Shown: piece after piece, positions 1 to 64,000 of the stretch
Layout: each line of letters opens with the position of its first letter
How positions within the stretch are numbered: the stretch's first letter is position 1
Source: an uncultured Poribacteria bacterium
Lineage (GTDB): Bacteria > Poribacteria > WGA-4E > WGA-3G
Direction: 5' to 3'
Length of the DNA: 64,000 nucleotides
NCBI GenBank assembly: GCA_951828515.1
Contig: OX639992.1
Span: 496,001-560,000 of the forward strand
The notes under the pieces: model-generated
The model's input: only the letters and a program-made list of their open reading frames with translations
What the model was told of the DNA's origin: nothing
Database searches by the model: none
Program-made: the position numbers and the translations under genes

Positions 1-2
1 CG

Positions 3-110
3 CTAACGGAAGCCGACGAGGCAACTATCAACGAGCTTGTTCCACCCGGAGAACATACGGGCAAAGGATATAACGATCCTGCGTATCCGGTATTGGGACG
101 GTTCAGATAA
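3..110 (+). CDS. C-terminal fragment of a protein, possibly aldo/keto reductase
   Basis: The window opens inside an open frame that ends with TAA at 108-110. The visible 35 residues include the stretch NELVPPGEHTGKGY and end in VLGRFR. The pattern 'L(T/S)EA...I..LVPPG.H' resembles the extreme C-terminus of aldo/keto reductases, but too little is present to be sure. The start lies outside the window. It is the only plus-strand gene before the minus-strand cluster that follows. Confidence 0.45.
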   Translation, partial: LTEADEATINELVPPGEHTGKGYNDPAYPVLGRFR

Positions 111-215
111 GTGTAAAGCGCGTGGCGGTGGAATTGTTCGTAGGACTTGTGTAATTTTAGCGGATGGTGCGGTTAGATGAAGATTAAGAATTTAATCGGA
201 TAGTTTTTACCGATA

Positions 216-247
216 CCCGGTGCGGTTAGGAAACCGCACCTACCGGG
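216..247. repeat. REP-like hairpin, GGTGCGGTT family
   Basis: GGTGCGGTT (219-227) pairs with AACCGCACC (232-240) around a 4-nt loop, framed by CCCGG and CCGGG. A half copy (AAACCGCACCTACCGGG) follows at about 283-299, and a full copy sits at 2738-2768. The rest of 111-355 holds no gene that I can support. Confidence 0.8.
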
Positions 248-355
248 CCTGGGGGAACATAGAATTACCCAAAAACCCTCATGAAACCGCACCTACCGGG
301 TTCAGAGCGCGAACTTCGGCTGGTTTCCCAGCGAGTCCCTCCATAAGGGATTTGC

Positions 356-1231
356 TCACCTGAGCCACGATAAGATTCTGGAAAAGGCACGAGAATGCTC
401 TTTGACGAGGAAGAAATTTCTTTTGGGTGAATCAGAAAGCTTCTTACATCGCCGGATAGAATATTTCTTGATTTCATAAAGTTGATACCCTAAATCTGCA
501 ACGTAATTTTCTATCTCTCCGAACATGGTCTGATTTGTTTCCCCAACATCTTTCAACTCCGCCATTAAGAGAGGTGCGTGCGTTTTTAAGCAGTGCTCAC
601 CACCACGTAGCACCTCTAATTGATACCCCTCTACATCAATCTTGATGAAATCCGGAACTGGAAGTTCCTGGGTGAGATTGTCAATCGTATCAAGCGTTAC
701 ACGTTCCGATGCCGCTCGTCCGTTGGGATACTTTAAGGAAGCAGTGCCTTCGGCAAGTCCCGCCTCGGCGTAGTAGAGATGCCGTTGTTCTACCGTGTCA
801 CCAAGCCCTTTATTGACAACAGTAACATTCGTGAACCGATTCAGAGAGACATTCTCATGAAGGTAGCCACAGGTACGTAAAGCAGGTTCAAATGCGACGA
901 CAGTACCAGCATCTTCAACCCGTGAGGCGAGGAGACACGTATAAAACCCGATGTTCGCCCCGATGTCCCAACAGACATCTCCCGGCTGAATAATCTTCAG
1001 GAGTTTGGTAACGACATGCCTCTCATCATGCGTCCCGTAAAAATAGAGATACTGGTGCTCAGGATTCGTGAGATTGACTTTCAGTCGGAAACCGTATTTG
1101 CTCTCAAAGACAGCAATAGGGTCATCCGGTGTAATCAAATCCCTTGTTAACTTTAACAGCAAACGTTTCCCGTCAGTGATTGGACACCATCGGAGGTAGT
1201 TACGGACAAGATAGTTGAGAGGCAGGTTCAT
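356..1231 (-). CDS. FkbM family methyltransferase
   Basis: A 291-residue SAM-dependent methyltransferase of the FkbM type, which usually O-methylates sugars or natural products. The SAM motif I is CWDIGANIGFYTCLLA (about residues 88-103), followed by the acidic motif VAFEPALRT. The family-typical segment IKIDVEGYQLEVLRGG comes later, about residues 197-212. Length is normal. Its ATG overlaps the stop of the upstream PhyH gene by 4 bp (ATGA), so the two are very likely co-translated. The substrate cannot be told from sequence; linkage to a dioxygenase suggests modification of a glycan or small molecule, which is inference. Confidence 0.88.
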   Translation of the reverse strand: MNLPLNYLVRNYLRWCPITDGKRLLLKLTRDLITPDDPIAVFESKYGFRLKVNLTNPEHQYLYFYGTHDERHVVTKLLKIIQPGDVCWDIGANIGFYTCLLASRVEDAGTVVAFEPALRTCGYLHENVSLNRFTNVTVVNKGLGDTVEQRHLYYAEAGLAEGTASLKYPNGRAASERVTLDTIDNLTQELPVPDFIKIDVEGYQLEVLRGGEHCLKTHAPLLMAELKDVGETNQTMFGEIENYVADLGYQLYEIKKYSIRRCKKLSDSPKRNFFLVKEHSRAFSRILSWLR

Positions 1232-2046
1232 CCCCAGGCCTCAAGTCCTAACAACTTTTTGCCGAGTTCGGTCAGATACGCGGTATCGCCGGATTCATGC
1301 TCTTTTTCTTCACGTTCGCCACTAAAACCCGCCATCCGCTCTTTCCATGCGTTGATACGGCGTTCGCGTGCTTCCGGATTCGCTTCTCCTGACGGGGACA
1401 TAGTGATGTATTGTGCAACACGTGGCGCATCACCCGTGTTGATACCGGCACTATGAGGCAACGCACTGTGCCAAATAACGAGATCACCGGCTTTTCCGGG
1501 CACAGGCACTGCGCCGAGTGCCACTAAATCTTGTTGCCTCGGGTCAGCATCCGACGGAAGACTCTTTATCCACTCCTCAATCCTATTGTGGAACCCAGGC
1601 ACACATGTAAATGCCCCTTGATTGGCAGCAGTATCGGTAAGATAAAGCACACCTTGGACGTGGAACCGGAAAGGAAGGTCTACAGACGCATCCCAATGGA
1701 GACCTAAGTTTGTCCGTTCAAATTTTCCAGAAAGGTTGGGTGGACTCATGCTGGCACGGTCGAAACTCACCCAAAGTTTCTCATTATCCCAAATCTCGGT
1801 GAAAGCTTGATGCACGCGCGGATATTGACGAGTTGCCCATAGAGCCGGGTGCTGATAGATTTCGACCATGATGCCTTTACGAGGCGGGTCGGGATACCAA
1901 GTGTCTGGATCGTTGGCATCCATCTCAAGGAAATCCCAGACGGCTTGTGCCACATTCTGTATTAATTCTGGGGGTGCGGCATTGCGGATAACGACATAAC
2001 CGTTCTCTTCCCAGAACGCGCGATCTTCAGAACTCAAAACAGCCAT
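1228..2046 (-). CDS. phytanoyl-CoA dioxygenase (PhyH) family protein
   Basis: A 272-residue Fe(II)/2-oxoglutarate-dependent oxygenase of the PhyH family. The N-terminus (FWEENGYVVIRNAAPPE) is typical. The HxD iron motif is visible as GLHWDAS, the distal His is probably in WHSALPHSAG, and the 2-oxoglutarate-binding Arg would be in DAPRVAQY. All metal ligands therefore look intact, unlike the two paralogues at 55-57 kb. The leader AAGGAAAATTAAAA precedes ATG. The next gene (FkbM) overlaps by 4 bp. The substrate is unknown; such enzymes hydroxylate or halogenate diverse compounds. Confidence 0.88.
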   Translation of the reverse strand: MAVLSSEDRAFWEENGYVVIRNAAPPELIQNVAQAVWDFLEMDANDPDTWYPDPPRKGIMVEIYQHPALWATRQYPRVHQAFTEIWDNEKLWVSFDRASMSPPNLSGKFERTNLGLHWDASVDLPFRFHVQGVLYLTDTAANQGAFTCVPGFHNRIEEWIKSLPSDADPRQQDLVALGAVPVPGKAGDLVIWHSALPHSAGINTGDAPRVAQYITMSPSGEANPEARERRINAWKERMAGFSGEREEKEHESGDTAYLTELGKKLLGLEAWG

Positions 2047-2092
2047 TTTTAATTTTCCTTATTCGTTAGTAGCAAGTGGAATTATTAGTATT

Positions 2093-2551
2093 TTACCCCA
2101 ACCGGCGTAAGAAAGCAGAGAGAAAAATAACTATCAATCCGAAAATTACAGTAAGGTTGAGCCACGGTGCTGGTTTCTTCTGAAATACATCAAAGACAGG
2201 ATAGGGGAACGTTAGGATAATTGCTAATGTAAATATCAAGAAGACGATAAAAAGTTTCACTCCCAAGACGAGGATATAGAGCGAGTAATCTGATACAATC
2301 CCTCCAGTAGCGGCAACTGCGCGTGCGGCGCGAAAGAAGGTGATGAAATTATACAATCCGGATATGAGGACGGTTAACAATGCCGTCCAGACAATACCAC
2401 CGAAGCGTCTTAATGCGGATGAGATCAATGCTTCCGGTTTAGAAGCCTGTTCGGCAATCGGGAGTAAAACAACGCGAAAAAAAAAGAATCCTCCTATCAT
2501 CAGAACGACGGAGCCGATATGTATCCATTGCATCAACGATTTCAGAAACAT
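2093..2551 (-). CDS. small membrane protein, CopD-like
   Basis: A 152-residue protein with about four hydrophobic helices (FLKSLMQWIHIGSVVLMIGG; IVWTALLTVLISGLYNFI; YILVLGVKLFIVFLIFTL; WLNLTVIFGLIVIFLSAFL). The N-terminal WIHIG...FFFFRVVLLP pattern resembles the CopD/DUF2269-like family of integral membrane proteins. No metal-binding residues stand out beyond one His in the first helix. It lies 46 bp upstream of the PhyH gene on the same strand and may share its transcript. Function is not known. Confidence 0.75.
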   Translation of the reverse strand: MFLKSLMQWIHIGSVVLMIGGFFFFRVVLLPIAEQASKPEALISSALRRFGGIVWTALLTVLISGLYNFITFFRAARAVAATGGIVSDYSLYILVLGVKLFIVFLIFTLAIILTFPYPVFDVFQKKPAPWLNLTVIFGLIVIFLSAFLRRLG

Positions 2552-2737
2552 TTTTTTAATTATTGGGTTTTCGTGCCGATTTTTCTGGATTTGATCAGCA
2601 ACTCGCCTCCGTTATAAATGCTAAAGCACGAGTTGATGGTCAAAAAATCGGGTTTTCGATGTGTTCCAACAACACAGGAACTAATACCAATTCTGATTGA
2701 TGATTCCTCTTAAAAGGTCCCACTGTTTTTGGTTATG

Positions 2738-2768
2738 CCCGGTGCGGTTAGGAAACCGCACCTACCGG
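2738..2768. repeat. REP-like hairpin, second GGTGCGGTT copy
   Basis: Near-identical to the hairpin at 216-247: GGTGCGGTT, AGGA loop, AACCGCACC, then TACCGGGG. It lies between the small membrane protein gene and the molybdoenzyme operon in a 372-bp gap that also contains the terminator at 2851-2887. Confidence 0.8.
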
Positions 2769-2850
2769 GGTCAGGATGAATGTTGCGGTTAATGCGATAT
2801 AAACTTTTAGAAATGGTATAAAACATGCAAAAACAGATAGAGACTATAGC

Positions 2851-2887
2851 AGAAGGGCAGCCGGTTTCGCGTACCGACTGCCCTTCT
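2851..2887 (-). terminator. hairpin terminator of the molybdoenzyme operon
   Basis: AGAAGGGCAG (2851-2860) pairs perfectly with CTGCCCTTCT (2878-2887), and the stem can extend inward through CCGGT/ACCG. It lies 37 bp beyond the last stop of the minus-strand operon. In the minus direction a TTTTT tract follows about 18 nt later, which is farther than in a classical terminator. Confidence 0.6.
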
Positions 2888-2923
2888 CCGTTTTGTCATT
2901 CTTATGTTCCAGCCGTTGCGACG

Positions 2924-3163
2924 TTACACCACTGGCTCACCACCAACAGGGTTAAAACAGTTGCGCGACTGCTTACAAGCGTCTGGCGATACAAATTCGT
3001 CATCGGGTCCTACGACTTGCATGGTGCAATTGCACCAATAGTGCGAACCTGGATTGTTTTCAACGAGGTTCTGCAAGTTGCCGCCCGGAATGTAAATCGC
3101 CTTCGTCCGAAGATACTGACATATCGGGCGATTAAAGATTGGAAGTGCTTTTCCTTGTAACAT
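2924..3163 (-). CDS. small Cys-rich protein, last gene of molybdoenzyme operon
   Basis: A 79-residue protein that I do not recognise. Cysteines are arranged as ICQYL, HYWCNCTM and DACKQSRNC, spaced well enough to bind a metal or Fe-S cluster. The start is well supported: AAAGGAG overlaps the stop of the FAD-subunit gene and lies 6 nt before ATG, 12 bp after that stop. The overlapping plus-strand reading frame at 2825-3160 runs through the terminator and is rejected. Position suggests an accessory or electron-transfer role for the oxidoreductase, which is inference. Confidence 0.65.
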   Translation of the reverse strand: MLQGKALPIFNRPICQYLRTKAIYIPGGNLQNLVENNPGSHYWCNCTMQVVGPDDEFVSPDACKQSRNCFNPVGGEPVV

Positions 3164-3175
3164 ATCAATGCTCCT

Positions 3176-4156
3176 TTAGCTTGCAGCCATCATCGCGGCA
3201 CGACTGACGAGATTCTGTGTTAAAGTCACCTTATACGCATTGTCGTTCAAGGGTTGTGCGTCCTTGACGGCATCTGCTCCGGCTTGTTGGCTCACCGATT
3301 CGTCGATCATCTTGCCGGTGACCGCCGCTTCAGCTTCTTTAGAACGCCACGGTGCGGGAGCGACACCGCCGAGAACGATACTCGCGGTTTTACAGGTCTT
3401 CCCGTCCATTTCAAAAACACCTGCAACGCTTGACAACGCGAAGTCGGGGGCACCCTTCTCCTGCGCCTTTAAATAGAAACTCTTTGTATTCGGCTTCGGT
3501 GCCGGGACGCTAACTTCAACAACAATTTCGTTGGGTTCCAGCACATTTTCCCGGAACGGATTCGCAGCGGGTAATGTAAAGAATTCCTCAAGCGACATGT
3601 TTTTCACGCCTTCAGGTCCGACGATTTCGACCGAGGCACCCAAGGCAATCAATGCTGGTGCGAGGTCCGAAGGATGGACAATGTAGACCGGATCGCCACC
3701 GAGGATCGCATGATATTTGCTCAAACCATCAACTGCATAACAGATGTCTCCACCCTTTTTCAGGCAATTAGTGGTTTCATCCCGGTAGTACCAACACCGC
3801 GGACGCTGGCAGAGATTTCCGCCGAGTGTCCCGACGTTCCGAATCTGTGGCGTAGCGACAGAACCGGCAGCCTGTGATAGCACGGTATAGTGATGCTGGA
3901 TAGTCGGATGCATAGCGATGTCAGCGACAGTGGCCAATGCACCGATTTTCAAGCCTGAGGCATCCGCCTCAATACCATCCATCCCGGGCAACGTCTTGAG
4001 ATTAACAAGCGTCTTGGGGGTTTCAATGTACTCTTTGAGTTCTGCGAGCAGATCCGTGCCGCCGGCGATAAGCATGACTTCGCCCCAACCGCTTTCACTC
4101 AGGAGTGACGTGACCTGCTCCAGACTGGTAGCGTTAACGTAACTGAATTTTTCCAT
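3176..4156 (-). CDS. xanthine dehydrogenase-type FAD-binding subunit
   Basis: A 326-residue medium subunit of a molybdenum hydroxylase. The FAD-binding motif LIAGGTDLLAELKE is near the N-terminus, and ATPQIRNVGTLGGNLCQRPR matches the second FAD loop. Between them and the C-terminal domain lies an insert with cysteines (CQRPRCWYY; TNCLKKGGDIC), as in the PaoB/4-hydroxybenzoyl-CoA reductase beta group, where it holds an extra [4Fe-4S] cluster. The gene is 11 bp downstream of the molybdopterin subunit. Electrons would pass from Mo through Fe-S to this FAD. Confidence 0.93.
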   Translation of the reverse strand: MEKFSYVNATSLEQVTSLLSESGWGEVMLIAGGTDLLAELKEYIETPKTLVNLKTLPGMDGIEADASGLKIGALATVADIAMHPTIQHHYTVLSQAAGSVATPQIRNVGTLGGNLCQRPRCWYYRDETTNCLKKGGDICYAVDGLSKYHAILGGDPVYIVHPSDLAPALIALGASVEIVGPEGVKNMSLEEFFTLPAANPFRENVLEPNEIVVEVSVPAPKPNTKSFYLKAQEKGAPDFALSSVAGVFEMDGKTCKTASIVLGGVAPAPWRSKEAEAAVTGKMIDESVSQQAGADAVKDAQPLNDNAYKVTLTQNLVSRAAMMAAS

Positions 4157-4167
4157 TGCTTACCTCC

Positions 4168-6285
4168 TTATGCCTTCTCGGCGAGTGCGTCAAGGATCTT
4201 ATCGGGTGTTATCGGTAACGACCGAATCCGAACGCCTATCGCATTGTAAACGGCATTCGCGATAGCCCCAGGTGTCGGAATACACGGTGGTTCACCGACC
4301 CCTGTAACTTTGCGGTGCGTATCGAAAACAATGGATTTAATTTCAGGGATCTCGAAAGTCCCAGGAACCTTGTAGTCCTCAAGGTTGGCGTTGAGCATTC
4401 GTCCTGTCACCGGGTCCATGAACCGCTCTTCAAGCAGTGCCTGTCCCAACCCCATGATAACACCGCCATTAATCTGGCTTTCAGTCGTCAACCTGTTAAT
4501 CGCTAATCCGCAATCCTGAACGGCGACAATTTTGACGACCCTGATAGCCCCAGTTTGTGTATCAATTTCAACTTCAGCGAACTGGGTACCTGCGGCTCCG
4601 TTTTGGCGGAGGTCCTCTTCCCAAGTCCCACCTTCGCTAATGCTCTCCATGCCGAGCTGTCCGGCAGCCTGTTTCCACGTAATTGTCTTGGTTCTGTCAG
4701 AAACAACGTAGATAGTGCCAGTGCCGACCCGAAGGTCTCCGACAGGTGCCTCAAGTAAAGGCGCGATACGTTCAAATAATTTCTGTTTCGCCGCCGCTGC
4801 TGCGGTTTTGATAACAGGTGCGACTGAAGGCGTGGTTTGACTACCACCACTCCCGCCAGAGGGTAATCCGGGTTGGCTATCGCCAACCTTTACACGGACA
4901 TCCGTAGTCTCAAGACCGAATTCTTCGGCAACAATCATCGCAATAACCGTTCGGACACCGGTTCCTATGTCTTGTGTGCCCGTAACGGCTTCAACAGTGC
5001 CGTCAGCATTGATAGTGACCCGCGCTTCTGTGCCGCGTCCACCGCCACCTCCCCATTGTCCGCTACCAAGTCCTATGCCGCGTTTTTCCACGCCTGTACC
5101 GGAGCCTGGTACGCTGTTACGGCGGTGCCAACCTATCTCTTGCGCGCCGAGAGTGTATTGTGCCTGACGTACTTCATTTGGATCATTGATACGACGAAAT
5201 TCCAACGGGTTCATACCGAGTTTTTCGGCAAGCTCATCCATCAGAGAATCCATCGCGAACGCACCCTGCGGATGCCCAGGGGCGCGCATTGCGCGTTGGT
5301 TACCGGCGTTGACAGCCACGTTAACCCGTTCTGCCCGACTGTTCGGTACGTGGTAGACGTAGGGTCCCGTGAAACCTGCTCCACTGGAGATGCCGCCTGT
5401 GCCGTAGCCCTTCATATCGTAAGCAATAAGCCGTCCATCGCGGGTCGCGCCCGCACGGACACTCTGTGTCATTGAGGGTCTATTGCCAGCGACAAGATGC
5501 TCCGCTTTCCGAGTCAGCATTAATTTCACGGCTTTGCCAGTAATGCGTGCCAACTCGACCGCTGTGCGTCCTTCTGTACCGGGTCCGAATTTACTTCCAA
5601 ATCCGCCACCCATGTGCTCTGTAATGACCCGAACCTGGTTCGCCGGCAATTCAAAGTGTTGCGCGAAATCGTTGCGAACCCCAAAAACACCTTGTGTAGA
5701 TGCCCAAACGGTAAGATTTTGATCATCTTCCCATTTTGCGACGTGTCCGTGTGTTTCCAAACAAACGTGCGTCTGAACAGGTGTATGATAGGTAGCCTCG
5801 ACATCAACAGCGGCTTCAGCAAATCCTGCATTGATATCGCCGTCTTCCCTAATATTGGGTTCACTCTGATTGCCCGCCCAATCCTCTCGGATTTGTGGTG
5901 CGTCCGCTGCCATCGCGTCCGCTTCAGTGACGACGTGCGGCAATTCCTCTAAGTCAACATAAATGAGTCGGATCGCGTCCTTAGCGATGTCATCCGTTTC
6001 AGCGGCAACAGCGGCAATCTCTTGCCCTTGATACCGGAGTTTATTACCCACTTCAATGAGCGGAATAACAGCCTTGACCCCGGGTAATGCCTCTGCTTCG
6101 CTCAGGTCAATACCCATAACGGTCGCGTGTGGGGTTTCAGAACGTAAGATGCGTCCGTAAAGCATTCCGGGTTCATTGATGTCAAAAGTATACTTCGCCT
6201 TTCCAGTGACTTTATCCTTACCGGACAAACGGGTTACCCGTTTCCCGATGAGGCGTGATTCACTTGCTTCTCCCCATGATGCCAT
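4168..6285 (-). CDS. xanthine dehydrogenase-type molybdopterin-binding subunit
   Basis: A 705-residue catalytic subunit of the xanthine dehydrogenase/aldehyde oxidase family, close in length to PaoC/YagR-type subunits. Visible landmarks are MGGGFGSKFGPGTEGR (molybdopterin-contacting loop), the Gly-rich run SGQWGGGGGRGTEARV, and the C-terminal VTGVGEPPCIPTPGAIA, which carries the active-site Glu that activates the attacking water. The substrate (an aldehyde, purine or N-heterocycle) cannot be predicted. The order Fe-S, Mo, FAD is the same as in E. coli paoABC. It probably depends on moaD/moaE at 13.7-14.4 kb for its cofactor. Confidence 0.95.
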   Translation of the reverse strand: MASWGEASESRLIGKRVTRLSGKDKVTGKAKYTFDINEPGMLYGRILRSETPHATVMGIDLSEAEALPGVKAVIPLIEVGNKLRYQGQEIAAVAAETDDIAKDAIRLIYVDLEELPHVVTEADAMAADAPQIREDWAGNQSEPNIREDGDINAGFAEAAVDVEATYHTPVQTHVCLETHGHVAKWEDDQNLTVWASTQGVFGVRNDFAQHFELPANQVRVITEHMGGGFGSKFGPGTEGRTAVELARITGKAVKLMLTRKAEHLVAGNRPSMTQSVRAGATRDGRLIAYDMKGYGTGGISSGAGFTGPYVYHVPNSRAERVNVAVNAGNQRAMRAPGHPQGAFAMDSLMDELAEKLGMNPLEFRRINDPNEVRQAQYTLGAQEIGWHRRNSVPGSGTGVEKRGIGLGSGQWGGGGGRGTEARVTINADGTVEAVTGTQDIGTGVRTVIAMIVAEEFGLETTDVRVKVGDSQPGLPSGGSGGSQTTPSVAPVIKTAAAAAKQKLFERIAPLLEAPVGDLRVGTGTIYVVSDRTKTITWKQAAGQLGMESISEGGTWEEDLRQNGAAGTQFAEVEIDTQTGAIRVVKIVAVQDCGLAINRLTTESQINGGVIMGLGQALLEERFMDPVTGRMLNANLEDYKVPGTFEIPEIKSIVFDTHRKVTGVGEPPCIPTPGAIANAVYNAIGVRIRSLPITPDKILDALAEKA

Positions 6286-6362
6286 GCGTTTTCCTCCTAT
6301 AGCCTACTGCTGCATTGGCGCGGCAGGCTCTTGCGTCTCGCAAGTCAAGCCTTGCTTTCAAA

Positions 6363-6998
6363 TCACGACTTCCGTGATGCGGTTTTGACAGCATCAAAGA
6401 TGAATGGATAGGTTCCACAGCGACAGGTGTTGCCAGACAAGCCGACTTTAATTTCTTCGACCGTCGGTTTAGAGTTTTCGTTCAACAGTGCTGCGGATGA
6501 GACGATGAAACCGGGTGTGCAGAATCCGCACATCAGCGCGTCGTGTTGGACGAATGCTTCCTGAACTGGGTGCAAATCGTCGCCGTCTGCTAATCCCTCG
6601 ACGGTTGTTATCTGCTTACCCTGTGCATCAATTGCGAGCATCATGCAAGCGTAGACCGACTTCCCATCTACCATGACGGTACAGCCACCACATTCACCAC
6701 GATCGCAAATTAGTTTGGCACCGGTTAAGTCAATGTTGCTCCCACTTGTATCAATTCCATCCCGTAAAACGGTTAAAAGCGTTGTTCGCGCTTCAACCTC
6801 GATCTGATACGATTTACCGTTGATATTGAGTTGAATTGTCGCATTCGCGACAGCGTCGCCCGCTTGGGCATCGGCGGCTTTTTCACTGCCGATTAAGACG
6901 CTGGGTGCGACAGTTGCGGCAACGGTACCAGTACCTACGCCTTTCAAGAAATTCCGGCGCGAGATGTTCGTTCCCTGTTTTTTCTCTTTATCAGGCAT
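6363..6998 (-). CDS. Tat-exported [2Fe-2S] subunit of molybdoenzyme
   Basis: A 211-residue Fe-S subunit with a Tat signal at the N-terminus (SRRNFLKG followed by a hydrophobic, Ala-rich stretch). Two [2Fe-2S] sites are visible: CDRGECGGC...C in the plant-ferredoxin-like domain, and CGFCTPGF...NTCRCGTY in the C-terminal domain. Only this subunit has the twin-Arg signal, so the folded heterotrimer probably crosses the membrane together, as for PaoABC. tatA and tatC are in this window (28.4-29.4 kb). First gene of the operon, with a purine-rich AAAGGAGG Shine-Dalgarno a few bases before ATG. Confidence 0.94.
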   Translation of the reverse strand: MPDKEKKQGTNISRRNFLKGVGTGTVAATVAPSVLIGSEKAADAQAGDAVANATIQLNINGKSYQIEVEARTTLLTVLRDGIDTSGSNIDLTGAKLICDRGECGGCTVMVDGKSVYACMMLAIDAQGKQITTVEGLADGDDLHPVQEAFVQHDALMCGFCTPGFIVSSAALLNENSKPTVEEIKVGLSGNTCRCGTYPFIFDAVKTASRKS

Positions 6999-7297
6999 GC
7001 GGTACCTCCTTTAAAGGTGAGTTCGGATTAACGTTATGTTCATCGCGTTGATAGAAAAATGCGTTATCTCTCAATTTCCCCCAGTATATTATATTTCACT
7101 TTTTTTATCAAGAAAAAAAACGAGCGAGCGACAATTAGGTTTCAGTTTCCACATTCTGATGAACGTAAGACCATTTGATTTTCAGGGATGAAAGGTGAAA
7201 CCACAAACCCCACCAGCAATGAAGATATTTTTCCATAAGTCTTTTCTCCATAGAACTAAAGTACGGTAAATAATTTTGCTGTGAAGATGAAAATTGA

Positions 7298-7327
7298 TTG
7301 GCAATTTTTGTCAGAATAGGGTATCAT
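7298..7327 (+). promoter_or_regulatory. predicted sigma70-type promoter for trx
   Basis: TTGGCA (7298-7303), an 18-bp spacer, TATCAT (7322-7327); the thioredoxin ATG is 84 bp downstream of the -10. The divergent gap 6999-7410 has no gene; its 7085-7130 part is very AT-rich and could hold the promoter of the minus-strand molybdoenzyme operon. Confidence 0.45.
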
Positions 7328-7410
7328 ATTAATGCACACATAAGAGCAATTCTCCAGCACAATATTACACGGTGGCATTTCGCTTACCAGATTCTAAAAA
7401 AGGAGTTATC

Positions 7411-7737
7411 ATGGCTGAAAACACATTTGAAATTAGTGACGATACGTTTGAAGGAATGGTGCTTACATCAGACACACCCATCGTTGTCGACTTTTGGGCA
7501 GAGTGGTGCGGTCCTTGCAAAATGATTGCACCGATCTTGGAGGAACTTGCCGGTGAGAACCCTGAGACTTTTAAAGTTGGAAAAGTAAATGTCGATGACA
7601 ACCGTCAAACCGCGATGCAGTACGGTGTTCGGAGTATCCCAACATTGCTCGTGTTCAAAGACGGCAAAGTTGCGGGACAGATTGTCGGCGCGATGCCCAA
7701 AGATGCACTCAAGAAGAAAATCTTAGACGTCCTATAA
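7411..7737 (+). CDS. trxA: thioredoxin
   Basis: A 108-residue thioredoxin with the redox motif AEWCGPCKM at about residues 28-36, the buried Asp in VVDFWA, and the cis-Pro in RSIPTLLVFK. The start is taken at ATG 7411 because AAAAAAGGAG lies 5 nt upstream; a longer upstream reading would add residues not seen in the family. It reduces disulfides in cytoplasmic proteins. A hairpin follows the stop. Confidence 0.95.
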   Translation: MAENTFEISDDTFEGMVLTSDTPIVVDFWAEWCGPCKMIAPILEELAGENPETFKVGKVNVDDNRQTAMQYGVRSIPTLLVFKDGKVAGQIVGAMPKDALKKKILDVL

Positions 7738-7764
7738 GCACGTCCTGTTCGTAATCACACCTCT

Positions 7765-7808
7765 GGAGAATGGAAGATTTGTAAATCAGATTTACCCTTC
7801 CATTCTCC
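7765..7808 (+). terminator. hairpin after trx
   Basis: GGAGAATGGAAG (7765-7776) pairs with CTTCCATTCTCC (7797-7808), and GTAAAT/ATTTAC pair inside the loop. There is no T-run after it, so termination may be partial, or it could be an mRNA-stabilising hairpin before waaA. Confidence 0.55.
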
Positions 7809-7844
7809 CATCATTCCTATCCCTCCATCCTGCTAAGGTTCACT

Positions 7845-9131
7845 ATGTTTTGGCAACTTGTCTACAACCTGTTTGCTGTCCCTATTATGTTTGTCGGTTT
7901 TTACAGTGCGGGGTGCTGCAATCCGAAGATTCAGGAAGGGATTAAGGGGCGAAAACGAGTGTTTGCAGAACTGGCAAACCAACTTCGGACTGCCCGACCT
8001 CTGGAAAAAACAGCATGGTTTCACTTTACGTCTGTCGGTGAATTTGAACAAGCGAAACCACTCATCGAAGCGATTTATGCAGAGACCCGAATTGTTTTAA
8101 CCTTCTTTTCTCCCTCCGTCGCGCCAAATGCCAGATCCTATCCGTACGCTGATGCCGCTGTTTATCTCCCCTTAGATACACTCCGCAATGCGGAACGTCT
8201 GACCCGTCTCATCGAACCTACGTTGATCGTTTTTTCCAAATTCGATATTTGGCCGAATCTCGTTTGGAGAGCCTCTAAACACGGCATTCCGATTATTGTG
8301 ATTGCCGGTACGTTGCACGCTGAATCGAAACGGTTGTCGCGTTTCGCGAAGCCATTTTTTCGGAGTGTCCACCGGCATATCCGAGTGCATTGTGCGATCT
8401 CGGAAGGAGATGCGGCTCGCTTTCAAGAACTCTGCTCATCCACATACGAAATTGTTGTTACTGGCGATACTCGGTATGAACAGGTTTACCGACGAGCCGT
8501 AGCCGTTGCGTCCGACACCGAATTTTTCCCTGGGCAACGGACTCTAAAACGTCCGATTCTTATCGCTGGTAGCACCTACACAGAGGACGAGAAAGTACTG
8601 TTGCCAGCATATCAACTGCTGCGTGAGAATACACCCGACACTTTTCCACACTTAATCTTGGTCCCGCACGAACCTACCTCCGAACGGATAAGTGAGATCC
8701 GTGCCGCTTTGAACCACCAGCAACTTCCACACCTTTGCTTCTCTGAACTCACATCCGAGATAGACTTAGCGACAGTGGATGTCCTCATCGTTGATAAGGT
8801 GGGGCTTCTTGCGAAGTTATATGGGATGGCAGATATCGCGTTTGTGGGCGGAAGTTTTCGCGGAAGTGTTCACAACGTGATGGAACCTGCGGCGATGGCA
8901 AAACCTGTCCTATTCGGTCCGACTATCCAAAACGCGTATGAAGCGTCTTTGCTCGTGGAGCAAGGCGGCGCAAAAATGGTTTATACTGCACGACAGTTGG
9001 CAGATGCCATTACTGTGTGGCTGAGCGATGCAGAGGCGAGGGAGACGGCGGGGAATATTGGGAAACAATTGATTGAGGAGAATCTCGGCGCGGTGGAGCG
9101 GACTTTGGTGCATCTGCGGGAGTATGTGTAA
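7845..9131 (+). CDS. waaA: 3-deoxy-D-manno-octulosonic acid transferase
   Basis: A 428-residue GT30 glycosyltransferase that adds Kdo from CMP-Kdo to lipid IVA at the inner membrane. An N-terminal membrane anchor (VYNLFAVPIMFVGFYSAG) precedes the first Rossmann domain with FHFTSVGEFEQAKP and FSKFDIWPNL. The second domain has IAGSTYTEDEKV, LVPHEP and the donor-site FVGGSFRGSVHNVMEPAAMAKP. Length is normal. Its presence shows that the organism makes an LPS-type outer membrane. The start follows a weak AAGG. Confidence 0.92.
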   Translation: MFWQLVYNLFAVPIMFVGFYSAGCCNPKIQEGIKGRKRVFAELANQLRTARPLEKTAWFHFTSVGEFEQAKPLIEAIYAETRIVLTFFSPSVAPNARSYPYADAAVYLPLDTLRNAERLTRLIEPTLIVFSKFDIWPNLVWRASKHGIPIIVIAGTLHAESKRLSRFAKPFFRSVHRHIRVHCAISEGDAARFQELCSSTYEIVVTGDTRYEQVYRRAVAVASDTEFFPGQRTLKRPILIAGSTYTEDEKVLLPAYQLLRENTPDTFPHLILVPHEPTSERISEIRAALNHQQLPHLCFSELTSEIDLATVDVLIVDKVGLLAKLYGMADIAFVGGSFRGSVHNVMEPAAMAKPVLFGPTIQNAYEASLLVEQGGAKMVYTARQLADAITVWLSDAEARETAGNIGKQLIEENLGAVERTLVHLREYV

Positions 9132-9201
9132 AAATAGAGTAGGGACAATCAAAAAGAGGTATAGGAACAAAACTCTGTCCAGAAAGCTCCAACCCTTCAG
9201 T

Positions 9202-9318
9202 TATAGTAAAGTCAACAATTAACTATACACCCACCGGAAGGCGAGGTTAGAAACCTCGCCAGCGGCGGAACGGTGCTTGTGTTTCTAAAGTGTGCACTTA
9301 TTTTTAGGATTTACTATA
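9202..9318. mobile_element. MITE-like element, TATAGTAAA family, type A
   Basis: 117 bp bounded by TATAGTAAA and its inverse TTTACTATA, with an internal palindrome GGCGAGGTT...AACCTCGCC. An almost identical copy (one base shorter) is at 45295-45410. The TA ends suggest TA-target insertion, as for elements mobilised by IS630/Tc1-type transposases. No coding capacity. Confidence 0.85.
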
Positions 9319-9392
9319 ATATCTGGTGTTTTACCTTCTTCAATCGATCACGGACTTTTTCTCGCCTTTGTTCATCCATACAGTATTCCGTT

Positions 9393-9746
9393 TCAACGTG
9401 TGCGGGCGAGCTCTTCTCCGGTGAGCGTATGATATTTATCTGCGAGGATCGAGCGTTTAGAGCGAAGTTGCCTCAGGTACGCACGGGCATCTTCCACGAG
9501 TTGTTCTTGGGCATCGACAATAACTTGTAATTGTGCAACGGCTGTTTCAAGTTCGGTCTCTTTTTGAAGTAAACTGTCAATCAACTCTTGGTGCTTTTCA
9601 GTTGACTGTTTCAACGCTATTGCTTCCTCTGCATCTAATTCTGCGAAGATAGCATCCAGTTCCGCGCGTTCCTTTTGTGTCAGGGGTTCCCTCTGCCTCA
9701 CGGATCTTTAGGGTATCTAATCGATTCTGTCGGTTTGTAGCACTCA
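9393..9746 (-). pseudogene. frameshifted coiled-coil protein gene
   Basis: The main frame encodes a heptad-rich coiled coil (ELDAIFAELDAEEAIAL...QKETELETAVAQLQ). Its only in-frame start is a GTG at 9699-9701, but a better start, ATG at 9744-9746, opens a frame reading MSATNRQNRLDTLKIREAEG that joins the main frame if one G is removed from GAGGGAA near 9689. The corrected junction would read REAEEPLTQKERAE. Either a real frameshift mutation or a sequencing or assembly error. Function unknown. Confidence 0.6.
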
Positions 9747-9877
9747 TCTGTCCCACAGTTTATCATAAGGCTGTCGCATCCGAAGTAATATTAGGATGTC
9801 AGAGCGAATTTCTTGGGCTACTACTGATTTCAAAAAGTACTCTTTTCTTCTTCTAACAAGTTTATCACATGTCTTTA
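9743..9877 (-). other. short reading frame upstream of coiled-coil gene, possible remnant
   Basis: A 44-codon open stretch with protein-like composition (VVAQEIRSDILILLRMRQPY, then DKLWDR). Its TGA overlaps the ATG of the coiled-coil gene as ATGA, the usual form of translational coupling here. It has no ATG near its beginning (TTG at codon 16 is possible) and no clear Shine-Dalgarno, so it may be the 3' remnant of a longer gene. Confidence 0.4.
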
Positions 9878-9934
9878 TTCAGGTCAATAATTTCTGTATG
9901 AGAAGGCACATTTGAAAACAAACATTAATTTGTC

Positions 9935-10054
9935 AGGACTTACGCAAAATTGGCTTTCATGCCAAAATTGAGCGGATATTCCCCAAGAAGGCGCAATAAA
10001 TTGCGCTACTACGAACCAAAGACCACACGAAAACGGGTCAAGTGCGTAAGTCCT
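9935..10054. mobile_element. MITE-like element, AGGACTTACGCA family
   Basis: 120 bp with 12-bp perfect terminal inverted repeats AGGACTTACGCA/TGCGTAAGTCCT. The interior is shared with the copy at 26213-26332, including the stretch GCGCTACTACGAACCAAAGA. A third element with the same ends but a different interior is at 48549-48669. Non-coding. Confidence 0.85.
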
Positions 10055-10107
10055 ATTTGTATGAAACTGACTTTGATTGACATCCTGCCATGTCACAGGG
10101 TATTGTT

Positions 10108-11175
10108 TCAATTTACTGTCCGATAGCGAATTTTTAGGGTTGGACGCAGGTTTTCGTCATCTGATTCTTTTGAGGAAAAAACGATAGGCGTACTGCCATC
10201 ACGCAAGGCGAAGAGATACCCGTAGTTGTAATCGGGATTCGCTACCCAAAAGCGGATAGCGTCAGTAAGAAGTTCGCTTTTAAATGTATAACGTTTCCCT
10301 GCACCCTGAATCTCGCACGTGCCATCAATTCGATGGGCGACATCCTCAGAACCGTTGTAATCGCTTTCGTTATCGCCGTCAATGCCCGCTAACATTGCTT
10401 GCGCGGGTGGTCTGTTCCACGGGAGATTGCGATGCAAGGCGCTGTTATAGGTGAGCTCGTTATCTTCTGCGCGTTCAGAGACACCCCTTCCCTCTCGCCA
10501 CGGGAGCAAAACACGGCGAAAAATGACGGTCTGCGCAGTATCACACTGCTGGACATGTAGATTTATCGTCGCTTCTAAGACTTGTGTCGGTTCTCGGATA
10601 CCCATGTCTTCAAAGGCATCATACAGGTCAAAAGCGACGAAGAAAACACTGCCCGTCGGATCACATACGAGCGTCGGTTCGGCACCCGCATTGTTGTTTC
10701 GCGTCTTGCGATCTTTATTGACAATTAGAGTGGTATCTTGTAAGCCTCCAGAGAATGTAACGGAATCTCCTGCACCGAAGGTTATCTCGTTTACAGATGG
10801 AAGGGTTACCACTATTCCCGTCTGCGAATTCGGAAGCGTGAGATGATAGGTTTTTTCTACCTCTAATGGTGAAGTGAGAAGTAGAACGCGATCCATTCGT
10901 GGATCCAGTAGGGCGTATTCCAACTGGACATCCGGGGTAATTCGATAATTACTCAGGTCCTCTGCGGTCTCTGCTTGTAGTTGTTCGTCAAATTGTAGTT
11001 GAATCGCTGTCTGGGAAAGTGGGATCGCCTTGAGCAGTTTAGGGGTATCTGCCGATTTAGCGGGTAAAATAGGGCAAAATAGCAGAAAGAGAAATATTGA
11101 GAATTTGTCCGCCACGCTATGATAGATTTTCAAGATGGTTCTCCGAAATTGTTTATAGCGATTTGGAGGTAGCAC
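10108..11175 (-). CDS. secreted protein with Ig-like and DNRLRE-like domains
   Basis: A 355-residue protein. A hydrophobic signal (FSIFLFLLFCPILPAKSA) indicates export. Residues about 45-115 (KAIPLSQTAIQLQFDEQL...) look like an SbsA/Ig-like domain. The C-terminal half has features of the DNRLRE carbohydrate-binding-like fold: QDTTLIVNKDRKTRNNNAG at its start, AINLHVQQCD-like strands, and RPTLKIRYR at its end. Probably a surface or extracellular protein; ligand unknown. The start is uncertain because the N-terminal 25 residues before the signal are unusually long. Confidence 0.65.
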   Translation of the reverse strand: MLPPNRYKQFRRTILKIYHSVADKFSIFLFLLFCPILPAKSADTPKLLKAIPLSQTAIQLQFDEQLQAETAEDLSNYRITPDVQLEYALLDPRMDRVLLLTSPLEVEKTYHLTLPNSQTGIVVTLPSVNEITFGAGDSVTFSGGLQDTTLIVNKDRKTRNNNAGAEPTLVCDPTGSVFFVAFDLYDAFEDMGIREPTQVLEATINLHVQQCDTAQTVIFRRVLLPWREGRGVSERAEDNELTYNSALHRNLPWNRPPAQAMLAGIDGDNESDYNGSEDVAHRIDGTCEIQGAGKRYTFKSELLTDAIRFWVANPDYNYGYLFALRDGSTPIVFSSKESDDENLRPTLKIRYRTVN

Positions 11176-11187
11176 TTACACAGGTAA

Positions 11188-11246
11188 GTCGGGAATCGGA
11201 GTTCCCTCCTACAGAAGAAATACGGGCAGGCACAAGACCTGCCCCT
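11188..11246. repeat. two short dispersed hairpin repeats
   Basis: The first is GTCGGGAATCGGAGTTCCC plus TCCTACAGAAG, also found at about 45613, 45663 and 58990 and as the unit of the array at 48197-48484. The second is GGGCAGG-CACAAGA-CCTGCCC, a 7-bp-stem hairpin, with a partial copy near 53177. Both sit between two minus-strand genes. Confidence 0.75.
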
Positions 11247-11247
11247 A

Positions 11248-12450
11248 CTATGGGATATCTGCTGTGATAAAGACGGCATTTAGAACTTCCCGTTCTCGCT
11301 GTCCGGACGGCTTGTTGATGACCGCATCATTAACAACAAAGGTGCTGGAGGAGCCCCCATCAAGATTAATCGCTTCGGTCGCGCCAAGCTCAATGAGAAT
11401 GCTGGCGAGTTCGTAGAGGGTTAAGCCCGTGCTATACTTTGGTTGCCGTCCGTCAACAACTATTAAAAAGAGTGTGTCTGCATTATATCCAAGTGCAGTG
11501 CGCGGTTCATGGCTCAGATTCAATACTGACGCGCGTTTGCCGGGGGTATGCCGCTTTTCAGCGTGATGCATGTCCACAAGCGTCTCATTTATCTTACCAT
11601 TTTTAAGGAGTCGAAGCCGTCCTCCAATAGCATGTTGAACTCGGTTCCATTCAGGCGGTGAGAGCGTCAGGGTGAGTGTGCCGTTCGCGCCAGTATTGAA
11701 CTCGGTAACACCTGAATTTTTCAATCGTGTGCTAATCCAGAGAACTGCTCCGTCTCTGGGGATCGTGCTATTTCCATCGCGTGAGACATCTTCTACACGG
11801 TAGGGATGTACATAATTTGGGGTCAAAGGGAGTGGAAGTCCGCTGATTAGAATCTCCATACCTCGGCGGCGGTTGGTATGGGTTGATTCGCCGAGTCGTG
11901 GTGTATAGAGCGTTACCTGACATCCATCAAGCCGTCGTTGATTAACGCATCCGAGGGGTAGTGTGTGCCCGCCTATTTGCACGCTTGCTTTCATTTCAAC
12001 GGGGGTGCTCAAGAATTCTCCGGACTCGGTTACACCGAAACATGCCTCGGTATCTGTGGGTTGGGTGATGAGTTCACCGTCTTGGACATGCAGGCTCTCT
12101 AATACGCCACCGTAGCCGCGCATATCACCGAGTACACCGAACCCTCCATTAACTGCGACCAGAACACGCCGATCGCCGCGTTGGGTGCGTCGATCCGCCA
12201 TAGAACGCACGGTTTCCTTGCCGAGGACTTGCGCATTCGCGAGTGCTACCTCAAAGTGCAGTCCCGGCTCATGTCGAGACATCTCAGCGACATAAAGGAC
12301 GCACGTTTCAACATCCCAGTCGTAACGGTAGAGATGGAGTCCGGGTGCCAAATCTGGGAACAGCATTTTTTTCTCGCCATCGGCTTGTGCGATAGCGGTA
12401 ACTGTCATCAACAGGAACAGTAAACAGATGATGGCACAGAGTTTACGCAT
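11248..12450 (-). CDS. phosphodiester glycosidase (NAGPA) family protein
   Basis: About 400 residues starting at MRKLCAIICLLFLLMTVTAIA, a clear signal peptide; the upstream in-frame M would sit inside folB. The C-terminal half has the NAGPA/DUF2233 signature: RTALGYNADTLFLIVVDGRQ, YSTGLTLYELASILIELGA and EAINLDGGSSSTFVV. Family members hydrolyse N-acetylglucosamine-1-phosphodiester bonds or act in exopolysaccharide metabolism. The ATG overlaps the folB stop (ATGCGTAA), so translation is coupled. The role in the envelope is inferred from the signal peptide. Confidence 0.85.
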   Translation of the reverse strand: MRKLCAIICLLFLLMTVTAIAQADGEKKMLFPDLAPGLHLYRYDWDVETCVLYVAEMSRHEPGLHFEVALANAQVLGKETVRSMADRRTQRGDRRVLVAVNGGFGVLGDMRGYGGVLESLHVQDGELITQPTDTEACFGVTESGEFLSTPVEMKASVQIGGHTLPLGCVNQRRLDGCQVTLYTPRLGESTHTNRRRGMEILISGLPLPLTPNYVHPYRVEDVSRDGNSTIPRDGAVLWISTRLKNSGVTEFNTGANGTLTLTLSPPEWNRVQHAIGGRLRLLKNGKINETLVDMHHAEKRHTPGKRASVLNLSHEPRTALGYNADTLFLIVVDGRQPKYSTGLTLYELASILIELGATEAINLDGGSSSTFVVNDAVINKPSGQREREVLNAVFITADIP

Positions 12451-12802
12451 TACGAAAAATCTCAACGGCAAAATAATCAATGGGTTGCTCTATGGGGGGA
12501 TGCAGTTTCTTGACGATGAGATGGACCTCATTTACTGCGAATTGTTCTAAAATCACTGCGGCGATCTTCTCAGCGAGTGCCTCGATGAGTTGGAACGACT
12601 GCTGCGTGCCGATCTCAATGATGCGTGTGACGACTTCAGCGTAATCGACGGTGTCGGCGAGCGCGTCTGTCCTGCCGGGGTTCGCAAGCGTACTACACCC
12701 CAAGGTTGCATCAATTTCATAATGGCCACCGACTTGGCGTTCCGCTTCGGGAACGCCGTGGTGACCATGAAATCGAATCCCTTTGAGGATAATTTTATCC
12801 AT
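12443..12802 (-). CDS. folB: dihydroneopterin aldolase
   Basis: 119 residues, the usual FolB length. It converts dihydroneopterin to 6-hydroxymethyl-dihydropterin in folate synthesis. The N-terminus IILKGIRFHGHHGV is diagnostic; the substrate-binding Glu lies in LIEALAEKIA, and the C-terminal HLIVKKLHPPIEQPIDY carries the catalytic Lys. ATG follows the lipoprotein stop by 2 nt, making a tight three-gene cluster (lipoprotein, folB, NAGPA). Confidence 0.95.
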   Translation of the reverse strand: MDKIILKGIRFHGHHGVPEAERQVGGHYEIDATLGCSTLANPGRTDALADTVDYAEVVTRIIEIGTQQSFQLIEALAEKIAAVILEQFAVNEVHLIVKKLHPPIEQPIDYFAVEIFRNA

Positions 12803-12804
12803 GA

Positions 12805-13425
12805 CTATTCTTCAGGAATCTCTCCAAAAGTATGGGCAGGTTCGATGAGGTCTTTGACCTGTTTTCCGAACCTTCCATCGGTGTAATCAATTGCGCGAAT
12901 TTTCCAGTCCTGACCATCCTTTTTCAGTGCAGAAATCAGGTCGCCCTTCTGATTCCCCCAGGTATACGCGCCTCGTAAAACGGCTACTTTCCCTTTGCTA
13001 TCGATAGCGATATAGACGATGTCAACCTGCATCTTTCCACCGCGGAGCCGGAATATTCCGTCCCATGCCTTGCTGACTGCCTTTCCGCCTTCGTTTTTTT
13101 CAAAGGTCCCCGCCCAGAAGGTCCAAGCGGTAAAAATGTCTTTGCTCTCTCCGGGTAGCCACACCTCCGTTAGTGCGTCAACATCTTGGTCGCCGTGGGC
13201 AAGCGCGTATTCCGCGTAAAGGTCACGAATCGCTTGTTCCTCAACCGCAAAGTCAATGTCCCTTCCAACAACTACATCGGGTTGCGTTGATTCGGTGGAT
13301 GTTGTTGTCGGTTGGGTTTGCTTATCGGGTGCTTCTGTTTCATCATCAGTGTCGCCGCCGCAAGCCATCAGCCCAACGGAAACCAGCAAAACGAGGATGA
13401 AATAATAAATAGCTTTCGGTTTCAT
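12805..13425 (-). CDS. lipoprotein with NTF2/SnoaL-like domain
   Basis: 206 residues. The signal ends in a lipobox (VGLMACGG), predicting lipidation at the Cys. A Thr/Ser/Gln-rich linker leads to a domain of about 130 residues (EEQAIRDLYAEYALAHGDQD...DGQDWKIRAIDY) with the conical NTF2-like pattern seen in SnoaL-type proteins. No catalytic residues can be assigned. First gene of the cluster with folB and the NAGPA gene. Confidence 0.75.
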   Translation of the reverse strand: MKPKAIYYFILVLLVSVGLMACGGDTDDETEAPDKQTQPTTTSTESTQPDVVVGRDIDFAVEEQAIRDLYAEYALAHGDQDVDALTEVWLPGESKDIFTAWTFWAGTFEKNEGGKAVSKAWDGIFRLRGGKMQVDIVYIAIDSKGKVAVLRGAYTWGNQKGDLISALKKDGQDWKIRAIDYTDGRFGKQVKDLIEPAHTFGEIPEE

Positions 13426-13518
13426 ACTGCCTTCTCTCCTCTGTTGAAGGTGATAGGTAGATCGTGTTTACACAATTTGTTATATTTTACCGCATCGCGC
13501 GATAAAAATCAACATAAT

Positions 13519-13562
13519 TTTAATAGCAGTCAGCGGTCAGCAATCGGCAGTCAGCGATCAGT
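13519..13562. repeat. CAGTCAGCGATCAG-type low-complexity repeat
   Basis: A run of degenerate (C)AGYNRTCAGC units. Similar runs occur near 19366-19445, 29766-29795, 46953-46980 and 53062-53100, always between genes. Such runs look like recombination-prone filler rather than genes. Confidence 0.7.
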
Positions 13563-13598
13563 GTATTCACCATTAGTATCAGGACTTGAAGAAGGTGG

Positions 13599-13627
13599 TT
13601 GTTATGTAACCGCTTTTGTGCTATACT
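13599..13627 (+). promoter_or_regulatory. predicted sigma70-type promoter for moaDE
   Basis: TTGTTA (13599-13604), a 17-bp spacer, TATACT (13622-13627). The moaD ATG is 60 bp past the -10, preceded by AAAAGGA. Confidence 0.6.
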
Positions 13628-13687
13628 TTTGAGTGTAACCGATATGTATGTTGTTAACCTCCAAAACTCTGTGGAAAAGGAATATTT

Positions 13688-13942
13688 ATGAACGTCACAG
13701 TTAAATACTTCGCCGTATGCCATGAAATGTTGGATAGATCTGAGGAAGAGATGGAACTCCCGGACGGTGCTACGATACAAACGATATTAGAACGTCTTGA
13801 GGAAGAATGGCCCGAAATCGCCGAGTTCTATGAAGTGATGCAGATGTCCGTCAACTGGGAATATGCTACGGAACACACTGAACTCACAGAGGGTGACGAG
13901 GTCGCCCTAATTCCACCAGTGACGGGAGGCTGCAATGTTTAA
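13688..13942 (+). CDS. moaD: molybdopterin synthase sulfur-carrier subunit (MoaD/ThiS family)
   Basis: 84 residues with the ubiquitin-like fold pattern: MNVTVKYFAVCHEMLDRSEE at the start and DEVALIPPVTGG near the end. The Gly-Gly that must be adenylated and thiocarboxylated is not terminal: three more residues, CNV, follow before TAA. The gene overlaps moaE by 8 bp, so the tail arises because the reading frame runs into the moaE start. MoaD gives its thiocarboxylate sulfur to cyclic pyranopterin together with MoaE. AAAAGGA lies upstream. Confidence 0.88.
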   Translation: MNVTVKYFAVCHEMLDRSEEEMELPDGATIQTILERLEEEWPEIAEFYEVMQMSVNWEYATEHTELTEGDEVALIPPVTGGCNV

Positions 13943-14396
13943 GATAACGACAGAAGTTATCACGGGTGAGGAAGTCCGGGAAGCAGTGGAAGGTCCAGAC
14001 GCAGGGGCAGTGGTACTGTTTTTTGGTACGGTTCGGAATAATACCGATGGCAGACCGGTAAAATGTCTCGAATATGAAGCCTACCCACCGATGGCAGAGA
14101 AAAAAATGGCAGAAATTGCGCAAGAAATCTCAGATAAGTGGGGTATCGAGCGCGTCGCGATGACCCACCGCGTCGGAAAATTGGAAATCGGTGAGGTGAG
14201 TGTAGCAGTAGCGGTTGCGTCGCCACATCGCAAAGATGGGTTTGAAGCGTGTCGATACGCGATGGATCGCCTTAAACAGATCGTACCTATCTGGAAGCGT
14301 GAAGTCTGGGCAGATGGCGAAGCGGAATGGGTAAAACCGGATGCCGTTTTCTTTGATACTCCTAAGCCGCACAAAACCGCTTCACAAATTGACTAA
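13935..14396 (+). CDS. moaE: molybdopterin synthase catalytic subunit
   Basis: 153 residues. Family motifs are clear: GAVVLFFGTVRN near the start, LEYEAYPPMAEK, THRVGKLEIGEVSV, and the catalytic segment LKQIVPIWKREVW with its Lys. With MoaD it inserts two sulfurs to form molybdopterin, the cofactor of the molybdoenzyme at 3-7 kb. Its 3' end overlaps the convergent deacylase gene by 35 bp. Confidence 0.95.
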   Translation: MFKITTEVITGEEVREAVEGPDAGAVVLFFGTVRNNTDGRPVKCLEYEAYPPMAEKKMAEIAQEISDKWGIERVAMTHRVGKLEIGEVSVAVAVASPHRKDGFEACRYAMDRLKQIVPIWKREVWADGEAEWVKPDAVFFDTPKPHKTASQID

Positions 14397-15486
14397 AGAT
14401 TGAAATTCCTTGTGGGAATTGGTCCAACGCCATCCACTCATCCACTGTATGTGCCTGTAGAATACTGCCGGGTCCGATAATGACGGTCTCCATGTGCTGT
14501 GCGAAGACGGCGGCATCGGTGCCATAGGCGACGGTTTGCGGTACGGTCTCGCCGGTTATTTCAAGTGCTGCTTGGATAATCTCCGCATCGGGTGGTGTGC
14601 GTACTGGAGGCGCGTCAATATACAAATCGAATATTAACCCGTGCTTTTCAGCCGACTCCCGCGCGCGGTCTATCCACTCTTGCGAATTGTCCCCCGGCAT
14701 TGGACGGTAGTTGATACAACACACGCTCAACGGCGAAGTAATATTCCCTGGACACTCGCCATCACTGATAGTGATATTCCAATCCGTAAAAGCGGGTGTG
14801 AATTCATCGTTGAAATACCGAGTATTGGTTGTCAATTCGTGATAAATATCCCGCATCTCTGCGAGAAACGGAATTAATTTTAGATTCGCGTTGTCACCTT
14901 CGCCTGTACTGCTATGCGCAGCACGCCCGTGGGCTGTGGCAGTAAAGCGGACAGTCCCTTTGTGGGCATATACCGCATGGAGTTCCGTCGGTTCACCGAT
15001 GACCCCATACTTCGGAAAGCCGTGCTCTTTGAACATCTGCGATTTTTCGGCAACCGCTGTTGCCCCGAGGTAGCCCACCTCTTCATCAGCGGTGATGACG
15101 ACATAGAGGGGTGCCTTTAAATCCGATGCCGCACAGTGCGACGCGACTTCAATCATACACGCAACACTGCCCTTCATATCACAACTGCCCCTGCCGTACA
15201 TCTTCTCATCGGCAATCCACGCCTCAAACGGATCCATCGACCAACCGATAGCAGGCACAGTATCTATATGTCCGAGTAGTGCAAGCCCGCGTTCACCGTT
15301 CATCGGCCCTTTACGACCAATGAGATTCACCTTCAGCACACCTGCTGGATCTTTGTATTCGACCCGTTCGACTTCACAACCAACGGATTCCAGCGTTTCG
15401 GCGAGAAAATCCATGACCTCAACATTGCTGAGAGGGCTGACTGTATTATACCCAATGAGGGTTCTGGTTAATTCTTTTGCATTCAT
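14362..15486 (-). CDS. M20 family deacylase, acetylornithine deacetylase-like
   Basis: About 374 residues from MNAKELTRTL. Metal-binding features of M20 zinc hydrolases are present: ALLGHIDTVPA (His and catalytic Asp), GRGSCDMKGSVA (bridging Asp) and ITADEEVGYLGA (catalytic Glu-Glu). A dimerisation domain follows (KGTVRFTATAHGRAAHSS). ArgE/DapE-like subfamilies are hard to separate; the overall pattern and length fit acetylornithine deacetylase best. No other arginine genes are nearby, so the substrate stays open. Confidence 0.85.
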   Translation of the reverse strand: MNAKELTRTLIGYNTVSPLSNVEVMDFLAETLESVGCEVERVEYKDPAGVLKVNLIGRKGPMNGERGLALLGHIDTVPAIGWSMDPFEAWIADEKMYGRGSCDMKGSVACMIEVASHCAASDLKAPLYVVITADEEVGYLGATAVAEKSQMFKEHGFPKYGVIGEPTELHAVYAHKGTVRFTATAHGRAAHSSTGEGDNANLKLIPFLAEMRDIYHELTTNTRYFNDEFTPAFTDWNITISDGECPGNITSPLSVCCINYRPMPGDNSQEWIDRARESAEKHGLIFDLYIDAPPVRTPPDAEIIQAALEITGETVPQTVAYGTDAAVFAQHMETVIIGPGSILQAHTVDEWMALDQFPQGISIFSQFVKRFCAA

Positions 15487-15564
15487 AGTCAGCAATTTTA
15501 TAATAAGTGGCGAAGTTTGTCAATGAATTTTTTAGAGCAGCGCATCGCGATTTAGAGACCGCTC

Positions 15565-16302
15565 TCACAGTTGGTATTCATAAGCGGCGACGGCAACGGC
15601 GACAATTGCGGCAGTTTCCGTGCGGAGGATGTTCCTCCCAAGCGTTACAAGTGTACATCCGCTTTCAACGGCACTGGCGACCTCTTGATCGGTAAATCCA
15701 CCTTCTGGTCCGACAAAGAGTGCGACAGAAGCGGGAGGCGGTCCCTTCCGTAAAACCGTCTGGATATGTTGGACATCCGATTCCTGATCGCGATGTGGAC
15801 TGAGAAGCAAGCAGCGCGAAAATGTATTGAGTTGTGCGAGTGAGGTATTGAATTCTTGTGCCCTGGATAATTCAGGCAACCACGCGCGTTCGGACTGCTT
15901 TGTAGCAGAGATAAGAACACGGTGCCAACGCTCATATCGGTTTTCACTCGGTTTCTGCAAGGCGTACTCCGAATGCAGTGGGACAATCTGTGTGACACCG
16001 AGTTCTGTCGTTTTTTGGAGAATTAACTCCATTTTATCGCTTTTGGGGAGCCCTTGAAAGAGCGTGAGTTTCGGTGGAACAACTGCGTGAAATTCGTGGC
16101 TAAGGATTCGGGATTCGCTTGAAGTTCGAGAACCGTGTGTTTCAAGAATTTGTGCAGTATATACATTCCCTTCCCCATCAATAATTCGGACAATCTCACC
16201 CGATTTTGTGCGAAGGACGTTCCGGAGATGATGGTGCTCTGAACCCGTAATCGTAGCGATATTATTGGAGATCTGAGAAGCGGGAACATAGAAAGTGTGC
16301 AT
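15565..16302 (-). CDS. rsmE: 16S rRNA (uracil-N3)-methyltransferase
   Basis: 245 residues, normal for RsmE, which methylates U1498 in the decoding centre. An N-terminal PUA-like part (ITGSEHHHLRNVLRTKSGE) is followed by the SPOUT knot: QKTTELGVTQIVPL, SATKQSERAWLPEL, FVGPEGGFTDQEV and LGRNILRTETAAI. The leader GAACCGCAAGGAACATTTAA supplies the Shine-Dalgarno and is shared with other genes in the window. Confidence 0.95.
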   Translation of the reverse strand: MHTFYVPASQISNNIATITGSEHHHLRNVLRTKSGEIVRIIDGEGNVYTAQILETHGSRTSSESRILSHEFHAVVPPKLTLFQGLPKSDKMELILQKTTELGVTQIVPLHSEYALQKPSENRYERWHRVLISATKQSERAWLPELSRAQEFNTSLAQLNTFSRCLLLSPHRDQESDVQHIQTVLRKGPPPASVALFVGPEGGFTDQEVASAVESGCTLVTLGRNILRTETAAIVAVAVAAYEYQL

Positions 16303-16388
16303 TTTTTAAATGTTCCTTGCGGTTCGGTGAGGTGAGTTGACATCATCAAGTCCCTTTCCGTTGAGTCGTCCCGGCGCGTTGCTTGGGA

Positions 16389-17102
16389 CTACAAACTTTC
16401 GTCATAGGTTGCGGGGGTGCGCAATTTTTGAATAATCGTCTCTGGCTGCTGACTGCGAAAGATAGCGGTGCCTGCGACGAGAATCGTTGCCCCTCGATGA
16501 ATTGTAAGAGGCGCGATTTCTGTTGTTACACCACCATCAACGGAGATGTCGAGAGGTTGCGTCATCTCCTGAACTATTTGATGTAACGTTGCTATTTTTT
16601 CGAGTGTACCCGGTTGAAAGGATTGCCCCCCGAACCCAGGCTCAACACTCATTGGTAGGACTAAGTCAACGTCTGAAAGGTAAGATGTGACCGCCGAGAC
16701 AGGTGTCCTCGGACAAAGTGCCAACCCCGGTTTAATTCCGTGTGCTCTGATCGCTGAGATGACTTCGTCCGGTTTATCGGCACTTTCGATGTGAAAGGTA
16801 ATGAAATCTGCCCCTGCTGCCGCAAGCGCGTCGATATAGCGAAGCGGGTGCGTCACCATAATGTGGACATCAAAGGGGACATCTGTGATCTCGCGAACAG
16901 CAGCGATAAAGGGTGGACTGATAGCGAAATTTGGAACAAACTCGCCGTCCATCACATCAAAGTGGAGTAGGTCTGCTCCAGCCGCGACGATGCGTTCAAC
17001 CTCTTCACCCAGACGACTAAAATCTGCGGCGAGTAATGAAGGCGCGATTTTAGGAGTAGAAATTTGTAATCTCCTTGTAGGGTCGACGGGACCTCGCCCC
17101 AT
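16389..17102 (-). CDS. rpe: ribulose-phosphate 3-epimerase
   Basis: A TIM-barrel epimerase of the pentose phosphate and Calvin pathways. Motifs: IAPSLLAADFSRL, LLHFDVMDGEFVPN (metal His/Asp), DVHIMVTHPL, VEPGFGGQSF and DISVDGGVTTE. As drawn from ATG 17100-17102 there is a 13-residue N-terminal extension (GRGPVDPTRRLQ) encoded by repeat-like DNA. The natural start is probably ATT at 17061-17063: AAGGAG lies 7 nt before it and it yields (M)STPKIAPSLL, the family N-terminus. Confidence 0.93.
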   Translation of the reverse strand: MGRGPVDPTRRLQISTPKIAPSLLAADFSRLGEEVERIVAAGADLLHFDVMDGEFVPNFAISPPFIAAVREITDVPFDVHIMVTHPLRYIDALAAAGADFITFHIESADKPDEVISAIRAHGIKPGLALCPRTPVSAVTSYLSDVDLVLPMSVEPGFGGQSFQPGTLEKIATLHQIVQEMTQPLDISVDGGVTTEIAPLTIHRGATILVAGTAIFRSQQPETIIQKLRTPATYDESL

Positions 17103-17139
17103 TATCTATGACGCAAGTTGCCATTTATTTTTAGATATA

Positions 17140-17205
17140 GCACTCCGCTGGAGTGCAAGGGCTTGAATAGACCGTTTTCTATAGACATATCACCCCTACG
17201 GGGTG
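17140..17205. repeat. two short palindromes upstream of rpe
   Basis: GCACTCC-GCT-GGAGTGC (17140-17156) and CACCCC-TAC-GGGGTG (17191-17205), each a compact stem with a 3-nt loop, in the gap between rpe and the PASTA gene. They could be repeat-family members or part of a transcription stop. Confidence 0.6.
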
Positions 17206-17263
17206 GGGAAAGTGCCTGAAAAACCTTGTTGGAACGCCCAAGATTTGTTATCAGTAACTTGGG

Positions 17264-18241
17264 TTATCTATAAAGCACTTCAGGTAATTTTTCACCATTT
17301 TCGTAGACTATCACCCGCGCTTTGCCAAAGACACGGACCCCCTTCTGTTCCAAATCAATCACTGTACCGGGAGCATAGCGTTGATCCACCTCAACGCGCT
17401 CACTGTAGTCATCAATTATAACAATTCTGACGTGCCGTGAAAGTTTCCCTTCGTCACTAACGGTATGTATGAAGGGTAAGGGTCTGCTGATGTTTTCAGT
17501 CGTCCCGTGCACACCACTGATTTCGAGTAGGATGCGGTCTCCGGTTCTCACCATCACGCCGCCTACAGGTTCGTGCGTGATAACTGCACCTTGCGAGATT
17601 TTAGGGTGTGAACTATATTCAGTCTCAATCTTTAGTCCTACTGATTCCAGTACAGCAATCACATCGGCAGCAAGCTGACCTTGGAAATTCGGGAGTTGTA
17701 CCACTTGTGGTCTCGGTCCGCGGCTGACTAAAAGGTTTACAGAGCTACCGCGGCGTTGCCCTCCGCCTTCTGGAGGTGTTTGTGCGATAACAGTATCCTG
17801 TAGATAATCTTCGGAATGGACGAAGGCTATCCGATTCGGACGAAACCCAGCAGTTGCGAGCGATTCAAAAGCGGTATCCCGCGATCTGCCAATGACGGAG
17901 GGAACAGGGACTAACTCAGCTCCTATGCTAACTGTGATTTCAACGGGTTGATATGATTTTATTCTAAAGTTCGCCTCTGGTTTTTGTGAGACGATTTCGC
18001 CCTTGGGCGCGTCGCTACTCGCCTCTTGAATGGCTTTTGCGGGCTGTAACCCTGCCTCATCAAGAATCCGCACGGCTTCATAGTAGCTTTCGCCGGTAAT
18101 GTTGGGAACAAGCACTTCTTCGGTCCTGACCCAACTCGGAATAATGACAAAAATGGCTAACGCTCCGATGATACCCAGGAAAATCAAGAGATAGAGGAAA
18201 ACCTTGAATGATGCAAATAGGGTATTATTCAGGCTATTCAT
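17264..18241 (-). CDS. membrane-anchored PASTA-domain protein
   Basis: 325 residues. One N-terminal membrane helix (VFLYLLIFLGIIGALAIFVI) is followed by three PASTA domains of about 70 residues: VPNITGESYYEAVRILDEAG, VPSVIGRSRDTAFESLATAG and LPNFQGQLAADVIAVLESVG. The C-terminal 75 residues are not recognised. PASTA domains bind peptidoglycan or beta-lactams and usually follow a Ser/Thr kinase or a PBP; here there is no kinase or transpeptidase domain. Probably a periplasmic cell-wall sensor or scaffold. Confidence 0.85.
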   Translation of the reverse strand: MNSLNNTLFASFKVFLYLLIFLGIIGALAIFVIIPSWVRTEEVLVPNITGESYYEAVRILDEAGLQPAKAIQEASSDAPKGEIVSQKPEANFRIKSYQPVEITVSIGAELVPVPSVIGRSRDTAFESLATAGFRPNRIAFVHSEDYLQDTVIAQTPPEGGGQRRGSSVNLLVSRGPRPQVVQLPNFQGQLAADVIAVLESVGLKIETEYSSHPKISQGAVITHEPVGGVMVRTGDRILLEISGVHGTTENISRPLPFIHTVSDEGKLSRHVRIVIIDDYSERVEVDQRYAPGTVIDLEQKGVRVFGKARVIVYENGEKLPEVLYR

Positions 18242-18416
18242 GTTTTAATTATCCCTTGCGGAGAAATAACGTGGGTTCTGTGTTTGGCATGCCTTCCTCA
18301 TATCCGCTCTCCATTACATTACGAGCTACCGGTTTTGAGACTATCTTAAGACGTACCCTTTGTGAGAGGAAAACCTCTTAACCGACAACCGACTGCTAAT
18401 TAGGCAGTGCGAAAAC

Positions 18417-19355
18417 CTAATAATTAAAACATTCGCCTGTTTGCAATTGATAACCGTTAATAAAATCGTGTGCCTCCATAGATTTTTTAGTTGCGGGTTG
18501 GATTTCCAACAATTGGAGCGTTCCTTCCGCTGTGGCAACGAGCAGTTTTCGTCCTTCGACGATTTCAAGGGTTCCGGGTTGTAAATCAAGTTTCTGCGGA
18601 AGTGGCTGACAACGGACAATTTTCAGCCGAAGTTTCTCCCGGAAGAAAGTATAAGCACCGGGCCAGATTGCTGTCCCTCTGACTAAATTGTGAATCGTGG
18701 TCGCCGGTTGATTCCAATCAATGTGCCCAATTTCCTTCGTCAGCCGCGGTGCATGCGTCGCTTCTGCGTCGTTCTGTGGGACTGCCGATGGTGGTTCCCC
18801 GTCCGGTATATTGGACAAACATCGGACCAACTGATCAGCACCGAGTTGTGCCAACTGTTCTGTCAATGTGAAAGCAGTATCCTCATCTCGGATCGGGACT
18901 TGGTCTGCAGAAATAATATCGCCTGTATCCTCACCTGCATCCAGTAACATAAGCGTTACACCTGTTTCAGTTTCGCCATTAATGAGTGCCCACTGAATTG
19001 GAGCGGCACCGCGATACTTTGGAAGAAGGGAGGGATGCAAATTGATAGTGCCACAAGGTGGAATATCCAAAACGGTTTGTGGGAGAATCTGTCCAAAGGC
19101 AGCAACTACAATTACATCCGGAGCGAGATGTTTTAGGGTTCGCACAAAGTCTGGCTTTCTCACCTTTTCAGGTTGATAGACAGGTATGCTCTGTTCTGTA
19201 GCAACTACTTTGACGGGTGGTGGACTGAGCCGTTTTCCACGTCCGCTCGGTCGGTCAGGTTGTGTGACGACACCGATGAGTTCAAATTTGTGGGAGATGA
19301 GTCGTTTGAGTGCTGGAACGGCAAACTCACTGGTCCCCATAAATAGAATACGCAT
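18417..19355 (-). CDS. fmt: methionyl-tRNA formyltransferase
   Basis: 312 residues. It formylates Met-tRNAi with 10-formyl-tetrahydrofolate. N-terminal RILFMGTSEFAVPALKRL, then VVTQPDRPSGRGKRL. The catalytic signature is NLHPSLLPKYRGAAPIQWA with Asp in LLDAGEDTGDI. The C-terminal tRNA-binding domain includes IHNLVRGTAIWPGAYTF. Normal length and start. Confidence 0.96.
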   Translation of the reverse strand: MRILFMGTSEFAVPALKRLISHKFELIGVVTQPDRPSGRGKRLSPPPVKVVATEQSIPVYQPEKVRKPDFVRTLKHLAPDVIVVAAFGQILPQTVLDIPPCGTINLHPSLLPKYRGAAPIQWALINGETETGVTLMLLDAGEDTGDIISADQVPIRDEDTAFTLTEQLAQLGADQLVRCLSNIPDGEPPSAVPQNDAEATHAPRLTKEIGHIDWNQPATTIHNLVRGTAIWPGAYTFFREKLRLKIVRCQPLPQKLDLQPGTLEIVEGRKLLVATAEGTLQLLEIQPATKKSMEAHDFINGYQLQTGECFNY

Positions 19356-19541
19356 GAGAAATGGTTATCAGTTGTCAGTTCGGTTTCCTTCGGAAACCTT
19401 TCAGTTATCAGTAACGTGTATTGTGGAAATCCTTCAGTTATCAGTTTTAGATCTTCGGGCATCGGCGAATATCCATTGTAACAACAATAGAAAACACAAC
19501 TGCCACAAGCGTCTCTTCACCGACAACCGATAACTGCCAAC

Positions 19542-19677
19542 TATAGTAAAACCCATAATTAAGTTTACACTCTGTAATGCGGCGAGGTTAGGGGGAAACG
19601 CCCTATCAAAAACACCTCGCCAGCAATGTGGGTTTTGTGTTTTCAAGAGCGTGCAAGTATTTTCGGGCTTTACTATA
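19542..19677. mobile_element. MITE-like element, TATAGTAAA family, type B
   Basis: 136 bp with ends TATAGTAAA/TTTACTATA and the nearby GGGC/GCCC match, and an internal GGCGAGGTT/ACCTCGCC palindrome. It is identical over its whole length, by eye, to the copy at 53265-53400. Its right end touches the stop codon of the next gene. Confidence 0.88.
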
Positions 19678-20244
19678 TTAAAAGCGGATCTGAATGAGCG
19701 GCACAACGAAACCGACAGACTGCTTATTTTTCCACCTATTTAGCCCTTTATCCAGCGAATCCTGTAGCGACCTATTCCTATATCTGGCTATATGCGGACT
19801 GGTTTCGGACAACCGTGTGAGCGTTTCCCCTACAGGCTCCTCACCTTCAGGCAGTGGAGGCGTTTCTGGTTCAGGCACAAGCGGCGCGGATCGGTCAACA
19901 TTACGAGTATGCAACCAATCCCATACACCGATAAATACAGACAATGAAGCAGTACCGATGCCAATGATGCGATAGTCCGCTGGGGACAATTCAGGCGCGA
20001 ATTTATTTTCACGTAACATTTTTACCATGCGCATCACTACGTAACTGTGAATGGCGGTAAACGGTATAGAACTCAAAGTAACGATCTCAAACCGTCGCAA
20101 AGCACTTTCGCTATATCGCTCGGGTTCCGTCTGTTCTGTCTCCGCTTCAGGAGATTCGGACTGAATTTGTGCCTTCGCATGTGGAATGACTAAGGAAAGA
20201 AAGATTAGGTTAAGCAAGAAAAATCGAACACCGAATTTACACAT
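19678..20244 (-). CDS. secreted or outer-membrane protein of unknown function
   Basis: 188 residues with a signal peptide (FFLLNLIFLSLVIPHAKA) and two hydrophobic segments (IVTLSSIPFTAIHSYVV; IIGIGTASLSVFIGVW). The C-terminus is FVVPLIQIRF: alternating hydrophobics and a final Phe, as in outer-membrane beta-signals. The stop codon lies directly against the MITE at 19542-19677, so the last codon or stop may have been changed by the insertion. I do not recognise the family. Confidence 0.6.
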   Translation of the reverse strand: MCKFGVRFFLLNLIFLSLVIPHAKAQIQSESPEAETEQTEPERYSESALRRFEIVTLSSIPFTAIHSYVVMRMVKMLRENKFAPELSPADYRIIGIGTASLSVFIGVWDWLHTRNVDRSAPLVPEPETPPLPEGEEPVGETLTRLSETSPHIARYRNRSLQDSLDKGLNRWKNKQSVGFVVPLIQIRF

Positions 20245-20309
20245 TTTTAATTATGTCCTTCTGGTCCGCTCTCCATTGGTTTCCGATCGCCACAAAAAAT
20301 GAGGAAAAG

Positions 20310-20813
20310 TTATGTTTCCTGATTTTGATCGCGGTTTTGAAAGAGGTAAACAATTAACATCCCTGCCCCAATACATACAGAAATATCCGCAACGTTAAAA
20401 GTGGGCCAAAAGAGTCCTTTATCGGCTATGCCGAATTGAAGGAAATCGACAACCTCTCCGAGATAGAGACGATCAACGAAATTTCCGACAGCACCACCGA
20501 GTAGAAAACCGAGAGCGACTTGCATCCAACGGCTCTCTCTGAATCGAAGATAATAGGCGAAAATGAAGGCTAAAGCGACAATAGTAATAAGAATAAGTAA
20601 GACCCTGTGTCCAGCAAGTACACCAAAAGCCGCCCCTGTATTCCTATCGTGCCGAAGGTTGAAAAAGCCGGGAATAATCGGAATGACCTCTGTGACCTGC
20701 GCGATATGGTTCCGCACGAGCCATTTACTCCCCCAATCTACTATCAACACTGGAATCGCCACACCGATTACGGGTAGAAGCGTCTGCCATGTATTTTTTT
20801 TAGCATCCTGCAT
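20310..20813 (-). CDS. lspA: lipoprotein signal peptidase
   Basis: About 167 residues from MQDAKKNTWQ; AAGGA is 9 nt upstream of this ATG, inside the end of the IleRS-like gene. Four membrane helices. The catalytic Asp pair is in GNFVDRLYLGEVVDF and FNVADISVCIGA, and the family motif RHDRNTGAAFGVL is present. It cleaves prolipoproteins such as the one at 12.8 kb. It overlaps the upstream gene by 14 bp; ileS-lspA adjacency is common in bacteria, which supports the identity of that neighbour. Confidence 0.94.
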   Translation of the reverse strand: MQDAKKNTWQTLLPVIGVAIPVLIVDWGSKWLVRNHIAQVTEVIPIIPGFFNLRHDRNTGAAFGVLAGHRVLLILITIVALAFIFAYYLRFRESRWMQVALGFLLGGAVGNFVDRLYLGEVVDFLQFGIADKGLFWPTFNVADISVCIGAGMLIVYLFQNRDQNQET

Positions 20814-23535
20814 CGTGGGCATCCTTAAGCACCTCCCATTCCGCTTTTGCATCATTCGTCTCTATATCGGAAACATGCAGAGTTTGCCCGATAATAGGTG
20901 AGAGAAGGTGCCACTGATTCTGAAAGATGCTATGGTTACCAGTTACACCGTCTGTAGAAATGAGATGATAGAAATGTTCTGCCAAAAAAGGAGTCAAGGG
21001 TGCCAAGCGTTGCACGAGCGCAGTCGCGATTTGCGATAAGGTGGCTTGTGCCACCGGCACGGTTTTAGCAGGACGCGATTCCATAGCGCGGACATAAAAA
21101 CGAAGATCATCGTCGCAGAAATCGGTTATCAGCGTCCACATTTCATAAAAATCCCCATTTTGGTAAGCCTGCTGTACATTTTGTAAAAGTTGAGCAGTAA
21201 CAGTTATCGCTAACGAATCAATCGGAAGAATTTTATCGGTAGCGACGGCACTTACCCCCTCTATTTGCTGCGCTTTTAGATGAGTAGGTGTTTGTGTATT
21301 AGCGGTACTGTTTTTAATTCCTCTCTTGTCGCTATGTTTCTCGTTTTGATGCTTCTCCTGAGATATATCTCCGGATTCTTTTTTCTTTCTCCTTCGAGAA
21401 TCTTTCCCAAAATCGTAGAGATGATTACTGATCCCTTCTAATAGTTCCTGCAATTGCTGATATTGAACAAGGTAACCCTCTGCGAGTTTGTCAAGCCGCT
21501 TGGGATTGACCTGCTCTGTTCCGACATTAGGCGTTATTGCAACCAGGCGTGTGACATCAGCTGGATATTTGTTGAGAAATGCGTCTTCGATCTGTATTTC
21601 TCCGCCAACTTTCGGTATTGTATTAAGCTTTAGTTGCTTAAAAGGTTGACTTTCTTTAATTGGACGGCTTCTGCTAAGTGCGGCGGAGATAACACTAATC
21701 TCGGCTAACCATTTTGCCCATTTTGAATCGGTTGTGTCGGTTTGCGGTACAAACATAACACTGGTGTGCCCACCGAGCGGTTTCTTGAAATCAGAGTTGT
21801 CAATGATTTGAAGTAAATTAGCGAAATGACTATCAATCAGAGTAGCTTCCTTGCGGAATTCACTTGAATTACAGTTCAGACACCGTGTATCGACAGGTAA
21901 AAGTTCCTCAACGCTCAATCGGAACCAGAATTCAAATCCTCGTTGTATAGAATTCCGGATCGCATTGAGAGTATTTTTATCCGTAAGCGGCTCATCACAC
22001 TGGTCGCAAAGGAGGATTGGAAGCGGCATTCCCCATTGCCGTTGTGCGGACACCTGTAAATCTCCGAAATTGAAGACAGCGTTTTGTACATCGCGAATAT
22101 CTTTATGATCCGTGCCGCCGTAATTATCCCAATATTCTTGGGCATTAAGGAGCTGGGTAGTGGCGTGGTTTTCGGAGATAGAGAACACCCATTTCGAACA
22201 TGGACGAAACACAGCCAATTCTCTACAGCGTGGACAGTGAGGCTCATGCATTTCGCCTTTTTGTGTTCTGAGGAGATAGCCACATTTTTCCAATTGCGGG
22301 ACAATAAATTTCTCAGCATCAAACAGATACAGACCACACAATTGCCCAGCTTCCTCGGTGAACCTTCCGGTTTCATCAAAAACAGGCATCGTATTCATGT
22401 TTAACGCATGGGCGATGTTGTAACTCGGTTGATGATGTGCCGGATTTAAGGGCATAACACCGGATTCTAACGGAGACATTGATTTGTCGCTGACAGCGTC
22501 CGCCGCCACGGTTTCAGGAATGAGTGTAATCTTTAAGTCTTTTGAAGGGAATAGTGGATGCGCGACAGCGCATTGCGCGAGTTCAACGGCTTTGATTTCC
22601 TTGACAGTTTTCGGTTTGGGTTGTCGTTTTGGAAGGTGCTTCGTAAAGTGTTTGAGCTGCGATTCCGCAAAAAGCAGGTATTCATCTTGCCATTCGGTGA
22701 GCCAATAGGTGGTATTGTTCGTAATTCCAAGTTCAACTATCCCTGCTATTTCCCAGAGGTGTGGCATCTGGAGACAGAAGAAAACATCAATGCCAAATTC
22801 CTCCAATCCAACATTGAAAGGAAACTTTACGTAGCCATTCAAGGTATGCGTCGGTATTTGTAGGAGGTTCGCTTCATTTATCGGCACAGTGCAACTGGGG
22901 CACCATGGACTCAACTGCGGTAGGTCATGCAGATAATCAGAATCTCGGAGCCGACTAATAAGCGCAATAAGCCTTGCTTCCTGTCGCGATTCGAGGGTTT
23001 TCTGTGAGGTATCCCAATCCGCGAAAATGCCGAGCTGATGGAATTTCTGTTTCTGGACTTCTAATTCCTGTTTATGGCGTGCGCGACAGCGCTTTCGGAG
23101 GACAGATAACTTAATCGGTGTTTTAGACTTTGCCGCCTCAATGACGTATTCTTCAATCCAAAGGGGATAGGTCTCCCATGCAGGCACGTATGTGACATGA
23201 TGCCCTTGCATTAACTCTGCTTTAAGGAAAATGTCCTGACAAACTTTTCTACAAAGGGTGTTAAGAGTGAGTGCATCGACCGAGGTGGGCATCTCGCGAA
23301 GGACATAGTTCTCTGTCGCGGAGGAATCGCGGAGCTGCGTAGCGTTCGTCTTGCCTGCGTTCCGTTCTAGCGTGTTAGATTTTTTGCTCGCGAGGGGGTA
23401 TACATTGGTGTTCCCCCAAATTTCCAGAACGGCGTTTTCCCTTTCGCTGTCTGTCAACTGAGGTTTCTCTTCCGGCTTCGCGGATTTACCCCGTTTACGG
23501 GTCTTGCTTTTTGTGGCGGAATTTCGTTTTCTCAT
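20800..23535 (-). CDS. degenerate isoleucyl-tRNA synthetase-like protein
   Basis: 911 residues that follow the IleRS plan (YVPAWETYPLWIE for YVPGWDCHGLPIE; PVFDETGRFTEEAGQL; RQWGMPLPILLCDQC; an anticodon-binding domain with RLAPLTPFLAEHFYHL). The catalytic motifs are gone: the HIGH region reads DALTLNTLCRK (about residues 87-97) and the KMSKS region reads KVGGEIQIED (about 642-651). Four CxxC pairs remain (WCPSC, HCPRC, LCDQC, RCLNC). A basic N-terminus (RKRNSATKSKTRKRGKSAK) and a charged insert near 711-740 are unusual. No frameshifts over 2.7 kb, so it is probably expressed, but it should not activate isoleucine. Confidence 0.8.
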   Translation of the reverse strand: MRKRNSATKSKTRKRGKSAKPEEKPQLTDSERENAVLEIWGNTNVYPLASKKSNTLERNAGKTNATQLRDSSATENYVLREMPTSVDALTLNTLCRKVCQDIFLKAELMQGHHVTYVPAWETYPLWIEEYVIEAAKSKTPIKLSVLRKRCRARHKQELEVQKQKFHQLGIFADWDTSQKTLESRQEARLIALISRLRDSDYLHDLPQLSPWCPSCTVPINEANLLQIPTHTLNGYVKFPFNVGLEEFGIDVFFCLQMPHLWEIAGIVELGITNNTTYWLTEWQDEYLLFAESQLKHFTKHLPKRQPKPKTVKEIKAVELAQCAVAHPLFPSKDLKITLIPETVAADAVSDKSMSPLESGVMPLNPAHHQPSYNIAHALNMNTMPVFDETGRFTEEAGQLCGLYLFDAEKFIVPQLEKCGYLLRTQKGEMHEPHCPRCRELAVFRPCSKWVFSISENHATTQLLNAQEYWDNYGGTDHKDIRDVQNAVFNFGDLQVSAQRQWGMPLPILLCDQCDEPLTDKNTLNAIRNSIQRGFEFWFRLSVEELLPVDTRCLNCNSSEFRKEATLIDSHFANLLQIIDNSDFKKPLGGHTSVMFVPQTDTTDSKWAKWLAEISVISAALSRSRPIKESQPFKQLKLNTIPKVGGEIQIEDAFLNKYPADVTRLVAITPNVGTEQVNPKRLDKLAEGYLVQYQQLQELLEGISNHLYDFGKDSRRRKKKESGDISQEKHQNEKHSDKRGIKNSTANTQTPTHLKAQQIEGVSAVATDKILPIDSLAITVTAQLLQNVQQAYQNGDFYEMWTLITDFCDDDLRFYVRAMESRPAKTVPVAQATLSQIATALVQRLAPLTPFLAEHFYHLISTDGVTGNHSIFQNQWHLLSPIIGQTLHVSDIETNDAKAEWEVLKDAHDAGC

Positions 23536-23666
23536 ATTCTATGTACTATTATTTTTGGGATAACTTGCCAATTCGTCACACGGATTTTTGAAGAAGTTAT
23601 GCAATTTCGTGCGAATTGCCTCCCAGTTTTTACTGTATCAAGCAGATTGGGATATCCTTGTGTCTA

Positions 23667-23930
23667 TCACCGGAGTATACGAGCCAAAAATTGTAACAGA
23701 AGGATCAGCACAAAAGGCGAAATGTCAATACCAAGACTCCGAGTCATCGGCCCGAGAGCGTTCCGAATCGGACTTAAAACTGGATCAACGAGGCGACTTG
23801 TCCACCAGTAGAGTTGCCTAACGACTGAATTTTGAGTTCCAGAAACAAACCAAGAAAGTATGGCATTCGCGAAAACTATTATTGTATAAATTTCAAGCAA
23901 TTCACTGATGAACCAAGCGAGCCTATCCAT
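23667..23930 (-). CDS. yggT: YggT family membrane protein
   Basis: 87 residues, typical for YggT: two hydrophobic helices (LEIYTIIVFANAILSWFV and ISPFVLILLLQFLARIL) separated by the conserved loop LVDPVLSPIRNALGPM. It lies just downstream of proC, the usual neighbour. Role not settled; linked in other bacteria to cell shape or osmotic stress. Confidence 0.9.
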   Translation of the reverse strand: MDRLAWFISELLEIYTIIVFANAILSWFVSGTQNSVVRQLYWWTSRLVDPVLSPIRNALGPMTRSLGIDISPFVLILLLQFLARILR

Positions 23931-23959
23931 TATTTGGGTCCTGTTAATTCACAAACTTA

Positions 23960-24844
23960 TTATGTACTACCAAGTTCCTTTGCTCGCTGTGTTGCAGCGA
24001 GGATGGCTTCTGCAAGAGTTGCTCGTAAACCGCCTTGTTCTAAAGCATGTAGTCCAGCGGCGGTTGTCCCACCGGGTGTGGTAACACGGTTCTTGAGCAC
24101 AGCAGGATGTTCCTGCGTTTCAACTAACATCGTCGCTGCCCCTAAAACTGTATGGGTGGCAAGCTTCTGGGCATCCGCCCGAGGTAAACCGACGTGAACA
24201 CCTGCATCCGCTAACGCTTCGATGAAAAGTGCAACATAGGCAGGACCACTCCCACTTACGCCCGTGACAGCATCAAGATGTCGTTCGTCCATCACTAAAG
24301 AGGTGCCACAAGCGTTGAAAATCTGCTGTGCTATTTCAAGATGCTCCTGATTCGCTGCGCTACCAGCCGTTAGTACCGAGATTGCGGCACCCACTGATGC
24401 TGATATATTTGGCATCACCCGAACAATAGGCGGATCGTTGTCAAAGTAGGATTCAAGTGTTGTGGTCGTAACGCCTGCTGCAATGCTAATCAGCCATTGT
24501 GGTGTTGCTAAGGCTTGTGCGATCTGAGGCAAGACATGTGGGACGACCGGAGGCGTGACAGCGCAGAGAATAACTTGAGTATTTTCCACTAAGGCAGCAA
24601 TATCACTGGCACTGTTAGTCCCTTTTTCATCACAAAGCTGCTGGACGAGGACGTTATCAATGTCGGTGACCCAAATCTGTTCTGCGGGGAATACCGTGTC
24701 AGCGATACTTCGGACGATAATGCCGCCCATTTTTCCAACGCCTATTACACCTAAATTCTTAATTATTCCTTGCGGTTCGTTCAGGCAGGTTTCGCTTATC
24801 ACGCGCCTCTCCGTAGAACCGCCCTCCATTTCATAAACACCCAA
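23960..24844 (-). CDS. proC: pyrroline-5-carboxylate reductase
   Basis: NAD(P)H-dependent last step of proline synthesis. Rossmann motif LGVIGVGKMGG, CAVTPPVVPHVL, RVMPNISASVG, VSGSGPAYVALFIEAL and the C-terminal TTPGGTTAAGLHALEQGG are all present. The first ATG gives a 27-residue N-terminal extension containing the translated repeat leader (CLNEPQGI). The expected N-terminus KNLGVIGVG would need ATT at 24761-24763 as start, with GCAAGGA directly before; compare rpe. Neighbours yggT and yggS form the common proC cluster. Confidence 0.93.
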   Translation of the reverse strand: MGVYEMEGGSTERRVISETCLNEPQGIIKNLGVIGVGKMGGIIVRSIADTVFPAEQIWVTDIDNVLVQQLCDEKGTNSASDIAALVENTQVILCAVTPPVVPHVLPQIAQALATPQWLISIAAGVTTTTLESYFDNDPPIVRVMPNISASVGAAISVLTAGSAANQEHLEIAQQIFNACGTSLVMDERHLDAVTGVSGSGPAYVALFIEALADAGVHVGLPRADAQKLATHTVLGAATMLVETQEHPAVLKNRVTTPGGTTAAGLHALEQGGLRATLAEAILAATQRAKELGST

Positions 24845-24942
24845 GCAAAAACACTCCGGTTTCGTTGGTAGTTTAGCAAAAGCGAGGTTAAAAACCCCGA
24901 CAACAAGGTATTAGAATTATCAGAACCCTTTTCAACTGATGG

Positions 24943-25716
24943 CTATTCCTCTGTAACCTCGAAGATCGCCCTACCGATTCTAACGAGGTTCGCGCCTTCT
25001 TGAACGGCGACTTCAAAGTCATTCGTCATCCCCATGGAAAGATACCTCATGGTAACCTCGGGGAATTTCTGTGCCTCTATTTTTTCAGCAAGGACTCTCA
25101 GTAAAGCGAATGCGGGACGGTTTGCGTCCGGTGCAGGCGTTACCTGTCCCATTGTCATCAATCCAACGATGCGCGCTGCCGGATATGCCTGTGCGTCTTC
25201 AATGAACTGCGGCAAAGCATCGGCTGCCAATCCGTGTTTACTCATCTCGCGAGTCGTATTTACCTGAATTAAAACATCTGTTTGTTGTGAGCGTTGTTCA
25301 GACCGACGCGCTATCTCTGCTAAAAGCCGCAAGCTGTCAACCGAATGAATCAGCGAAAACATCTCCACTGCGGTTTTAACTTTATTTCTTTGCAAATGTC
25401 CAATAAGATGCCATTGGCATTTGTCATCACTGGGATCGGTACCCGCGGCATCTACCAATGAATTGACTGGTACATACTTCTGTTGTGCTTCCTGCACCCG
25501 GTTTTCACCAATGTCGGTGGCACCTGCGGCGAGAACCGCCTGAATCTCCGGCACTGAACGCCCCTTCGTAACAGCAACGAGTGTTATTGAATCAAGCGTG
25601 CGTTTACTCCGTTCTGCAGCACCGGCAATGCGTTCATTGATCCTGGAAAGATTATCGACAATCGAGTTCAATTTTTCAATTCCATAATTTTTCAATTCCA
25701 GAATTGGTTCGATCAA
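24943..25716 (-). CDS. yggS: PLP homeostasis protein, YggS family
   Basis: A fold-type III PLP-binding protein (PLPBP/YggS), cytoplasmic and non-enzymatic, that balances vitamin B6. PLP-lysine motif ITLVAVTKGRS, IGENRVQEAQQK, WHLIGHLQRNKVK, SVDSLRLL, QVNTTREMSKHG and LSMGMTNDFEVAV. The long version starts at TTG 25716 without a Shine-Dalgarno; a TTG at about 25671 (NSIVDNLSRINERIA) fits family length better (about 241 residues). Confidence 0.93.
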   Translation of the reverse strand: MIEPILELKNYGIEKLNSIVDNLSRINERIAGAAERSKRTLDSITLVAVTKGRSVPEIQAVLAAGATDIGENRVQEAQQKYVPVNSLVDAAGTDPSDDKCQWHLIGHLQRNKVKTAVEMFSLIHSVDSLRLLAEIARRSEQRSQQTDVLIQVNTTREMSKHGLAADALPQFIEDAQAYPAARIVGLMTMGQVTPAPDANRPAFALLRVLAEKIEAQKFPEVTMRYLSMGMTNDFEVAVQEGANLVRIGRAIFEVTEE

Positions 25717-25725
25717 AAGGATTTG

Positions 25726-26043
25726 TCAACTTTCAAGACTGTCTGTTGATGGCGGATCTGGATTTTCAAGATTGTCTGTCGATGGCGGATCTGGATTTAA
25801 AGGCTTGCTTGCGTGAAAGAGTATACCAATAACGGCGACTAAGACAGCTATACTCACAACCCCTATACCAACGACTATCTTATGTGTTGCCTCTGTATAA
25901 ACTTGCGTGACTTGGACCGCACTCACGTTTTCAGACAAAACCTCCCGATACTTGGAAGGATGGCTACCACCTTGTATAATAAAAACAAGCCCGATCAAAC
26001 CCGTAACGAATGATAACGTTGCAAAGAGCACGCGCATCTTCAA
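25726..26043 (-). CDS. small membrane protein with C-terminal repeat
   Basis: 105 residues. Two hydrophobic helices (LFATLSFVTGLIGLVFIIQG and IVVGIGVVSIAVLVAVIGIL). The C-terminus carries a tandem duplication of NPDPPSTD(N/S)LE, visible in DNA as a direct repeat of about 33 bp. It ends 9 bp before yggS. Family not recognised. Confidence 0.6.
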   Translation of the reverse strand: MKMRVLFATLSFVTGLIGLVFIIQGGSHPSKYREVLSENVSAVQVTQVYTEATHKIVVGIGVVSIAVLVAVIGILFHASKPLNPDPPSTDNLENPDPPSTDSLES

Positions 26044-26212
26044 TTCTTTCCGGCATACACCAAATTGTTACTAACAACGAGTTTAAGAAATTATTGCCCT
26101 AAACAGGTTGGAACATCCAAGGAAAATAACGTTACAAATTATAGTGAGGTTTCGATTGCGGGCAAATGCTGAAACTATTGTTTCTTTATTCGTGGCATTT
26201 ATATACTTAATT

Positions 26213-26332
26213 AGGACTTACGCAACATTGGCTTCCATGCCAAGATTGAGGGGATATTCCCGAAGAAAGCGCAATGAATTGCGCTACTACGAACCAAAGA
26301 CTGCGCGAAAACGGGTCAACTGCGTAAGTTCT
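26213..26332. mobile_element. MITE-like element, AGGACTTACGCA family, copy 2
   Basis: 120 bp, ends AGGACTTACGCA and TGCGTAAGTTCT (one mismatch). Interior similar to 9935-10054 (I estimate more than 85%). It occupies most of the 379-bp gap 26044-26422; nothing else is seen there. Confidence 0.83.
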
Positions 26333-26422
26333 ACTTAAATAATACTATATTTTTATAAGAAATGCAAATTTTTCGATGCGAGGATTCATTTCACGCATCC
26401 ATCGGTATTGTGTAAAATAGCC

Positions 26423-27178
26423 TCAGTTTTCGACACTGAGTTGGATATATGAGAGCATCCGACCTGTTTGTCCGTTCTCAGCCCGATGTGAATAAAAAAG
26501 GTCTGTACGACAAGCGGTGCAAAGGGAGGAGATTGAGATGGAATTAGAGGGTAAACCTGCTTCAATCAATTGGTTAACATTGGCAACCTGTAGACTCAGG
26601 TTTGTGCCATCGTGGACAGTGCTACCGAAGCGTTCAGCAAATTGAGTGCGTAATTCTGTGCTGACAGTATAGCAACATTTCTGGATAGAGGGGCCGAGAT
26701 GGATTCGGCAGTTTGTTGGAACGGTTCCGAAGCGGACTTCCATTTGTGCGAGTGTATTCACCGCAATTCGTGCGAAGGTGCCGCGCCATCCGGCATGCGC
26801 GATACCGATCGCTGGTGTCGCAATATCAAGAATGAAAATAGGGATACAATCCGCCGTAAAAATGCCTAACCCCACCCCACTTCGCTCAGAGATAAGAGCG
26901 TCTGCCTCTGGCGGGTCCTCCAGAGACGCTCCTGCTGCGTCATCTACATCAATAACACGCTTACCATGAACTTGACGACAATACCGAAGGTCTCTTAAGC
27001 CAGTTTGCTGAAAAAGGATTTCCCTGTTGGCTGCGACTGCGTTTGCATCGTCGCCGACATGCTCAGCAAGATTCAAGGATGCGTAGGGTGCGTGGCTGAC
27101 ACCCCCCGTACGCAAGCTAACACCGGCAGTTACAATGCCAGTTGCTTGAAGCTCTTGAATCGTGTGATACGTCTTCAT
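26423..27178 (-). CDS. pgeF: purine nucleoside phosphorylase, YfiH/laccase-domain family
   Basis: 251 residues. The family was once called multicopper oxidase but acts on purine nucleosides, and in some bacteria it corrects L-Ser in peptidoglycan precursors (PgeF). Zn ligands are in CRQVHG, FTADCIPIF and AHAGWRGT; CTACRTDLFYSHR is the conserved C-terminal segment. The upstream cupin gene overlaps by 4 bp (ATGA). Confidence 0.92.
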   Translation of the reverse strand: MKTYHTIQELQATGIVTAGVSLRTGGVSHAPYASLNLAEHVGDDANAVAANREILFQQTGLRDLRYCRQVHGKRVIDVDDAAGASLEDPPEADALISERSGVGLGIFTADCIPIFILDIATPAIGIAHAGWRGTFARIAVNTLAQMEVRFGTVPTNCRIHLGPSIQKCCYTVSTELRTQFAERFGSTVHDGTNLSLQVANVNQLIEAGLPSNSISISSLCTACRTDLFYSHRAENGQTGRMLSYIQLSVEN

Positions 27179-27501
27179 GGTTTGTAATCTTCTCGTGGCG
27201 GACTAAAGATGTCAAGGGCAACAGCGGGCTCTTCAAACGCTCTCGCGCTGTGCTTTACATTGGAAGGGATAAGGTAAGCATCTCCCTTCTTGAGTATCCG
27301 AGATTCTCCGTCAATAGACAGTTCAAATGTCCCCTCGAGTACCATTCCCATCTGCTCGTGCGGATGGTTGTGCTCAGCTACAACACTATGAGGTTGTAGA
27401 TTCACAAAGGACATCATTACTTTTTCACCGTGAAGTGTCCGAATACTTGCGCCATCAAACACCTGCTTTTCCGGTTGCTCATCAATGACAAAAAAGGGCA
27501 T
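27175..27501 (-). CDS. small single-domain cupin
   Basis: 108 residues forming one conserved cupin barrel. Motif 1 is HNHPHEQMGMVLEG (His, His, Glu metal ligands) and motif 2 is YLIPSNVKHSARAFEE with the last His. Such proteins may be isomerases, dioxygenases or sensors; nothing here decides. It is translationally coupled to pgeF by ATGA overlap. Confidence 0.85.
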   Translation of the reverse strand: MPFFVIDEQPEKQVFDGASIRTLHGEKVMMSFVNLQPHSVVAEHNHPHEQMGMVLEGTFELSIDGESRILKKGDAYLIPSNVKHSARAFEEPAVALDIFSPPREDYKP

Positions 27502-27592
27502 CGGTTGTGAGTATCTCCCGTTTAGATATGCGTTATAGTTATCAAGGGATCATCGAAAATCGAAATTTTCCTATAGCAGATATGTATGTTCT

Positions 27593-28366
27593 CTACGGAA
27601 ATGGAATATCGGGTATGGCAGACTCAACGTATAGCAGCCTTTTGCAACTTGAACAGTAGACTTGCTTCTGATACTTTTGAGCCTCCTTGAGAGTCTGGGG
27701 TTGAATAGCGATACGGCAACTGGCACAGACACCGTTTTTGCTGAGAGCGACGAACCCGGTTTTCGCTCGTGCTGCGCCGGACTGATTTTCAAACTGCGCC
27801 TTCATCCAGCGGTGATATTCGTCTCTAAGTTTTTTGCCAATTTTAGGAAGAAACGCCTTCCGCCGCTTCAGCTGTTCATCCCTTTCTGTCTCTAAGTCCT
27901 GGAGTTCCTGTTGGAGTTGCGCGGTTTCCGTAGCGGTTTTCTGCTTTTCTCGGTTTACTTCAACCTCCAATTCTGCCAATTCCTCTTTGAGTTGATCGCT
28001 TTTCTCCATAAGAACTAAGATAGTGTCTTCCGCTTCTTCGTCTTCTTTATCAAGATATTCGACTTGTCGTTCAAGTGCGGTATATGCCTCGTTTGATGTG
28101 ACAATCCGTTGTTCATCTCGATATTTTTCGCGTTGCTCAGCGTTCATTTCAAGTTCAGCGTTTTTGGATCGTTGTTCTTTGTCTGTCTCCGCAAGTTCCG
28201 TCGATTTCCCCGCCATATCTTCTTCACATTGCACAACCGTTGCCTCTAATTGTTCAATGCTGTCTGGGATCTCTCGAAGTTTTTGCTGGATTGACAATAG
28301 TTCCTGATCCCACTCTTGTAATTGGTATAATAAAGAGAGTTGTTCCTGCAAAGGCTCGTTAGCCAT
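27593..28366 (-). CDS. coiled-coil protein with C4 zinc ribbon
   Basis: 257 residues. Most of the protein is a long coiled coil (residues about 15-180, Glu/Gln-rich). The C-terminus carries CASC and CSSCK pairs of a C4 zinc ribbon, as in the family of UPF/zf-RING_7 proteins related to chlamydial CT398, which contacts sigma54 and the secretion apparatus. The start ATG overlaps the tatC stop by one base (TAATG). Function in this organism unknown. Confidence 0.85.
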   Translation of the reverse strand: MANEPLQEQLSLLYQLQEWDQELLSIQQKLREIPDSIEQLEATVVQCEEDMAGKSTELAETDKEQRSKNAELEMNAEQREKYRDEQRIVTSNEAYTALERQVEYLDKEDEEAEDTILVLMEKSDQLKEELAELEVEVNREKQKTATETAQLQQELQDLETERDEQLKRRKAFLPKIGKKLRDEYHRWMKAQFENQSGAARAKTGFVALSKNGVCASCRIAIQPQTLKEAQKYQKQVYCSSCKRLLYVESAIPDIPFP

Positions 28367-29187
28367 TATATTTCTGCCTCCTTTTCGACAAGGTATGCAA
28401 AGAAAATACCGAGTTGATACAAAACAAAGAGTGGTATTGCCATCAACAACATTGAACCCGGATCTGCAGGTGTCAAGAGAGCTGACATGACACAGATACC
28501 CAATAAAGCGTAACTTTGTTTCTCACGGAAGCCCCGCGCATCAATGACCCCGATACGGGACAGAAACGCCATCACTATCGGTAACTCGAAAGCAATACCG
28601 AATCCTAAGATTAAGCGAGTTACAAAGTTAATATACTTTTCCAGGTCCCACATATTGGGTAACTCTGGAAGCAACTGTGCGGAGAATTGCAGGACCACTG
28701 GTGTAACAATAAAGTATGCGAAAGCGGCACCAAAGATGAAAAACACGACGATAATCAAAAACAGGGGCATTGCGAATTGCCGTTCTTCGCGATTCAACGC
28801 TGGAAAGACGAATGCCCACATCTGATAAATAATTATCGGCAGTGCCAACAATATCCCGGTAGTTATCCCTAATTTCAGGTATGCCATGATACCTTCCAAG
28901 GGACCTACCTTCATAAGTATTGCGTCAACACTGGAAGTCCCAGACCGCAAGGCGAGTGCGAAAAATCCGAGTATGGAGCCTTCAGCCCCCCCGACGGCAT
29001 CAATAGCATTCGCAATCAGCGTGTTCATCGAAGTTCCCAATGGAAACTTAATTACCTTTTCAATAGGCTTGCTGAAGGATAAGCTTAAGACCGTAAAAAC
29101 GGCGATTGCAATTGCGGAGATGATAATTCGGCGTCGGAGTTCCTCCAAATGTTCCCAGAAGGTCATTGCAATTTCGTTAGATTCCAT
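28366..29187 (-). CDS. tatC: Sec-independent protein translocase TatC
   Basis: 273 residues. Cytoplasmic N-terminus MTFWEHLEELRRRII, six hydrophobic helices, and the conserved FAYFIVTPVVLQF and RFREKQSY-like loop (GVIDARGFREKQSY). TatC is the twin-Arg signal receptor. It would export the molybdoenzyme subunit at 6.4-7.0 kb. The segment between helix 1 and 2 is longer than in E. coli TatC (about 50 extra residues, GTSMNTLIANAIDAVGGAEG onward). Confidence 0.94.
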   Translation of the reverse strand: MESNEIAMTFWEHLEELRRRIIISAIAIAVFTVLSLSFSKPIEKVIKFPLGTSMNTLIANAIDAVGGAEGSILGFFALALRSGTSSVDAILMKVGPLEGIMAYLKLGITTGILLALPIIIYQMWAFVFPALNREERQFAMPLFLIIVVFFIFGAAFAYFIVTPVVLQFSAQLLPELPNMWDLEKYINFVTRLILGFGIAFELPIVMAFLSRIGVIDARGFREKQSYALLGICVMSALLTPADPGSMLLMAIPLFVLYQLGIFFAYLVEKEAEI

Positions 29188-29214
29188 AATGCGTGCCGCT
29201 CACGGTATGAGTGA

Positions 29215-29430
29215 TCAAGAGGGTTTCGGGGGTTTAATGTTTGGCTCCGGTTCTTTATCAATCTCATTTGCTGTTTTTGTCAGTTCATCCTGAAGATCAC
29301 TACCAGCACTCTTAAATTCTCGGATAGCTTTGCCGAGCGAACGCCCCATCTCGGGCAATTTCTTCGGTCCAAAAATGACGAGTGCAACGACAAGGATTAT
29401 AAAGATTTCCATTCCGCCTATTCCACCCAT
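29215..29430 (-). CDS. tatA: Sec-independent translocase pore component TatA/E
   Basis: 71 residues. A single short membrane helix (MEIFIILVVALVIF), the FGPKKLPEMGRSLGKAIREFK hinge split across the membrane edge and amphipathic helix, and a charged Pro-rich tail. It starts at ATG after GGAGGAGG, first gene of the tatA-tatC-zinc-ribbon cluster. Confidence 0.93.
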   Translation of the reverse strand: MGGIGGMEIFIILVVALVIFGPKKLPEMGRSLGKAIREFKSAGSDLQDELTKTANEIDKEPEPNIKPPKPS

Positions 29431-29462
29431 GTCCTTATACCTCCTCCAATAAGACGTGGCAT

Positions 29463-29506
29463 TTTTTTGCTACCTATAGTGTAGCAAAAAATCGCCGTAT
29501 TTGCAA
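29463..29506 (-). promoter_or_regulatory. predicted tatA promoter overlapped by palindrome
   Basis: On the minus strand TTGCAA (29501-29506), 17-bp spacer, TACACT (29478-29483). An inverted repeat with 11-bp arms, TTTTTTGCTAC (29463-29473) and GTAGCAAAAAA (29481-29491), covers the -10. That position fits an operator. No regulator gene is next to it. Confidence 0.55.
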
Positions 29507-30050
29507 TCTTTTTTTCACGAAATGCGTTGCGGATGTAGTCAATGAGTCTGTGAAAAAACCGGTGAGTTTCAGAGTATTCAGCGTAAAATCGGAAAATGTT
29601 TACGAGGAAAACCTGAAAATATCAAGGTGGGACGTGCGTTTTAGGGATTTCGGAGTAAAATGCTACTCTGAAAGAACGCTCAAGTTTCAGAGTATTTATC
29701 GTCACAAAAGATCATCTAAAAAAGTTAGTAGGATCGCGAGCACAGCTCGCTTCTGCGGAATAGCGGGCAGCAGTCAGCAATCAGTGGTCAGGATGTAGAG
29801 TGCAATTGTCTGAATCAGGATTTACAGGATTAGAGGATTTGCAGGATAAATAGCAGACGATGGTCAGAAATTGGGATTCGGGAATCCGTAAAATGTTACA
29901 CCAGTGTAACATTTGGTGTACAGAAGGAACCGTTAACAAATCCAGTGACAGTGTGGGTTCATAGACGTTGCGTTTCGATTTTTCTCTGGGGTAAAAAATA
30001 ATTTGGCGGAAAGTGTAACATTTTGCGCAAGTCCTCTTCTTGTAAGAACA
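29507..30050. other. 544-bp intergenic stretch between tat and defence operons
   Basis: No gene is supported. It holds two GTTTCAGAGTATT direct repeats (near 29567 and 29687), a CAGTCAGCAATCAG run (29766-29795), a TCTGAATCAGGATTTACAGG repeat (from about 29811) that recurs at about 50719, and the palindrome at 29891-29914. Confidence 0.6.
29891..29914. repeat. 11-bp-arm palindrome
   Basis: AAATGTTACAC (29891-29901) and GTGTAACATTT (29904-29914) around CA. Half of it, GTGTAACATTTTG, recurs at 30012-30024. It lies about 140 bp beyond the end of the restriction operon. It could be a protein-binding site or a terminator stem. Confidence 0.65.
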
Positions 30051-32615
30051 TCACTCAGTATTCAACCGAGCGGATATCTCCAAAAATTCCTGCTCGCTGA
30101 ATACCAGTTGGAAGATGCCTTGCTGTCTGGGACCGTCGCAGACGACCATTCTCCCGGCGGTGTTGAATGCTCCCTCCAGTGTCTCTAACACTTTTCGCTT
30201 ATACTCGGTGTCAAGGTTGCCTTCGAGATGTTCACCTTTTGTGTCAAAAATCAAGACGCGCGTTATTCCCGCGACTTCATTTGTCATGGCAACGAAGTCT
30301 GGATAAATACGACCGCGTTTCCAGCCTTGTAAGTAGTATTCACCCCGCTGACGCGCCGCGATCCGATGCCACCATTGCAAGGCTCGCTCCTCGTCAAGGT
30401 AATACGCAAACTTCTTCTCCAATTCGCTGTCGAATTGCTGCTCAAAAACGGGTTCAAATAGACTTAACTGCACAGGTTCATAATCGCTCTTTAATAGCGG
30501 TCTATCCTCAGAGCGAACCTGTATTTTGTAGCTGCCTACCATCCGATAGTTGGGTTCTTGCGTCTCCAAATCAAAGCGGATTTCATCCTGATCCAGTTTT
30601 CTACGAAAGACCTGCTCCGCCTGCGTCTCGACTTCACTTTTCACGTGTTCCCGAAGGGTATGTGCGAGGTAAGAACGCCGATTGTAAATGTCTGCTTCGG
30701 TCTCACCGGCTGCTCTCAGGCGTTCGTGCATCTGCTGTGCGATGCGAGCCGCTTGCCAGAGATTCGGCATAATATCAGACAGACGGCGAGCGAAATCGGA
30801 GATGCTAACGGTTCTGTCAATGTAGGGTTCCTGCTCGGTATGGAAAACGGGTGCGACCTCACCCACATCAACCGTTGCGGATTGCCTGCGGACGTTCTCA
30901 GGTGCGGAGGCTTGTGGGTCGGGAGGTTCGATTGCTGACCAGTCTACATGCGGTAGGATATGCGCTTGATAATTGAGCTGAATCCATCTATCGCCATCTC
31001 TATGGCGGACCACGGGCAGGTAGATTTTCCGGTTTTGGAACCGGTCTCGGCGTTGCACAGTCTGCTGTTGAATCTCGTGCTGTTCACTCCCTTGGGGCAA
31101 ATCCGATGCTCCCATCACTTCATCACCCAAGCCTGTCAATCCCTCCGATTCCAGTCCGTTTTTAACCTGTGTGACGACAGTGCCGACATCAACATTATTG
31201 CAGTAGACGTAACACTGATCCAGCGATGCTCTACCGGTGAGTTGTGCGTGCGGTTGTCGCATCACGCGCCCGACGAGTTGTGTAATCGCCCGCTGCGCTT
31301 GTGTATTGTCGAGCATCACCAACAGATAGGCGAAGGGGCAATCCCAGCCTTCCATGAGTGCGGATTTTGTGATTATCCAGCGCACCTGCGAAAATTCCGA
31401 AAGCAGATTTTCTCGTCCGAGTTCATCGTTTTCAGCAGATTTGACGCGAACTGTATCCGAAGGGACACTGAGGTTGTGCGTGAGATACTCCCGGACATCT
31501 TCAGCGTGGATGCGCTCGCTGTCGCGTTGATCCCTGCCTGTCCGCTCGACGCGCACAACGGCGATCGGACGGATGTATCGTCCCGTGCTGTTCTCATACG
31601 ATTGTGCCTCGGTGTCAAGGCGTTCCAGTTCATCAGCAGCTTGGCTGAGGGTTAGCTGCCACTCGGCATTCGGAAACGATGTCACCTGCACGGGTAACTT
31701 AATCATTTCCTCTCTTTTCAGGTCGGGTCCCTCGATATCAACAAGCAGATTGCTGATGCCGCGGTTGGGTGTAGCGGAGAGTTCAATCACTATACGAGGG
31801 TCAAGACGGTTGATGGATTTGGCGAATTCTTCGTTTGTTTGCCGATTTCTCGCACCGTAAGCCTTATGTGCTTCGTCGAGAACAACGATGGGACGCAGCA
31901 TTTTGAACACGTTAAATAGACTCTGTTTGACGAGTCCGCCTTCTGTGTGGCACTCCAGATCGGGATATTCATTTCGCAACCGGGCATTACCGAAGATATC
32001 GTCGCTGTCGGGGTAAAAACTGGGGTAGCGACCGGAATCCCGAAACATACGGAGGAATTCTCTGCCTTTTTGTCGGTTCGTTGCTGGGAGCATCAGCAGC
32101 ATGACGCAGAGATAATTGGCGATATCGTCACTGTTGAAGGTATCCTCTTTCTCCAGCATTTTGACGCGTCCCGCGCTCGCTCGGTTTAACATTTTACGGT
32201 AGGGGTGTTGCTTATCCCACAAGGCTGTTTTGGTTTGATTGTAGATTGCCTTACTCGGCACAATCCACAGGACCAAGCCTCGCTGCCACGGGAGACGTTC
32301 GAGAGCGGCGGCAGCGAGTAGGGTTTTCCCGCCACCCGTCGGTACTTTAAAGCAGATGTGTGGAATAGGTCGGTTCGCTTCATCAGTACGGTCAACGTGT
32401 TCGCTTGCTGTTGCCGCGACACCGCCGTTCTCCTTCAGTTTTTGCCATGCAGCTTTCGGATAATTGCGTAATTCATTGATAATTACGGTGTCAATCTGCC
32501 TCCGTTGCAGGAGTTCAATTGTCGTTTCTGAATCACGCTGTGCGTCTTTAAGTGCCTCTAACCAACGTGTCAAAGCCTCAAGGGCACCGCGTTGATATTC
32601 CTTTAATTCCAGCAT
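30051..32615 (-). CDS. type III restriction enzyme Res-like helicase-nuclease
   Basis: 854 residues. SF2 helicase motifs: FKVPTGGGKTLLA (Walker A, about 89-101), VVLDEAHKAYG (about 244-254), ELSATPNRG, and motif VI region TQLVGRVMRQPHAQL. A C-terminal PD-(D/E)XK nuclease is suggested by YPDFVAM and, after a strand, LIFDTKGEHL (about 788-797). This order is that of type III Res subunits, though it is shorter than EcoP15I. It follows the Mod gene by 45 bp with AAAGG before ATG. It would translocate and cut DNA with unmethylated sites. Confidence 0.88.
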   Translation of the reverse strand: MLELKEYQRGALEALTRWLEALKDAQRDSETTIELLQRRQIDTVIINELRNYPKAAWQKLKENGGVAATASEHVDRTDEANRPIPHICFKVPTGGGKTLLAAAALERLPWQRGLVLWIVPSKAIYNQTKTALWDKQHPYRKMLNRASAGRVKMLEKEDTFNSDDIANYLCVMLLMLPATNRQKGREFLRMFRDSGRYPSFYPDSDDIFGNARLRNEYPDLECHTEGGLVKQSLFNVFKMLRPIVVLDEAHKAYGARNRQTNEEFAKSINRLDPRIVIELSATPNRGISNLLVDIEGPDLKREEMIKLPVQVTSFPNAEWQLTLSQAADELERLDTEAQSYENSTGRYIRPIAVVRVERTGRDQRDSERIHAEDVREYLTHNLSVPSDTVRVKSAENDELGRENLLSEFSQVRWIITKSALMEGWDCPFAYLLVMLDNTQAQRAITQLVGRVMRQPHAQLTGRASLDQCYVYCNNVDVGTVVTQVKNGLESEGLTGLGDEVMGASDLPQGSEQHEIQQQTVQRRDRFQNRKIYLPVVRHRDGDRWIQLNYQAHILPHVDWSAIEPPDPQASAPENVRRQSATVDVGEVAPVFHTEQEPYIDRTVSISDFARRLSDIMPNLWQAARIAQQMHERLRAAGETEADIYNRRSYLAHTLREHVKSEVETQAEQVFRRKLDQDEIRFDLETQEPNYRMVGSYKIQVRSEDRPLLKSDYEPVQLSLFEPVFEQQFDSELEKKFAYYLDEERALQWWHRIAARQRGEYYLQGWKRGRIYPDFVAMTNEVAGITRVLIFDTKGEHLEGNLDTEYKRKVLETLEGAFNTAGRMVVCDGPRQQGIFQLVFSEQEFLEISARLNTE

Positions 32616-32660
32616 GTTTCTATTACCTTTTGTTACGGCACACGGAGTGTGCCTACTACC

Positions 32661-34280
32661 TTACCTTTCGTGCAGAGCATCGGGGAGTTGGCAGAATATA
32701 ATACCCATCTTTGTGAGTTCACGCTGACCGATGTAATTGCCAGCGGCGTAGACAATCGCTTTTCTACCGTTTTCACGACTGGCATTGCAAATACGTTCTG
32801 CGCGTTCCAAGTTGAGAATAGCGGCGTTGCTGCGTAACCACTCAAGGTCGGGTTTATAAATCAGGTAGTAGTCGTTTTCGTCGTCGGTGTGGAAAAGTCC
32901 GTTATCATTTTGTGCCTCCAATGTATCTGCACCTACGGAAGCACCAGCAGCGGTATACAACAGATTGGCAGCGAGTGCTGAATACGAAGGCAGTGCTTCT
33001 CCGGTGAGTATCGTTTCTACCTCAATGGGTTCGCCCAAGTTACAGTAGGTAAAGGAGCCTCCTAAGCCTTCTTGCAGTGCAGCGTCCCGGGCATCGGGGA
33101 CACCGCTGATAACACGACGGACACGTTCAGCGGTAATGGTGTCGGCATAATCTTCGCACTCAATGAGGATAAACTTTCGATTCCCATCATCTTCTCTGTT
33201 AAGGTCAAGCACAGCATGGGCAGTAGTGCCTGAGCCAGCAAAAGAGTCAAGGATAATGGCATCTTTACTGCGTAGCAATTCCAGCAAAAACTTAATAAAT
33301 TTTATAGGCTTAGGTTGGGGAAAAACACCGCCTTCACCAAATATATCACGAAGTTCACCTGTTCCTTCTTTATTGAATCCTACGATTTCTGGTGAGAGGA
33401 ATACATCTGGTGGTTGACCTTCTTGAACCTCAGAGAGATACCTTTTTGCCCTCGGTTCGGTCCCAGAAAAATCAATGCGACCTTCGCGTTCCATGCTACG
33501 TAATGTATCTTGCGAATAACTTGGATAACGTCCCGATGGGGGAGACCATACAGTTCCATTTTCAAAAGTGAATGTGTATGGTTCGTAATAGTTTCGAGCA
33601 CTGAGTGGGTCAAGTTTGTACTTCCCTCTACCATCATTGTCGTCATGAGGATACTTCGCTGACTTATCAACAATGTAACGAATATACCGACTTTTGTCTT
33701 CACCAAACCAAGATTTCTCTTTTGCATAGACTAAAGTGTTGTCAGCATTGTGGTTAAAATCTTTGCTGGAGTTACGCACAGTATGCATTGCTCTTCGCGT
33801 AAGAACTGCAAAAAAGTTTTTCTCGCCAAAAATCTCATCCATCAACATTCGCAGGTGATGTACTTCATTGTCATCAATTGAAACGAAAATTACACCATCA
33901 TCTGAAAGCAGTTCTTTGAGTAGGTGCAACCTCGGCCACATCATGCAGAGCCATTTATCGTGCCGTTCCAAATCTTCGTTATCTACGGGAGTATTCTCGG
34001 TGAGCCATTGCTGCATCAACGGGCTGTTTACGTTGTCGTTGTAAACCCAGCCTTCGTTACCGGTGTTGTAGGGTGGATCGATGTAGATGCACTTGATACG
34101 GTTGGCATAGCGTGGAAGTAACGCCTTGAGGGCATGCAGATTGTCGCCGTGGATGATGAGGTTGTCGTCTGTATCAGATGGATTGCAGGAGCGGGTTTCG
34201 TCGGGTTCGAGGGGTCGGTAGGGGACGGTGAGATGGTGGGCGTAGATGTGTTGTTTTCCTTTGAATTCAAGTGTAGGCAT
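32661..34280 (-). CDS. type III-like DNA methyltransferase (Mod)
   Basis: 539 residues. Beta-class amino-methyltransferase order: catalytic IYIDPPYNTGNEGW (about 66-79) first, the SAM motif SFAGSGTTAHAVLDLN later, with IIHGDNLHALKALL before. Such enzymes methylate adenine N6 (sometimes cytosine N4) and provide sequence recognition to Res. Between the motifs lies a target-recognition region. AAAGGAAC precedes ATG. It lies 31 bp after the receiver-domain gene and forms the Mod-Res pair with the following gene. Confidence 0.9.
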   Translation of the reverse strand: MPTLEFKGKQHIYAHHLTVPYRPLEPDETRSCNPSDTDDNLIIHGDNLHALKALLPRYANRIKCIYIDPPYNTGNEGWVYNDNVNSPLMQQWLTENTPVDNEDLERHDKWLCMMWPRLHLLKELLSDDGVIFVSIDDNEVHHLRMLMDEIFGEKNFFAVLTRRAMHTVRNSSKDFNHNADNTLVYAKEKSWFGEDKSRYIRYIVDKSAKYPHDDNDGRGKYKLDPLSARNYYEPYTFTFENGTVWSPPSGRYPSYSQDTLRSMEREGRIDFSGTEPRAKRYLSEVQEGQPPDVFLSPEIVGFNKEGTGELRDIFGEGGVFPQPKPIKFIKFLLELLRSKDAIILDSFAGSGTTAHAVLDLNREDDGNRKFILIECEDYADTITAERVRRVISGVPDARDAALQEGLGGSFTYCNLGEPIEVETILTGEALPSYSALAANLLYTAAGASVGADTLEAQNDNGLFHTDDENDYYLIYKPDLEWLRSNAAILNLERAERICNASRENGRKAIVYAAGNYIGQRELTKMGIIFCQLPDALHER

Positions 34281-34311
34281 AGAGGTTCCTTTAAGGGATT
34301 ATGCAGCAGAT

Positions 34312-35394
34312 TTAGGTAGTGTAACGAGTAACAAAATCCTTACTGTCAATATCCGGCTGTCCTTGCCGTGCATAGTATGAAGAAAAGCGCGATACGATGT
34401 CCTTTACAAAAGACGGAGATATCTGAATTGTGGGTTTTCCGAATTTTTCATCAAAATCATCCTCATTTAGAGTCTTCAGTTTTCTGAAATTGAGTATCCC
34501 ACCCTCAAAAAAATCGGTTTCTGGTAGCCAATGATAATAGTCTGTATAATTGTTATTAAAGACATCTCGGAGGCTATTTTCTTTACTCCGTTTTCTTGTA
34601 ATGCCATTCAATGCAATATTCACAATATCGTTTTCATCCGCAATCTCAACAAGGAGAATGCGATCTGTTTTAAATCCACCATTTCTTCTAACGAGGTCAC
34701 ACGCTGGACTTAGAACGACAAACGGTTGATCGCTTTTCTTTTTCTTCACAATGCTTCCGGTTGTGATATTTTCAGACATGGGTGGATATAAGTAAAACTC
34801 TTCAGGAAAGCAACGTTCTTCGTCTCCCTCAAGAAGTTGCAGGAGGTGATTCAGAGTATATCGGAGTAGAGCTTTTTCAGTTCGTTTTGGATCGGTCTCT
34901 TTATAAGTTTCTCCATAACGTATCCAAGTATCTATCTGTGGCAGAAGGTTTTCAAGAAATACTTCACGCAACTGCTGTTCAATCAGTCCTCTTCCCCCTA
35001 TAATATGGGTAAGTCCAATATCTCGTATCTGTTGAAACAATAAGAGATCATCGCGATATGATTCAACTTCGCTACTGCGGCTCTTTATGATTGAAGGATG
35101 ATCAATCACTAAATCGGGTAATCCTGTTACGACAATAATTGGTATTTTAGTAAATTCATTATATAGTATTTGAATAATTTCTTTTCCACCCTCGTCGTTA
35201 TCTCCCAAACGCAAGTCTATAATTGCCCCGTCGTAGGATACGTCAAGTGTTTTCACTGCATCGTTAACGTTGTCTACTATCTCATACTCAACGTCCGGAT
35301 TATTGGGTTGACCTTTAAATACTTCTACGTCATTTTTAAATGCGTTTTGCGGAATTGTTTCGTCTTCGACGAGCAATATTTTTAGCGGGTTCAT
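34312..35394 (-). CDS. response-regulator receiver protein with unknown output domain
   Basis: 360 residues. An N-terminal receiver domain: LLVEDE acidic patch (8-13), the probable phosphorylated Asp60 in AIIDLRLGD, and the switch Thr in IIVVTGLP. After about residue 140 comes a domain that I do not recognise, with VVLSPACDLVRR (Cys in the centre of the motif) and a C-terminal helical segment. It has no HTH or other usual DNA-binding motif that I can see. Its ATG overlaps the stop of the kinase/ATPase gene by ATGA, so the two are made together: a kinase-regulator pair embedded in a restriction operon. Confidence 0.85.
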   Translation of the reverse strand: MNPLKILLVEDETIPQNAFKNDVEVFKGQPNNPDVEYEIVDNVNDAVKTLDVSYDGAIIDLRLGDNDEGGKEIIQILYNEFTKIPIIVVTGLPDLVIDHPSIIKSRSSEVESYRDDLLLFQQIRDIGLTHIIGGRGLIEQQLREVFLENLLPQIDTWIRYGETYKETDPKRTEKALLRYTLNHLLQLLEGDEERCFPEEFYLYPPMSENITTGSIVKKKKSDQPFVVLSPACDLVRRNGGFKTDRILLVEIADENDIVNIALNGITRKRSKENSLRDVFNNNYTDYYHWLPETDFFEGGILNFRKLKTLNEDDFDEKFGKPTIQISPSFVKDIVSRFSSYYARQGQPDIDSKDFVTRYTT

Positions 35395-37565
35395 TTCTCA
35401 CTTTCCTTCTCGGGTTGAAGTCTAAAGTGTGCTCCATCATCAGCTTCATAGACTTCTAATCTAAGACTATTTCGAGCCGCAGCCTCTCCTGCTATAGATA
35501 ATCCTAAACCTGTTCCATTTGGTTTGTTGGTAAACCCGGGTACGAAAATCACTTCACTTTCAATTTCTTCAGGGTCTATTCCTGGTCCAGTATCATAATA
35601 GTCTATATAACGTAAAGTGCTACCGTCCATCTTGAATTCAATAATGATTTTACGTACTTCAGCATTATCTTCTCGAATCCAATAAATACTATTGTCAATG
35701 AGGTTTATAAAAATAGAATATATATCCTGAACCCGGGCAGAGTACTTTAAGTTGTCCGGTCCCCTAATTTCAAGAGATATGTTGTTAGATTCCATTTCCT
35801 TTTCAAAGATAGAACACACACCTTGTATTGTTTTTTTTACGGGTAAGGGTTTTTTGACTGTACTTCTTCTCGCCGCAAGAGGGTCTAATCTTTTAAAAAG
35901 TTTCACAAAGATATCTGCACTTTGAACCATACCACTTGCAATCCGAATGATGTTTTCAAATGCTATTGGATCGTTTGTTTTCTGAAATGTCTCAAACCAA
36001 TATTTAAGATTAGGTATTTGGCTATTGAAGTAACCGAGGGGTTTTCTGCCTTCATGAAGTATTATACTAACAATTTTACCCAATGTGGCATCAACCTGAT
36101 AAATAGCGACAATTGTCTGAATTTCATCAACGATTTTGTTTTTTTCTTGGACATCTTGATTTATAAATTCAATGGTTTTTTCAACGGTTTTTTTGTTCAC
36201 TTCGTCTTTTTGAAGATGCTTCTTTACATTTTCTATTAACTCTTCGGATGAAAAAAGTCCTTGCAGACTTTCTTCTACTTTGACAGGGGATCTACTTTGC
36301 CCTGTATTTTTTCTGTATTTAAAACGTCGGATCTCAAGTTCTGATATAACCCGTTTTGTGATAGCCTGCAGTCGATTGAAAGCCACATTTTCTTTGAGTC
36401 CATCCCTAGCACTTTTCTCAATCAAATCGGATTCATCTTCTGACTGAATCTGCACATATCCGATCACTTGATTGCTGCCAATCCGGAGAGTAGGGTTATT
36501 GACACGCCTCGCGTTTAATTTCAACCAGTCAAATCCAGCATCGCCAAGTGGGCGGATACGAAACCCATTTCGATAAACACCTATTCCATTATAATAATTT
36601 AAAAGCTGCCTTGCAGTAAGTCTTCCAAATGGACTATCAACATGCTCTTCAAGTCCTCGTTTGCTCAAAGCATTTATAGCTTCCGTCTCACGGTCAAATA
36701 CTCGAATATCAATATTAAGTTTACCACATCCGGTTTTCTCTTCTCTATTATTGAAAGGAATCTCTTCTTCACGGCTGTTACGTTTTCTCTGATTTGAGTA
36801 TGCCAGCACACCATTACCATTGGCATCTATAGTGCCAGAGATTTTGTAGTCAAATAGTTCATAAATAGGAAATGGTTCAATGGTTTCCTCTACATCTTCC
36901 GGGGCTGAAAAACCTTCTACTTTCAAATTGATACGAAAGTAGTCATTGCTACCTTCATTATTAAAAATGTTACTCATCGGTGATGTCAGTTTTTTCAGCT
37001 CAAATCGGAGTTTTTCAAATCGTTTTTTGTCCCATTCTTTGAGAAAGTTATCTTTTCCGTTAATGGTCAACACCGTCCCTGAGGGTTCTGATACTTCCAC
37101 TGTTTTAATTGGTATTTCCACATCATCAAGATATTGTGCTACCTCAAATTTATCCCATTCAACATAGACGGTTGTTTTTTCGCCCTTGTTTGTCACTGTT
37201 TTAAGATGTAAGTTATTACCAAGAATTGAAGCCGCATAACGTCCCACACCTTTACTGCCTTGTAGTATTCTGCCAGCAGGACTCTTACCCCTCTTAATCT
37301 TGTCTTCAGTTGATGGTACCAACCATTTGTTGATAATATCATCTCTGGACATACCGTGCCCATGATCAGAAATGACGATGGAAATGGAATATTCGCTAAG
37401 GCTTGGAATCTTCTTAAATTCTATGTTCACATGAGGTGAGTCGGCATCATAAGCGTTTTTTACCAACTCAATAACAGCTGCATAATTGTCCTGAATAAGA
37501 TCACGACCGATGGTGAGAATATGTCGTCCGGCGGGTTTAATTTTGTAAGTTGTGTCGTTGTTCAT
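35391..37565 (-). CDS. GHKL ATPase fused to histidine-kinase core
   Basis: 724 residues from ATG 37565 (an upstream TTG would add three). N-terminal Hsp90/MutL/MORC-like GHKL ATPase: ELVKNAYDADS (N-box, about 33-43), SDHGHGMS (about 66-73), and the ATP lid GSKGVGRYAA (about 103-112), followed by an S5-like region. A helical linker leads to a second, kinase-type core: LHEGRKPLGYF with candidate phospho-His504, INLIDNSIYWI (N-box), DYYDTGPGI (G1) and NGTGLGLSIA (G2). It overlaps its neighbours on both sides by ATGA. Likely a sensor that signals to the receiver protein downstream. AT-rich compared with housekeeping genes. Confidence 0.88.
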   Translation of the reverse strand: MNNDTTYKIKPAGRHILTIGRDLIQDNYAAVIELVKNAYDADSPHVNIEFKKIPSLSEYSISIVISDHGHGMSRDDIINKWLVPSTEDKIKRGKSPAGRILQGSKGVGRYAASILGNNLHLKTVTNKGEKTTVYVEWDKFEVAQYLDDVEIPIKTVEVSEPSGTVLTINGKDNFLKEWDKKRFEKLRFELKKLTSPMSNIFNNEGSNDYFRINLKVEGFSAPEDVEETIEPFPIYELFDYKISGTIDANGNGVLAYSNQRKRNSREEEIPFNNREEKTGCGKLNIDIRVFDRETEAINALSKRGLEEHVDSPFGRLTARQLLNYYNGIGVYRNGFRIRPLGDAGFDWLKLNARRVNNPTLRIGSNQVIGYVQIQSEDESDLIEKSARDGLKENVAFNRLQAITKRVISELEIRRFKYRKNTGQSRSPVKVEESLQGLFSSEELIENVKKHLQKDEVNKKTVEKTIEFINQDVQEKNKIVDEIQTIVAIYQVDATLGKIVSIILHEGRKPLGYFNSQIPNLKYWFETFQKTNDPIAFENIIRIASGMVQSADIFVKLFKRLDPLAARRSTVKKPLPVKKTIQGVCSIFEKEMESNNISLEIRGPDNLKYSARVQDIYSIFINLIDNSIYWIREDNAEVRKIIIEFKMDGSTLRYIDYYDTGPGIDPEEIESEVIFVPGFTNKPNGTGLGLSIAGEAAARNSLRLEVYEADDGAHFRLQPEKESEK

Positions 37566-38827
37566 GACTCCCAATTCTCCTTTAACTTTTCCGCAATTTT
37601 TTGTGCAAGAAGCACAGGGACAGCATTTCCAATCTGGCGATAGGCGGGGGTCCGGCGAGGTCCACCATTATGACTTTCAAAATAATAGTCATCTGGAAAT
37701 GTCTGTAGCCTTGCTGCTTCCCTCGGTGTGAGCGAGCGATTCTGCTCAATATCATAATGAATGTAATAGTGACCATCCATTGCGATATGGGCAACAATGG
37801 TGTGTGAGTATGATAAATTCCCTGCCACAACGTTGAATCGATTCAGAAAGGTACTCTTGTTTTCATGCGTTTGCAGTTGTTTGGGAAGTTCATTGTACTG
37901 AAGTCGAACCTTTTTCTTATTCCAGAGATCAACGGCGATTCTATAAATTTCTAAATCCTCTTTCCTATTGCACCGTGCTTGATGGAATGTTACCGGCATT
38001 TCATCATTCCGTATCTCTACGTCATACAACCATTGTTCAGCTTTGGAATCAATTAGGGATGGCCCCGCAGTTCCCCCGCCTACTGTAATAAAAGGCAGAT
38101 CCGAGAGAATTTCTTTCACAGGAACATCTGATGTACACTTATTCAGTTCCGGATAGAAATCCGTTGATGTTCCTTTTTTTCCAACAAGAATAACCCTTCT
38201 CCTATTTTGAGGAACACCGTAATCTTTTGCATTAAGTGTCTCAAATTCTGTTTCATAACCATACTCCCGGAACAGATTTTGCATAAGATTTAAGTAAGAA
38301 TCACCTTTTTCGTCCGTAGCAGATAGGAGCCCGGGGACATTCTCAAATACAAAATACTCAGGTTTGTACTCTTTCAAGAATTCGGCGTAGAGCAAATACA
38401 GATCATTCCGTGGGTCGTCCTTCATGCGGTTTGGACAACGCGCGCGTCCAATAACTGAATAGGCTTGACAAGGCGGACCTCCAATAATCAGATCAATTTC
38501 TTGATCTTCCAAAAGACTGTCAATCTGGCAGAAAATATCTTGTAGTGTATCTTTGCCAATTTCCCTCTTGATAACAGATTTGATTATCGCCCCGGGCACT
38601 AGGTCATAAAATTCTTTCCTGTTAATATTACCTTTTAGATAATTGGTGTATACTTCTAAATTGTCATCCTCTTTCAACTTATGGTATGCCATTCGGGTCT
38701 GGAGTGTATAACAAGCAGCTGTATCCATCTCAACGTGCGCGATAGGGTTAAAGCCTGCACGGATAAATCCTTCAGAAAGTCCTCCGGCTCCCGCGAAAAG
38801 ATCGAGATAATTACGTTTACTGCTCAT
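37562..38827 (-). CDS. dcm: DNA (cytosine-5)-methyltransferase
   Basis: 421 residues from MSSKRN. Motif I LDLFAGAGGLSEGF, catalytic motif IV GGPPCQAYSV (Cys120), motif VI FENVPGL, motif VIII QNRRRVILVG, and motifs IX-X TPREAARLQTFPDDY and YRQIGNAVPVLL. It makes 5-methylcytosine to mark self DNA. The target-recognition region lies between VIII and IX (about residues 230-350) and its site is unknown. It is the first gene of the five-gene restriction operon and overlaps the ATPase-kinase gene by ATGA. Confidence 0.94.
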   Translation of the reverse strand: MSSKRNYLDLFAGAGGLSEGFIRAGFNPIAHVEMDTAACYTLQTRMAYHKLKEDDNLEVYTNYLKGNINRKEFYDLVPGAIIKSVIKREIGKDTLQDIFCQIDSLLEDQEIDLIIGGPPCQAYSVIGRARCPNRMKDDPRNDLYLLYAEFLKEYKPEYFVFENVPGLLSATDEKGDSYLNLMQNLFREYGYETEFETLNAKDYGVPQNRRRVILVGKKGTSTDFYPELNKCTSDVPVKEILSDLPFITVGGGTAGPSLIDSKAEQWLYDVEIRNDEMPVTFHQARCNRKEDLEIYRIAVDLWNKKKVRLQYNELPKQLQTHENKSTFLNRFNVVAGNLSYSHTIVAHIAMDGHYYIHYDIEQNRSLTPREAARLQTFPDDYYFESHNGGPRRTPAYRQIGNAVPVLLAQKIAEKLKENWES

Positions 38828-38920
38828 AATAAAATGTTCCAATCATTTTTGCTATAATGCCCTCTATATCTTCCATATAACGATACAATGCCGAAAAGAT
38901 GCTAAATTTATTTGTAGTTT

Positions 38921-38950
38921 ATTGTACTATAAAACTAAAAACAATATCAA
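38921..38950 (-). promoter_or_regulatory. predicted promoter of restriction operon
   Basis: On the minus strand TTGATA (38945-38950), 18-bp spacer, TACAAT (38921-38926), about 95 bp before the methyltransferase ATG. The IS3-family end lies only about 45 bp upstream of the -35. Confidence 0.45.
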
Positions 38951-39016
38951 GCATTTTTGAGAATATAACGGAACATGTGAAGTGCATACGCTTATTTAGA
39001 CCACTTTTTCGCAAAG

Positions 39017-39867
39017 TTAAGATAAGGTTTGCTGCTGAAATTCTATAGGTGTCAAATACCCTAACGCCGAATGTGGGCGTTTCTGGTGATACACCTGTGT
39101 GATAAAATGTCCGATGCGATCTCTCGCCTCGGTGATGCTTTGATAGTCATTGAGGTGAACTTCTTCCTCTTTGAGGGTGCGTATGAGTCTTTCAGCATAT
39201 CCGTTCTCCCAAGGCCGTCCGCGGTGGGCGACCGAAATTTCAACGCCATGTGCTTCGAGCGTGGTAACATAAGCTTTTGAAAGATACTGCACGCCTTGAT
39301 CCGAATGATGAATCTCTGGAACGCTGTGGCATAAGGCTTCTTCAAGAGGCTTGAGCGTCAGAGATTGGTTCAAGTGCTGACTGAGCTGCCACGCTCTGAT
39401 CATTCGGGTGAAAACATCCATGAGGAGGCAGACATAGACGAAACGTCCGTTGAGACGAACATAGGTAATATCGGCCACCCAGACCTGATCCTGACGAGAG
39501 ACCTCAAGGGTTTCGAGGCGGTTGTGCCAGGGTTTCTCCCCCTGAAGCGATTTTGTTGTTTGACACGCACGCTTGACGGCGACCAAGAGATTATTAGCTT
39601 TCATCAACCGGGCGACGCGTCGGGTTCCAACGGTGTATCCCTGACGCAGAAGTAGTTGTGTGATACGCCTATATCCGTATCTCGGATACGCTCCGGAACC
39701 AGTTTCTCTATTTCCGATCGTAGCAGATCTTCGGACGGATCCTCTTGGGGGTGATAATAGAAACTACTGCGATTGAAACCGAGTGTTTGACAAATCTCTC
39801 GCACGGAATACTCCTTGTGCAATGCCGAAATGAGGCTTCGCTTTTCGGATAAGGTCATTTCAACCAA
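39017..39867 (-). pseudogene. IS3-family transposase orfB, frameshifted
   Basis: The N-terminal part (SEKRSLISALHKEYSVREIC, then TLGFNRSSFYYHP) lies in one frame and ends at 39604. The DDE core (WVADITYVRLNG; IHHSDQGVQYLS; HRGRPWENGYAERLIRTLKE) lies in another from 39607. Reading YPRYGYRRITQLLLRQGYTV, typical of orfB, needs one base inserted near 39692, so a 1-bp deletion broke the gene. The element is probably no longer self-mobile. Confidence 0.88.
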
Positions 39868-40139
39868 TCCAAGGCTTTTTTTTGGATGTCTAAGGCCACC
39901 GTTAATCTCCCAACAAGTTGCTCAAGGTGAGCGATACGCTGCTCGGCATCACTCGACTGCTTATCAGTAGAGTCAAACAGCGTCGAGGCATTTTCAAGCA
40001 ACTGTCGCTTCCACTGTGAGAGTTGATTCTCGTTGAGATTATGGTGACGACACACTTCTGCTTGTGAAGTCGCTCCACTGAGGACTTCAAGAACAACTTC
40101 AGCTTTAAATTCAGGCGTGAATTTTCTTCGTTTCGCCAT
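39855..40139 (-). CDS. IS3-family transposase orfA
   Basis: 94 residues. Helix-turn-helix of the transposase_8 type (KRRKFTPEFKAEVVLEVLSG; AEVCRHHNLNENQLSQWKRQ) followed by a leucine-zipper-like helix (IAHLEQLVGRLTVALDIQKK). Normally fused to orfB by programmed -1 frameshifting; the overlap with orfB is 13 bp. Confidence 0.92.
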   Translation of the reverse strand: MAKRRKFTPEFKAEVVLEVLSGATSQAEVCRHHNLNENQLSQWKRQLLENASTLFDSTDKQSSDAEQRIAHLEQLVGRLTVALDIQKKALDWLK

Positions 40140-40303
40140 TGGATACTCCTTTCAATGAGATTGCATTATATCACAATCTTCCTTTAGGGAGTGGTCTAAA
40201 AAACCGTAGGCAGTACAATGCCTGGTTTTGGTTTCCTGACAGAAGTCGTGGTAGGAGGTCAAGGAACTGAGATCGTTACCACTATTAGCATGTGGTTTGT
40301 GTC

Positions 40304-40528
40304 TTATTGTTCGCGTTCATCTGACTCAAAGGGCAAATCGAACTTTATAGGTATTTTCCCCTCTTCGATTGACTGGTTCAGTGCTTCAATATCTTCATTA
40401 GTGAGATGTGGTGGTTTCTCCATTGCCTTGATCAGGCGTTGTGCAGCGGGATTTTTTTCTTGTTGCGGGTTCCTATTTCCTCTCTGACTCGGATTCTGTC
40501 CAATTGCGAAACTGCTGTAAAGTCTCAT
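40304..40528 (-). CDS. small hydrophilic protein, antitoxin-like
   Basis: About 74 residues if started at the ATG 40526-40528, which lies inside the 3' end of the STAND gene in another frame; a start farther upstream or at the internal Met (MEKPPHLTNEDIEAL) is also possible. The C-terminal AMEKPPHLTNEDIEALNQSI and FDLPFESDEREQ recall short antitoxin-type proteins, but no toxin gene is seen downstream; the IS end lies about 100 bp away and may have removed it. Function not established. Confidence 0.45.
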   Translation of the reverse strand: MRLYSSFAIGQNPSQRGNRNPQQEKNPAAQRLIKAMEKPPHLTNEDIEALNQSIEEGKIPIKFDLPFESDEREQ

Positions 40529-43500
40529 AGTCCACTCCGAGTGAAACTGCTTGGAGTACAGCGAGTAGAATTTGTCCAATTTTTTTCTTCCCGCCCTCAC
40601 TACCCTTACAAGCTTGTTCTATTTGAGGAACTGTCAACACAGGTGTTTTCAGTGCAGCGCGCAATTTTATTTTCTCAAGCCACTGGACAGAAAGCAGCTC
40701 TGCTAAGTCTGGCGCAACGGGATCTAGCCATATCAGATTATTAATGAGACAAGTCGTAATGAGTGTGTGTGCATGAAAAAGATTTTCTGGACTCGTTTCG
40801 ATATTATAAACAATCTTTAATGCCGCTGCAAGTCGATTTTCATCTTTAGTACCTTGTGCCTTCATCACTGATAAAGCGTTATTTTCGTTTCCGGATAATG
40901 TTGATTCAATTAGATTAAGAGCAGTGATCAAATTTTCTTTTATAGGTAATTCAGACGAATTCTCACGCCATATAGCCAAATTTTCATATATATTTACGCC
41001 CGTTGGTAGTTGAACAAGAAAGGACGCTACCAACATAATAGTGATGCTCTCAACAGAAGCGAAATTAGGCAGACCAGTGATAGGTAAGGAATCAGTTTCC
41101 CCGACTCCAACTCCTTGCCCGCTTTGGATATGTTTCTGTATTGAGTCACATACATTTGCTAATTGATGTATCCGTTCCGGTAATTCATCGAAGGTTTTAT
41201 TTCTAAAATCATGTTGTGTTTTAAGGAAGAAAAGAGAACTAATTGATACTATATCTGCCTCTTGATCTACGATCTGCAATGCACGATCTACAACTTTTGT
41301 TCCATGCCCAAATTTATACTCAAGTTTTGCTAGAGTAGACCACGCATATCCTATTGGGAAATCGGGTAAGTTCAGAACCTCTTCATTTGTTTCTGGATTA
41401 CTGCAGAAACCTACAGACGGTTCTTCGGATTCTGAAGTATAATTTTCGTTCTCGTGATATGCTATCCATCCTATGGAACCCATTAAGCGTTTCTTCAAAG
41501 TAAAGTACTGAAGATTCGTGTTGTCTTGAGGGAGCATCTCAAAATTTTGCAATGCCAGACTCAATAGTTTTATGCTATCCAACATATTGCCTGCCTTAAA
41601 GTGGGCGAATCCGGCATCTGCATAAAAACCGATATATCTTTCAGTGTTCTCAATGTTTGGGATTCTTTTCGCACCATCTTCAAAAAAGGCAGCCACTTTC
41701 TCCCAGTTGTCTAAATGGGCAGCACATATCGCAGCCCGACGACATCCGTCTGACGGCATAACGTCTAATTGTCCTGATGGTGGACTCCACTCTGGGAGAA
41801 TACGTTCGTAAATATTGAGTGCTTCTCTGTAGCGTTCCTGGCGGAAATATACCAATGCTTGCTCTTCTTCTATTACCGGTAGTGCTCCCACTTTTGACAT
41901 AATATCTTGGAGAATTCTATGGGCAGTATCAGGGTCGTGCAAGTATTCATCGTGAATGATGGCTTTACCTCTTGCTGAGGCTGCAGCGATATAAGGATAA
42001 CCCCATGCAATAGTTTTCTTAATTACCTTGTCATATACCCGAAGGCATCTTGCCCAATCCGGATTTTCAAGATCCGCTTCCGCTCGCCATATACCATCTA
42101 TCAAAACTCGAGAGTCAATAGTGTCATCCTCAAAATCAGCCAATAACAGAACCCGAATTTCTGGCTGAAGTTCATCTAGGGCATCAATAAGGTCGCTGAG
42201 AAACGGTGCGTAAATAGGGCGGCGCGCATAAATAAAACCAAATAAGATACTGAAGTAGTTAGATTTATCAGTTTTATACCTTTTCAAGTGTTCTACAGTA
42301 TTATCATACACTTCTTGAACATCTTTAAGTTTTTCTGTGATGCCAATAACTTCCGTGAGATAGCCTACTAATTGCTTAACTGGTAGTGAGACTTGGTGAT
42401 ATATCAATGCCTGCGTCGCCAGCATCAGGCGAGATAGCAGATATGATTGATGTGGTTCGTGTGGCTTGGTTTCTTTATCCCAAATTTCAAGTATCTTCGG
42501 GGCAAACTCTGGTTCCACTTCAACAGCAATGCGATATTGCAATGATCGAAAGCAATAATTTGCAAAGGTATCTCCAGGAAATAATTCTTTGGATGGATTA
42601 GTTTTAATGTGTGTGACCCACGAAAGTACTTGGCTGACCATTTTCCAATCGTCGTCTGAAGCAGTCATCAATGACGCAATGACAGCAATAACTCCCTCTT
42701 TATTCACCCCATGTATACTATGTAAGAGCACAGACCCGGCTTCTATTATAGTTAAATTGTTTGCTTTGAGGATTGCATTCGCAACCTGAGCATGAAGGTC
42801 ATTTATCTTGCTCTTAGACCAAACCTCATTGGCTGCATTCTTCAATAAAGGAGAAATTGTGTAGTAGTTTTCGCTAACTTGGTCTATCCATGGCCCAACC
42901 AACTGACTAAAAACATCCCCTGGATAAGGTATAGGTTTTGGTATTTCACCAATGTTGCGCGCGTAATCTTTCCTGAATTCAGTAAGCAAGCTGAGTCTAT
43001 AAAGAAATTCCCGCCTATCTTCTGGCAAGTCCAGGAGCAATTGTCGCGATGCTTCACGTTCTTCTACCACTTCTTGGGGGGTTTGCAAGATACTTTCGAT
43101 TACATCTTGTCGCTGCCAACCTTTTTCCCGTAAATGAGTGAGTAGAGCGTGTACGAGCCTTGGGTGTCCGCTTGTACGAACTTGGAAACAGTTTGACCAA
43201 GTTTTTGCGTGTTCAGCGGAGCACCCCAATTGTTCAGCAAATTGCTCAATCTCGGAGATGGTAAAGTTCGGAATATTAACTGTTATTGCCTTTGATACAC
43301 CAAGACGGCGGATGAAATTATTGGGAGGCTTATGTTGGCTTGTGATTAATAATTTCGCGCCACGTTCCAGTACTCTATAGATCACAATACCCAAAACATT
43401 TTCATACGTCCGCAACTGTTGAGGTTGTAGATTCAGATCATCGAGGACTACGTTAACCTGCGCGGCCTGATTACTTATTGCAATAGAAAGTTGCTGCAAA

Positions 43501-44831
43501 AATTGGGCAACCTGAGATGGATCTTTGTTTGTGAAATTTAACCAAGACCAGTCCCCATTTATGCGTTTTGTAGTCAAATTTGCAAGTGTTGTTTTTCCCC
43601 TTCCTGTTCCTCCTTGAATTACAGCGATGCCTTCTGATTGGAGTTTAGTTTGGATACTTGTAAGTAATTCTTCTCTCGGAATTGCATCAGGTAAAAGCTG
43701 TGGCACTGTATTTTGTATGTGAAATTTGGATTGAATAGCAATGTTAATATCAGGTGAATCACCAAGAAATGCTTCTTTAATAGAATCAAGTAAGGTTTTT
43801 AAGTTAATCGTTCGCTGGCCTTGAGTGTCCTGAATTGGGACACTCACTCTCGTATTTTCTGAAAAAATTTCAAGAAATTGCTTTCGAGTCAATCTACGTT
43901 TTTTTTCATCTGATGCTGCTCTCCATGCCTCTGTGATAAGGGAAGCAACGACTTTTTCAGCATCAAAAGGTGAGATACCGTATCGATCACCATGGTGAAT
44001 CAAACTTTCACGTATGGATTGCTCAACGTAACTGGCGGATTTGCTATCTGTCTCCCAAGTGATAGGTTCTATGAGCTGTTCATAAATCTCTTGAGATGAT
44101 GCTACCTCCAGAAAATTATTTACTTCCTCTGATATTTTTCCATCAGTCCGTAAAAAGTTGGATATTTTTTCTATAGATGTTTCATCACCGGAACAACGAT
44201 TCCATACTGCAAGCCCCGGTTTATCCATTCCAAGTGAATCACCTCGTTCCTCAACTATTTTGGATTTTGTGAGAAGCCGGAATTTCACACGCCGATCTCG
44301 ATTGTTAGTCCGCAGTTTCCAATAGTTATTGACCGCGGCAACTACCTGTTCAGACCTGAGTGTTATATTGTCTCGCGTGTGTTTGACTTGTGTTGCCGTA
44401 AACGTTCCACCTGACTCTATATCAAAGTCTTCTGCAACTTCAAGATAGAGACTATCATTATCAGCAAGGTCCAACCAAGCATTTACACTATGCAAGATTT
44501 GGTAAAAATAACCCTCTATAGAAGCATGTGCTTGATGCTTGGAATCTGCTTTTATCGGTTCTTGGTGAAGTACCCTGAGTTGAGAGGCTGGGAAACTGAG
44601 GCATTTATACATCTGTCCGTTGTCATCGCTAAATTCAACCTCATACGCTTCGCCGTTTGCCAAGATTTCAACGACTGTGCCGACTTCTCCACGCTTGAGG
44701 TTATGCTCAGGGACATCTTGTGTGAGCGCGACGACATCCAGAAGTTTAATTCTGTCTTTTTCTGTAGGCTCTTGATTACGTTCAGGCACGTTATCCCTAT
44801 TTAAGGTGTTATCGGAAGATTTGTTTTTCAT
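40473..44831 (-). CDS. DUF4926-Cap4 nuclease-STAND NTPase-helical repeat protein (Avs-like)
   Basis: 1452 residues. Domain order: DUF4926 (about 27-90; IKLLDVVALTQDVPEHNLKR, RGEVGTVVEIL); a DUF4297/Cap4-like PD-(D/E)XK nuclease (about 100-320; IEGYFYQILHSVNAWL, AEDFDIE...TQVKHTRDN); a STAND P-loop NTPase (Walker A IQGGTGRGKTTLA about 405-417, Walker B VNVVLDDLNL about 459-468, SGHPRLVHALL winged-helix entry); then about 750 residues of TPR-like helical repeats as a probable sensor. This is the plan of antiviral Avs proteins with a Cap4 effector; DUF4926 at the front is unusual. It overlaps the DUF6883 gene by ATGA. Confidence 0.85.
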   Translation of the reverse strand: MKNKSSDNTLNRDNVPERNQEPTEKDRIKLLDVVALTQDVPEHNLKRGEVGTVVEILANGEAYEVEFSDDNGQMYKCLSFPASQLRVLHQEPIKADSKHQAHASIEGYFYQILHSVNAWLDLADNDSLYLEVAEDFDIESGGTFTATQVKHTRDNITLRSEQVVAAVNNYWKLRTNNRDRRVKFRLLTKSKIVEERGDSLGMDKPGLAVWNRCSGDETSIEKISNFLRTDGKISEEVNNFLEVASSQEIYEQLIEPITWETDSKSASYVEQSIRESLIHHGDRYGISPFDAEKVVASLITEAWRAASDEKKRRLTRKQFLEIFSENTRVSVPIQDTQGQRTINLKTLLDSIKEAFLGDSPDINIAIQSKFHIQNTVPQLLPDAIPREELLTSIQTKLQSEGIAVIQGGTGRGKTTLANLTTKRINGDWSWLNFTNKDPSQVAQFLQQLSIAISNQAAQVNVVLDDLNLQPQQLRTYENVLGIVIYRVLERGAKLLITSQHKPPNNFIRRLGVSKAITVNIPNFTISEIEQFAEQLGCSAEHAKTWSNCFQVRTSGHPRLVHALLTHLREKGWQRQDVIESILQTPQEVVEEREASRQLLLDLPEDRREFLYRLSLLTEFRKDYARNIGEIPKPIPYPGDVFSQLVGPWIDQVSENYYTISPLLKNAANEVWSKSKINDLHAQVANAILKANNLTIIEAGSVLLHSIHGVNKEGVIAVIASLMTASDDDWKMVSQVLSWVTHIKTNPSKELFPGDTFANYCFRSLQYRIAVEVEPEFAPKILEIWDKETKPHEPHQSYLLSRLMLATQALIYHQVSLPVKQLVGYLTEVIGITEKLKDVQEVYDNTVEHLKRYKTDKSNYFSILFGFIYARRPIYAPFLSDLIDALDELQPEIRVLLLADFEDDTIDSRVLIDGIWRAEADLENPDWARCLRVYDKVIKKTIAWGYPYIAAASARGKAIIHDEYLHDPDTAHRILQDIMSKVGALPVIEEEQALVYFRQERYREALNIYERILPEWSPPSGQLDVMPSDGCRRAAICAAHLDNWEKVAAFFEDGAKRIPNIENTERYIGFYADAGFAHFKAGNMLDSIKLLSLALQNFEMLPQDNTNLQYFTLKKRLMGSIGWIAYHENENYTSESEEPSVGFCSNPETNEEVLNLPDFPIGYAWSTLAKLEYKFGHGTKVVDRALQIVDQEADIVSISSLFFLKTQHDFRNKTFDELPERIHQLANVCDSIQKHIQSGQGVGVGETDSLPITGLPNFASVESITIMLVASFLVQLPTGVNIYENLAIWRENSSELPIKENLITALNLIESTLSGNENNALSVMKAQGTKDENRLAAALKIVYNIETSPENLFHAHTLITTCLINNLIWLDPVAPDLAELLSVQWLEKIKLRAALKTPVLTVPQIEQACKGSEGGKKKIGQILLAVLQAVSLGVDYETLQQFRNWTESESERK

Positions 44832-45178
44832 AGTTTATCCTGATTTGTCAATGGAAACGCGGTTGTCAATTTTGGGATGTCAGAACCCGTTTCAATAATC
44901 CAAGCACTCCGAATCGTTGCTTGTTTATCCCGCCAATTCAGCGTGAAATCAAGCGTATACCGCTGTCCATACGCGTCCGTTTCTCCTAATTGTGCATCTT
45001 GTTCATTGACCACTTCTAACAAGGTATTGCGTAACTCTTCTGCATCGTCAGAGTCCATACCGAGCAAGGAAGTAAATAGGCGGGCTTTATGTTTCCCTTT
45101 ATTATGCTGTGGATTGAGACAATAATCTCGCAACTTGCGAATGTCTACAACAGCACGTTCAGCATTTGGTATTTTCAT
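44828..45178 (-). CDS. DUF6883 domain protein
   Basis: 116 residues matching the DUF6883 pattern as I know it: N-terminal AERAVVDIRKLRDYCLNP, HNKGKHKARLFTSLLGM, then YGQRYTLDFTLNWRDKQATI and RSAWIIETGSDIPKL. In many genomes this gene is followed by a separate small DUF4926 gene and the pair has been suspected of being toxin-antitoxin-like. Here the partner domain is fused to the next protein. The overlap is ATGA, so the two products are made together. Confidence 0.82.
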   Translation of the reverse strand: MKIPNAERAVVDIRKLRDYCLNPQHNKGKHKARLFTSLLGMDSDDAEELRNTLLEVVNEQDAQLGETDAYGQRYTLDFTLNWRDKQATIRSAWIIETGSDIPKLTTAFPLTNQDKL

Positions 45179-45262
45179 GAACTATTATATCGCGCCCACC
45201 AATTTCATATCAGCGTTAAAGTCATTTGGGATCTACCCATCCTCGGTAAGACCTTACAACAA

Positions 45263-45291
45263 GTATAGCATTAAGTTAGGATGGTTTCAAG
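45263..45291 (-). promoter_or_regulatory. predicted promoter of DUF6883-STAND operon
   Basis: On the minus strand TTGAAA (45286-45291), 17-bp spacer, TATACT (45263-45268), giving a leader of about 80 nt before the ATG at 45178. The MITE at 45295 begins 4 bp upstream of the -35. Confidence 0.6.
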
Positions 45292-45294
45292 TTT

Positions 45295-45410
45295 ATAGTA
45301 AAGTCAACAATTAACTATACACCCACCGGAAGGCGAGGTTAGAAACCTCGCCAGCGGCGGAACGGTGCTTGTGTTTCTAAAGTGTGCACTTATTTTTAGG
45401 ATTTACTATA
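45295..45410. mobile_element. MITE-like element, TATAGTAAA family, type A copy 2
   Basis: 116 bp, the same as 9202-9318 apart from one missing G in GGCGGAACGG. Ends TATAGTAAA and TTTACTATA. It abuts the promoter of the STAND operon. Confidence 0.87.
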
Positions 45411-45746
45411 AATATCAAGAAAGCGGACGGATACTCTGATACCATAGTAGCGAGAAGGCGAGGTTAGGAAACCTCGCTAGCGAAGGAGGATAGGTGGTAT
45501 CCAGCGCGGCTGGGTGAAAGATCCTATCGTGTTTGGGGCGTGGTGGCGAGATTAGGAAATTTCGCCTGCCGGGCGGAGATCCGATATTCGGCAAAAACGT
45601 CAGATGGATATGTCGGGAATCGGGGTGTTTTTGCTTGGGTATTCCCGCCCTCCTACAAAAGAGTCGGGAATCGGAGTTCCCTCCTACAGAAGAACAGGAT
45701 GCCTCTGTGAAAACGTTTGAATTCACTCGCGTGATATGCTATGATG
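45411..45746. repeat. intergenic block of hairpin repeats
   Basis: A GCGAGGTT-AGGA-AACCTCGC hairpin (45458-45477), a diverged GTCGGGAATCGGGGTG copy (from 45612) and a GTCGGGAATCGGAGTTCCC copy (from 45663). The open frames running through here are repeat-derived; no gene is supported. Confidence 0.65.
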
Positions 45747-46937
45747 TTAGCGACGTGGAAAGAATGTATCAATCCCGGCTTCAATGTCCTCAATCGGATG
45801 TCCGTGTTGTTGCTGATAGCTTTCGTGGGTGCCGCGCTCTGTTGCCGTTAGGTCGGTCAGCGGAAAAGCAATGGCTTCTCTGCTACGATTACCGGATTCG
45901 CTCATGGCGATGTTCATCTCTTGGTCTTGCCTACCGAGTGCTGCGCCGTATTCAGGCTCCGTATCGTTAATCACAGCTGTGGCGATGCTGATAAGTTCAT
46001 CAGCTACTGCGATTTGTGACTCGGAAAGTGCATAGTTCTTGAGCGGGTTTTCCCATGTTACGGTCTGTTCAGGTAATTGCAACTCAATCTTCTCAATTAC
46101 TGTGACACCATCCACGTCAATTGTGGTTCGTTCTGGACGGTAAGCGATGCCCAGCGCGCCAGATTGTAGATCGTCTGCGGGTGTTACGTAGATATCCTCA
46201 CCGACAATGGTGCCTTTGCTACCATCAATCTGCGAAATACCGGTTTGTCCTCGTCCCAAGGATCGGGCGTGGATAACGTTGGAATACACCATGAGGGCGG
46301 TCGCGTTGTTGCCGAATTCAATGAAGGCGAGGCTCCAGTTTTCACTCGTATGATTGCGCTTCATCCGGTCGATAATCGGAATTACAGGGCTTGTCTGTGT
46401 GATACCGAGCATAGATTTCGGTTCACCACCCGCACGGAGGCGGAGCATACTCATGCCGTGATGACCACCTTCATAGAAAATTCGATAGATTCGAGCGACT
46501 TCGCCAATAACGTCCGCTTCAATAACTTTTGATAAAAACCGTTCACGTGGCACACGGTAATAGTTTTCAGCGATCTCAAGTCTAACATTATTCGCTTTGG
46601 CACTTTCAATCATCAAGTCTGCTGTGGGGAGTGTAACAGTAATAGGCGTTTCACAAAGGATATGAACGCCGGCATCTGCCATAAAGCATGCGACCGCGTG
46701 ATGCGCAAGCCCAGGAACAGTAATATCAACGACATCGAGTTCTTCATGTGCCACGAGATCTCGGACATTGGTGTACGGATTCGCACCGTATTGCTTCGCG
46801 TAGCGCGTTGCTACTTCCTCATCTATATCGCAAATTGCGACGAGATTGTAAATATCTTTGAGTTTCGCAATAACAGGCAGATGCGCACCACCGCCTCGCC
46901 TTCCTGCACCAACTAAAGCGATATTGAGTTTGGACAT
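45747..46937 (-). CDS. Gfo/Idh/MocA family oxidoreductase
   Basis: 396 residues. N-terminal NAD(P)-binding fold: LNIALVGAGRRGGGAHLPVI, then VAICDIDEEVATRYAKQYGA and the CETPITVTL segment in place of the usual EKP motif (here ETP, so the common Lys is absent). The C-terminal half is the usual mixed sheet domain. Substrates are sugars or sugar derivatives, not predictable here. Single gene; its C-terminal tail (residues about 340-396) is longer than in most members. Confidence 0.88.
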   Translation of the reverse strand: MSKLNIALVGAGRRGGGAHLPVIAKLKDIYNLVAICDIDEEVATRYAKQYGANPYTNVRDLVAHEELDVVDITVPGLAHHAVACFMADAGVHILCETPITVTLPTADLMIESAKANNVRLEIAENYYRVPRERFLSKVIEADVIGEVARIYRIFYEGGHHGMSMLRLRAGGEPKSMLGITQTSPVIPIIDRMKRNHTSENWSLAFIEFGNNATALMVYSNVIHARSLGRGQTGISQIDGSKGTIVGEDIYVTPADDLQSGALGIAYRPERTTIDVDGVTVIEKIELQLPEQTVTWENPLKNYALSESQIAVADELISIATAVINDTEPEYGAALGRQDQEMNIAMSESGNRSREAIAFPLTDLTATERGTHESYQQQHGHPIEDIEAGIDTFFPRR

Positions 46938-47385
46938 GGAAGCCTCCTTTTATCGGCTATCAGCCATCGGCTGTCGGCATTTCGTCAAGAATACTTACAA
47001 GACGGACACAAATTGAACAGAGAAAGGATATATTTTGCTGAAAGTGCCTCGTAGTGAGAGTCCCTTGCTGTATTTTAACCCCCTAAAGAATCAGAATCAA
47101 CGGTATGAATGCCATATAGCATTCCTCGCCCGTTATTAGGGGGACTTTAAGTCCTAATCAAGATAACAGTTATATGGAAACGTGTCAATGAAAACCTTGG
47201 ACATTGTAGGTGAGGTTCGATGAAGATAAAAAAATAATTCGGAATTGTTTGTGTTAATCCGGAGTGGAAATCGCGAGCACAACTCGCTCCTACAGTCAGG
47301 GATTTCTGAGGGATTACTGATTTAAATACTGAAAATTTCATGAAACCTCGTCAGCAAAGAAAACAGCGTAAGTCCTGAAGATATT
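46938..47385. other. 448-bp intergenic region
   Basis: No gene is supported. It has a TCGGCTATCAGCCATCGG-type run (46953-46980), a small palindrome GGACTTTAAGTCC (about 47142-47154) and a lone GCGTAAGTCCT (47368-47378), which is one end of the AGGACTTACGCA element family without its partner. Confidence 0.55.
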
Positions 47386-48144
47386 ATGTTAGCCATCATC
47401 CTTAAAGAACTCCATTGTTATTGTAATTCTACCAAATATCGACGCATCCAGTTTCTGATTATAGGTGTACTCACACTGCTCCTGTTCGTAGCAACGGTTG
47501 AATTCTATGCCGACAGCCGAACGGGAAAACCTATTGATGTCGGGAAACAGACGTATACGCTTTTTATCATCGCCCTTTTCATTGTGCAATTTTGGGTGCC
47601 AAGGCATGCGGTCGAGGCATGGCATGCAGAAGGGTTTCAAAGATCTTATCAAATGCGCCCACAAGGATATGGACAGAATAGAGCACTTCTCGCGCTAACG
47701 CCATTGGCACATTGGAAAATCTTGGCAGGTAAGCTCAGTGCGATTGTGGTATGGACTCTGTGGAGTATTTGGCTAACAATTCCACTGCTGGCACTCTCAA
47801 ACTATATCGGCGGTTTGACAGTGGCGCGATTGGTGAGATGCGCGGCAGTCTTATTGGTAAATTGTATTTTTTATGCATTTATCGGTGTCGGCTTTGCGTT
47901 ATGGCATACTCCCATTCGGGCAAAAAGTATAAGTTACGGGCTTATTCTGCTTACTACTTTTCTACCCCTGGTTCCAGTCTCGCCATTTAACGCAATTCCG
48001 TTGTTTGGGGTGATGAGTCCACTGTGTGCTCTGTTGTCAATCCTCAACGCGGATTCAACGCACTTGTGGCTATGGAACATCGGGCTGTTTTGCACACTAT
48101 TTTTGCTGTTTTTCCCTATCCTGCTTAGACAGATACGTTTTTGA
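47386..48144 (+). CDS. ABC-2-like integral membrane protein
   Basis: 252 residues with six likely helices (IQFLIIGVLTLLLFVATVEF; YTLFIIALFIVQFWV; LSAIVVWTLWSIWLTIPLLA; VRCAAVLLVNCIFYAFIGVG; SYGLILLTTFLPLVPV; LWLWNIGLFCTLFLLFFPIL). Spacing resembles ABC-2-type permeases of the Nat/Gld kind, but no ATPase gene is adjacent, so this is tentative. No clear Shine-Dalgarno at the ATG; flanked by repeats on both sides. Confidence 0.65.
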   Translation: MLAIILKELHCYCNSTKYRRIQFLIIGVLTLLLFVATVEFYADSRTGKPIDVGKQTYTLFIIALFIVQFWVPRHAVEAWHAEGFQRSYQMRPQGYGQNRALLALTPLAHWKILAGKLSAIVVWTLWSIWLTIPLLALSNYIGGLTVARLVRCAAVLLVNCIFYAFIGVGFALWHTPIRAKSISYGLILLTTFLPLVPVSPFNAIPLFGVMSPLCALLSILNADSTHLWLWNIGLFCTLFLLFFPILLRQIRF

Positions 48145-48196
48145 ACTGGATTTGTGCATCACCAGAGAGGGGTTCAGTTTTCAGCAAAGTTATCAC

Positions 48197-48484
48197 AAGA
48201 GTCGGGAATCGGAGTTCCCTCCTACCGGATAGTAAGAGTCGGGAATCGGAGTGCCCGCCTACCGGATAGTAAGAGTCGGGAATCGGAGTGCCCGCCTACC
48301 GGATAGTAAGAGTCGGGAATCGGAGTGCCCGCCTACCGGATAATAAGAGTCGGGAATCGGAGTGCCCGCCTACCGGATAGTAAGAGTCGGGAATCGGAGT
48401 GCCCGCCTACCGGATAGTAAGAGTCGGGAATCGGAGTGCCCGCCTACCGGATAGTAAGAGTCGGGAATCGGAGTGCCCGCCTAC
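48197..48484. repeat. 37-bp tandem repeat array, 8 units
   Basis: Seven full units and a final partial unit with period exactly 37 bp (starts at 48197, 48234, 48271, 48308, 48345, 48382, 48419, 48456). Each unit begins AAGAGTCGGGAATCGGAG and ends in CCTACCGGATAGT. Unit 1 has TTCCCTCC where the others have GCCCGCC; one unit has ATAAT for ATAGT. No spacers, so not a CRISPR array. Confidence 0.95.
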
Positions 48485-48548
48485 GGGAAAAAATGTCCCT
48501 AACTTTCCAATAGAAAGGTTGACTTTCACCTGAAAATGTGATAATATT

Positions 48549-48669
48549 AGGACTTACGCAGTTTCAACCGTAGCATGCTCTGTTAGACGGTGATGTTTGA
48601 AAAAACGCGGTCAGTCTTCTGGCACAAACTAACAGTTTATGCTACAAAAGAGCGGCATGCGTAAGTCCT
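48549..48669. mobile_element. MITE-like element, AGGACTTACGCA family, different interior
   Basis: 121 bp bounded by perfect AGGACTTACGCA/TGCGTAAGTCCT. The interior differs from the copies at 9935 and 26213 and contains GTAGCATGCTCTGTTAG and a near-matching inverse ACAGTTTATGCTAC. Non-coding. Confidence 0.8.
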
Positions 48670-48766
48670 AAATATATAATCAGTTCCGGCAGGCAGGTCC
48701 CACTGTAAATCCTCCGGTAGCACCTCTCTTCTTTTCAATTCAATTTAGATCCTATAAAGCACTTTT

Positions 48767-50713
48767 ATGGCGCATACACAAAAATATTCACCACCCCCTC
48801 AAGAAACACCGCAACCTGCACACCGTGGTGTTACCTTCCGCGCGATCTTGATCGGTATCGTACTCATACCGCCAAACACCTATTTTATCATGGCGAATCA
48901 TCTCCGTTACTGGAGTACCTTACCAACAACGATGTCGCTGATTTACAACGTCGTGGTAACATTGGTGGTGTTGACGTGCCTCAATTTCTTGCTCAAATTA
49001 CTGTTGCCCCGTTTCGCGCTCCACCAGGGAGAACTGCTGACTATCTACGCTATCCTCTCTATCTCATCGGCGATCGCGGGACACGATATGATGCAGACGG
49101 TTGTGCCTGTTATCCCGAACGGTTTTTGGTTTTCGACCCCCGAAAATGAATGGCAACAACTCTTCTGGCGGCATCTACCGAATTGGATGACACTCAGCGA
49201 TTTGTCCGTCTTGCAAGATTTCTACGATGGCGATACAACCTTTTATACATCAAGGTACCTGTTAGCGTGGTGGGAACCGATTTTATGGTGGACGATATTT
49301 TTGTCTGTCCTAATTTGGGTGATGATCTGCATCGATCTGCTCCTTCGGAAACAGTGGATTGAACGGGAGCGGCTCAGCTATCCGATCGTGCGTCTACCGA
49401 TAGAAATGACCTACTCAGATGGCCGACTCTTTAAAAATAGGATGTTGTGGGTGGGCTTCGCGATTGCGGGAGGTATCGACCTAATTAACGGTATCCATGC
49501 GTTCTTTCCAACATTTCCAGAGATACCGGTTCGTCAGGCAGACCTCAGCATCTATTTTACCGAAAAACCGTGGGATGCGATAGGCTGGACACCAGTTTAT
49601 ATTCTCTCATTCGGTGTGGGACTTGCCTTCTTAATGCCGTTGGAGATGTCGTTTTCGCTCTGGTTTTTCTACCTGTTCTGGAAAGGTGAACGCATTTTGG
49701 GACGGGCAATGGGACTTCAAATTTTGCCCGGTTTCCCTTACGATGGTCCGCAAGGCGTAGGTGCGTATTTGGCTATCGCCTGCTTTGGACTCTACGGTGG
49801 ACGCAAGCATTTTTATGGGATATTCAGAAACCTGATCCGGAAAGCAGATACAAACCTTCCACCTGAGATGCGAGACACAACGGATTACCGGTGGCCAGTA
49901 GCAGGGTTAATCGGCGGTGTTCTCTTTCTCTTCATCTTTTCACATCGTGGAGGGATGGCGATCTGGATGATAGCGTTGTATTTCGCTGTCTACTATCTTC
50001 TCGCGCTGGGAATTACACGCGTCCGTGCTGAGGTAGGACCGCCGACCCATGAGATGTTCGTCGCAAACCCCCGACAATTTATCATAGATTCGCTCGGCTC
50101 GCGCATGATTCCGCCGCCGAGTCTAACGATGATGTCGCTCTATTTTGCGTTTAACCGTGGGTACCGCGCCCATCCGATGCCTCACACATTGGAAGGTTTT
50201 AAACTCGCGGAAGTAGCGAATATACGGGCAGGACGGATGGTCGTGGCACTGATGTGCGGTGTTTTTTTCGGTATCCTCGCCTCATTCTGGGCATACTTGG
50301 TGGTTTCCTACAAGATAGGTGCGAATCCTGGGTTGGGTAGCGGTGGTTATAATATGCTCCGCTCATGGCTCTACTATCCAACAGAAACGGACATCCCTGC
50401 GGTGACGTTTATGGGGGTCGGATTTCTATTTACGGGATTGTTGTGGTGGATGCGTACCCGTTTTCCGATGTTCCCGTTTCATCCTACCGGTTATGCGGTG
50501 GCGAGTAGCATGTGGACCTTCGGCTGGCTTTGGTTCTCCGTGCTGATTAGTTGGGGAATCAAGAACCTCATTCTGCGGTTTGGTGGGATTCGGCTTTATC
50601 ATCGGGTGCTACCGCTTTTTCTGGGACTCATCCTCGGGCAATTTATAGTGGGTGGGACTTGGGTACTGATTCGGCTTATCTGGGGTGTGTCCGTTTATTC
50701 GTTTTATCGATAA
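48767..50713 (+). CDS. large integral membrane protein, DUF6785/OPT-like
   Basis: 648 residues with about 14 hydrophobic helices. The start MAHTQKYSPPPQETP is a short soluble tail before the first helix (AILIGIVLIPPNTYFIM). Conserved-looking cytoplasmic or periplasmic loops include RERLSYPIVRLPIEM and RVRAEVGPPTHEMFV. It resembles the DUF6785 family, which is related in plan to oligopeptide transporters and is common in Planctomycetes and Poribacteria. The substrate is unknown. Stands alone between repeat-rich gaps. Confidence 0.75.
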   Translation: MAHTQKYSPPPQETPQPAHRGVTFRAILIGIVLIPPNTYFIMANHLRYWSTLPTTMSLIYNVVVTLVVLTCLNFLLKLLLPRFALHQGELLTIYAILSISSAIAGHDMMQTVVPVIPNGFWFSTPENEWQQLFWRHLPNWMTLSDLSVLQDFYDGDTTFYTSRYLLAWWEPILWWTIFLSVLIWVMICIDLLLRKQWIERERLSYPIVRLPIEMTYSDGRLFKNRMLWVGFAIAGGIDLINGIHAFFPTFPEIPVRQADLSIYFTEKPWDAIGWTPVYILSFGVGLAFLMPLEMSFSLWFFYLFWKGERILGRAMGLQILPGFPYDGPQGVGAYLAIACFGLYGGRKHFYGIFRNLIRKADTNLPPEMRDTTDYRWPVAGLIGGVLFLFIFSHRGGMAIWMIALYFAVYYLLALGITRVRAEVGPPTHEMFVANPRQFIIDSLGSRMIPPPSLTMMSLYFAFNRGYRAHPMPHTLEGFKLAEVANIRAGRMVVALMCGVFFGILASFWAYLVVSYKIGANPGLGSGGYNMLRSWLYYPTETDIPAVTFMGVGFLFTGLLWWMRTRFPMFPFHPTGYAVASSMWTFGWLWFSVLISWGIKNLILRFGGIRLYHRVLPLFLGLILGQFIVGGTWVLIRLIWGVSVYSFYR

Positions 50714-51012
50714 ATTGTCTGAATCAGGATTTACAGGATTCAAGGATTTCCAAGATAAGAAAACCGCTGTTCATATAGAACCGCAAGAGCACAATAGATT
50801 CCGATTTTGGGCTGCAATTTCTGAAATCGGTGCGGTTAGGAATGCAGATCGCAAATGTAAAGCAAAGACATATTTTGCCGCGTGTGGGCAAAATTTGGGC
50901 GAGTACGCCGCAAAACCGCACCTACCGAGGGAATAGGGTTACGGCACGACGGAGCGTGCCTACTACTATTAATACTTACCGAAATGTTTGTCAAAATTTC
51001 ATACGGTTTGCG
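50714..51012. repeat. repeat-bearing intergenic gap
   Basis: Holds TCTGAATCAGGATTTACAGG (from about 50718; also near 29812) and two arms of the GGTGCGGTTAGG hairpin family split about 80 bp apart (50829 and 50910), as if another sequence had entered the hairpin. No gene. Confidence 0.6.
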
Positions 51013-51810
51013 CTACAAGTATGCAGCGAATTCATCTCGGATGCGCACTTTATCTGCGTCGTTGCCGAACCCGAGACTGAACCAGCCCGCATAACCACGA
51101 CTATTCAACTGCGCAAACAGGTCTGCAAAATCGATTGTCCCTTCGCCGGGTACGAGGTGAATTTCATATTCACCGGTATTGTCGTTGAGGCGGACCTGAC
51201 CGATGTTTTCTACGCCGAATGCGTCCAAAAATCCTTGCCATCCTTCAGGCACGAGATGTCCATGTGCGATATTAAACGCCCACTTGAGATATGGAGAACG
51301 AAGCGCATCGAAAAACCAATGTGTCTCCTCAACATTATGAGGGATGTAATGGATTTCGGCGTGCTCCGGTTCTCGGTTGTGGTTCTCAAAGAAGATAACT
51401 ATCTCCGCCTGTTCCGCCCGCTCGACCAATCGTTGGATGCGCTCAATCGCAGCATCACGGCGTTGCGCAACATCCCCGAAATGATAGCCGCCATGCCCAA
51501 TGAGCCAACCACATCCGAGCCGCTGTGCCAGTTCTAAATTTGCGTAGAGATAACCCTCGACCGCCTCAGACATGAGCGGCACGTACTCGGCGTTGTTGAT
51601 GGCTGACGAAGGGTGAATGCCGATAGCGATTCCGTGTGTTTCACAGAGATCTCGGATCCTGCGAACGCGTGTTGCATCAAACGAGGCTATGTCGTTTGGA
51701 GGCACATCGGCTTGGAAGTCGATATATCCAAACCCATTTTCCGCCGCCCATTGGATCGATTCTTCGATCGGTCTATTTTTGGGTGCGTCAAAACCAAAGC
51801 GTTCTTTCAT
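51013..51810 (-). CDS. sugar phosphate isomerase/epimerase (xylose isomerase-like TIM barrel)
   Basis: 265 residues from MKERFGFDAP; TAG of the upstream gene lies 1 nt before this ATG. AP_endonuclease_2/xylose isomerase-like barrel. Metal-site candidates: FFENHNREPEH (Glu, His), AFNIAHGHLV (His), RLNDNTGEYEIHLVPGEGTID (Asp, His, Glu). Likely metal-dependent sugar or inositol isomerase; exact reaction unknown. Coupled to the glycosidase-like gene, which may release its substrate (inference). Confidence 0.85.
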   Translation of the reverse strand: MKERFGFDAPKNRPIEESIQWAAENGFGYIDFQADVPPNDIASFDATRVRRIRDLCETHGIAIGIHPSSAINNAEYVPLMSEAVEGYLYANLELAQRLGCGWLIGHGGYHFGDVAQRRDAAIERIQRLVERAEQAEIVIFFENHNREPEHAEIHYIPHNVEETHWFFDALRSPYLKWAFNIAHGHLVPEGWQGFLDAFGVENIGQVRLNDNTGEYEIHLVPGEGTIDFADLFAQLNSRGYAGWFSLGFGNDADKVRIRDEFAAYL

Positions 51811-51811
51811 A

Positions 51812-53047
51812 CTATTCTGCAAAGTCTCTGCCCTCCCGTTGTGCAGTCTCCCATTTTCGATGTGTTGCTAAGAGCTTAACCTCAAAAGGACGCATTCGTG
51901 TTACGAACGACCCATCAGACACAGCGGTCTTCTCGTCACCGTAGAGTTCTATAAACTCAGTGCCATTTAGGGCATCCAACCCAGTCACCTCTACTCCCAT
52001 GTGGGCATGTTCATCTTCATTGACGAGGACAATGAGCCAGTCCCGTCCTGTTCTCCGAGCCGTGATGCTCACGCCGCGCAACGAAGCGGGAATGGATATA
52101 TCGGTGCGTCCGTCATCAATCGCTTGCACTGTAACATACTGCTCAACGGGCGCTGTGAGAAAGTGTTGAAGTGCGGCGAGTTCGCTCGTTAAGGCGTAAA
52201 GCGATTTCCGAAACGCCTCTTTTCCGTCGGATTTGAGATAACTGGAGCCCCAATACATAATGCCTCTCGCCCCGTGTGTGATACAGGCATACGCCATCAG
52301 GCGTGACTCCGCAAAGGTGGGAAACGCGGTGATGTCGGTGTCTCCATCGTCCAAGTCGTTCCACGAAAACCCCTGAAGCACCATCCATACAGGTCTACCT
52401 TTGCCGATCTGTCTCCAACGGTCTGTTGAATCGGCAAGCCGGATAGCGGGACGCCCCTCCGCCCGAATCGGATAATCATCGCAACCGGTGATGTCTACAC
52501 AGTCAATGTACTGTCGAACAAATTTCAGGTCGCTGTCGCGCGCTTCATTTATCCAAATCTGTCGATTCTGTGAATCAATACTACGGATGAATTCAATGGC
52601 TTCGCGCATATTGGGCATAATCTCTGCCGCCTGTTCCTCAGAATACGCGATAGCGAGCGGTGTCTGCATCCACCATTCGCCTTTATTCGGGAACACCGCC
52701 AATTGGTCTTGTTTCCAGAGTCCACTATATGCGGTGAAGCTCCACACGACTTCATCTGGACCTTCCCACACAGCAAGGGCAGGATGCGTTGTAAGACTGC
52801 GGACATGTTCCTGAAATTCGGGCGTTGCCCCGGATCGAAGACCCAACGGCACCCATCCCATCATCGCGTGTGCATGTGCGCGATCAAGTGAATCTGTGTT
52901 ACCACATCGAATGAGATTGACCCCTGCTTCTGCCATATCTCTGAGTGCGTTATCGTCAGCAGGATGTTCATAAAACCCGATCGGAAAGAGTCGTCGTCCA
53001 TCCTGTGTGAGAAACCCGTCGCCGTGTCCATAGAGCATATCGTTCAT
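51812..53047 (-). CDS. glycoside hydrolase-like TIM-barrel protein
   Basis: 411 residues without a signal peptide. TIM-barrel-like strands with acidic residues at strand ends: LFPIGFYEHPAD, ALAVWEGPDEVVW (Glu and Asp-Glu), CVDITGCDDYPI, WMVLQGFSW and GIMYWGSSYLKSD. The C-terminal 100 residues form a beta-sandwich-like tail (ISIPASLRGVSITARRTGRD; VEVTGLDALNG). It resembles beta-galactosidase/GH42-type or putative glycoside hydrolases of uncultured bacteria. Catalytic residues are not certain. Operon with the isomerase. Confidence 0.65.
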   Translation of the reverse strand: MNDMLYGHGDGFLTQDGRRLFPIGFYEHPADDNALRDMAEAGVNLIRCGNTDSLDRAHAHAMMGWVPLGLRSGATPEFQEHVRSLTTHPALAVWEGPDEVVWSFTAYSGLWKQDQLAVFPNKGEWWMQTPLAIAYSEEQAAEIMPNMREAIEFIRSIDSQNRQIWINEARDSDLKFVRQYIDCVDITGCDDYPIRAEGRPAIRLADSTDRWRQIGKGRPVWMVLQGFSWNDLDDGDTDITAFPTFAESRLMAYACITHGARGIMYWGSSYLKSDGKEAFRKSLYALTSELAALQHFLTAPVEQYVTVQAIDDGRTDISIPASLRGVSITARRTGRDWLIVLVNEDEHAHMGVEVTGLDALNGTEFIELYGDEKTAVSDGSFVTRMRPFEVKLLATHRKWETAQREGRDFAE

Positions 53048-53264
53048 TGGGAACCTCCGTATTATTAGCCATCAGCCATCAGCAGTCAGCGATCAGTAGT
53101 TACGATTTACTGATGCGGGTGGAAGATAGGAAGGGTGGAAAACTGCTCTTTCCCTGTTTTTCATCGGTTTGGAAGTAATGTGTGGGCAGGCACAAGACCA
53201 AGAAACACCCAAGCAAAAACCCCCTACAATCGTTTTTCCAAATGGAATTACCGAAATATTTTAT
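53048..53264. other. intergenic stretch before the MITE pair
   Basis: A CAGCCATCAGCAGTCAGCGA-type run (53062-53100) and a partial GGGCAGGCACAAGACC copy (from about 53176). No gene. Confidence 0.5.
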
Positions 53265-53400
53265 TATAGTAAAACCCATAATTAAGTTTACACTCTGTAA
53301 TGCGGCGAGGTTAGGGGGAAACGCCCTATCAAAAACACCTCGCCAGCAATGTGGGTTTTGTGTTTTCAAGAGCGTGCAAGTATTTTCGGGCTTTACTATA
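53265..53400. mobile_element. MITE-like element, TATAGTAAA family, type B copy 2
   Basis: 136 bp, by eye identical to 19542-19677, over 33 kb away. Perfect identity suggests recent movement or conversion. Confidence 0.9.
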
Positions 53401-53478
53401 AAACGCATCAAACCTCGCCAGCGGAGGAAAGGAATCGCTGTTTTTTAAAATGTCAACATATTTTCGGGCTTTACTATA
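53401..53478. mobile_element. right-half MITE remnant fused to the previous copy
   Basis: After the TTTACTATA end of the previous element comes AAACGCATCAAACCTCGCCA, an interior different from type B, then ATTTTCGGGCTTTACTATA. It is a truncated member sharing the TATA junction. Confidence 0.7.
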
Positions 53479-53500
53479 ATATCCGTGTTGTGGGTAAGCC

Positions 53501-54880
53501 CTACGTTAGTAGGTGATTTTCCCACCATGCGACGTAATCCGCATCGCTTGTATCGTGTGAGAGTCCTCGTTTTTCCATGTCCTGCTTGAATCTTTCCGCC
53601 ATATTCTCGTCCCAATAAGTGGTGCCCTCTGAGGATTCAGGTATATCTCCCATGTCGCCTGTCTCCGCTATCCAAGTGTCGAGCTGGGCGGCGAGTTCGC
53701 TTCGCACGGTGTCATAGTCTGGATCGGTAGCGAGGTTATTAATTTCATAGGGATCCGCCTCCAGATTATACAACTCTTCCGTCGGACGCGTCTGTTTCAT
53801 GAAATGCTGTTGCGCGTGGGATAACTCACCGCTTTCGGACAACAGTGGCATCAAGCTCCAGAGTGGATACTGTTGTTTCTTATAGCCGTTGAATTGCATA
53901 TAGGGACGCTCAGGGTGATAATTGCGAATGAGTTTATAGTGGTGTGTCCGTATACACCGGATTCTATCATCCGTTCCGTCACATCGATCCCTCGCCGCGA
54001 AGATCGCGTCGCGCGATGTTGCGTCTGTTCCGAGGAAAACCTGCCCTTGCATAAAGTCAGGAATGTCAACGCCTGCAAGGGATAACGTTGTCGGTGCGAA
54101 ATCAACACCGCTGATGAGTTTATTGTCGATGGTGTTAGGTTCAACGTGTCCGTGCCAACGGACGATGAGTGGAATATGGATGCCACCGTCATAGAGGAAC
54201 TGCTTGCAACGGATATGCGCGCGTCCGTGGTCGCTCATAAAGAAGATGATGGTATTGTCTGAGAGTCCTTCGTCATCCAATCGCTCGAGAATTTGTCCGA
54301 CCTTTCTATCTAAAATCTGAATGCTTTCGAGGTAGAGTGCCCAATCCTTTCGGACAAGCGGATGATCGGGATAGTAGGGTGGCAATTCAACATCCTCAGG
54401 GGAAATAGGGCGTTCTGGATCCGGTTTGAAGACGCGATGTGTATCAGGGATATTAATCTGCGCGTAGAAGGGTTGCTCTTTAGCGCGTCCGCTCCAGTCG
54501 ATGCCATCAAAAGGTTGTTCTCGTTGGAAGTTGAAATCGGTCTTTCCTGGACGATCATAGGGTGGTCCTGGGCTGTTGCAAGTAAAATAGCCTGCTTCAC
54601 GGAAACAATCGGTGATGAGTTTCATATCCGCCCGCAACGGCTTATCACGATTGCTACGATGGTTGTGTGCATCAAAGTGTGTCTGATAGGTCCCTGTAAT
54701 CAGTGCGGAGCGGCTCGGTGAACAGACCGGGCATGTGACGAAAGTATTGGTATAACGGGTACCTTCCGACGCAAGCCGATCAATATTTGGTGTTGCGACG
54801 GCAGGTGTGCCGTAACAGCCGAGGTCTGGCGAGAGATCTTCACCATAAATCCAGAGGACATTCGGTTGTTCTGTAGACAT
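53501..54880 (-). CDS. sulfatase, N-sulfoglucosamine sulfohydrolase-like
   Basis: About 459 residues from MSTEQPNVLW (GAGG upstream; a GTG two codons earlier is less likely). Type I sulfatase: metal site NVLWIYGEDLSPDLGCYG, the formylglycine motif VCSPSRSALITGTYQ (Cys converted to formylglycine), GLSDNTIIFFMSDHGRAH with Asp-His metal ligands, and ELYNLEADPYEINNLA near the end. No signal peptide visible, so location is unclear. It probably removes sulfate from glycans, consistent with a sponge or algal glycan diet. The maturase is not in the window. Confidence 0.92.
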   Translation of the reverse strand: MSTEQPNVLWIYGEDLSPDLGCYGTPAVATPNIDRLASEGTRYTNTFVTCPVCSPSRSALITGTYQTHFDAHNHRSNRDKPLRADMKLITDCFREAGYFTCNSPGPPYDRPGKTDFNFQREQPFDGIDWSGRAKEQPFYAQINIPDTHRVFKPDPERPISPEDVELPPYYPDHPLVRKDWALYLESIQILDRKVGQILERLDDEGLSDNTIIFFMSDHGRAHIRCKQFLYDGGIHIPLIVRWHGHVEPNTIDNKLISGVDFAPTTLSLAGVDIPDFMQGQVFLGTDATSRDAIFAARDRCDGTDDRIRCIRTHHYKLIRNYHPERPYMQFNGYKKQQYPLWSLMPLLSESGELSHAQQHFMKQTRPTEELYNLEADPYEINNLATDPDYDTVRSELAAQLDTWIAETGDMGDIPESSEGTTYWDENMAERFKQDMEKRGLSHDTSDADYVAWWENHLLT

Positions 54881-54919
54881 AAGCACCTCACTTCAGAGAT
54901 TTCTACCCAAAAGCCCACA

Positions 54920-55381
54920 TTAGAATATTTTTAAAACTGCCATGAGAACGCCTATAGCGGTTAATCCAACGCCAATTGCCCATTTGATCGTTCCAATCCC
55001 GCTTTCAATTCTGTCAAGGCGACTTTCTACATTGTCAAGGCGGCTTTCTACACCGTCGAGGCGTTGTTCAACAGCCTTGACATCAGCCTTATCCGCTTTC
55101 TCGTCAAGCTTCGCCTCCAATGCTTTGACATCAGCCCTATCCGCTTTCTCGTCAAGCTTCGCCTCCAATGCTTTGACATCAGCCCTATCCGCTTTCTCGT
55201 CAAGCTTCGCCTCCAGTGCTTTGACATCAGCCCTATCCGCTTTCTCGTCAAGCTTCGCCTCCAGTGCTTTGACATCAGCCCTATCCGCTTTCTCGTCAAG
55301 CTTCGCCTCCAAGCGATCCAAGCGAATGGCGATCTGTTTCAAGTTATGGATAAGGAGTTCATTGAAGTTGTTATCAGCCAT
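54920..55381 (-). CDS. repeat coiled-coil protein with C-terminal membrane helix
   Basis: 153 residues from MADNNFNELLIHNLK (AAGGA upstream). Five tandem 16-residue units EAKLDEKADRADVKAL encoded by nearly identical 48-bp DNA repeats (about 55072-55312), then EQRLDGVESRLDNVESRLDR, and a final helix (WAIGVGLTAIGVLMAVLKIF). Hydrophobics at i, i+4 and i+7 predict a long coiled coil. It looks like CCDC90/DUF1640-type bacterial coiled-coil membrane proteins. The in-frame extension upstream of this ATG runs into the PhyH gene and is rejected. Confidence 0.75.
   Translation of the reverse strand: MADNNFNELLIHNLKQIAIRLDRLEAKLDEKADRADVKALEAKLDEKADRADVKALEAKLDEKADRADVKALEAKLDEKADRADVKALEAKLDEKADKADVKAVEQRLDGVESRLDNVESRLDRIESGIGTIKWAIGVGLTAIGVLMAVLKIF
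55072..55312. repeat. 48-bp coding tandem repeat, 5 units
   Basis: Unit begins (plus strand) TTTGACATCAGCCCTATCCG and differs among copies by single bases such as CAATG/CAGTG. It encodes the coiled-coil units; the count may vary between strains by slippage. Confidence 0.85.
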
Positions 55382-55400
55382 CGGTTTTTCCTTCGAGTTG

Positions 55401-56270
55401 CTATGATGTACCGTTAAGGTTGTCCACCACATAGCGATTACGGAATAGCGTTTGCCGAAGCGGCGGCATTTCAGCGAGGAGTTTTGGAGGCGGTTTGTAT
55501 ACCTTCGCGAAACCACTATCAACAGGACTATACAGGTTAAAAACGGCGATCCTGTCGTTTTCAGTATTCGTCCACTCCGTGGCACTATGGGTAAGTGCCT
55601 CTGTGAAAAAGAGCAAGGAACCTCCCGGACAGCCGTATGTCGCCCAAATATCGGAATCAGGGTCTTGGATATCTGATGGTGCCGTGTAAACCGATTTATG
55701 GCTACCTGTTACTAAAAGGGTGCCACCCTGTCCTTTCTTCACCTCGTTCAATTCCCACACAATACGGGTGTGCGGGCTGTAGCCTTTGCCGGGAAAGGCG
55801 TTGTAGTAGTGGACATCGCCGGGAAAACGGAGTAAACCGTTGCCGTTGTGGGGTCCAAACCGTCCCATACCGGGAGCACGATAGAAAAGACTCGCACTTT
55901 CAACGGCAAAACCGTAGCACTCTGGACTTGTTACAGCTGGATGTGCTGTGAATTCGTTGAGCAGTGAAACAACAAGAGGGTGGTCGATGAGTTTCTGCAG
56001 TGGACCTCCGACAGGACTCCGTTCATGCTCTGGAATAGATTCCGGATCGTGGTGTAGGCGGTAGCCGAAATCACGCATCTCTTTGAGTTCTGGTCCGGTA
56101 AATACCTCTGGTACCAAAAACCAACCGTGAGTATCGAATGCGTACCGCTGCTCCGGTGTTAATTCGGGGATAACTAAACCATCGGCGTTTTGGGTCGGAA
56201 ATTCATAAGTATCTGGTGGCAACAATGCACCGAGCCATGGTTGCTGATTTTTGTCCGTTTGCTTTTCCAT
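55401..56270 (-). CDS. PhyH-like protein with altered iron site
   Basis: 289 residues. PhyH-type N-terminus (ELTPEQRYAFDTHGWFLVPE) and double-stranded helix: GRFGPHNGNGLLRFPGD, RIVWELNEVKKGQGGTLLVT, GSHKSVY, FTEALTHSATEWT, NDRIAVFNLY. The place of the HxD iron motif seems to be HNG, lacking the carboxylate, while the distal His (THSATEW) and Arg (NDR) remain. HxG/HxA sites occur in Fe/2-oxoglutarate halogenases, but also in inactive relatives. Leader GAACCGCAAGGAAAAATTAA precedes ATG. Paralogue next door at 56354-57274. Confidence 0.82.
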   Translation of the reverse strand: MEKQTDKNQQPWLGALLPPDTYEFPTQNADGLVIPELTPEQRYAFDTHGWFLVPEVFTGPELKEMRDFGYRLHHDPESIPEHERSPVGGPLQKLIDHPLVVSLLNEFTAHPAVTSPECYGFAVESASLFYRAPGMGRFGPHNGNGLLRFPGDVHYYNAFPGKGYSPHTRIVWELNEVKKGQGGTLLVTGSHKSVYTAPSDIQDPDSDIWATYGCPGGSLLFFTEALTHSATEWTNTENDRIAVFNLYSPVDSGFAKVYKPPPKLLAEMPPLRQTLFRNRYVVDNLNGTS

Positions 56271-56353
56271 TTTTTAATTTTTCCTTGCGGTTCGGTCAGG
56301 TCAGTATAGATATTAACGTTCCTTGCCGCATCTCTAAAGAAAACTTGTGGGAG

Positions 56354-57274
56354 CTAAACGTCGGCGGGATAGGCGGAGGTTCGCTGGTTAAAATCTCCAT
56401 TCACAACGTTGCCGCCTGCATAAGCCTCCCGAAAAAGCGTTTGCCGTTTTGGGGGCATCGCTTCAAGGAGTTGGGGATGCGGCATCCAATTCGACCAGCG
56501 ACTCGCCACCGTATTGTATAAATTCGAGATGGAGACCCGCTCGACAGCATCAATTTGAACCTGCGTCTGTGTCATAGATTCTGTGAGAAGAAAAAGGGAA
56601 CCTGGTGGGCACTCGTAAGTCTCCCACAACGGCGAATCCGGATTCTGTGAGGCTTCTGGTATGGGGTATGCGGCTTTGTGGCTCCCCGTAATAAACCGAA
56701 TGTTATTTGTTTCAGCAGTGACCTCGGTTAACTCCCAGAAGGCACGCGTCAGCCCGCTCCAACCACGTCCCGGCACGCACCGATAGAGGTGAGAATCCCC
56801 GGGTAAGCGAAACAATCCATTTCCCTTGTGAAGGACCGACTGGATTTCAGTAGACCTCGAGGCGTTACCGTAGGATGCGGCTGTCTCTTCAAGTCGAAAC
56901 CCATAGCAATCTTCACTTGCCGCGGGTGGATATGCTAAAAACTCATTCAAGAATCCAACAACGACTGGATGGTCAGCGAGTTTTTGAAGTGGGCCGCCGA
57001 GTGCACAACGTTCCGGTTCCGGGATATGCTCTGGTACCTCGTGGAGACGCTGGCAGAAGTCGTGCATCTCTGCGATATCAGCGTCGGATAAAACACTCGG
57101 AATCAGGAGCCAGCCGTTTCGGTCAAAATCGTATTTTTGCTTCTGGGTTGGAACAACGACGGGTACACCGTCAGCGTTGGCACTCGTCAGCTCTTCAGGT
57201 TCGACTTCAACGGCACTCCCCAAGTTTTTATTAACAATAAAAGGTTTCCTCGTTGTGAGTTCTTTGTAAGTCAT
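56354..57274 (-). CDS. PhyH-like paralogue, further degenerate
   Basis: 306 residues, similar to the previous gene over most of its length (KYDFDRNGWLLIPSVL; CALGGPLQKLADHPVVVGFL; GNGLFRLPGDSHLYR; ITGSHKAAYPIPEASQNPDS). The proximal motif reads LHKGNG (again HxG) and the distal His is replaced: FLLTESMTQTQVQID where the paralogue has THS. With two ligands missing it probably does not bind iron in the usual way. Tandem duplication followed by divergence. Confidence 0.8.
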   Translation of the reverse strand: MTYKELTTRKPFIVNKNLGSAVEVEPEELTSANADGVPVVVPTQKQKYDFDRNGWLLIPSVLSDADIAEMHDFCQRLHEVPEHIPEPERCALGGPLQKLADHPVVVGFLNEFLAYPPAASEDCYGFRLEETAASYGNASRSTEIQSVLHKGNGLFRLPGDSHLYRCVPGRGWSGLTRAFWELTEVTAETNNIRFITGSHKAAYPIPEASQNPDSPLWETYECPPGSLFLLTESMTQTQVQIDAVERVSISNLYNTVASRWSNWMPHPQLLEAMPPKRQTLFREAYAGGNVVNGDFNQRTSAYPADV

Positions 57275-57372
57275 CAGAGTCTCCCTTTTAAATTAAAAAG
57301 CGTCTGAAACTGCATTCCCCAACCTTGGGATTGCAGCGGGTTGTTAAGTTTTCCAATCTCGATCAGAATTTA

Positions 57373-57981
57373 TCAACGGCTTTGCGCTTCTAACACGCGG
57401 AACATGTGGTGTGCATAACTCAAAGTTGAGATAAATACAAATACCAACGCGAGACAAAGCCCGTAAAATTCAATATTCCTCGGTAAACGAGACATTATCG
57501 GACGGAGCAAGTAAAGTAGGATAACAAGTGACAAAAAGAAACTGGTACATTTTCCCCAAAAGTTAGAACGGGTGATCATTTTCGCCTTATATGCTAAGAC
57601 AACATTACCAAGCACAATTAAGACATCACGGATAACAATCACCAGAAATGCCCACACTGGAAACCGTGAGTGGAATATAGCGAGGGCAAAGATTCCAGCG
57701 GAGAGCGCGAGCTTATCGGCAACTGGGTCTAAGATATAACCGAGTTCCGTGTGCTGCTTTAACCGTCGGGCAAAGAACCCATCTAACAGGTCTGTGATAA
57801 CAGCGACTGTCCCACAAGCAATCGCGACGACCCACTGGGCACGGTAAATGAAGAAGAAGATAAACGGGACCGTGAGGAGTCGTGAAACCGATAAGATATT
57901 GCTGACATAGAAGAAATCCCGGCGTGTAATCTGGATCGATCGGGTTTCAGTAAATTGGTGGATGGGAGCCTTTAGTGTCAT
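57373..57981 (-). CDS. CDP-alcohol phosphatidyltransferase, PgsA-like
   Basis: 202 residues. The family signature is complete: DLLDGFFARRLKQHTELGYI followed by LDPVADK, i.e. D-x2-DG-x2-AR-x8-G-x3-D-x3-D. About six hydrophobic helices. PgsA makes phosphatidylglycerophosphate from CDP-diacylglycerol and glycerol-3-phosphate; a cardiolipin or phosphatidylinositol-type synthase of the same fold is possible. The first 25 residues before the helix 1 region (YVSNILSVSRLLTVPFIFFF) are soluble. Confidence 0.88.
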   Translation of the reverse strand: MTLKAPIHQFTETRSIQITRRDFFYVSNILSVSRLLTVPFIFFFIYRAQWVVAIACGTVAVITDLLDGFFARRLKQHTELGYILDPVADKLALSAGIFALAIFHSRFPVWAFLVIVIRDVLIVLGNVVLAYKAKMITRSNFWGKCTSFFLSLVILLYLLRPIMSRLPRNIEFYGLCLALVFVFISTLSYAHHMFRVLEAQSR

Positions 57982-58076
57982 TATGTTATTGCATTGCAGA
58001 TAGGATTTTGTGCTGTAGGAACGAATGTTTCATTAGGGGAAGCCTGCCAATTTTGTCCAACACGATTGTGACATCC

Positions 58077-58745
58077 TTAATTGTTTTGCGCCGCCAATTG
58101 AAAGGCTATCCGCCGATTCTGGTCGGTCAGAATCTCGATTTCGCGCGTGAGGAGTTGTTCTAAGGGAATTGTCTCCAATAAGGTTTGTTTTTCTTCCAAG
58201 GAAATCCGCAGCCTTATGCCGACTTGGTAAGCAAGTTCCCTTGGATCATCCGGTTGTTCTTCAGGTGGACTCCAAGCAAAAATTAATCGACTGGATAACT
58301 TCTCGTACGATTTATACAATTCTTCAGTTTGGGTCGTGAGTAATTCCGATACGGATTCAATTTCTGTATCCAAATCATCTAACATCCGAACCCGCCCTGT
58401 AAGATAGGAGAGATGCTCCTGAACCTCCAGAATCTGAAAGCGGTACTCACCAGCTGTGATAATATTCATGCGGCCATCGTCTAAATCTTCAACTTGAAGG
58501 ATACGAGCGGCTGTACCGATTTCATGGGGTGTGGCAGCATCACCTACCTCTTTTCCTTCTTTGATAAGCACAACCCCAAATTCAGACTGATGTTCCAAGC
58601 AGAATTTAACCATCGTTCGGTAACGTGGTTCAAAGATATGTAGCGGTAAAAATCCACCGGGGAATAAGACCGTCTGTAAGGGAAAAATCGGAATTTGTCG
58701 TTCATAAGGCGTTTGACTTTTCGATGAGGTTGGGGCACTCCGCAT
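58077..58745 (-). CDS. LON substrate-binding domain protein
   Basis: 222 residues from MRSAPTSSKSQ (GAGGAG 8 nt upstream). Only the N-terminal LON/PUA-like domain is present: IPIFPLQTVLFPGGFLPLHIFEPRYRTMV, FGVVLIKEGKEVG, GTAARILQVEDLDDGRMNII, and a helical C-terminus. No AAA+ or protease part. Such stand-alone proteins (YcgM/PUB-like) are common; function not established. Confidence 0.88.
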   Translation of the reverse strand: MRSAPTSSKSQTPYERQIPIFPLQTVLFPGGFLPLHIFEPRYRTMVKFCLEHQSEFGVVLIKEGKEVGDAATPHEIGTAARILQVEDLDDGRMNIITAGEYRFQILEVQEHLSYLTGRVRMLDDLDTEIESVSELLTTQTEELYKSYEKLSSRLIFAWSPPEEQPDDPRELAYQVGIRLRISLEEKQTLLETIPLEQLLTREIEILTDQNRRIAFQLAAQNN

Positions 58746-58989
58746 GTGAACACTCCTCTTTGCACGATGCTCAATGTACAAGATGGATTTACTCTCGGTG
58801 CCGTAGAACACTATAAAGGATAGTCTGCAAAGAACCTATTTTGTTTATAGTGTATTAAACAGGTATCTGTTTTCAGACACAACTCTCTTTATATTTTTAC
58901 ACAAAATACCTGATTCGTCAAGAGTTTTTTATGGAGTCTGAACATTTATAGCGGATTCTACAATTAACGATATACTATGAATAAGGGAA

Positions 58990-59017
58990 ATCGGGAATCG
59001 GAGTTCCCTCCTACAGA
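58990..59017. repeat. GTCGGGAATCGGAGTTCCC family copy
   Basis: ATCGGGAATCGGAGTTCCC then TCCTACAGAG, the same unit as in the 48.2-kb tandem array, single here. The remainder of 58746-59049 has no gene. Confidence 0.75.
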
Positions 59018-59049
59018 GGATCCATGGGGACCGAACATCTAAAATTTTG

Positions 59050-59102
59050 GAAAACTGAATGGTTCTGCTGCCCTTACAGAGGGATTCAGTTTTCGTTTTT
59101 TT
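59050..59102 (+). terminator. hairpin with T-run upstream of transposase
   Basis: GAAAACTGAAT (59050-59060) pairs with ATTCAGTTTTC (59084-59094), followed by GTTTTTTT. It would stop incoming plus-strand transcripts before the transposase gene. Its left arm and loop (AAAACTGAATGGTTCTG, CTGCCCTTAC) are repeated directly after the transposase (60397-60431). Confidence 0.6.
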
Positions 59103-59139
59103 GCTGTATTTTTTCACAGATGTTAATATCTTCAGAAAA

Positions 59140-59179
59140 GCAGAAGTCGCGTGACGTTTCACGCGACTTCTGCTATACT
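59140..59179 (+). promoter_or_regulatory. 15-bp perfect palindrome abutting -10 of transposase promoter
   Basis: GCAGAAGTCGCGTGA (59140-59154) and TCACGCGACTTCTGC (59159-59173) with a CGTT loop. TATACT (59174-59179) follows at once, and GTGACG 17 bp before it could be the -35 inside the palindrome. The ATG is 35 bp on, after GAGGTG. Confidence 0.6.
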
Positions 59180-59213
59180 TCACCTTAAAACCAACCTATT
59201 TTTGAGGTGAATC

Positions 59214-60392
59214 ATGACAAGAAACCACTCTTGCCACTTACTTGATATGTTAGCAGAAGTCCCAGAACCTCGCAAGAAAAAAGGTCTCCGGTATCCTTTG
59301 AAGGCAATGCTCGGTGTGTTGGTCGTCGGGCTGCTGTGTGGTCATAAAGGTTATACCTGCATAGCGACGTGGCTCCGAAGACAGCCAGCAGTGGCAGAAG
59401 CTTTAGGGTTCAGACGTAGAGAAAAGCCTTGCGGTAGCACGTTTCATAATCTCTTGAAGGCCCTTGATGTCGTCAAGTTAGAACAGGTCTTGACGAAGTG
59501 GGTGATGACGAAGCGTCAAAGATACCCGTTTTTCGAGACGCGTCTGACGGGCGTTGCGATAGATGGAAAAAGTTTGCGTGGTACCGACTCCGAAGAGTCC
59601 CGCAGGCTCCATCTACTTGCTGCGGTATCTCACGAGTTAGGCATCCCCCTGGCAGAATGTGCTGTCGGTGAAAAAACCAATGAAATCCCGGTTGCCTCCC
59701 AACTCCTGAAACACTTTGATGTCGCCGGGACAGTCATCACAACCGATGCCCTTCTGACGCAGCGGGCGTTTTGTAAGGATATTCTCGCCGCGAATGCCGA
59801 TTACGCCCTCCCCGTCAAAGCGAATCAGAAGCACTTGTTTGAGGATATCCGAGACCTCTTTGAACCTCTCTCGGAGACAGACCCCCCGGAAGTAGATGCC
59901 CGGCGGTTTGAAAACCTCCACATCCAGGCAGAGGCACATCTTGACAGGCACACCGACGTGGAAACCGCACATGGGTTTATCACCACGCGAACCCTGAGAA
60001 GTAGCACCTTGTTGACCCCCGATGCCGATTGGCCAGGACTCGCACAGGTCTACGAATACCACATCGAGCGACGGCACATCCAGACGGCAGAAATTACACA
60101 CCAGACGCAGTTTGGCATCACAAGTCTGCCTCCCGAGAAGGCTTCGGCTGAAGACTTACTCAAACTTCGGCGAGAGCATTGGACGATAGAAAACAAACTC
60201 CATTGGGTCCGAGATGTCATCTTCGATGAAGACGCTTCACAGGCACGAACCGGCAGCATTCCACACGTCATGGCGGCGTTGCGAAACACCGCCATTTCCG
60301 TCCTACGATTCGCAGGATGCACAAAAATCTCGCAAACACTACGAGAGTTCGCTGACACACCTAAACTCGCAGTTAACCTTATTCATGGATAA
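59214..60392 (+). CDS. ISAs1 family transposase
   Basis: 392 residues, full length. N-terminal LLDMLAEVPEPRKKKGLRYP and CGHKGYTCIATWL are typical of ISAs1/H-repeat-associated transposases. DDE core: GVAIDGKSLRGT, TDALLTQRAFCKDI, and the Glu in REHWTIENKLHWVRDVIFDE. The frame is intact, so the element may be active. Confidence 0.93.
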   Translation: MTRNHSCHLLDMLAEVPEPRKKKGLRYPLKAMLGVLVVGLLCGHKGYTCIATWLRRQPAVAEALGFRRREKPCGSTFHNLLKALDVVKLEQVLTKWVMTKRQRYPFFETRLTGVAIDGKSLRGTDSEESRRLHLLAAVSHELGIPLAECAVGEKTNEIPVASQLLKHFDVAGTVITTDALLTQRAFCKDILAANADYALPVKANQKHLFEDIRDLFEPLSETDPPEVDARRFENLHIQAEAHLDRHTDVETAHGFITTRTLRSSTLLTPDADWPGLAQVYEYHIERRHIQTAEITHQTQFGITSLPPEKASAEDLLKLRREHWTIENKLHWVRDVIFDEDASQARTGSIPHVMAALRNTAISVLRFAGCTKISQTLREFADTPKLAVNLIHG

Positions 60393-60574
60393 CTCTTAAA
60401 ACTGAATCGCTCTGGCTGCCCTTACCGAAGGGCTTGACATTTAGGAGACTTTCCGTTATAATTGACCTAAGCAATTTTATCATCGCTTATGCGGTAAATT
60501 AGCGGATTTAACTCAAATAGATATTTGTGTATGCCTTGTGCAGGCGACGGATATCAAAATGATTGGAGAACGTC

Positions 60575-61051
60575 GTGAATTTAAAAAATTTGGGAAATGC
60601 TCTATCAAAATCCAAAGACATCGCCATCACTCTTTTAGGGGGACTGCTGTATCGGACGCGTGTTGAACCGATCCATGATGCAGAAGGGATAAAAGGTTTG
60701 AAAGCCCGTTGGATAGGCGACCCAGGGAGAAACGTGATGGAGATTAACACACCCATAGGGGGCGCGGATCTCAAAACAGACGGTAACACAGCACCGACTA
60801 TTGAGTATGTCCAAGAGGGTGAAAAACGAACAATCGCCGTCAGACATATCAAAAACCTGTCATGCGAACTTAACCGAGAGACGATGGACCAGATCGCCAC
60901 GCCAAGAGGCGCGAGTATCGCGATATGTATTGGCGCGGGAATCGGATTACTCGGTTGGTTCCTAATTTCGGCGATGCGTTCTCTACCTACACCCCGAACA
61001 GAACAGAACGATTCTGCAGGAATTCCTCCGATTGGCACTACAGAAGAATAA
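60575..61051 (+). CDS. small protein with C-terminal membrane helix
   Basis: 158 residues from GTG 60575, chosen because GGAGAA lies 4 nt upstream; a TTG at 60563 is inside that signal. Soluble region of about 110 residues with a central beta-rich part (GLKARWIGDPGRNVMEINTP) and a helix ASIAICIGAGIGLLGWFLIS followed by a short hydrophilic tail. The family is unknown. The next gene starts 3 bp after its stop. Confidence 0.6.
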   Translation: MNLKNLGNALSKSKDIAITLLGGLLYRTRVEPIHDAEGIKGLKARWIGDPGRNVMEINTPIGGADLKTDGNTAPTIEYVQEGEKRTIAVRHIKNLSCELNRETMDQIATPRGASIAICIGAGIGLLGWFLISAMRSLPTPRTEQNDSAGIPPIGTTEE

Positions 61052-61054
61052 ACA

Positions 61055-62248
61055 ATGAAAATTACCGCTGTCGATCCCTTTTATTTGCGGATGCCAGACA
61101 TCACACCTGCGGCAGATGGGACACAAGACACACTTGTGGTACGCATTCAAACGGATACCGGACTTGAAGGATGGGGTGAATGCGATGCCTCGCCGTTAGT
61201 CAGTCTCGCCGCTTATTGCTGTCCGATGTCGCACGGAAATATCATCAACATTCGCACTTCACTCATTGGCGAAACGCTTGATGGTCCCGATGATGTACTT
61301 CGGCTGAGCGAAAAGACCCTCCGGAACGGATTGGATATTCAACAGATACAGCATGCTTATAGTGGTGCCGAAATCGCGTTGTGGGACATTATTGGTCAGC
61401 AGTTAAATCAACCCGTCTACCGTCTTCTCGCCGAGATGTCAGGAACGTCCAGCATAGCACACCCTAAACTGCCGTATGCATCTGTTCTTTTTGGCGATAC
61501 CCCGGAGGCGACCTATCGCATTGCAACAAGGCTACGCGAACAAGGATACCGTGCGGCGAAGTTTGGCTGGGGTCCGATGGGAAAATTTGGCGAGGAAAAC
61601 GACATCGCGCTTGTGCGTGCGGCGCGTGAAGGCATGGGAACAGAAACGCAGATTATGATTGATGCCGGTGTTGTCTGGGGAAGCGATTACGAAACGGCTT
61701 ATCAACGCGCTGAGGGATTCTCACAATTTTCCCCTACATGGTTGGAGGAGCCACTGGCTCCCGATGCAGTCGATGCCTACGGTGCGCTCACTCGCCAGAA
61801 CCCATCTGTTTGTATTGCGGCAGGTGAAGGATCGAACACCTACCGGATGGCAGAAGACATTATCGTACACGGCGGTATTCAGTTTGTGCAGATTGACGCG
61901 GGACGCATTGGCGGGATTATGCCTTCTTTTCAGGTTCGGCAACTCGCGGAACAGCACGGTATCCAGTACGTCAACCACACATTTAAGAGCCACTTGAGTC
62001 TTGCCGCGGCACTTCACGTCTTTGCGACGAACCCTGATTTCAATCTATTAGAATACCCAGCGGCGGGATCGGAATTGTCGCAGCAGTTGGTAGCGGAACC
62101 GTTCCAAGTTGGATCAGATGGACTGGTTCGGATAAAGGAATTACCCGGACTCGGTGTCCGTATAGATACGGAAACTATCCGTCCCTACTTAGCCCCAGTA
62201 AGGATTGAAGTAGGAACGGATGCCGTCTTTGAACAAGCAAATTTATAG
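61055..62248 (+). CDS. enolase-superfamily enzyme, mandelate racemase/muconate lactonizing type
   Basis: 397 residues. Capping domain (MKITAVDPFYLRMPD...GLEGWGECDAS) and TIM barrel. Metal ligands Asp in IMIDAGVVW, Glu in PTWLEEPLAP, Glu in CIAAGEGSN; an acid/base pair is suggested by RAAKFGWGP (Lys) and YVNHTFKSH (His/Lys). The substrate is probably a sugar acid such as those handled by MR-type dehydratases; not resolvable. Probably transcribed with the preceding small gene (3-bp gap). Confidence 0.9.
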   Translation: MKITAVDPFYLRMPDITPAADGTQDTLVVRIQTDTGLEGWGECDASPLVSLAAYCCPMSHGNIINIRTSLIGETLDGPDDVLRLSEKTLRNGLDIQQIQHAYSGAEIALWDIIGQQLNQPVYRLLAEMSGTSSIAHPKLPYASVLFGDTPEATYRIATRLREQGYRAAKFGWGPMGKFGEENDIALVRAAREGMGTETQIMIDAGVVWGSDYETAYQRAEGFSQFSPTWLEEPLAPDAVDAYGALTRQNPSVCIAAGEGSNTYRMAEDIIVHGGIQFVQIDAGRIGGIMPSFQVRQLAEQHGIQYVNHTFKSHLSLAAALHVFATNPDFNLLEYPAAGSELSQQLVAEPFQVGSDGLVRIKELPGLGVRIDTETIRPYLAPVRIEVGTDAVFEQANL

Positions 62249-62338
62249 ATATGAGTTAGACTTTAGCACATAGGTTGGGTTTCACTATTGCTGCCCATAT
62301 AAGAAATTGTATCGGTATTCGGGAGTTAAAAGCGCAAA

Positions 62339-64000
62339 TTACTTCAGAATCAGCATCTTCCGTGTAGCAGTAAAATCGCCTGCTGTTAACGTATAGAAAT
62401 ATACGCCACTCGCTACTGACTCTCCCAGTGTATTCCTGCCATCCCAATATGTCGCACGACTACGAGATTCATAGATACCCGTCGGTTGATGTCCTAACGC
62501 TAACGTCCGAACCAACTGTCCATCCGCAGAATAGATGGAAATACTGACATCCGCAGGCACTGCGAGTTGATAAGGGATCCACGTTTCTGGATTAAACGGA
62601 TTTGGATAGTTGGCAAGCAACACCGTCCTTTGTGGAGCCAACGTTCTCAACAGTCGTTCCAGGACCATAACCCCTCGCTCATAAGAGAAACGATCAGGTA
62701 TGGAAGTTTGGAGCGGCTGTGATGCTCCTCGCTTGGCGAGACGCAGCCATTGCTCCACCTGTGCGGCTGACAATGCGTGTGCAGAAGGCGCGCCTGCCGC
62801 ATTTCCGAACGCATTTGCAATTAAAACGAGATCTTGAATGTTGACGACCCCATCACCGTTCAGGTCAGCACTGCTTTCACCAACTTCCCCGAAACCAGCC
62901 GCAATCAACACCACGTCTTGGATATTGACAACACCGTCACCATTAACATCTGCCAGAACTTCGGCTGTCTCTGTTAACACAGGGAATTTCCACAAGAGAA
63001 CCGTGCCATCGAAACTCCCACTTGCGATTGTGCTACCATCAGCACTGACTGCCACGCTTGTGATCGAATAAGTATGACCTTCAAGTGTTTCGAGTTGTTC
63101 GCCTGTCGCAATGTCCCACAAGCGGATGGTCGCGTCATAACTGCCACTTACAAGTATCGCGCCATCTGGACTGAAAACAATGCTTGTGGCATTCGCTGGA
63201 TTCTCCGTCGGCACCTCACCCTCTGTTTCTTCCGTAGCCTCAACAGCAGTCTCAGGGTCAATCGGTTTGACGAAGGTTTGCTGACGTTCAGCCGTGTTAA
63301 CATCCCAGAGAGAAACCGTGTCGCCACCGCCACTTGCGAGTGTCTTGCCATCTGGGCTAAAAGCAACCGCCCAAACGTCATCTTCGTGCTCGGTGATGGT
63401 GTGGAGGACCTCATGTGTTTCAACATCCCACAAACGAATGGTATCGTCTCGGCTTCCACTTGCGAGCGTACTACCATCAGGGCTGAACGCCAAGGCTTCA
63501 ACCCCTGCCTCGTGTTCCCATAGGGTTGTTATGTGTGCGCCTGTGATAGCATCCCATAATCGTATGCTATCGTCCTCGCTTCCACTGGCGAGTATACTGC
63601 TATCAGGACTGAACGCGAGGCTTATCAGGTAAGAATGATGTCCCCTGAGCGTCCTTATATGTTCACCTGTGACGGCATCCCATAGGCGAACGGTATCGTC
63701 TTGGCTGCCACTTGCGAGTGTTTTGCCATCAGGGGCAAACACAACGATGTCAACATCATCTCGGTGCCCGATAAGTGTATGCCGGAGTTGCCCTGTGGTT
63801 GCATCCCAGAGACGGATGGTTTTGTCCCAACTCCGAGTGGCAAGCGTACTGCCATCAGCACTGAAAGTGACGCTCACAACAACATCTGTGTGTCCAGTAA
63901 TAGTTTTCAGATGTGCTCCTGTCGTAGGATCCCATGAACGAATTGAGGCGTCCCATGCGCCACTGGTAAGCATACCGCCATCAGGCGTAAAAGCGATTCC
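62339..64000 (-). CDS. WD40 beta-propeller, dockerin and C-terminal sorting-domain protein (partial)
   Basis: At least 553 residues; the frame is open to the window edge (GIAFTPDGGM precedes the first visible ATG), so the true start lies beyond. Eight WD40 blades are visible, each ending in a form of TIRLWDA. A dockerin-type pair follows (DVNGDGVVNIQDVVLIAAGF; DLNGDGVVNIQDLVLIANAF), then the C-terminal domain NYPNPFNPETWIPYQLAVP...GVYFYTLTAGDFTATRKMLI, of the FlgD-like/type A sorting class. Likely secreted and surface-held. Confidence 0.9.
   Translation of the reverse strand, partial: GIAFTPDGGMLTSGAWDASIRSWDPTTGAHLKTITGHTDVVVSVTFSADGSTLATRSWDKTIRLWDATTGQLRHTLIGHRDDVDIVVFAPDGKTLASGSQDDTVRLWDAVTGEHIRTLRGHHSYLISLAFSPDSSILASGSEDDSIRLWDAITGAHITTLWEHEAGVEALAFSPDGSTLASGSRDDTIRLWDVETHEVLHTITEHEDDVWAVAFSPDGKTLASGGGDTVSLWDVNTAERQQTFVKPIDPETAVEATEETEGEVPTENPANATSIVFSPDGAILVSGSYDATIRLWDIATGEQLETLEGHTYSITSVAVSADGSTIASGSFDGTVLLWKFPVLTETAEVLADVNGDGVVNIQDVVLIAAGFGEVGESSADLNGDGVVNIQDLVLIANAFGNAAGAPSAHALSAAQVEQWLRLAKRGASQPLQTSIPDRFSYERGVMVLERLLRTLAPQRTVLLANYPNPFNPETWIPYQLAVPADVSISIYSADGQLVRTLALGHQPTGIYESRSRATYWDGRNTLGESVASGVYFYTLTAGDFTATRKMLILK

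Follow-up and report, generated by a model that had tools for sequence, protein, structure and literature searches.

The closest described relatives of the locus analysed here are the C5-methylase-kinase-receiver loci of the sister HEF_HK/Response_reg_2 group (PF19191, PF19192), for which a signalling function controlling restriction-modification genes has been suggested (Bellieny-Rabelo et al. 2021, PMC8011034). GHKL proteins are likewise known parts of restriction operons, as is the case of the prokaryotic MORC and paraMORC proteins (Iyer et al. 2008, PMC2292703), and Detocs is a defensive two-component system (Rousset et al. 2023, as described in PMC11249213). A two-component pair inside a restriction locus, which the first-pass annotation of this DNA had, in combination with two different methyltransferases, regarded as a non-standard type, is not new, since the sister loci were published in 2021; C5-methylase-linked two-component-like pairs have been known on paper from that time, with the receiver left without an identified output domain. 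What is new is that, according to structure models, the conserved C-terminal domain of the receiver, common to the 2021 group, has a predicted MazF/PemK toxin fold. Our results also reveal that the striking five-gene order of the locus is modular and that its type III system is optional.

The window, by which we mean the whole stretch of 64,000 nucleotides analysed, belongs to a Candidatus Poribacteria genome and holds five open reading frames on the minus strand, which form two modules: a C5-methyltransferase, a kinase and a receiver protein (module 1), followed by Mod and Res (module 2). Module 1 is a widespread, little-studied three-gene unit located directly upstream of an ordinary type III system. 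In order of transcription, the features are:

38921..38950, minus strand: candidate promoter upstream of the C5-methyltransferase gene (TTGATA-18-TACAAT, 10/12 consensus)
37562..38827, minus strand: C5-cytosine DNA methyltransferase, module 1 (Pfam DNA_methylase PF00145, E=4.8e-64)
35391..37565, minus strand: cytosolic kinase, module 1, with an N-terminal MORC/HSP90-like GHKL ATPase, a DHp-like helix (H504-E505) and a C-terminal HATPase_c domain (Pfam HATPase_c_3, E=4e-17; HATPase_c, E=9e-16)
34312..35394, minus strand: response regulator, module 1, with a receiver domain (about residues 1-130, D60), a helical linker and a C-terminal domain (about 195-345) of predicted MazF/PemK fold
32661..34280, minus strand: type III Mod, an N6/N4 methyltransferase, module 2 (PF01555, N6_N4_Mtase, E=8.6e-34; PADLOC MTase_III, 529 bits)
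30051..32615, minus strand: type III Res, a helicase-nuclease, module 2 (PF04851, ResIII, E=2.5e-12; PADLOC REase_III, 632 bits)

ATGA overlaps join the methyltransferase gene to the kinase gene and the latter to the receiver gene, and gaps of 31 bp and 45 bp precede Mod and Res, respectively; the genes, order, overlaps and gaps given by the first-pass annotation all agree with the open reading frame coordinates and Pfam matches. Promoter-like sites are about as numerous in the region as in its shuffles, which makes the candidate promoter a weak one.

Both methyltransferases and the nuclease appear intact on inspection. The C5 enzyme retains the motifs DLFAGAGG, GGPPCQ, ENVPG, QNRRR and GNAVP, and its best PADLOC profile is DrmMII (PDLC02649; 547 bits, full length), general type II methyltransferase profiles scoring it highly as well. 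Membership of DISARM class 2 was considered on account of this DrmMII-like methylase and rejected, given that none of DrmA, DrmB and DrmC was found by PADLOC among the ten neighbourhood proteins scanned. Mod (DPPYNTGN, FAGSGTT) and Res (PTGGGKT, DEAH and the nuclease motif YPDF...FDTKG) lie side by side and together supply an N6/N4 methyltransferase and an SF2 helicase plus nuclease.

The kinase combines two ATPase domains (PF13589, PF02518) that are present in all 44 members of its family. Among solved structures, the family profile finds histidine-kinase cores and, for its N-terminal part, HtpG, MORC3 and MutL; the first GHKL site (E33/N37/D67/G69/G71) is invariant in 44/44, as are H504/E505, N621/N625 and D658/G660/G662. 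The N-terminus also resembles the BbrUII/HgiDII restriction family (NF050001, E=7.7e-14), a resemblance that, together with the known presence of GHKL proteins in restriction operons (PMC2292703), favours a reading in which kinase and receiver constitute the ATP-dependent restriction half of a C5 system, the GHKL part being a DNA-sensing motor as in HgiDII/BbrUII-type systems and paraMORC, and the receiver C-terminus binding or cutting unmethylated DNA.

That reading is at odds with the receiver protein. Taken alone, this protein gives only a sub-threshold Pfam match to Response_reg (E=0.014); 37 of the 46 members of its family match the domain, however, with a best E-value of 1.5e-6, and the family profile matches solved receivers. 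E10 and D60 are invariant in all 46; a canonical receiver lysine could not be made out. Equally invariant (46/46) are the output-domain residues E199, G213, P230, C232, D233, K331, R336, R343, Q344, G345 and P347. A fold search with the full-length protein returned mainly receiver domains, and the C-terminal domain was therefore modelled alone; the structure models have pLDDT values of 89 and 86. The 50 best PDB matches of the domain model in Foldseek are all MazF or CptN (probability 1.00; target TM-scores for the most part 0.60-0.73), albeit at modest E-values (5e-4) and an rmsd near 5 A, and the order of strands and helix agrees with MazF on inspection. At the sequence level no relation to PemK/MazF was detected (hhalign probability 0.1; no PF02452 match) and the strands corresponding to those of MazF do not conserve its catalytic Arg and Thr, so that the output domain may have the MazF fold without RNase activity. 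The modelled fold is that of a toxin and not of a restriction-type nuclease, and no nuclease family in Pfam was matched convincingly by the receiver family. A search of open-access literature by title and abstract returned nothing relevant on a receiver-MazF fusion.

The same domain bears on a further alternative, namely that the pair is an ordinary regulator whose receiver C-terminal domain would control expression of the C5-methylase and its neighbours in the manner of a control protein rather than act as an effector. Such a role would accord with the signalling proposed by the 2021 authors (PMC8011034) and with the tight operon overlaps, which fit co-regulation; however, neither Pfam nor the PDB fold matches listed connect the output domain with DNA binding, and the poribacterial genome G081 keeps the kinase-receiver pair while lacking both C5 and Mod-Res. 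We consider this alternative improbable.

Comparison of 40 loci outside Poribacteria defines the extent of module 1. Kinase adjoins receiver in 39 of them, and a C5-methylase lies within a few genes of the pair in 33 of the 34 with enough flank; far from occurring mostly away from restriction genes, a possibility raised with the initial description of the locus, the pair nearly always sits beside a methyltransferase. Since in 11 loci C5, kinase and receiver are accompanied by none of the further restriction or repair genes that were sought, these three genes make up the minimal unit. Vsr stands beside module 1 in 16 loci and an HhH-GPD glycosylase in four, an adjacency that implies genuine 5-methylcytosine, and the MORC-Z1-AIPR set is also present in loci L071, L075, L080 and L085. 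One C5-kinase-receiver-Vsr cassette (locus L052) has a pair of type III-like genes upstream of it. Relatives are found on conjugative plasmids of Campylobacter and on a viral contig that bears an integrase; a search of viral contigs found nothing with the kinase alone and two loci with the receiver alignment, and a search of a phage collection returned one distant record only. The three-gene cassettes, in which no other endonuclease was seen among the families searched for, and the Vsr genes beside C5, typical of genuine restriction-modification loci, again speak for kinase and receiver as a restriction half; set against the toxin fold, and against the survival of intact kinase-receiver genes after C5 loss in several lineages, that reading appears rather unlikely to us.

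Within Poribacteria the complete run of C5, kinase, receiver, Mod and Res recurs in G079, where a small gene stands ahead of Res; G044, G073, G027 and G028 share the run as far as Mod (C5-kinase-receiver-Mod). The gene order, whose absence from every other genome would have spoken against the first-pass annotation, is therefore shared and not due to chance. In 10 of the 13 poribacterial loci Mod lies directly 3' of the receiver gene, usually at about 25-36 bp. This could point to some functional connection with Mod-Res, in a pairing that is genuine yet not obligatory. The first-pass annotation went further and supposed that infection or methylation state is sensed by the relay, which would then license or trigger Mod-Res, a model in keeping with this arrangement and with the type III-like pair at L052. 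Nevertheless, only six of the roughly 44 near full-length Res copies in Poribacteria (at least 64% identical) adjoin a receiver, complete Mod-Res occupies the syntenic chromosomal site in G061 and G075, where no remnant of kinase, receiver or C5 is found, and Mod-Res of the present family is found near the pair in 0 of the 40 loci outside Poribacteria. Moreover, the receiver has a conserved output domain of its own, so that Mod-Res need not be its effector. To judge from this distribution, Mod-Res mostly stands alone in Poribacteria and would usually work without module 1, and the licensing model is improbable.

In G029, G053, G070 and G081 the kinase and receiver genes are intact but have no C5 beside them. 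Comparison of G070 with G081 yields dN/dS values of 0.089 for the kinase and 0.145 for the receiver, which suggest continued selection on the pair in the absence of C5. Decay of the pair was rejected for most loci (pairwise dN/dS 0.09-0.39), only G084 being clearly broken and G054 being split between contigs. That C5 marks self, as first proposed, remains plausible; a strict self-marking role is nonetheless weakened by the at least three poribacterial lineages that lost C5 and kept kinase and receiver.

We favour, with a probability of roughly 0.45, the reading in which module 1 is a phosphorelay-controlled MazF-fold effector unit linked to C5 methylation, with Mod-Res in parallel. Its basis is the gene content and order, the intact catalytic motifs, the near-constant C5-kinase-receiver linkage, the optional Mod-Res and the predicted fold. 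Module 1 would be a defence unit that is complete in itself, linked to methylation and spread horizontally; its C5-methylase would modify the host genome, presumably as a self mark. The N-terminal MORC-like ATPase clamp of the soluble kinase would sense a signal inside the cell, most probably DNA that is unmodified or invading; the kinase would then autophosphorylate H504 and transfer the phosphate to receiver residue D60, which may switch the fused MazF-like domain so that growth or phage production stops. Mod-Res would act alongside as a complete type III system, probably co-transcribed in the present clade. Somewhat less probable is the proposition that module 1 is a toxin gated by the phosphorelay and guarded by DNA methylation, with the MORC-like ATPase kinase reading infection or C5 state and switching the receiver-fused MazF-fold effector by His-Asp phosphotransfer. 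If true, restriction-modification, two-component signalling and abortive infection would be joined in one three-gene unit spanning many bacterial phyla and some archaea, of which the PF19192 group would be a second branch with the same output domain; a MazF-like domain in both branches would answer the question of the receiver's role and point to a defence unit, not a regulator.

The locus can accordingly be set against the known systems it resembles. Like any type III restriction-modification system it has canonical Mod and Res side by side, but here three more genes, optional in the clade, precede them. Detocs reportedly comprises three genes, a kinase and two receiver proteins, one of which is said to have an effector domain fused to the receiver domain. 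Both systems would put two-component-type proteins with an effector to use in defence; the present one differs in its single receiver gene, in the C5-methylase within the unit and in the MORC-like ATPase ahead of the kinase core, and the PNP effector of Detocs has no match in the locus, the output domain matching the MazF fold instead. With MORC/paraMORC restriction operons it shares an N-terminal GHKL ATPase beside DNA methylases, but the present protein also contains another ATPase core, of histidine-kinase type, together with a conserved DHp histidine, and is paired with a receiver. The output domain shares its predicted fold with the MazF/PemK/CptN toxins and differs from them in sequence, in the unconserved catalytic Arg/Thr, in being fused to a receiver and in its own invariant set (C232-D233, K331, R336, R343).

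The HEF_HK/Response_reg_2 group remains the nearest relative, with a C5-methylase, a kinase of HATPase_c_3, DHp-like and HATPase_c parts and a receiver-like protein, often followed by Vsr. Searches for PF19192 in the relatives and in six homologue-holding genomes found nothing, and its members could be collected only once the search was extended to 346 genomes belonging to the order of the Aeromonas genome G085. Matches to PF19191 or PF19192 were not seen for any member of the present family: the kinase has no PF19191 match at E<=1, and this family is absent among the 25 listed of the 26 matched by the 44 members; neither the receiver protein at E<=1 nor the 46 family members at E<=0.1 match PF19192. 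The HEF_HK kinase is also longer (about 990 versus about 720 aa), as is the Response_reg_2 receiver (about 540-670 versus about 360 aa), and the present receiver, in contrast, is recognisable as an ordinary Response_reg and, in Poribacteria, has a type III Mod-Res as downstream neighbour. The two kinase families are nonetheless homologous over 681 columns (hhalign probability 100, E=1.8e-49), and the receivers share the C-terminal block TGxIV...PACDLV (hhalign probability 96.7, over this short block only).

The five open reading frames (minus strand, 38827 down to 30051), the ATGA overlaps joining the first three and the gaps of 31 and 45 bp that follow are exactly as the first-pass annotation had them, in a host genome of 5.85 Mb on one contig. 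By Pfam and PADLOC, the products are a C5-methyltransferase, a kinase with N-terminal HATPase_c_3 and C-terminal HATPase_c, a weakly matching receiver, Mod and Res; the weak receiver match is now secure, since Response_reg matched 37 of 46 family members and the family alignment profile matches solved receivers, e.g. ArlR and RcpA. For the kinase, the C-terminal half of the profile matches solved histidine-kinase cores, and the N-terminus HtpG, MORC3, PMS1 and MutL. Every member examined keeps H504-E505, receiver D60 and both ATP sites unchanged, with single exceptions at two G2 box glycines. That the two proteins together play an ATP-dependent part in restriction is the main rival to the reading favoured below, and an unlikely one. 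Three further features lie nearby:

39017-40139, minus strand: IS3-like element (integrase core, PF00665), separating the gene of the 1452-aa protein from the C5-methylase
40473-44831, minus strand: protein of 1452 aa that matches DUF4926, a Cap4-like nuclease and a STAND-type ATPase (LmuA-like by PADLOC)
44828-45178, minus strand: DUF6883 protein, adjoining the 1452-aa protein

The 1452-aa protein is likely the product of a separate defence gene; similar-looking genes of ~1430 aa precede Mod at two loci (L119, L128), and one lies between Mod and Res at another (L129).

The conserved unit is C5-kinase-receiver, as gene linkages across 40 non-poribacterial loci, none with Mod-Res of the window's kind, make plain. 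With the receiver alignment as query, the genome-contig scan gave 49 loci and the viral scan two; of the 49, L089 was set aside as a fragmentary match. The expectation that kinase and receiver co-occur beside methyltransferases was borne out: outside Poribacteria the two are adjacent in 39/40 loci, and of the 34 loci with enough contig to tell, 33 have C5 beside them, the sole exception being a lone receiver (L067). Extra genes comprise Vsr (16 loci), an HhH-GPD glycosylase (four) and a MORC-Z1-AIPR set (four); 11 loci with flank on both sides carry none of these. Vsr has an established role in repairing deaminated 5-methylcytosine, as by analogy does the glycosylase, and the C5 enzyme is therefore presumably active. 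In WOR-3, Spirochaetes and Methanophagales loci (L077, L081, L082, L083) the receiver is followed by the mismatch-glycosylase-like gene instead of Vsr, and MORC, Z1 helicase and AIPR, another restriction-type system, adjoin the pair, with C5 where the contig allows, in L071, L075, L080 and L085. L052 has a type III-like pair of a different kind upstream. Conjugative Campylobacter plasmids (L024 and 40 further records) carry kinase-receiver genes; in L024 these are convergent with the C5-methylase, and the kinase frame is missing the N-terminal 71 residues, which belong to the first ATPase.

Within Poribacteria, 13 genomes have the pair, and in 10 of them Mod comes immediately after the receiver (G000, G044, G029, G073, G079, G028, G069, G053, G027 and G054, the last counted despite a split contig), usually at ~25-36 bp (82 bp in G029, 236 bp in G028); it lies three genes downstream in G070, and Mod-Res is absent beside the pair in G081 and G084. 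Res is distributed far more widely than the pair: six of ~44 near full-length copies (at least 64% identity) adjoin a receiver. Several counts come from draft assemblies, and contig ends near Res hide adjacency in G062, G067, G056, G058, G065 and G039. The cleanest evidence comes from a single site: G061 and G075 match both the tatC and the GFO/IDH oxidoreductase flanks of the window and hold Mod-Res between them, with no trace there of C5, kinase or receiver, so that Mod-Res is independent of the upstream C5-kinase-receiver module. The same site in G053 holds kinase-receiver-Mod-Res. Several Poribacteria carry a small HicB-like gene between Mod and Res, which the window lacks:

L028, 2588-2911: HicB-like gene
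L036, 13029-13352: HicB-like gene
L035, 13326-13649: HicB-like gene
L119, 2718-3041: HicB-like gene

The first-pass proposal that the relay licenses or triggers Mod-Res fits the frequent pair-Mod adjacency in Poribacteria; no result, however, requires its output to be Mod-Res, and an obligatory Mod-Res effector is counted against because G081 keeps the pair without one. The proposal seems quite improbable. C5 itself is optional in the clade, being reduced to remnants in G029 and G053 and absent beside the pair in G070 and G081 (in G081, no match anywhere in the genome at E<=1e-8). The latter two are sisters in the kinase tree (support 100), with dN/dS between them of 0.089 for the kinase and 0.145 for the receiver; should their shared ancestor already have lost C5, the pair would have stayed under selection without it, which tells against an obligatory role for C5 in marking self. 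That the pair is a plain regulator seems quite improbable. We favour, at roughly 45%, a methylation-linked two-component effector unit placed before an independent type III system.

Receiver-protein residues 190-360, the output domain, are strongly conserved, with E199, G213, P230, C232, D233, P291, F303, K331, R336, R343, Q344, G345 and P347 invariant. The AlphaFold2 models reach pLDDT 89 for the full-length chain and 86 for this domain alone, and the domain's best 50 Foldseek matches listed against the PDB were all MazF or CptN (nine of all matches at E<=0.001; target TM-scores mostly 0.60-0.73, CptN 0.48; rmsd ~5 A). By inspection, strand and helix order agrees with poribacterial PemK proteins except for one helical insertion. 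Profile-profile comparison with those proteins found no similarity, and MazF's catalytic Arg and Thr are not conserved in the domain; our claim is accordingly kept to a predicted resemblance to the MazF fold. The poribacterial receiver domains fall into two sequence types that do not track the kinase tree (e.g. G028), suggesting recombination inside the receiver gene. Distinct from these, a 225-aa receiver protein with ~40% identity to the receiver domain encoded in the window occurs on its own in four genomes of Poribacteria; in G054 its gene lies near C5-kinase-receiver genes on the opposite strand:

L037, 5589-6266: 225-aa receiver protein
L038, 2735-3412: 225-aa receiver protein
L039, 11229-11906: 225-aa receiver protein
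L040, 9015-9692: 225-aa receiver protein

The phosphorelay within a restriction locus, earlier held to be of no standard type, is not a new idea, since a sister branch, homologous at profile level, was described in PMC8011034 (Bellieny-Rabelo et al. 2021). That paper reports C5-methylase loci, many of them with Vsr, in which a Response_reg_2 protein accompanies a kinase built of HATPase_c_3, HEF_HK and HATPase_c, and it proposes signalling tied to restriction-modification; direct type III Mod-Res linkage and a MazF-like output domain do not figure in the parts consulted. Our family matched neither the HEF_HK nor the Response_reg_2 Pfam model. The output domain appears common to both branches, as its TG...PACD block recurs in PF19192 receivers. 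Although Detocs (PMC11249213) and the present system belong to different families, Detocs is the nearest functional analogue, and the mode may be alike in outline.
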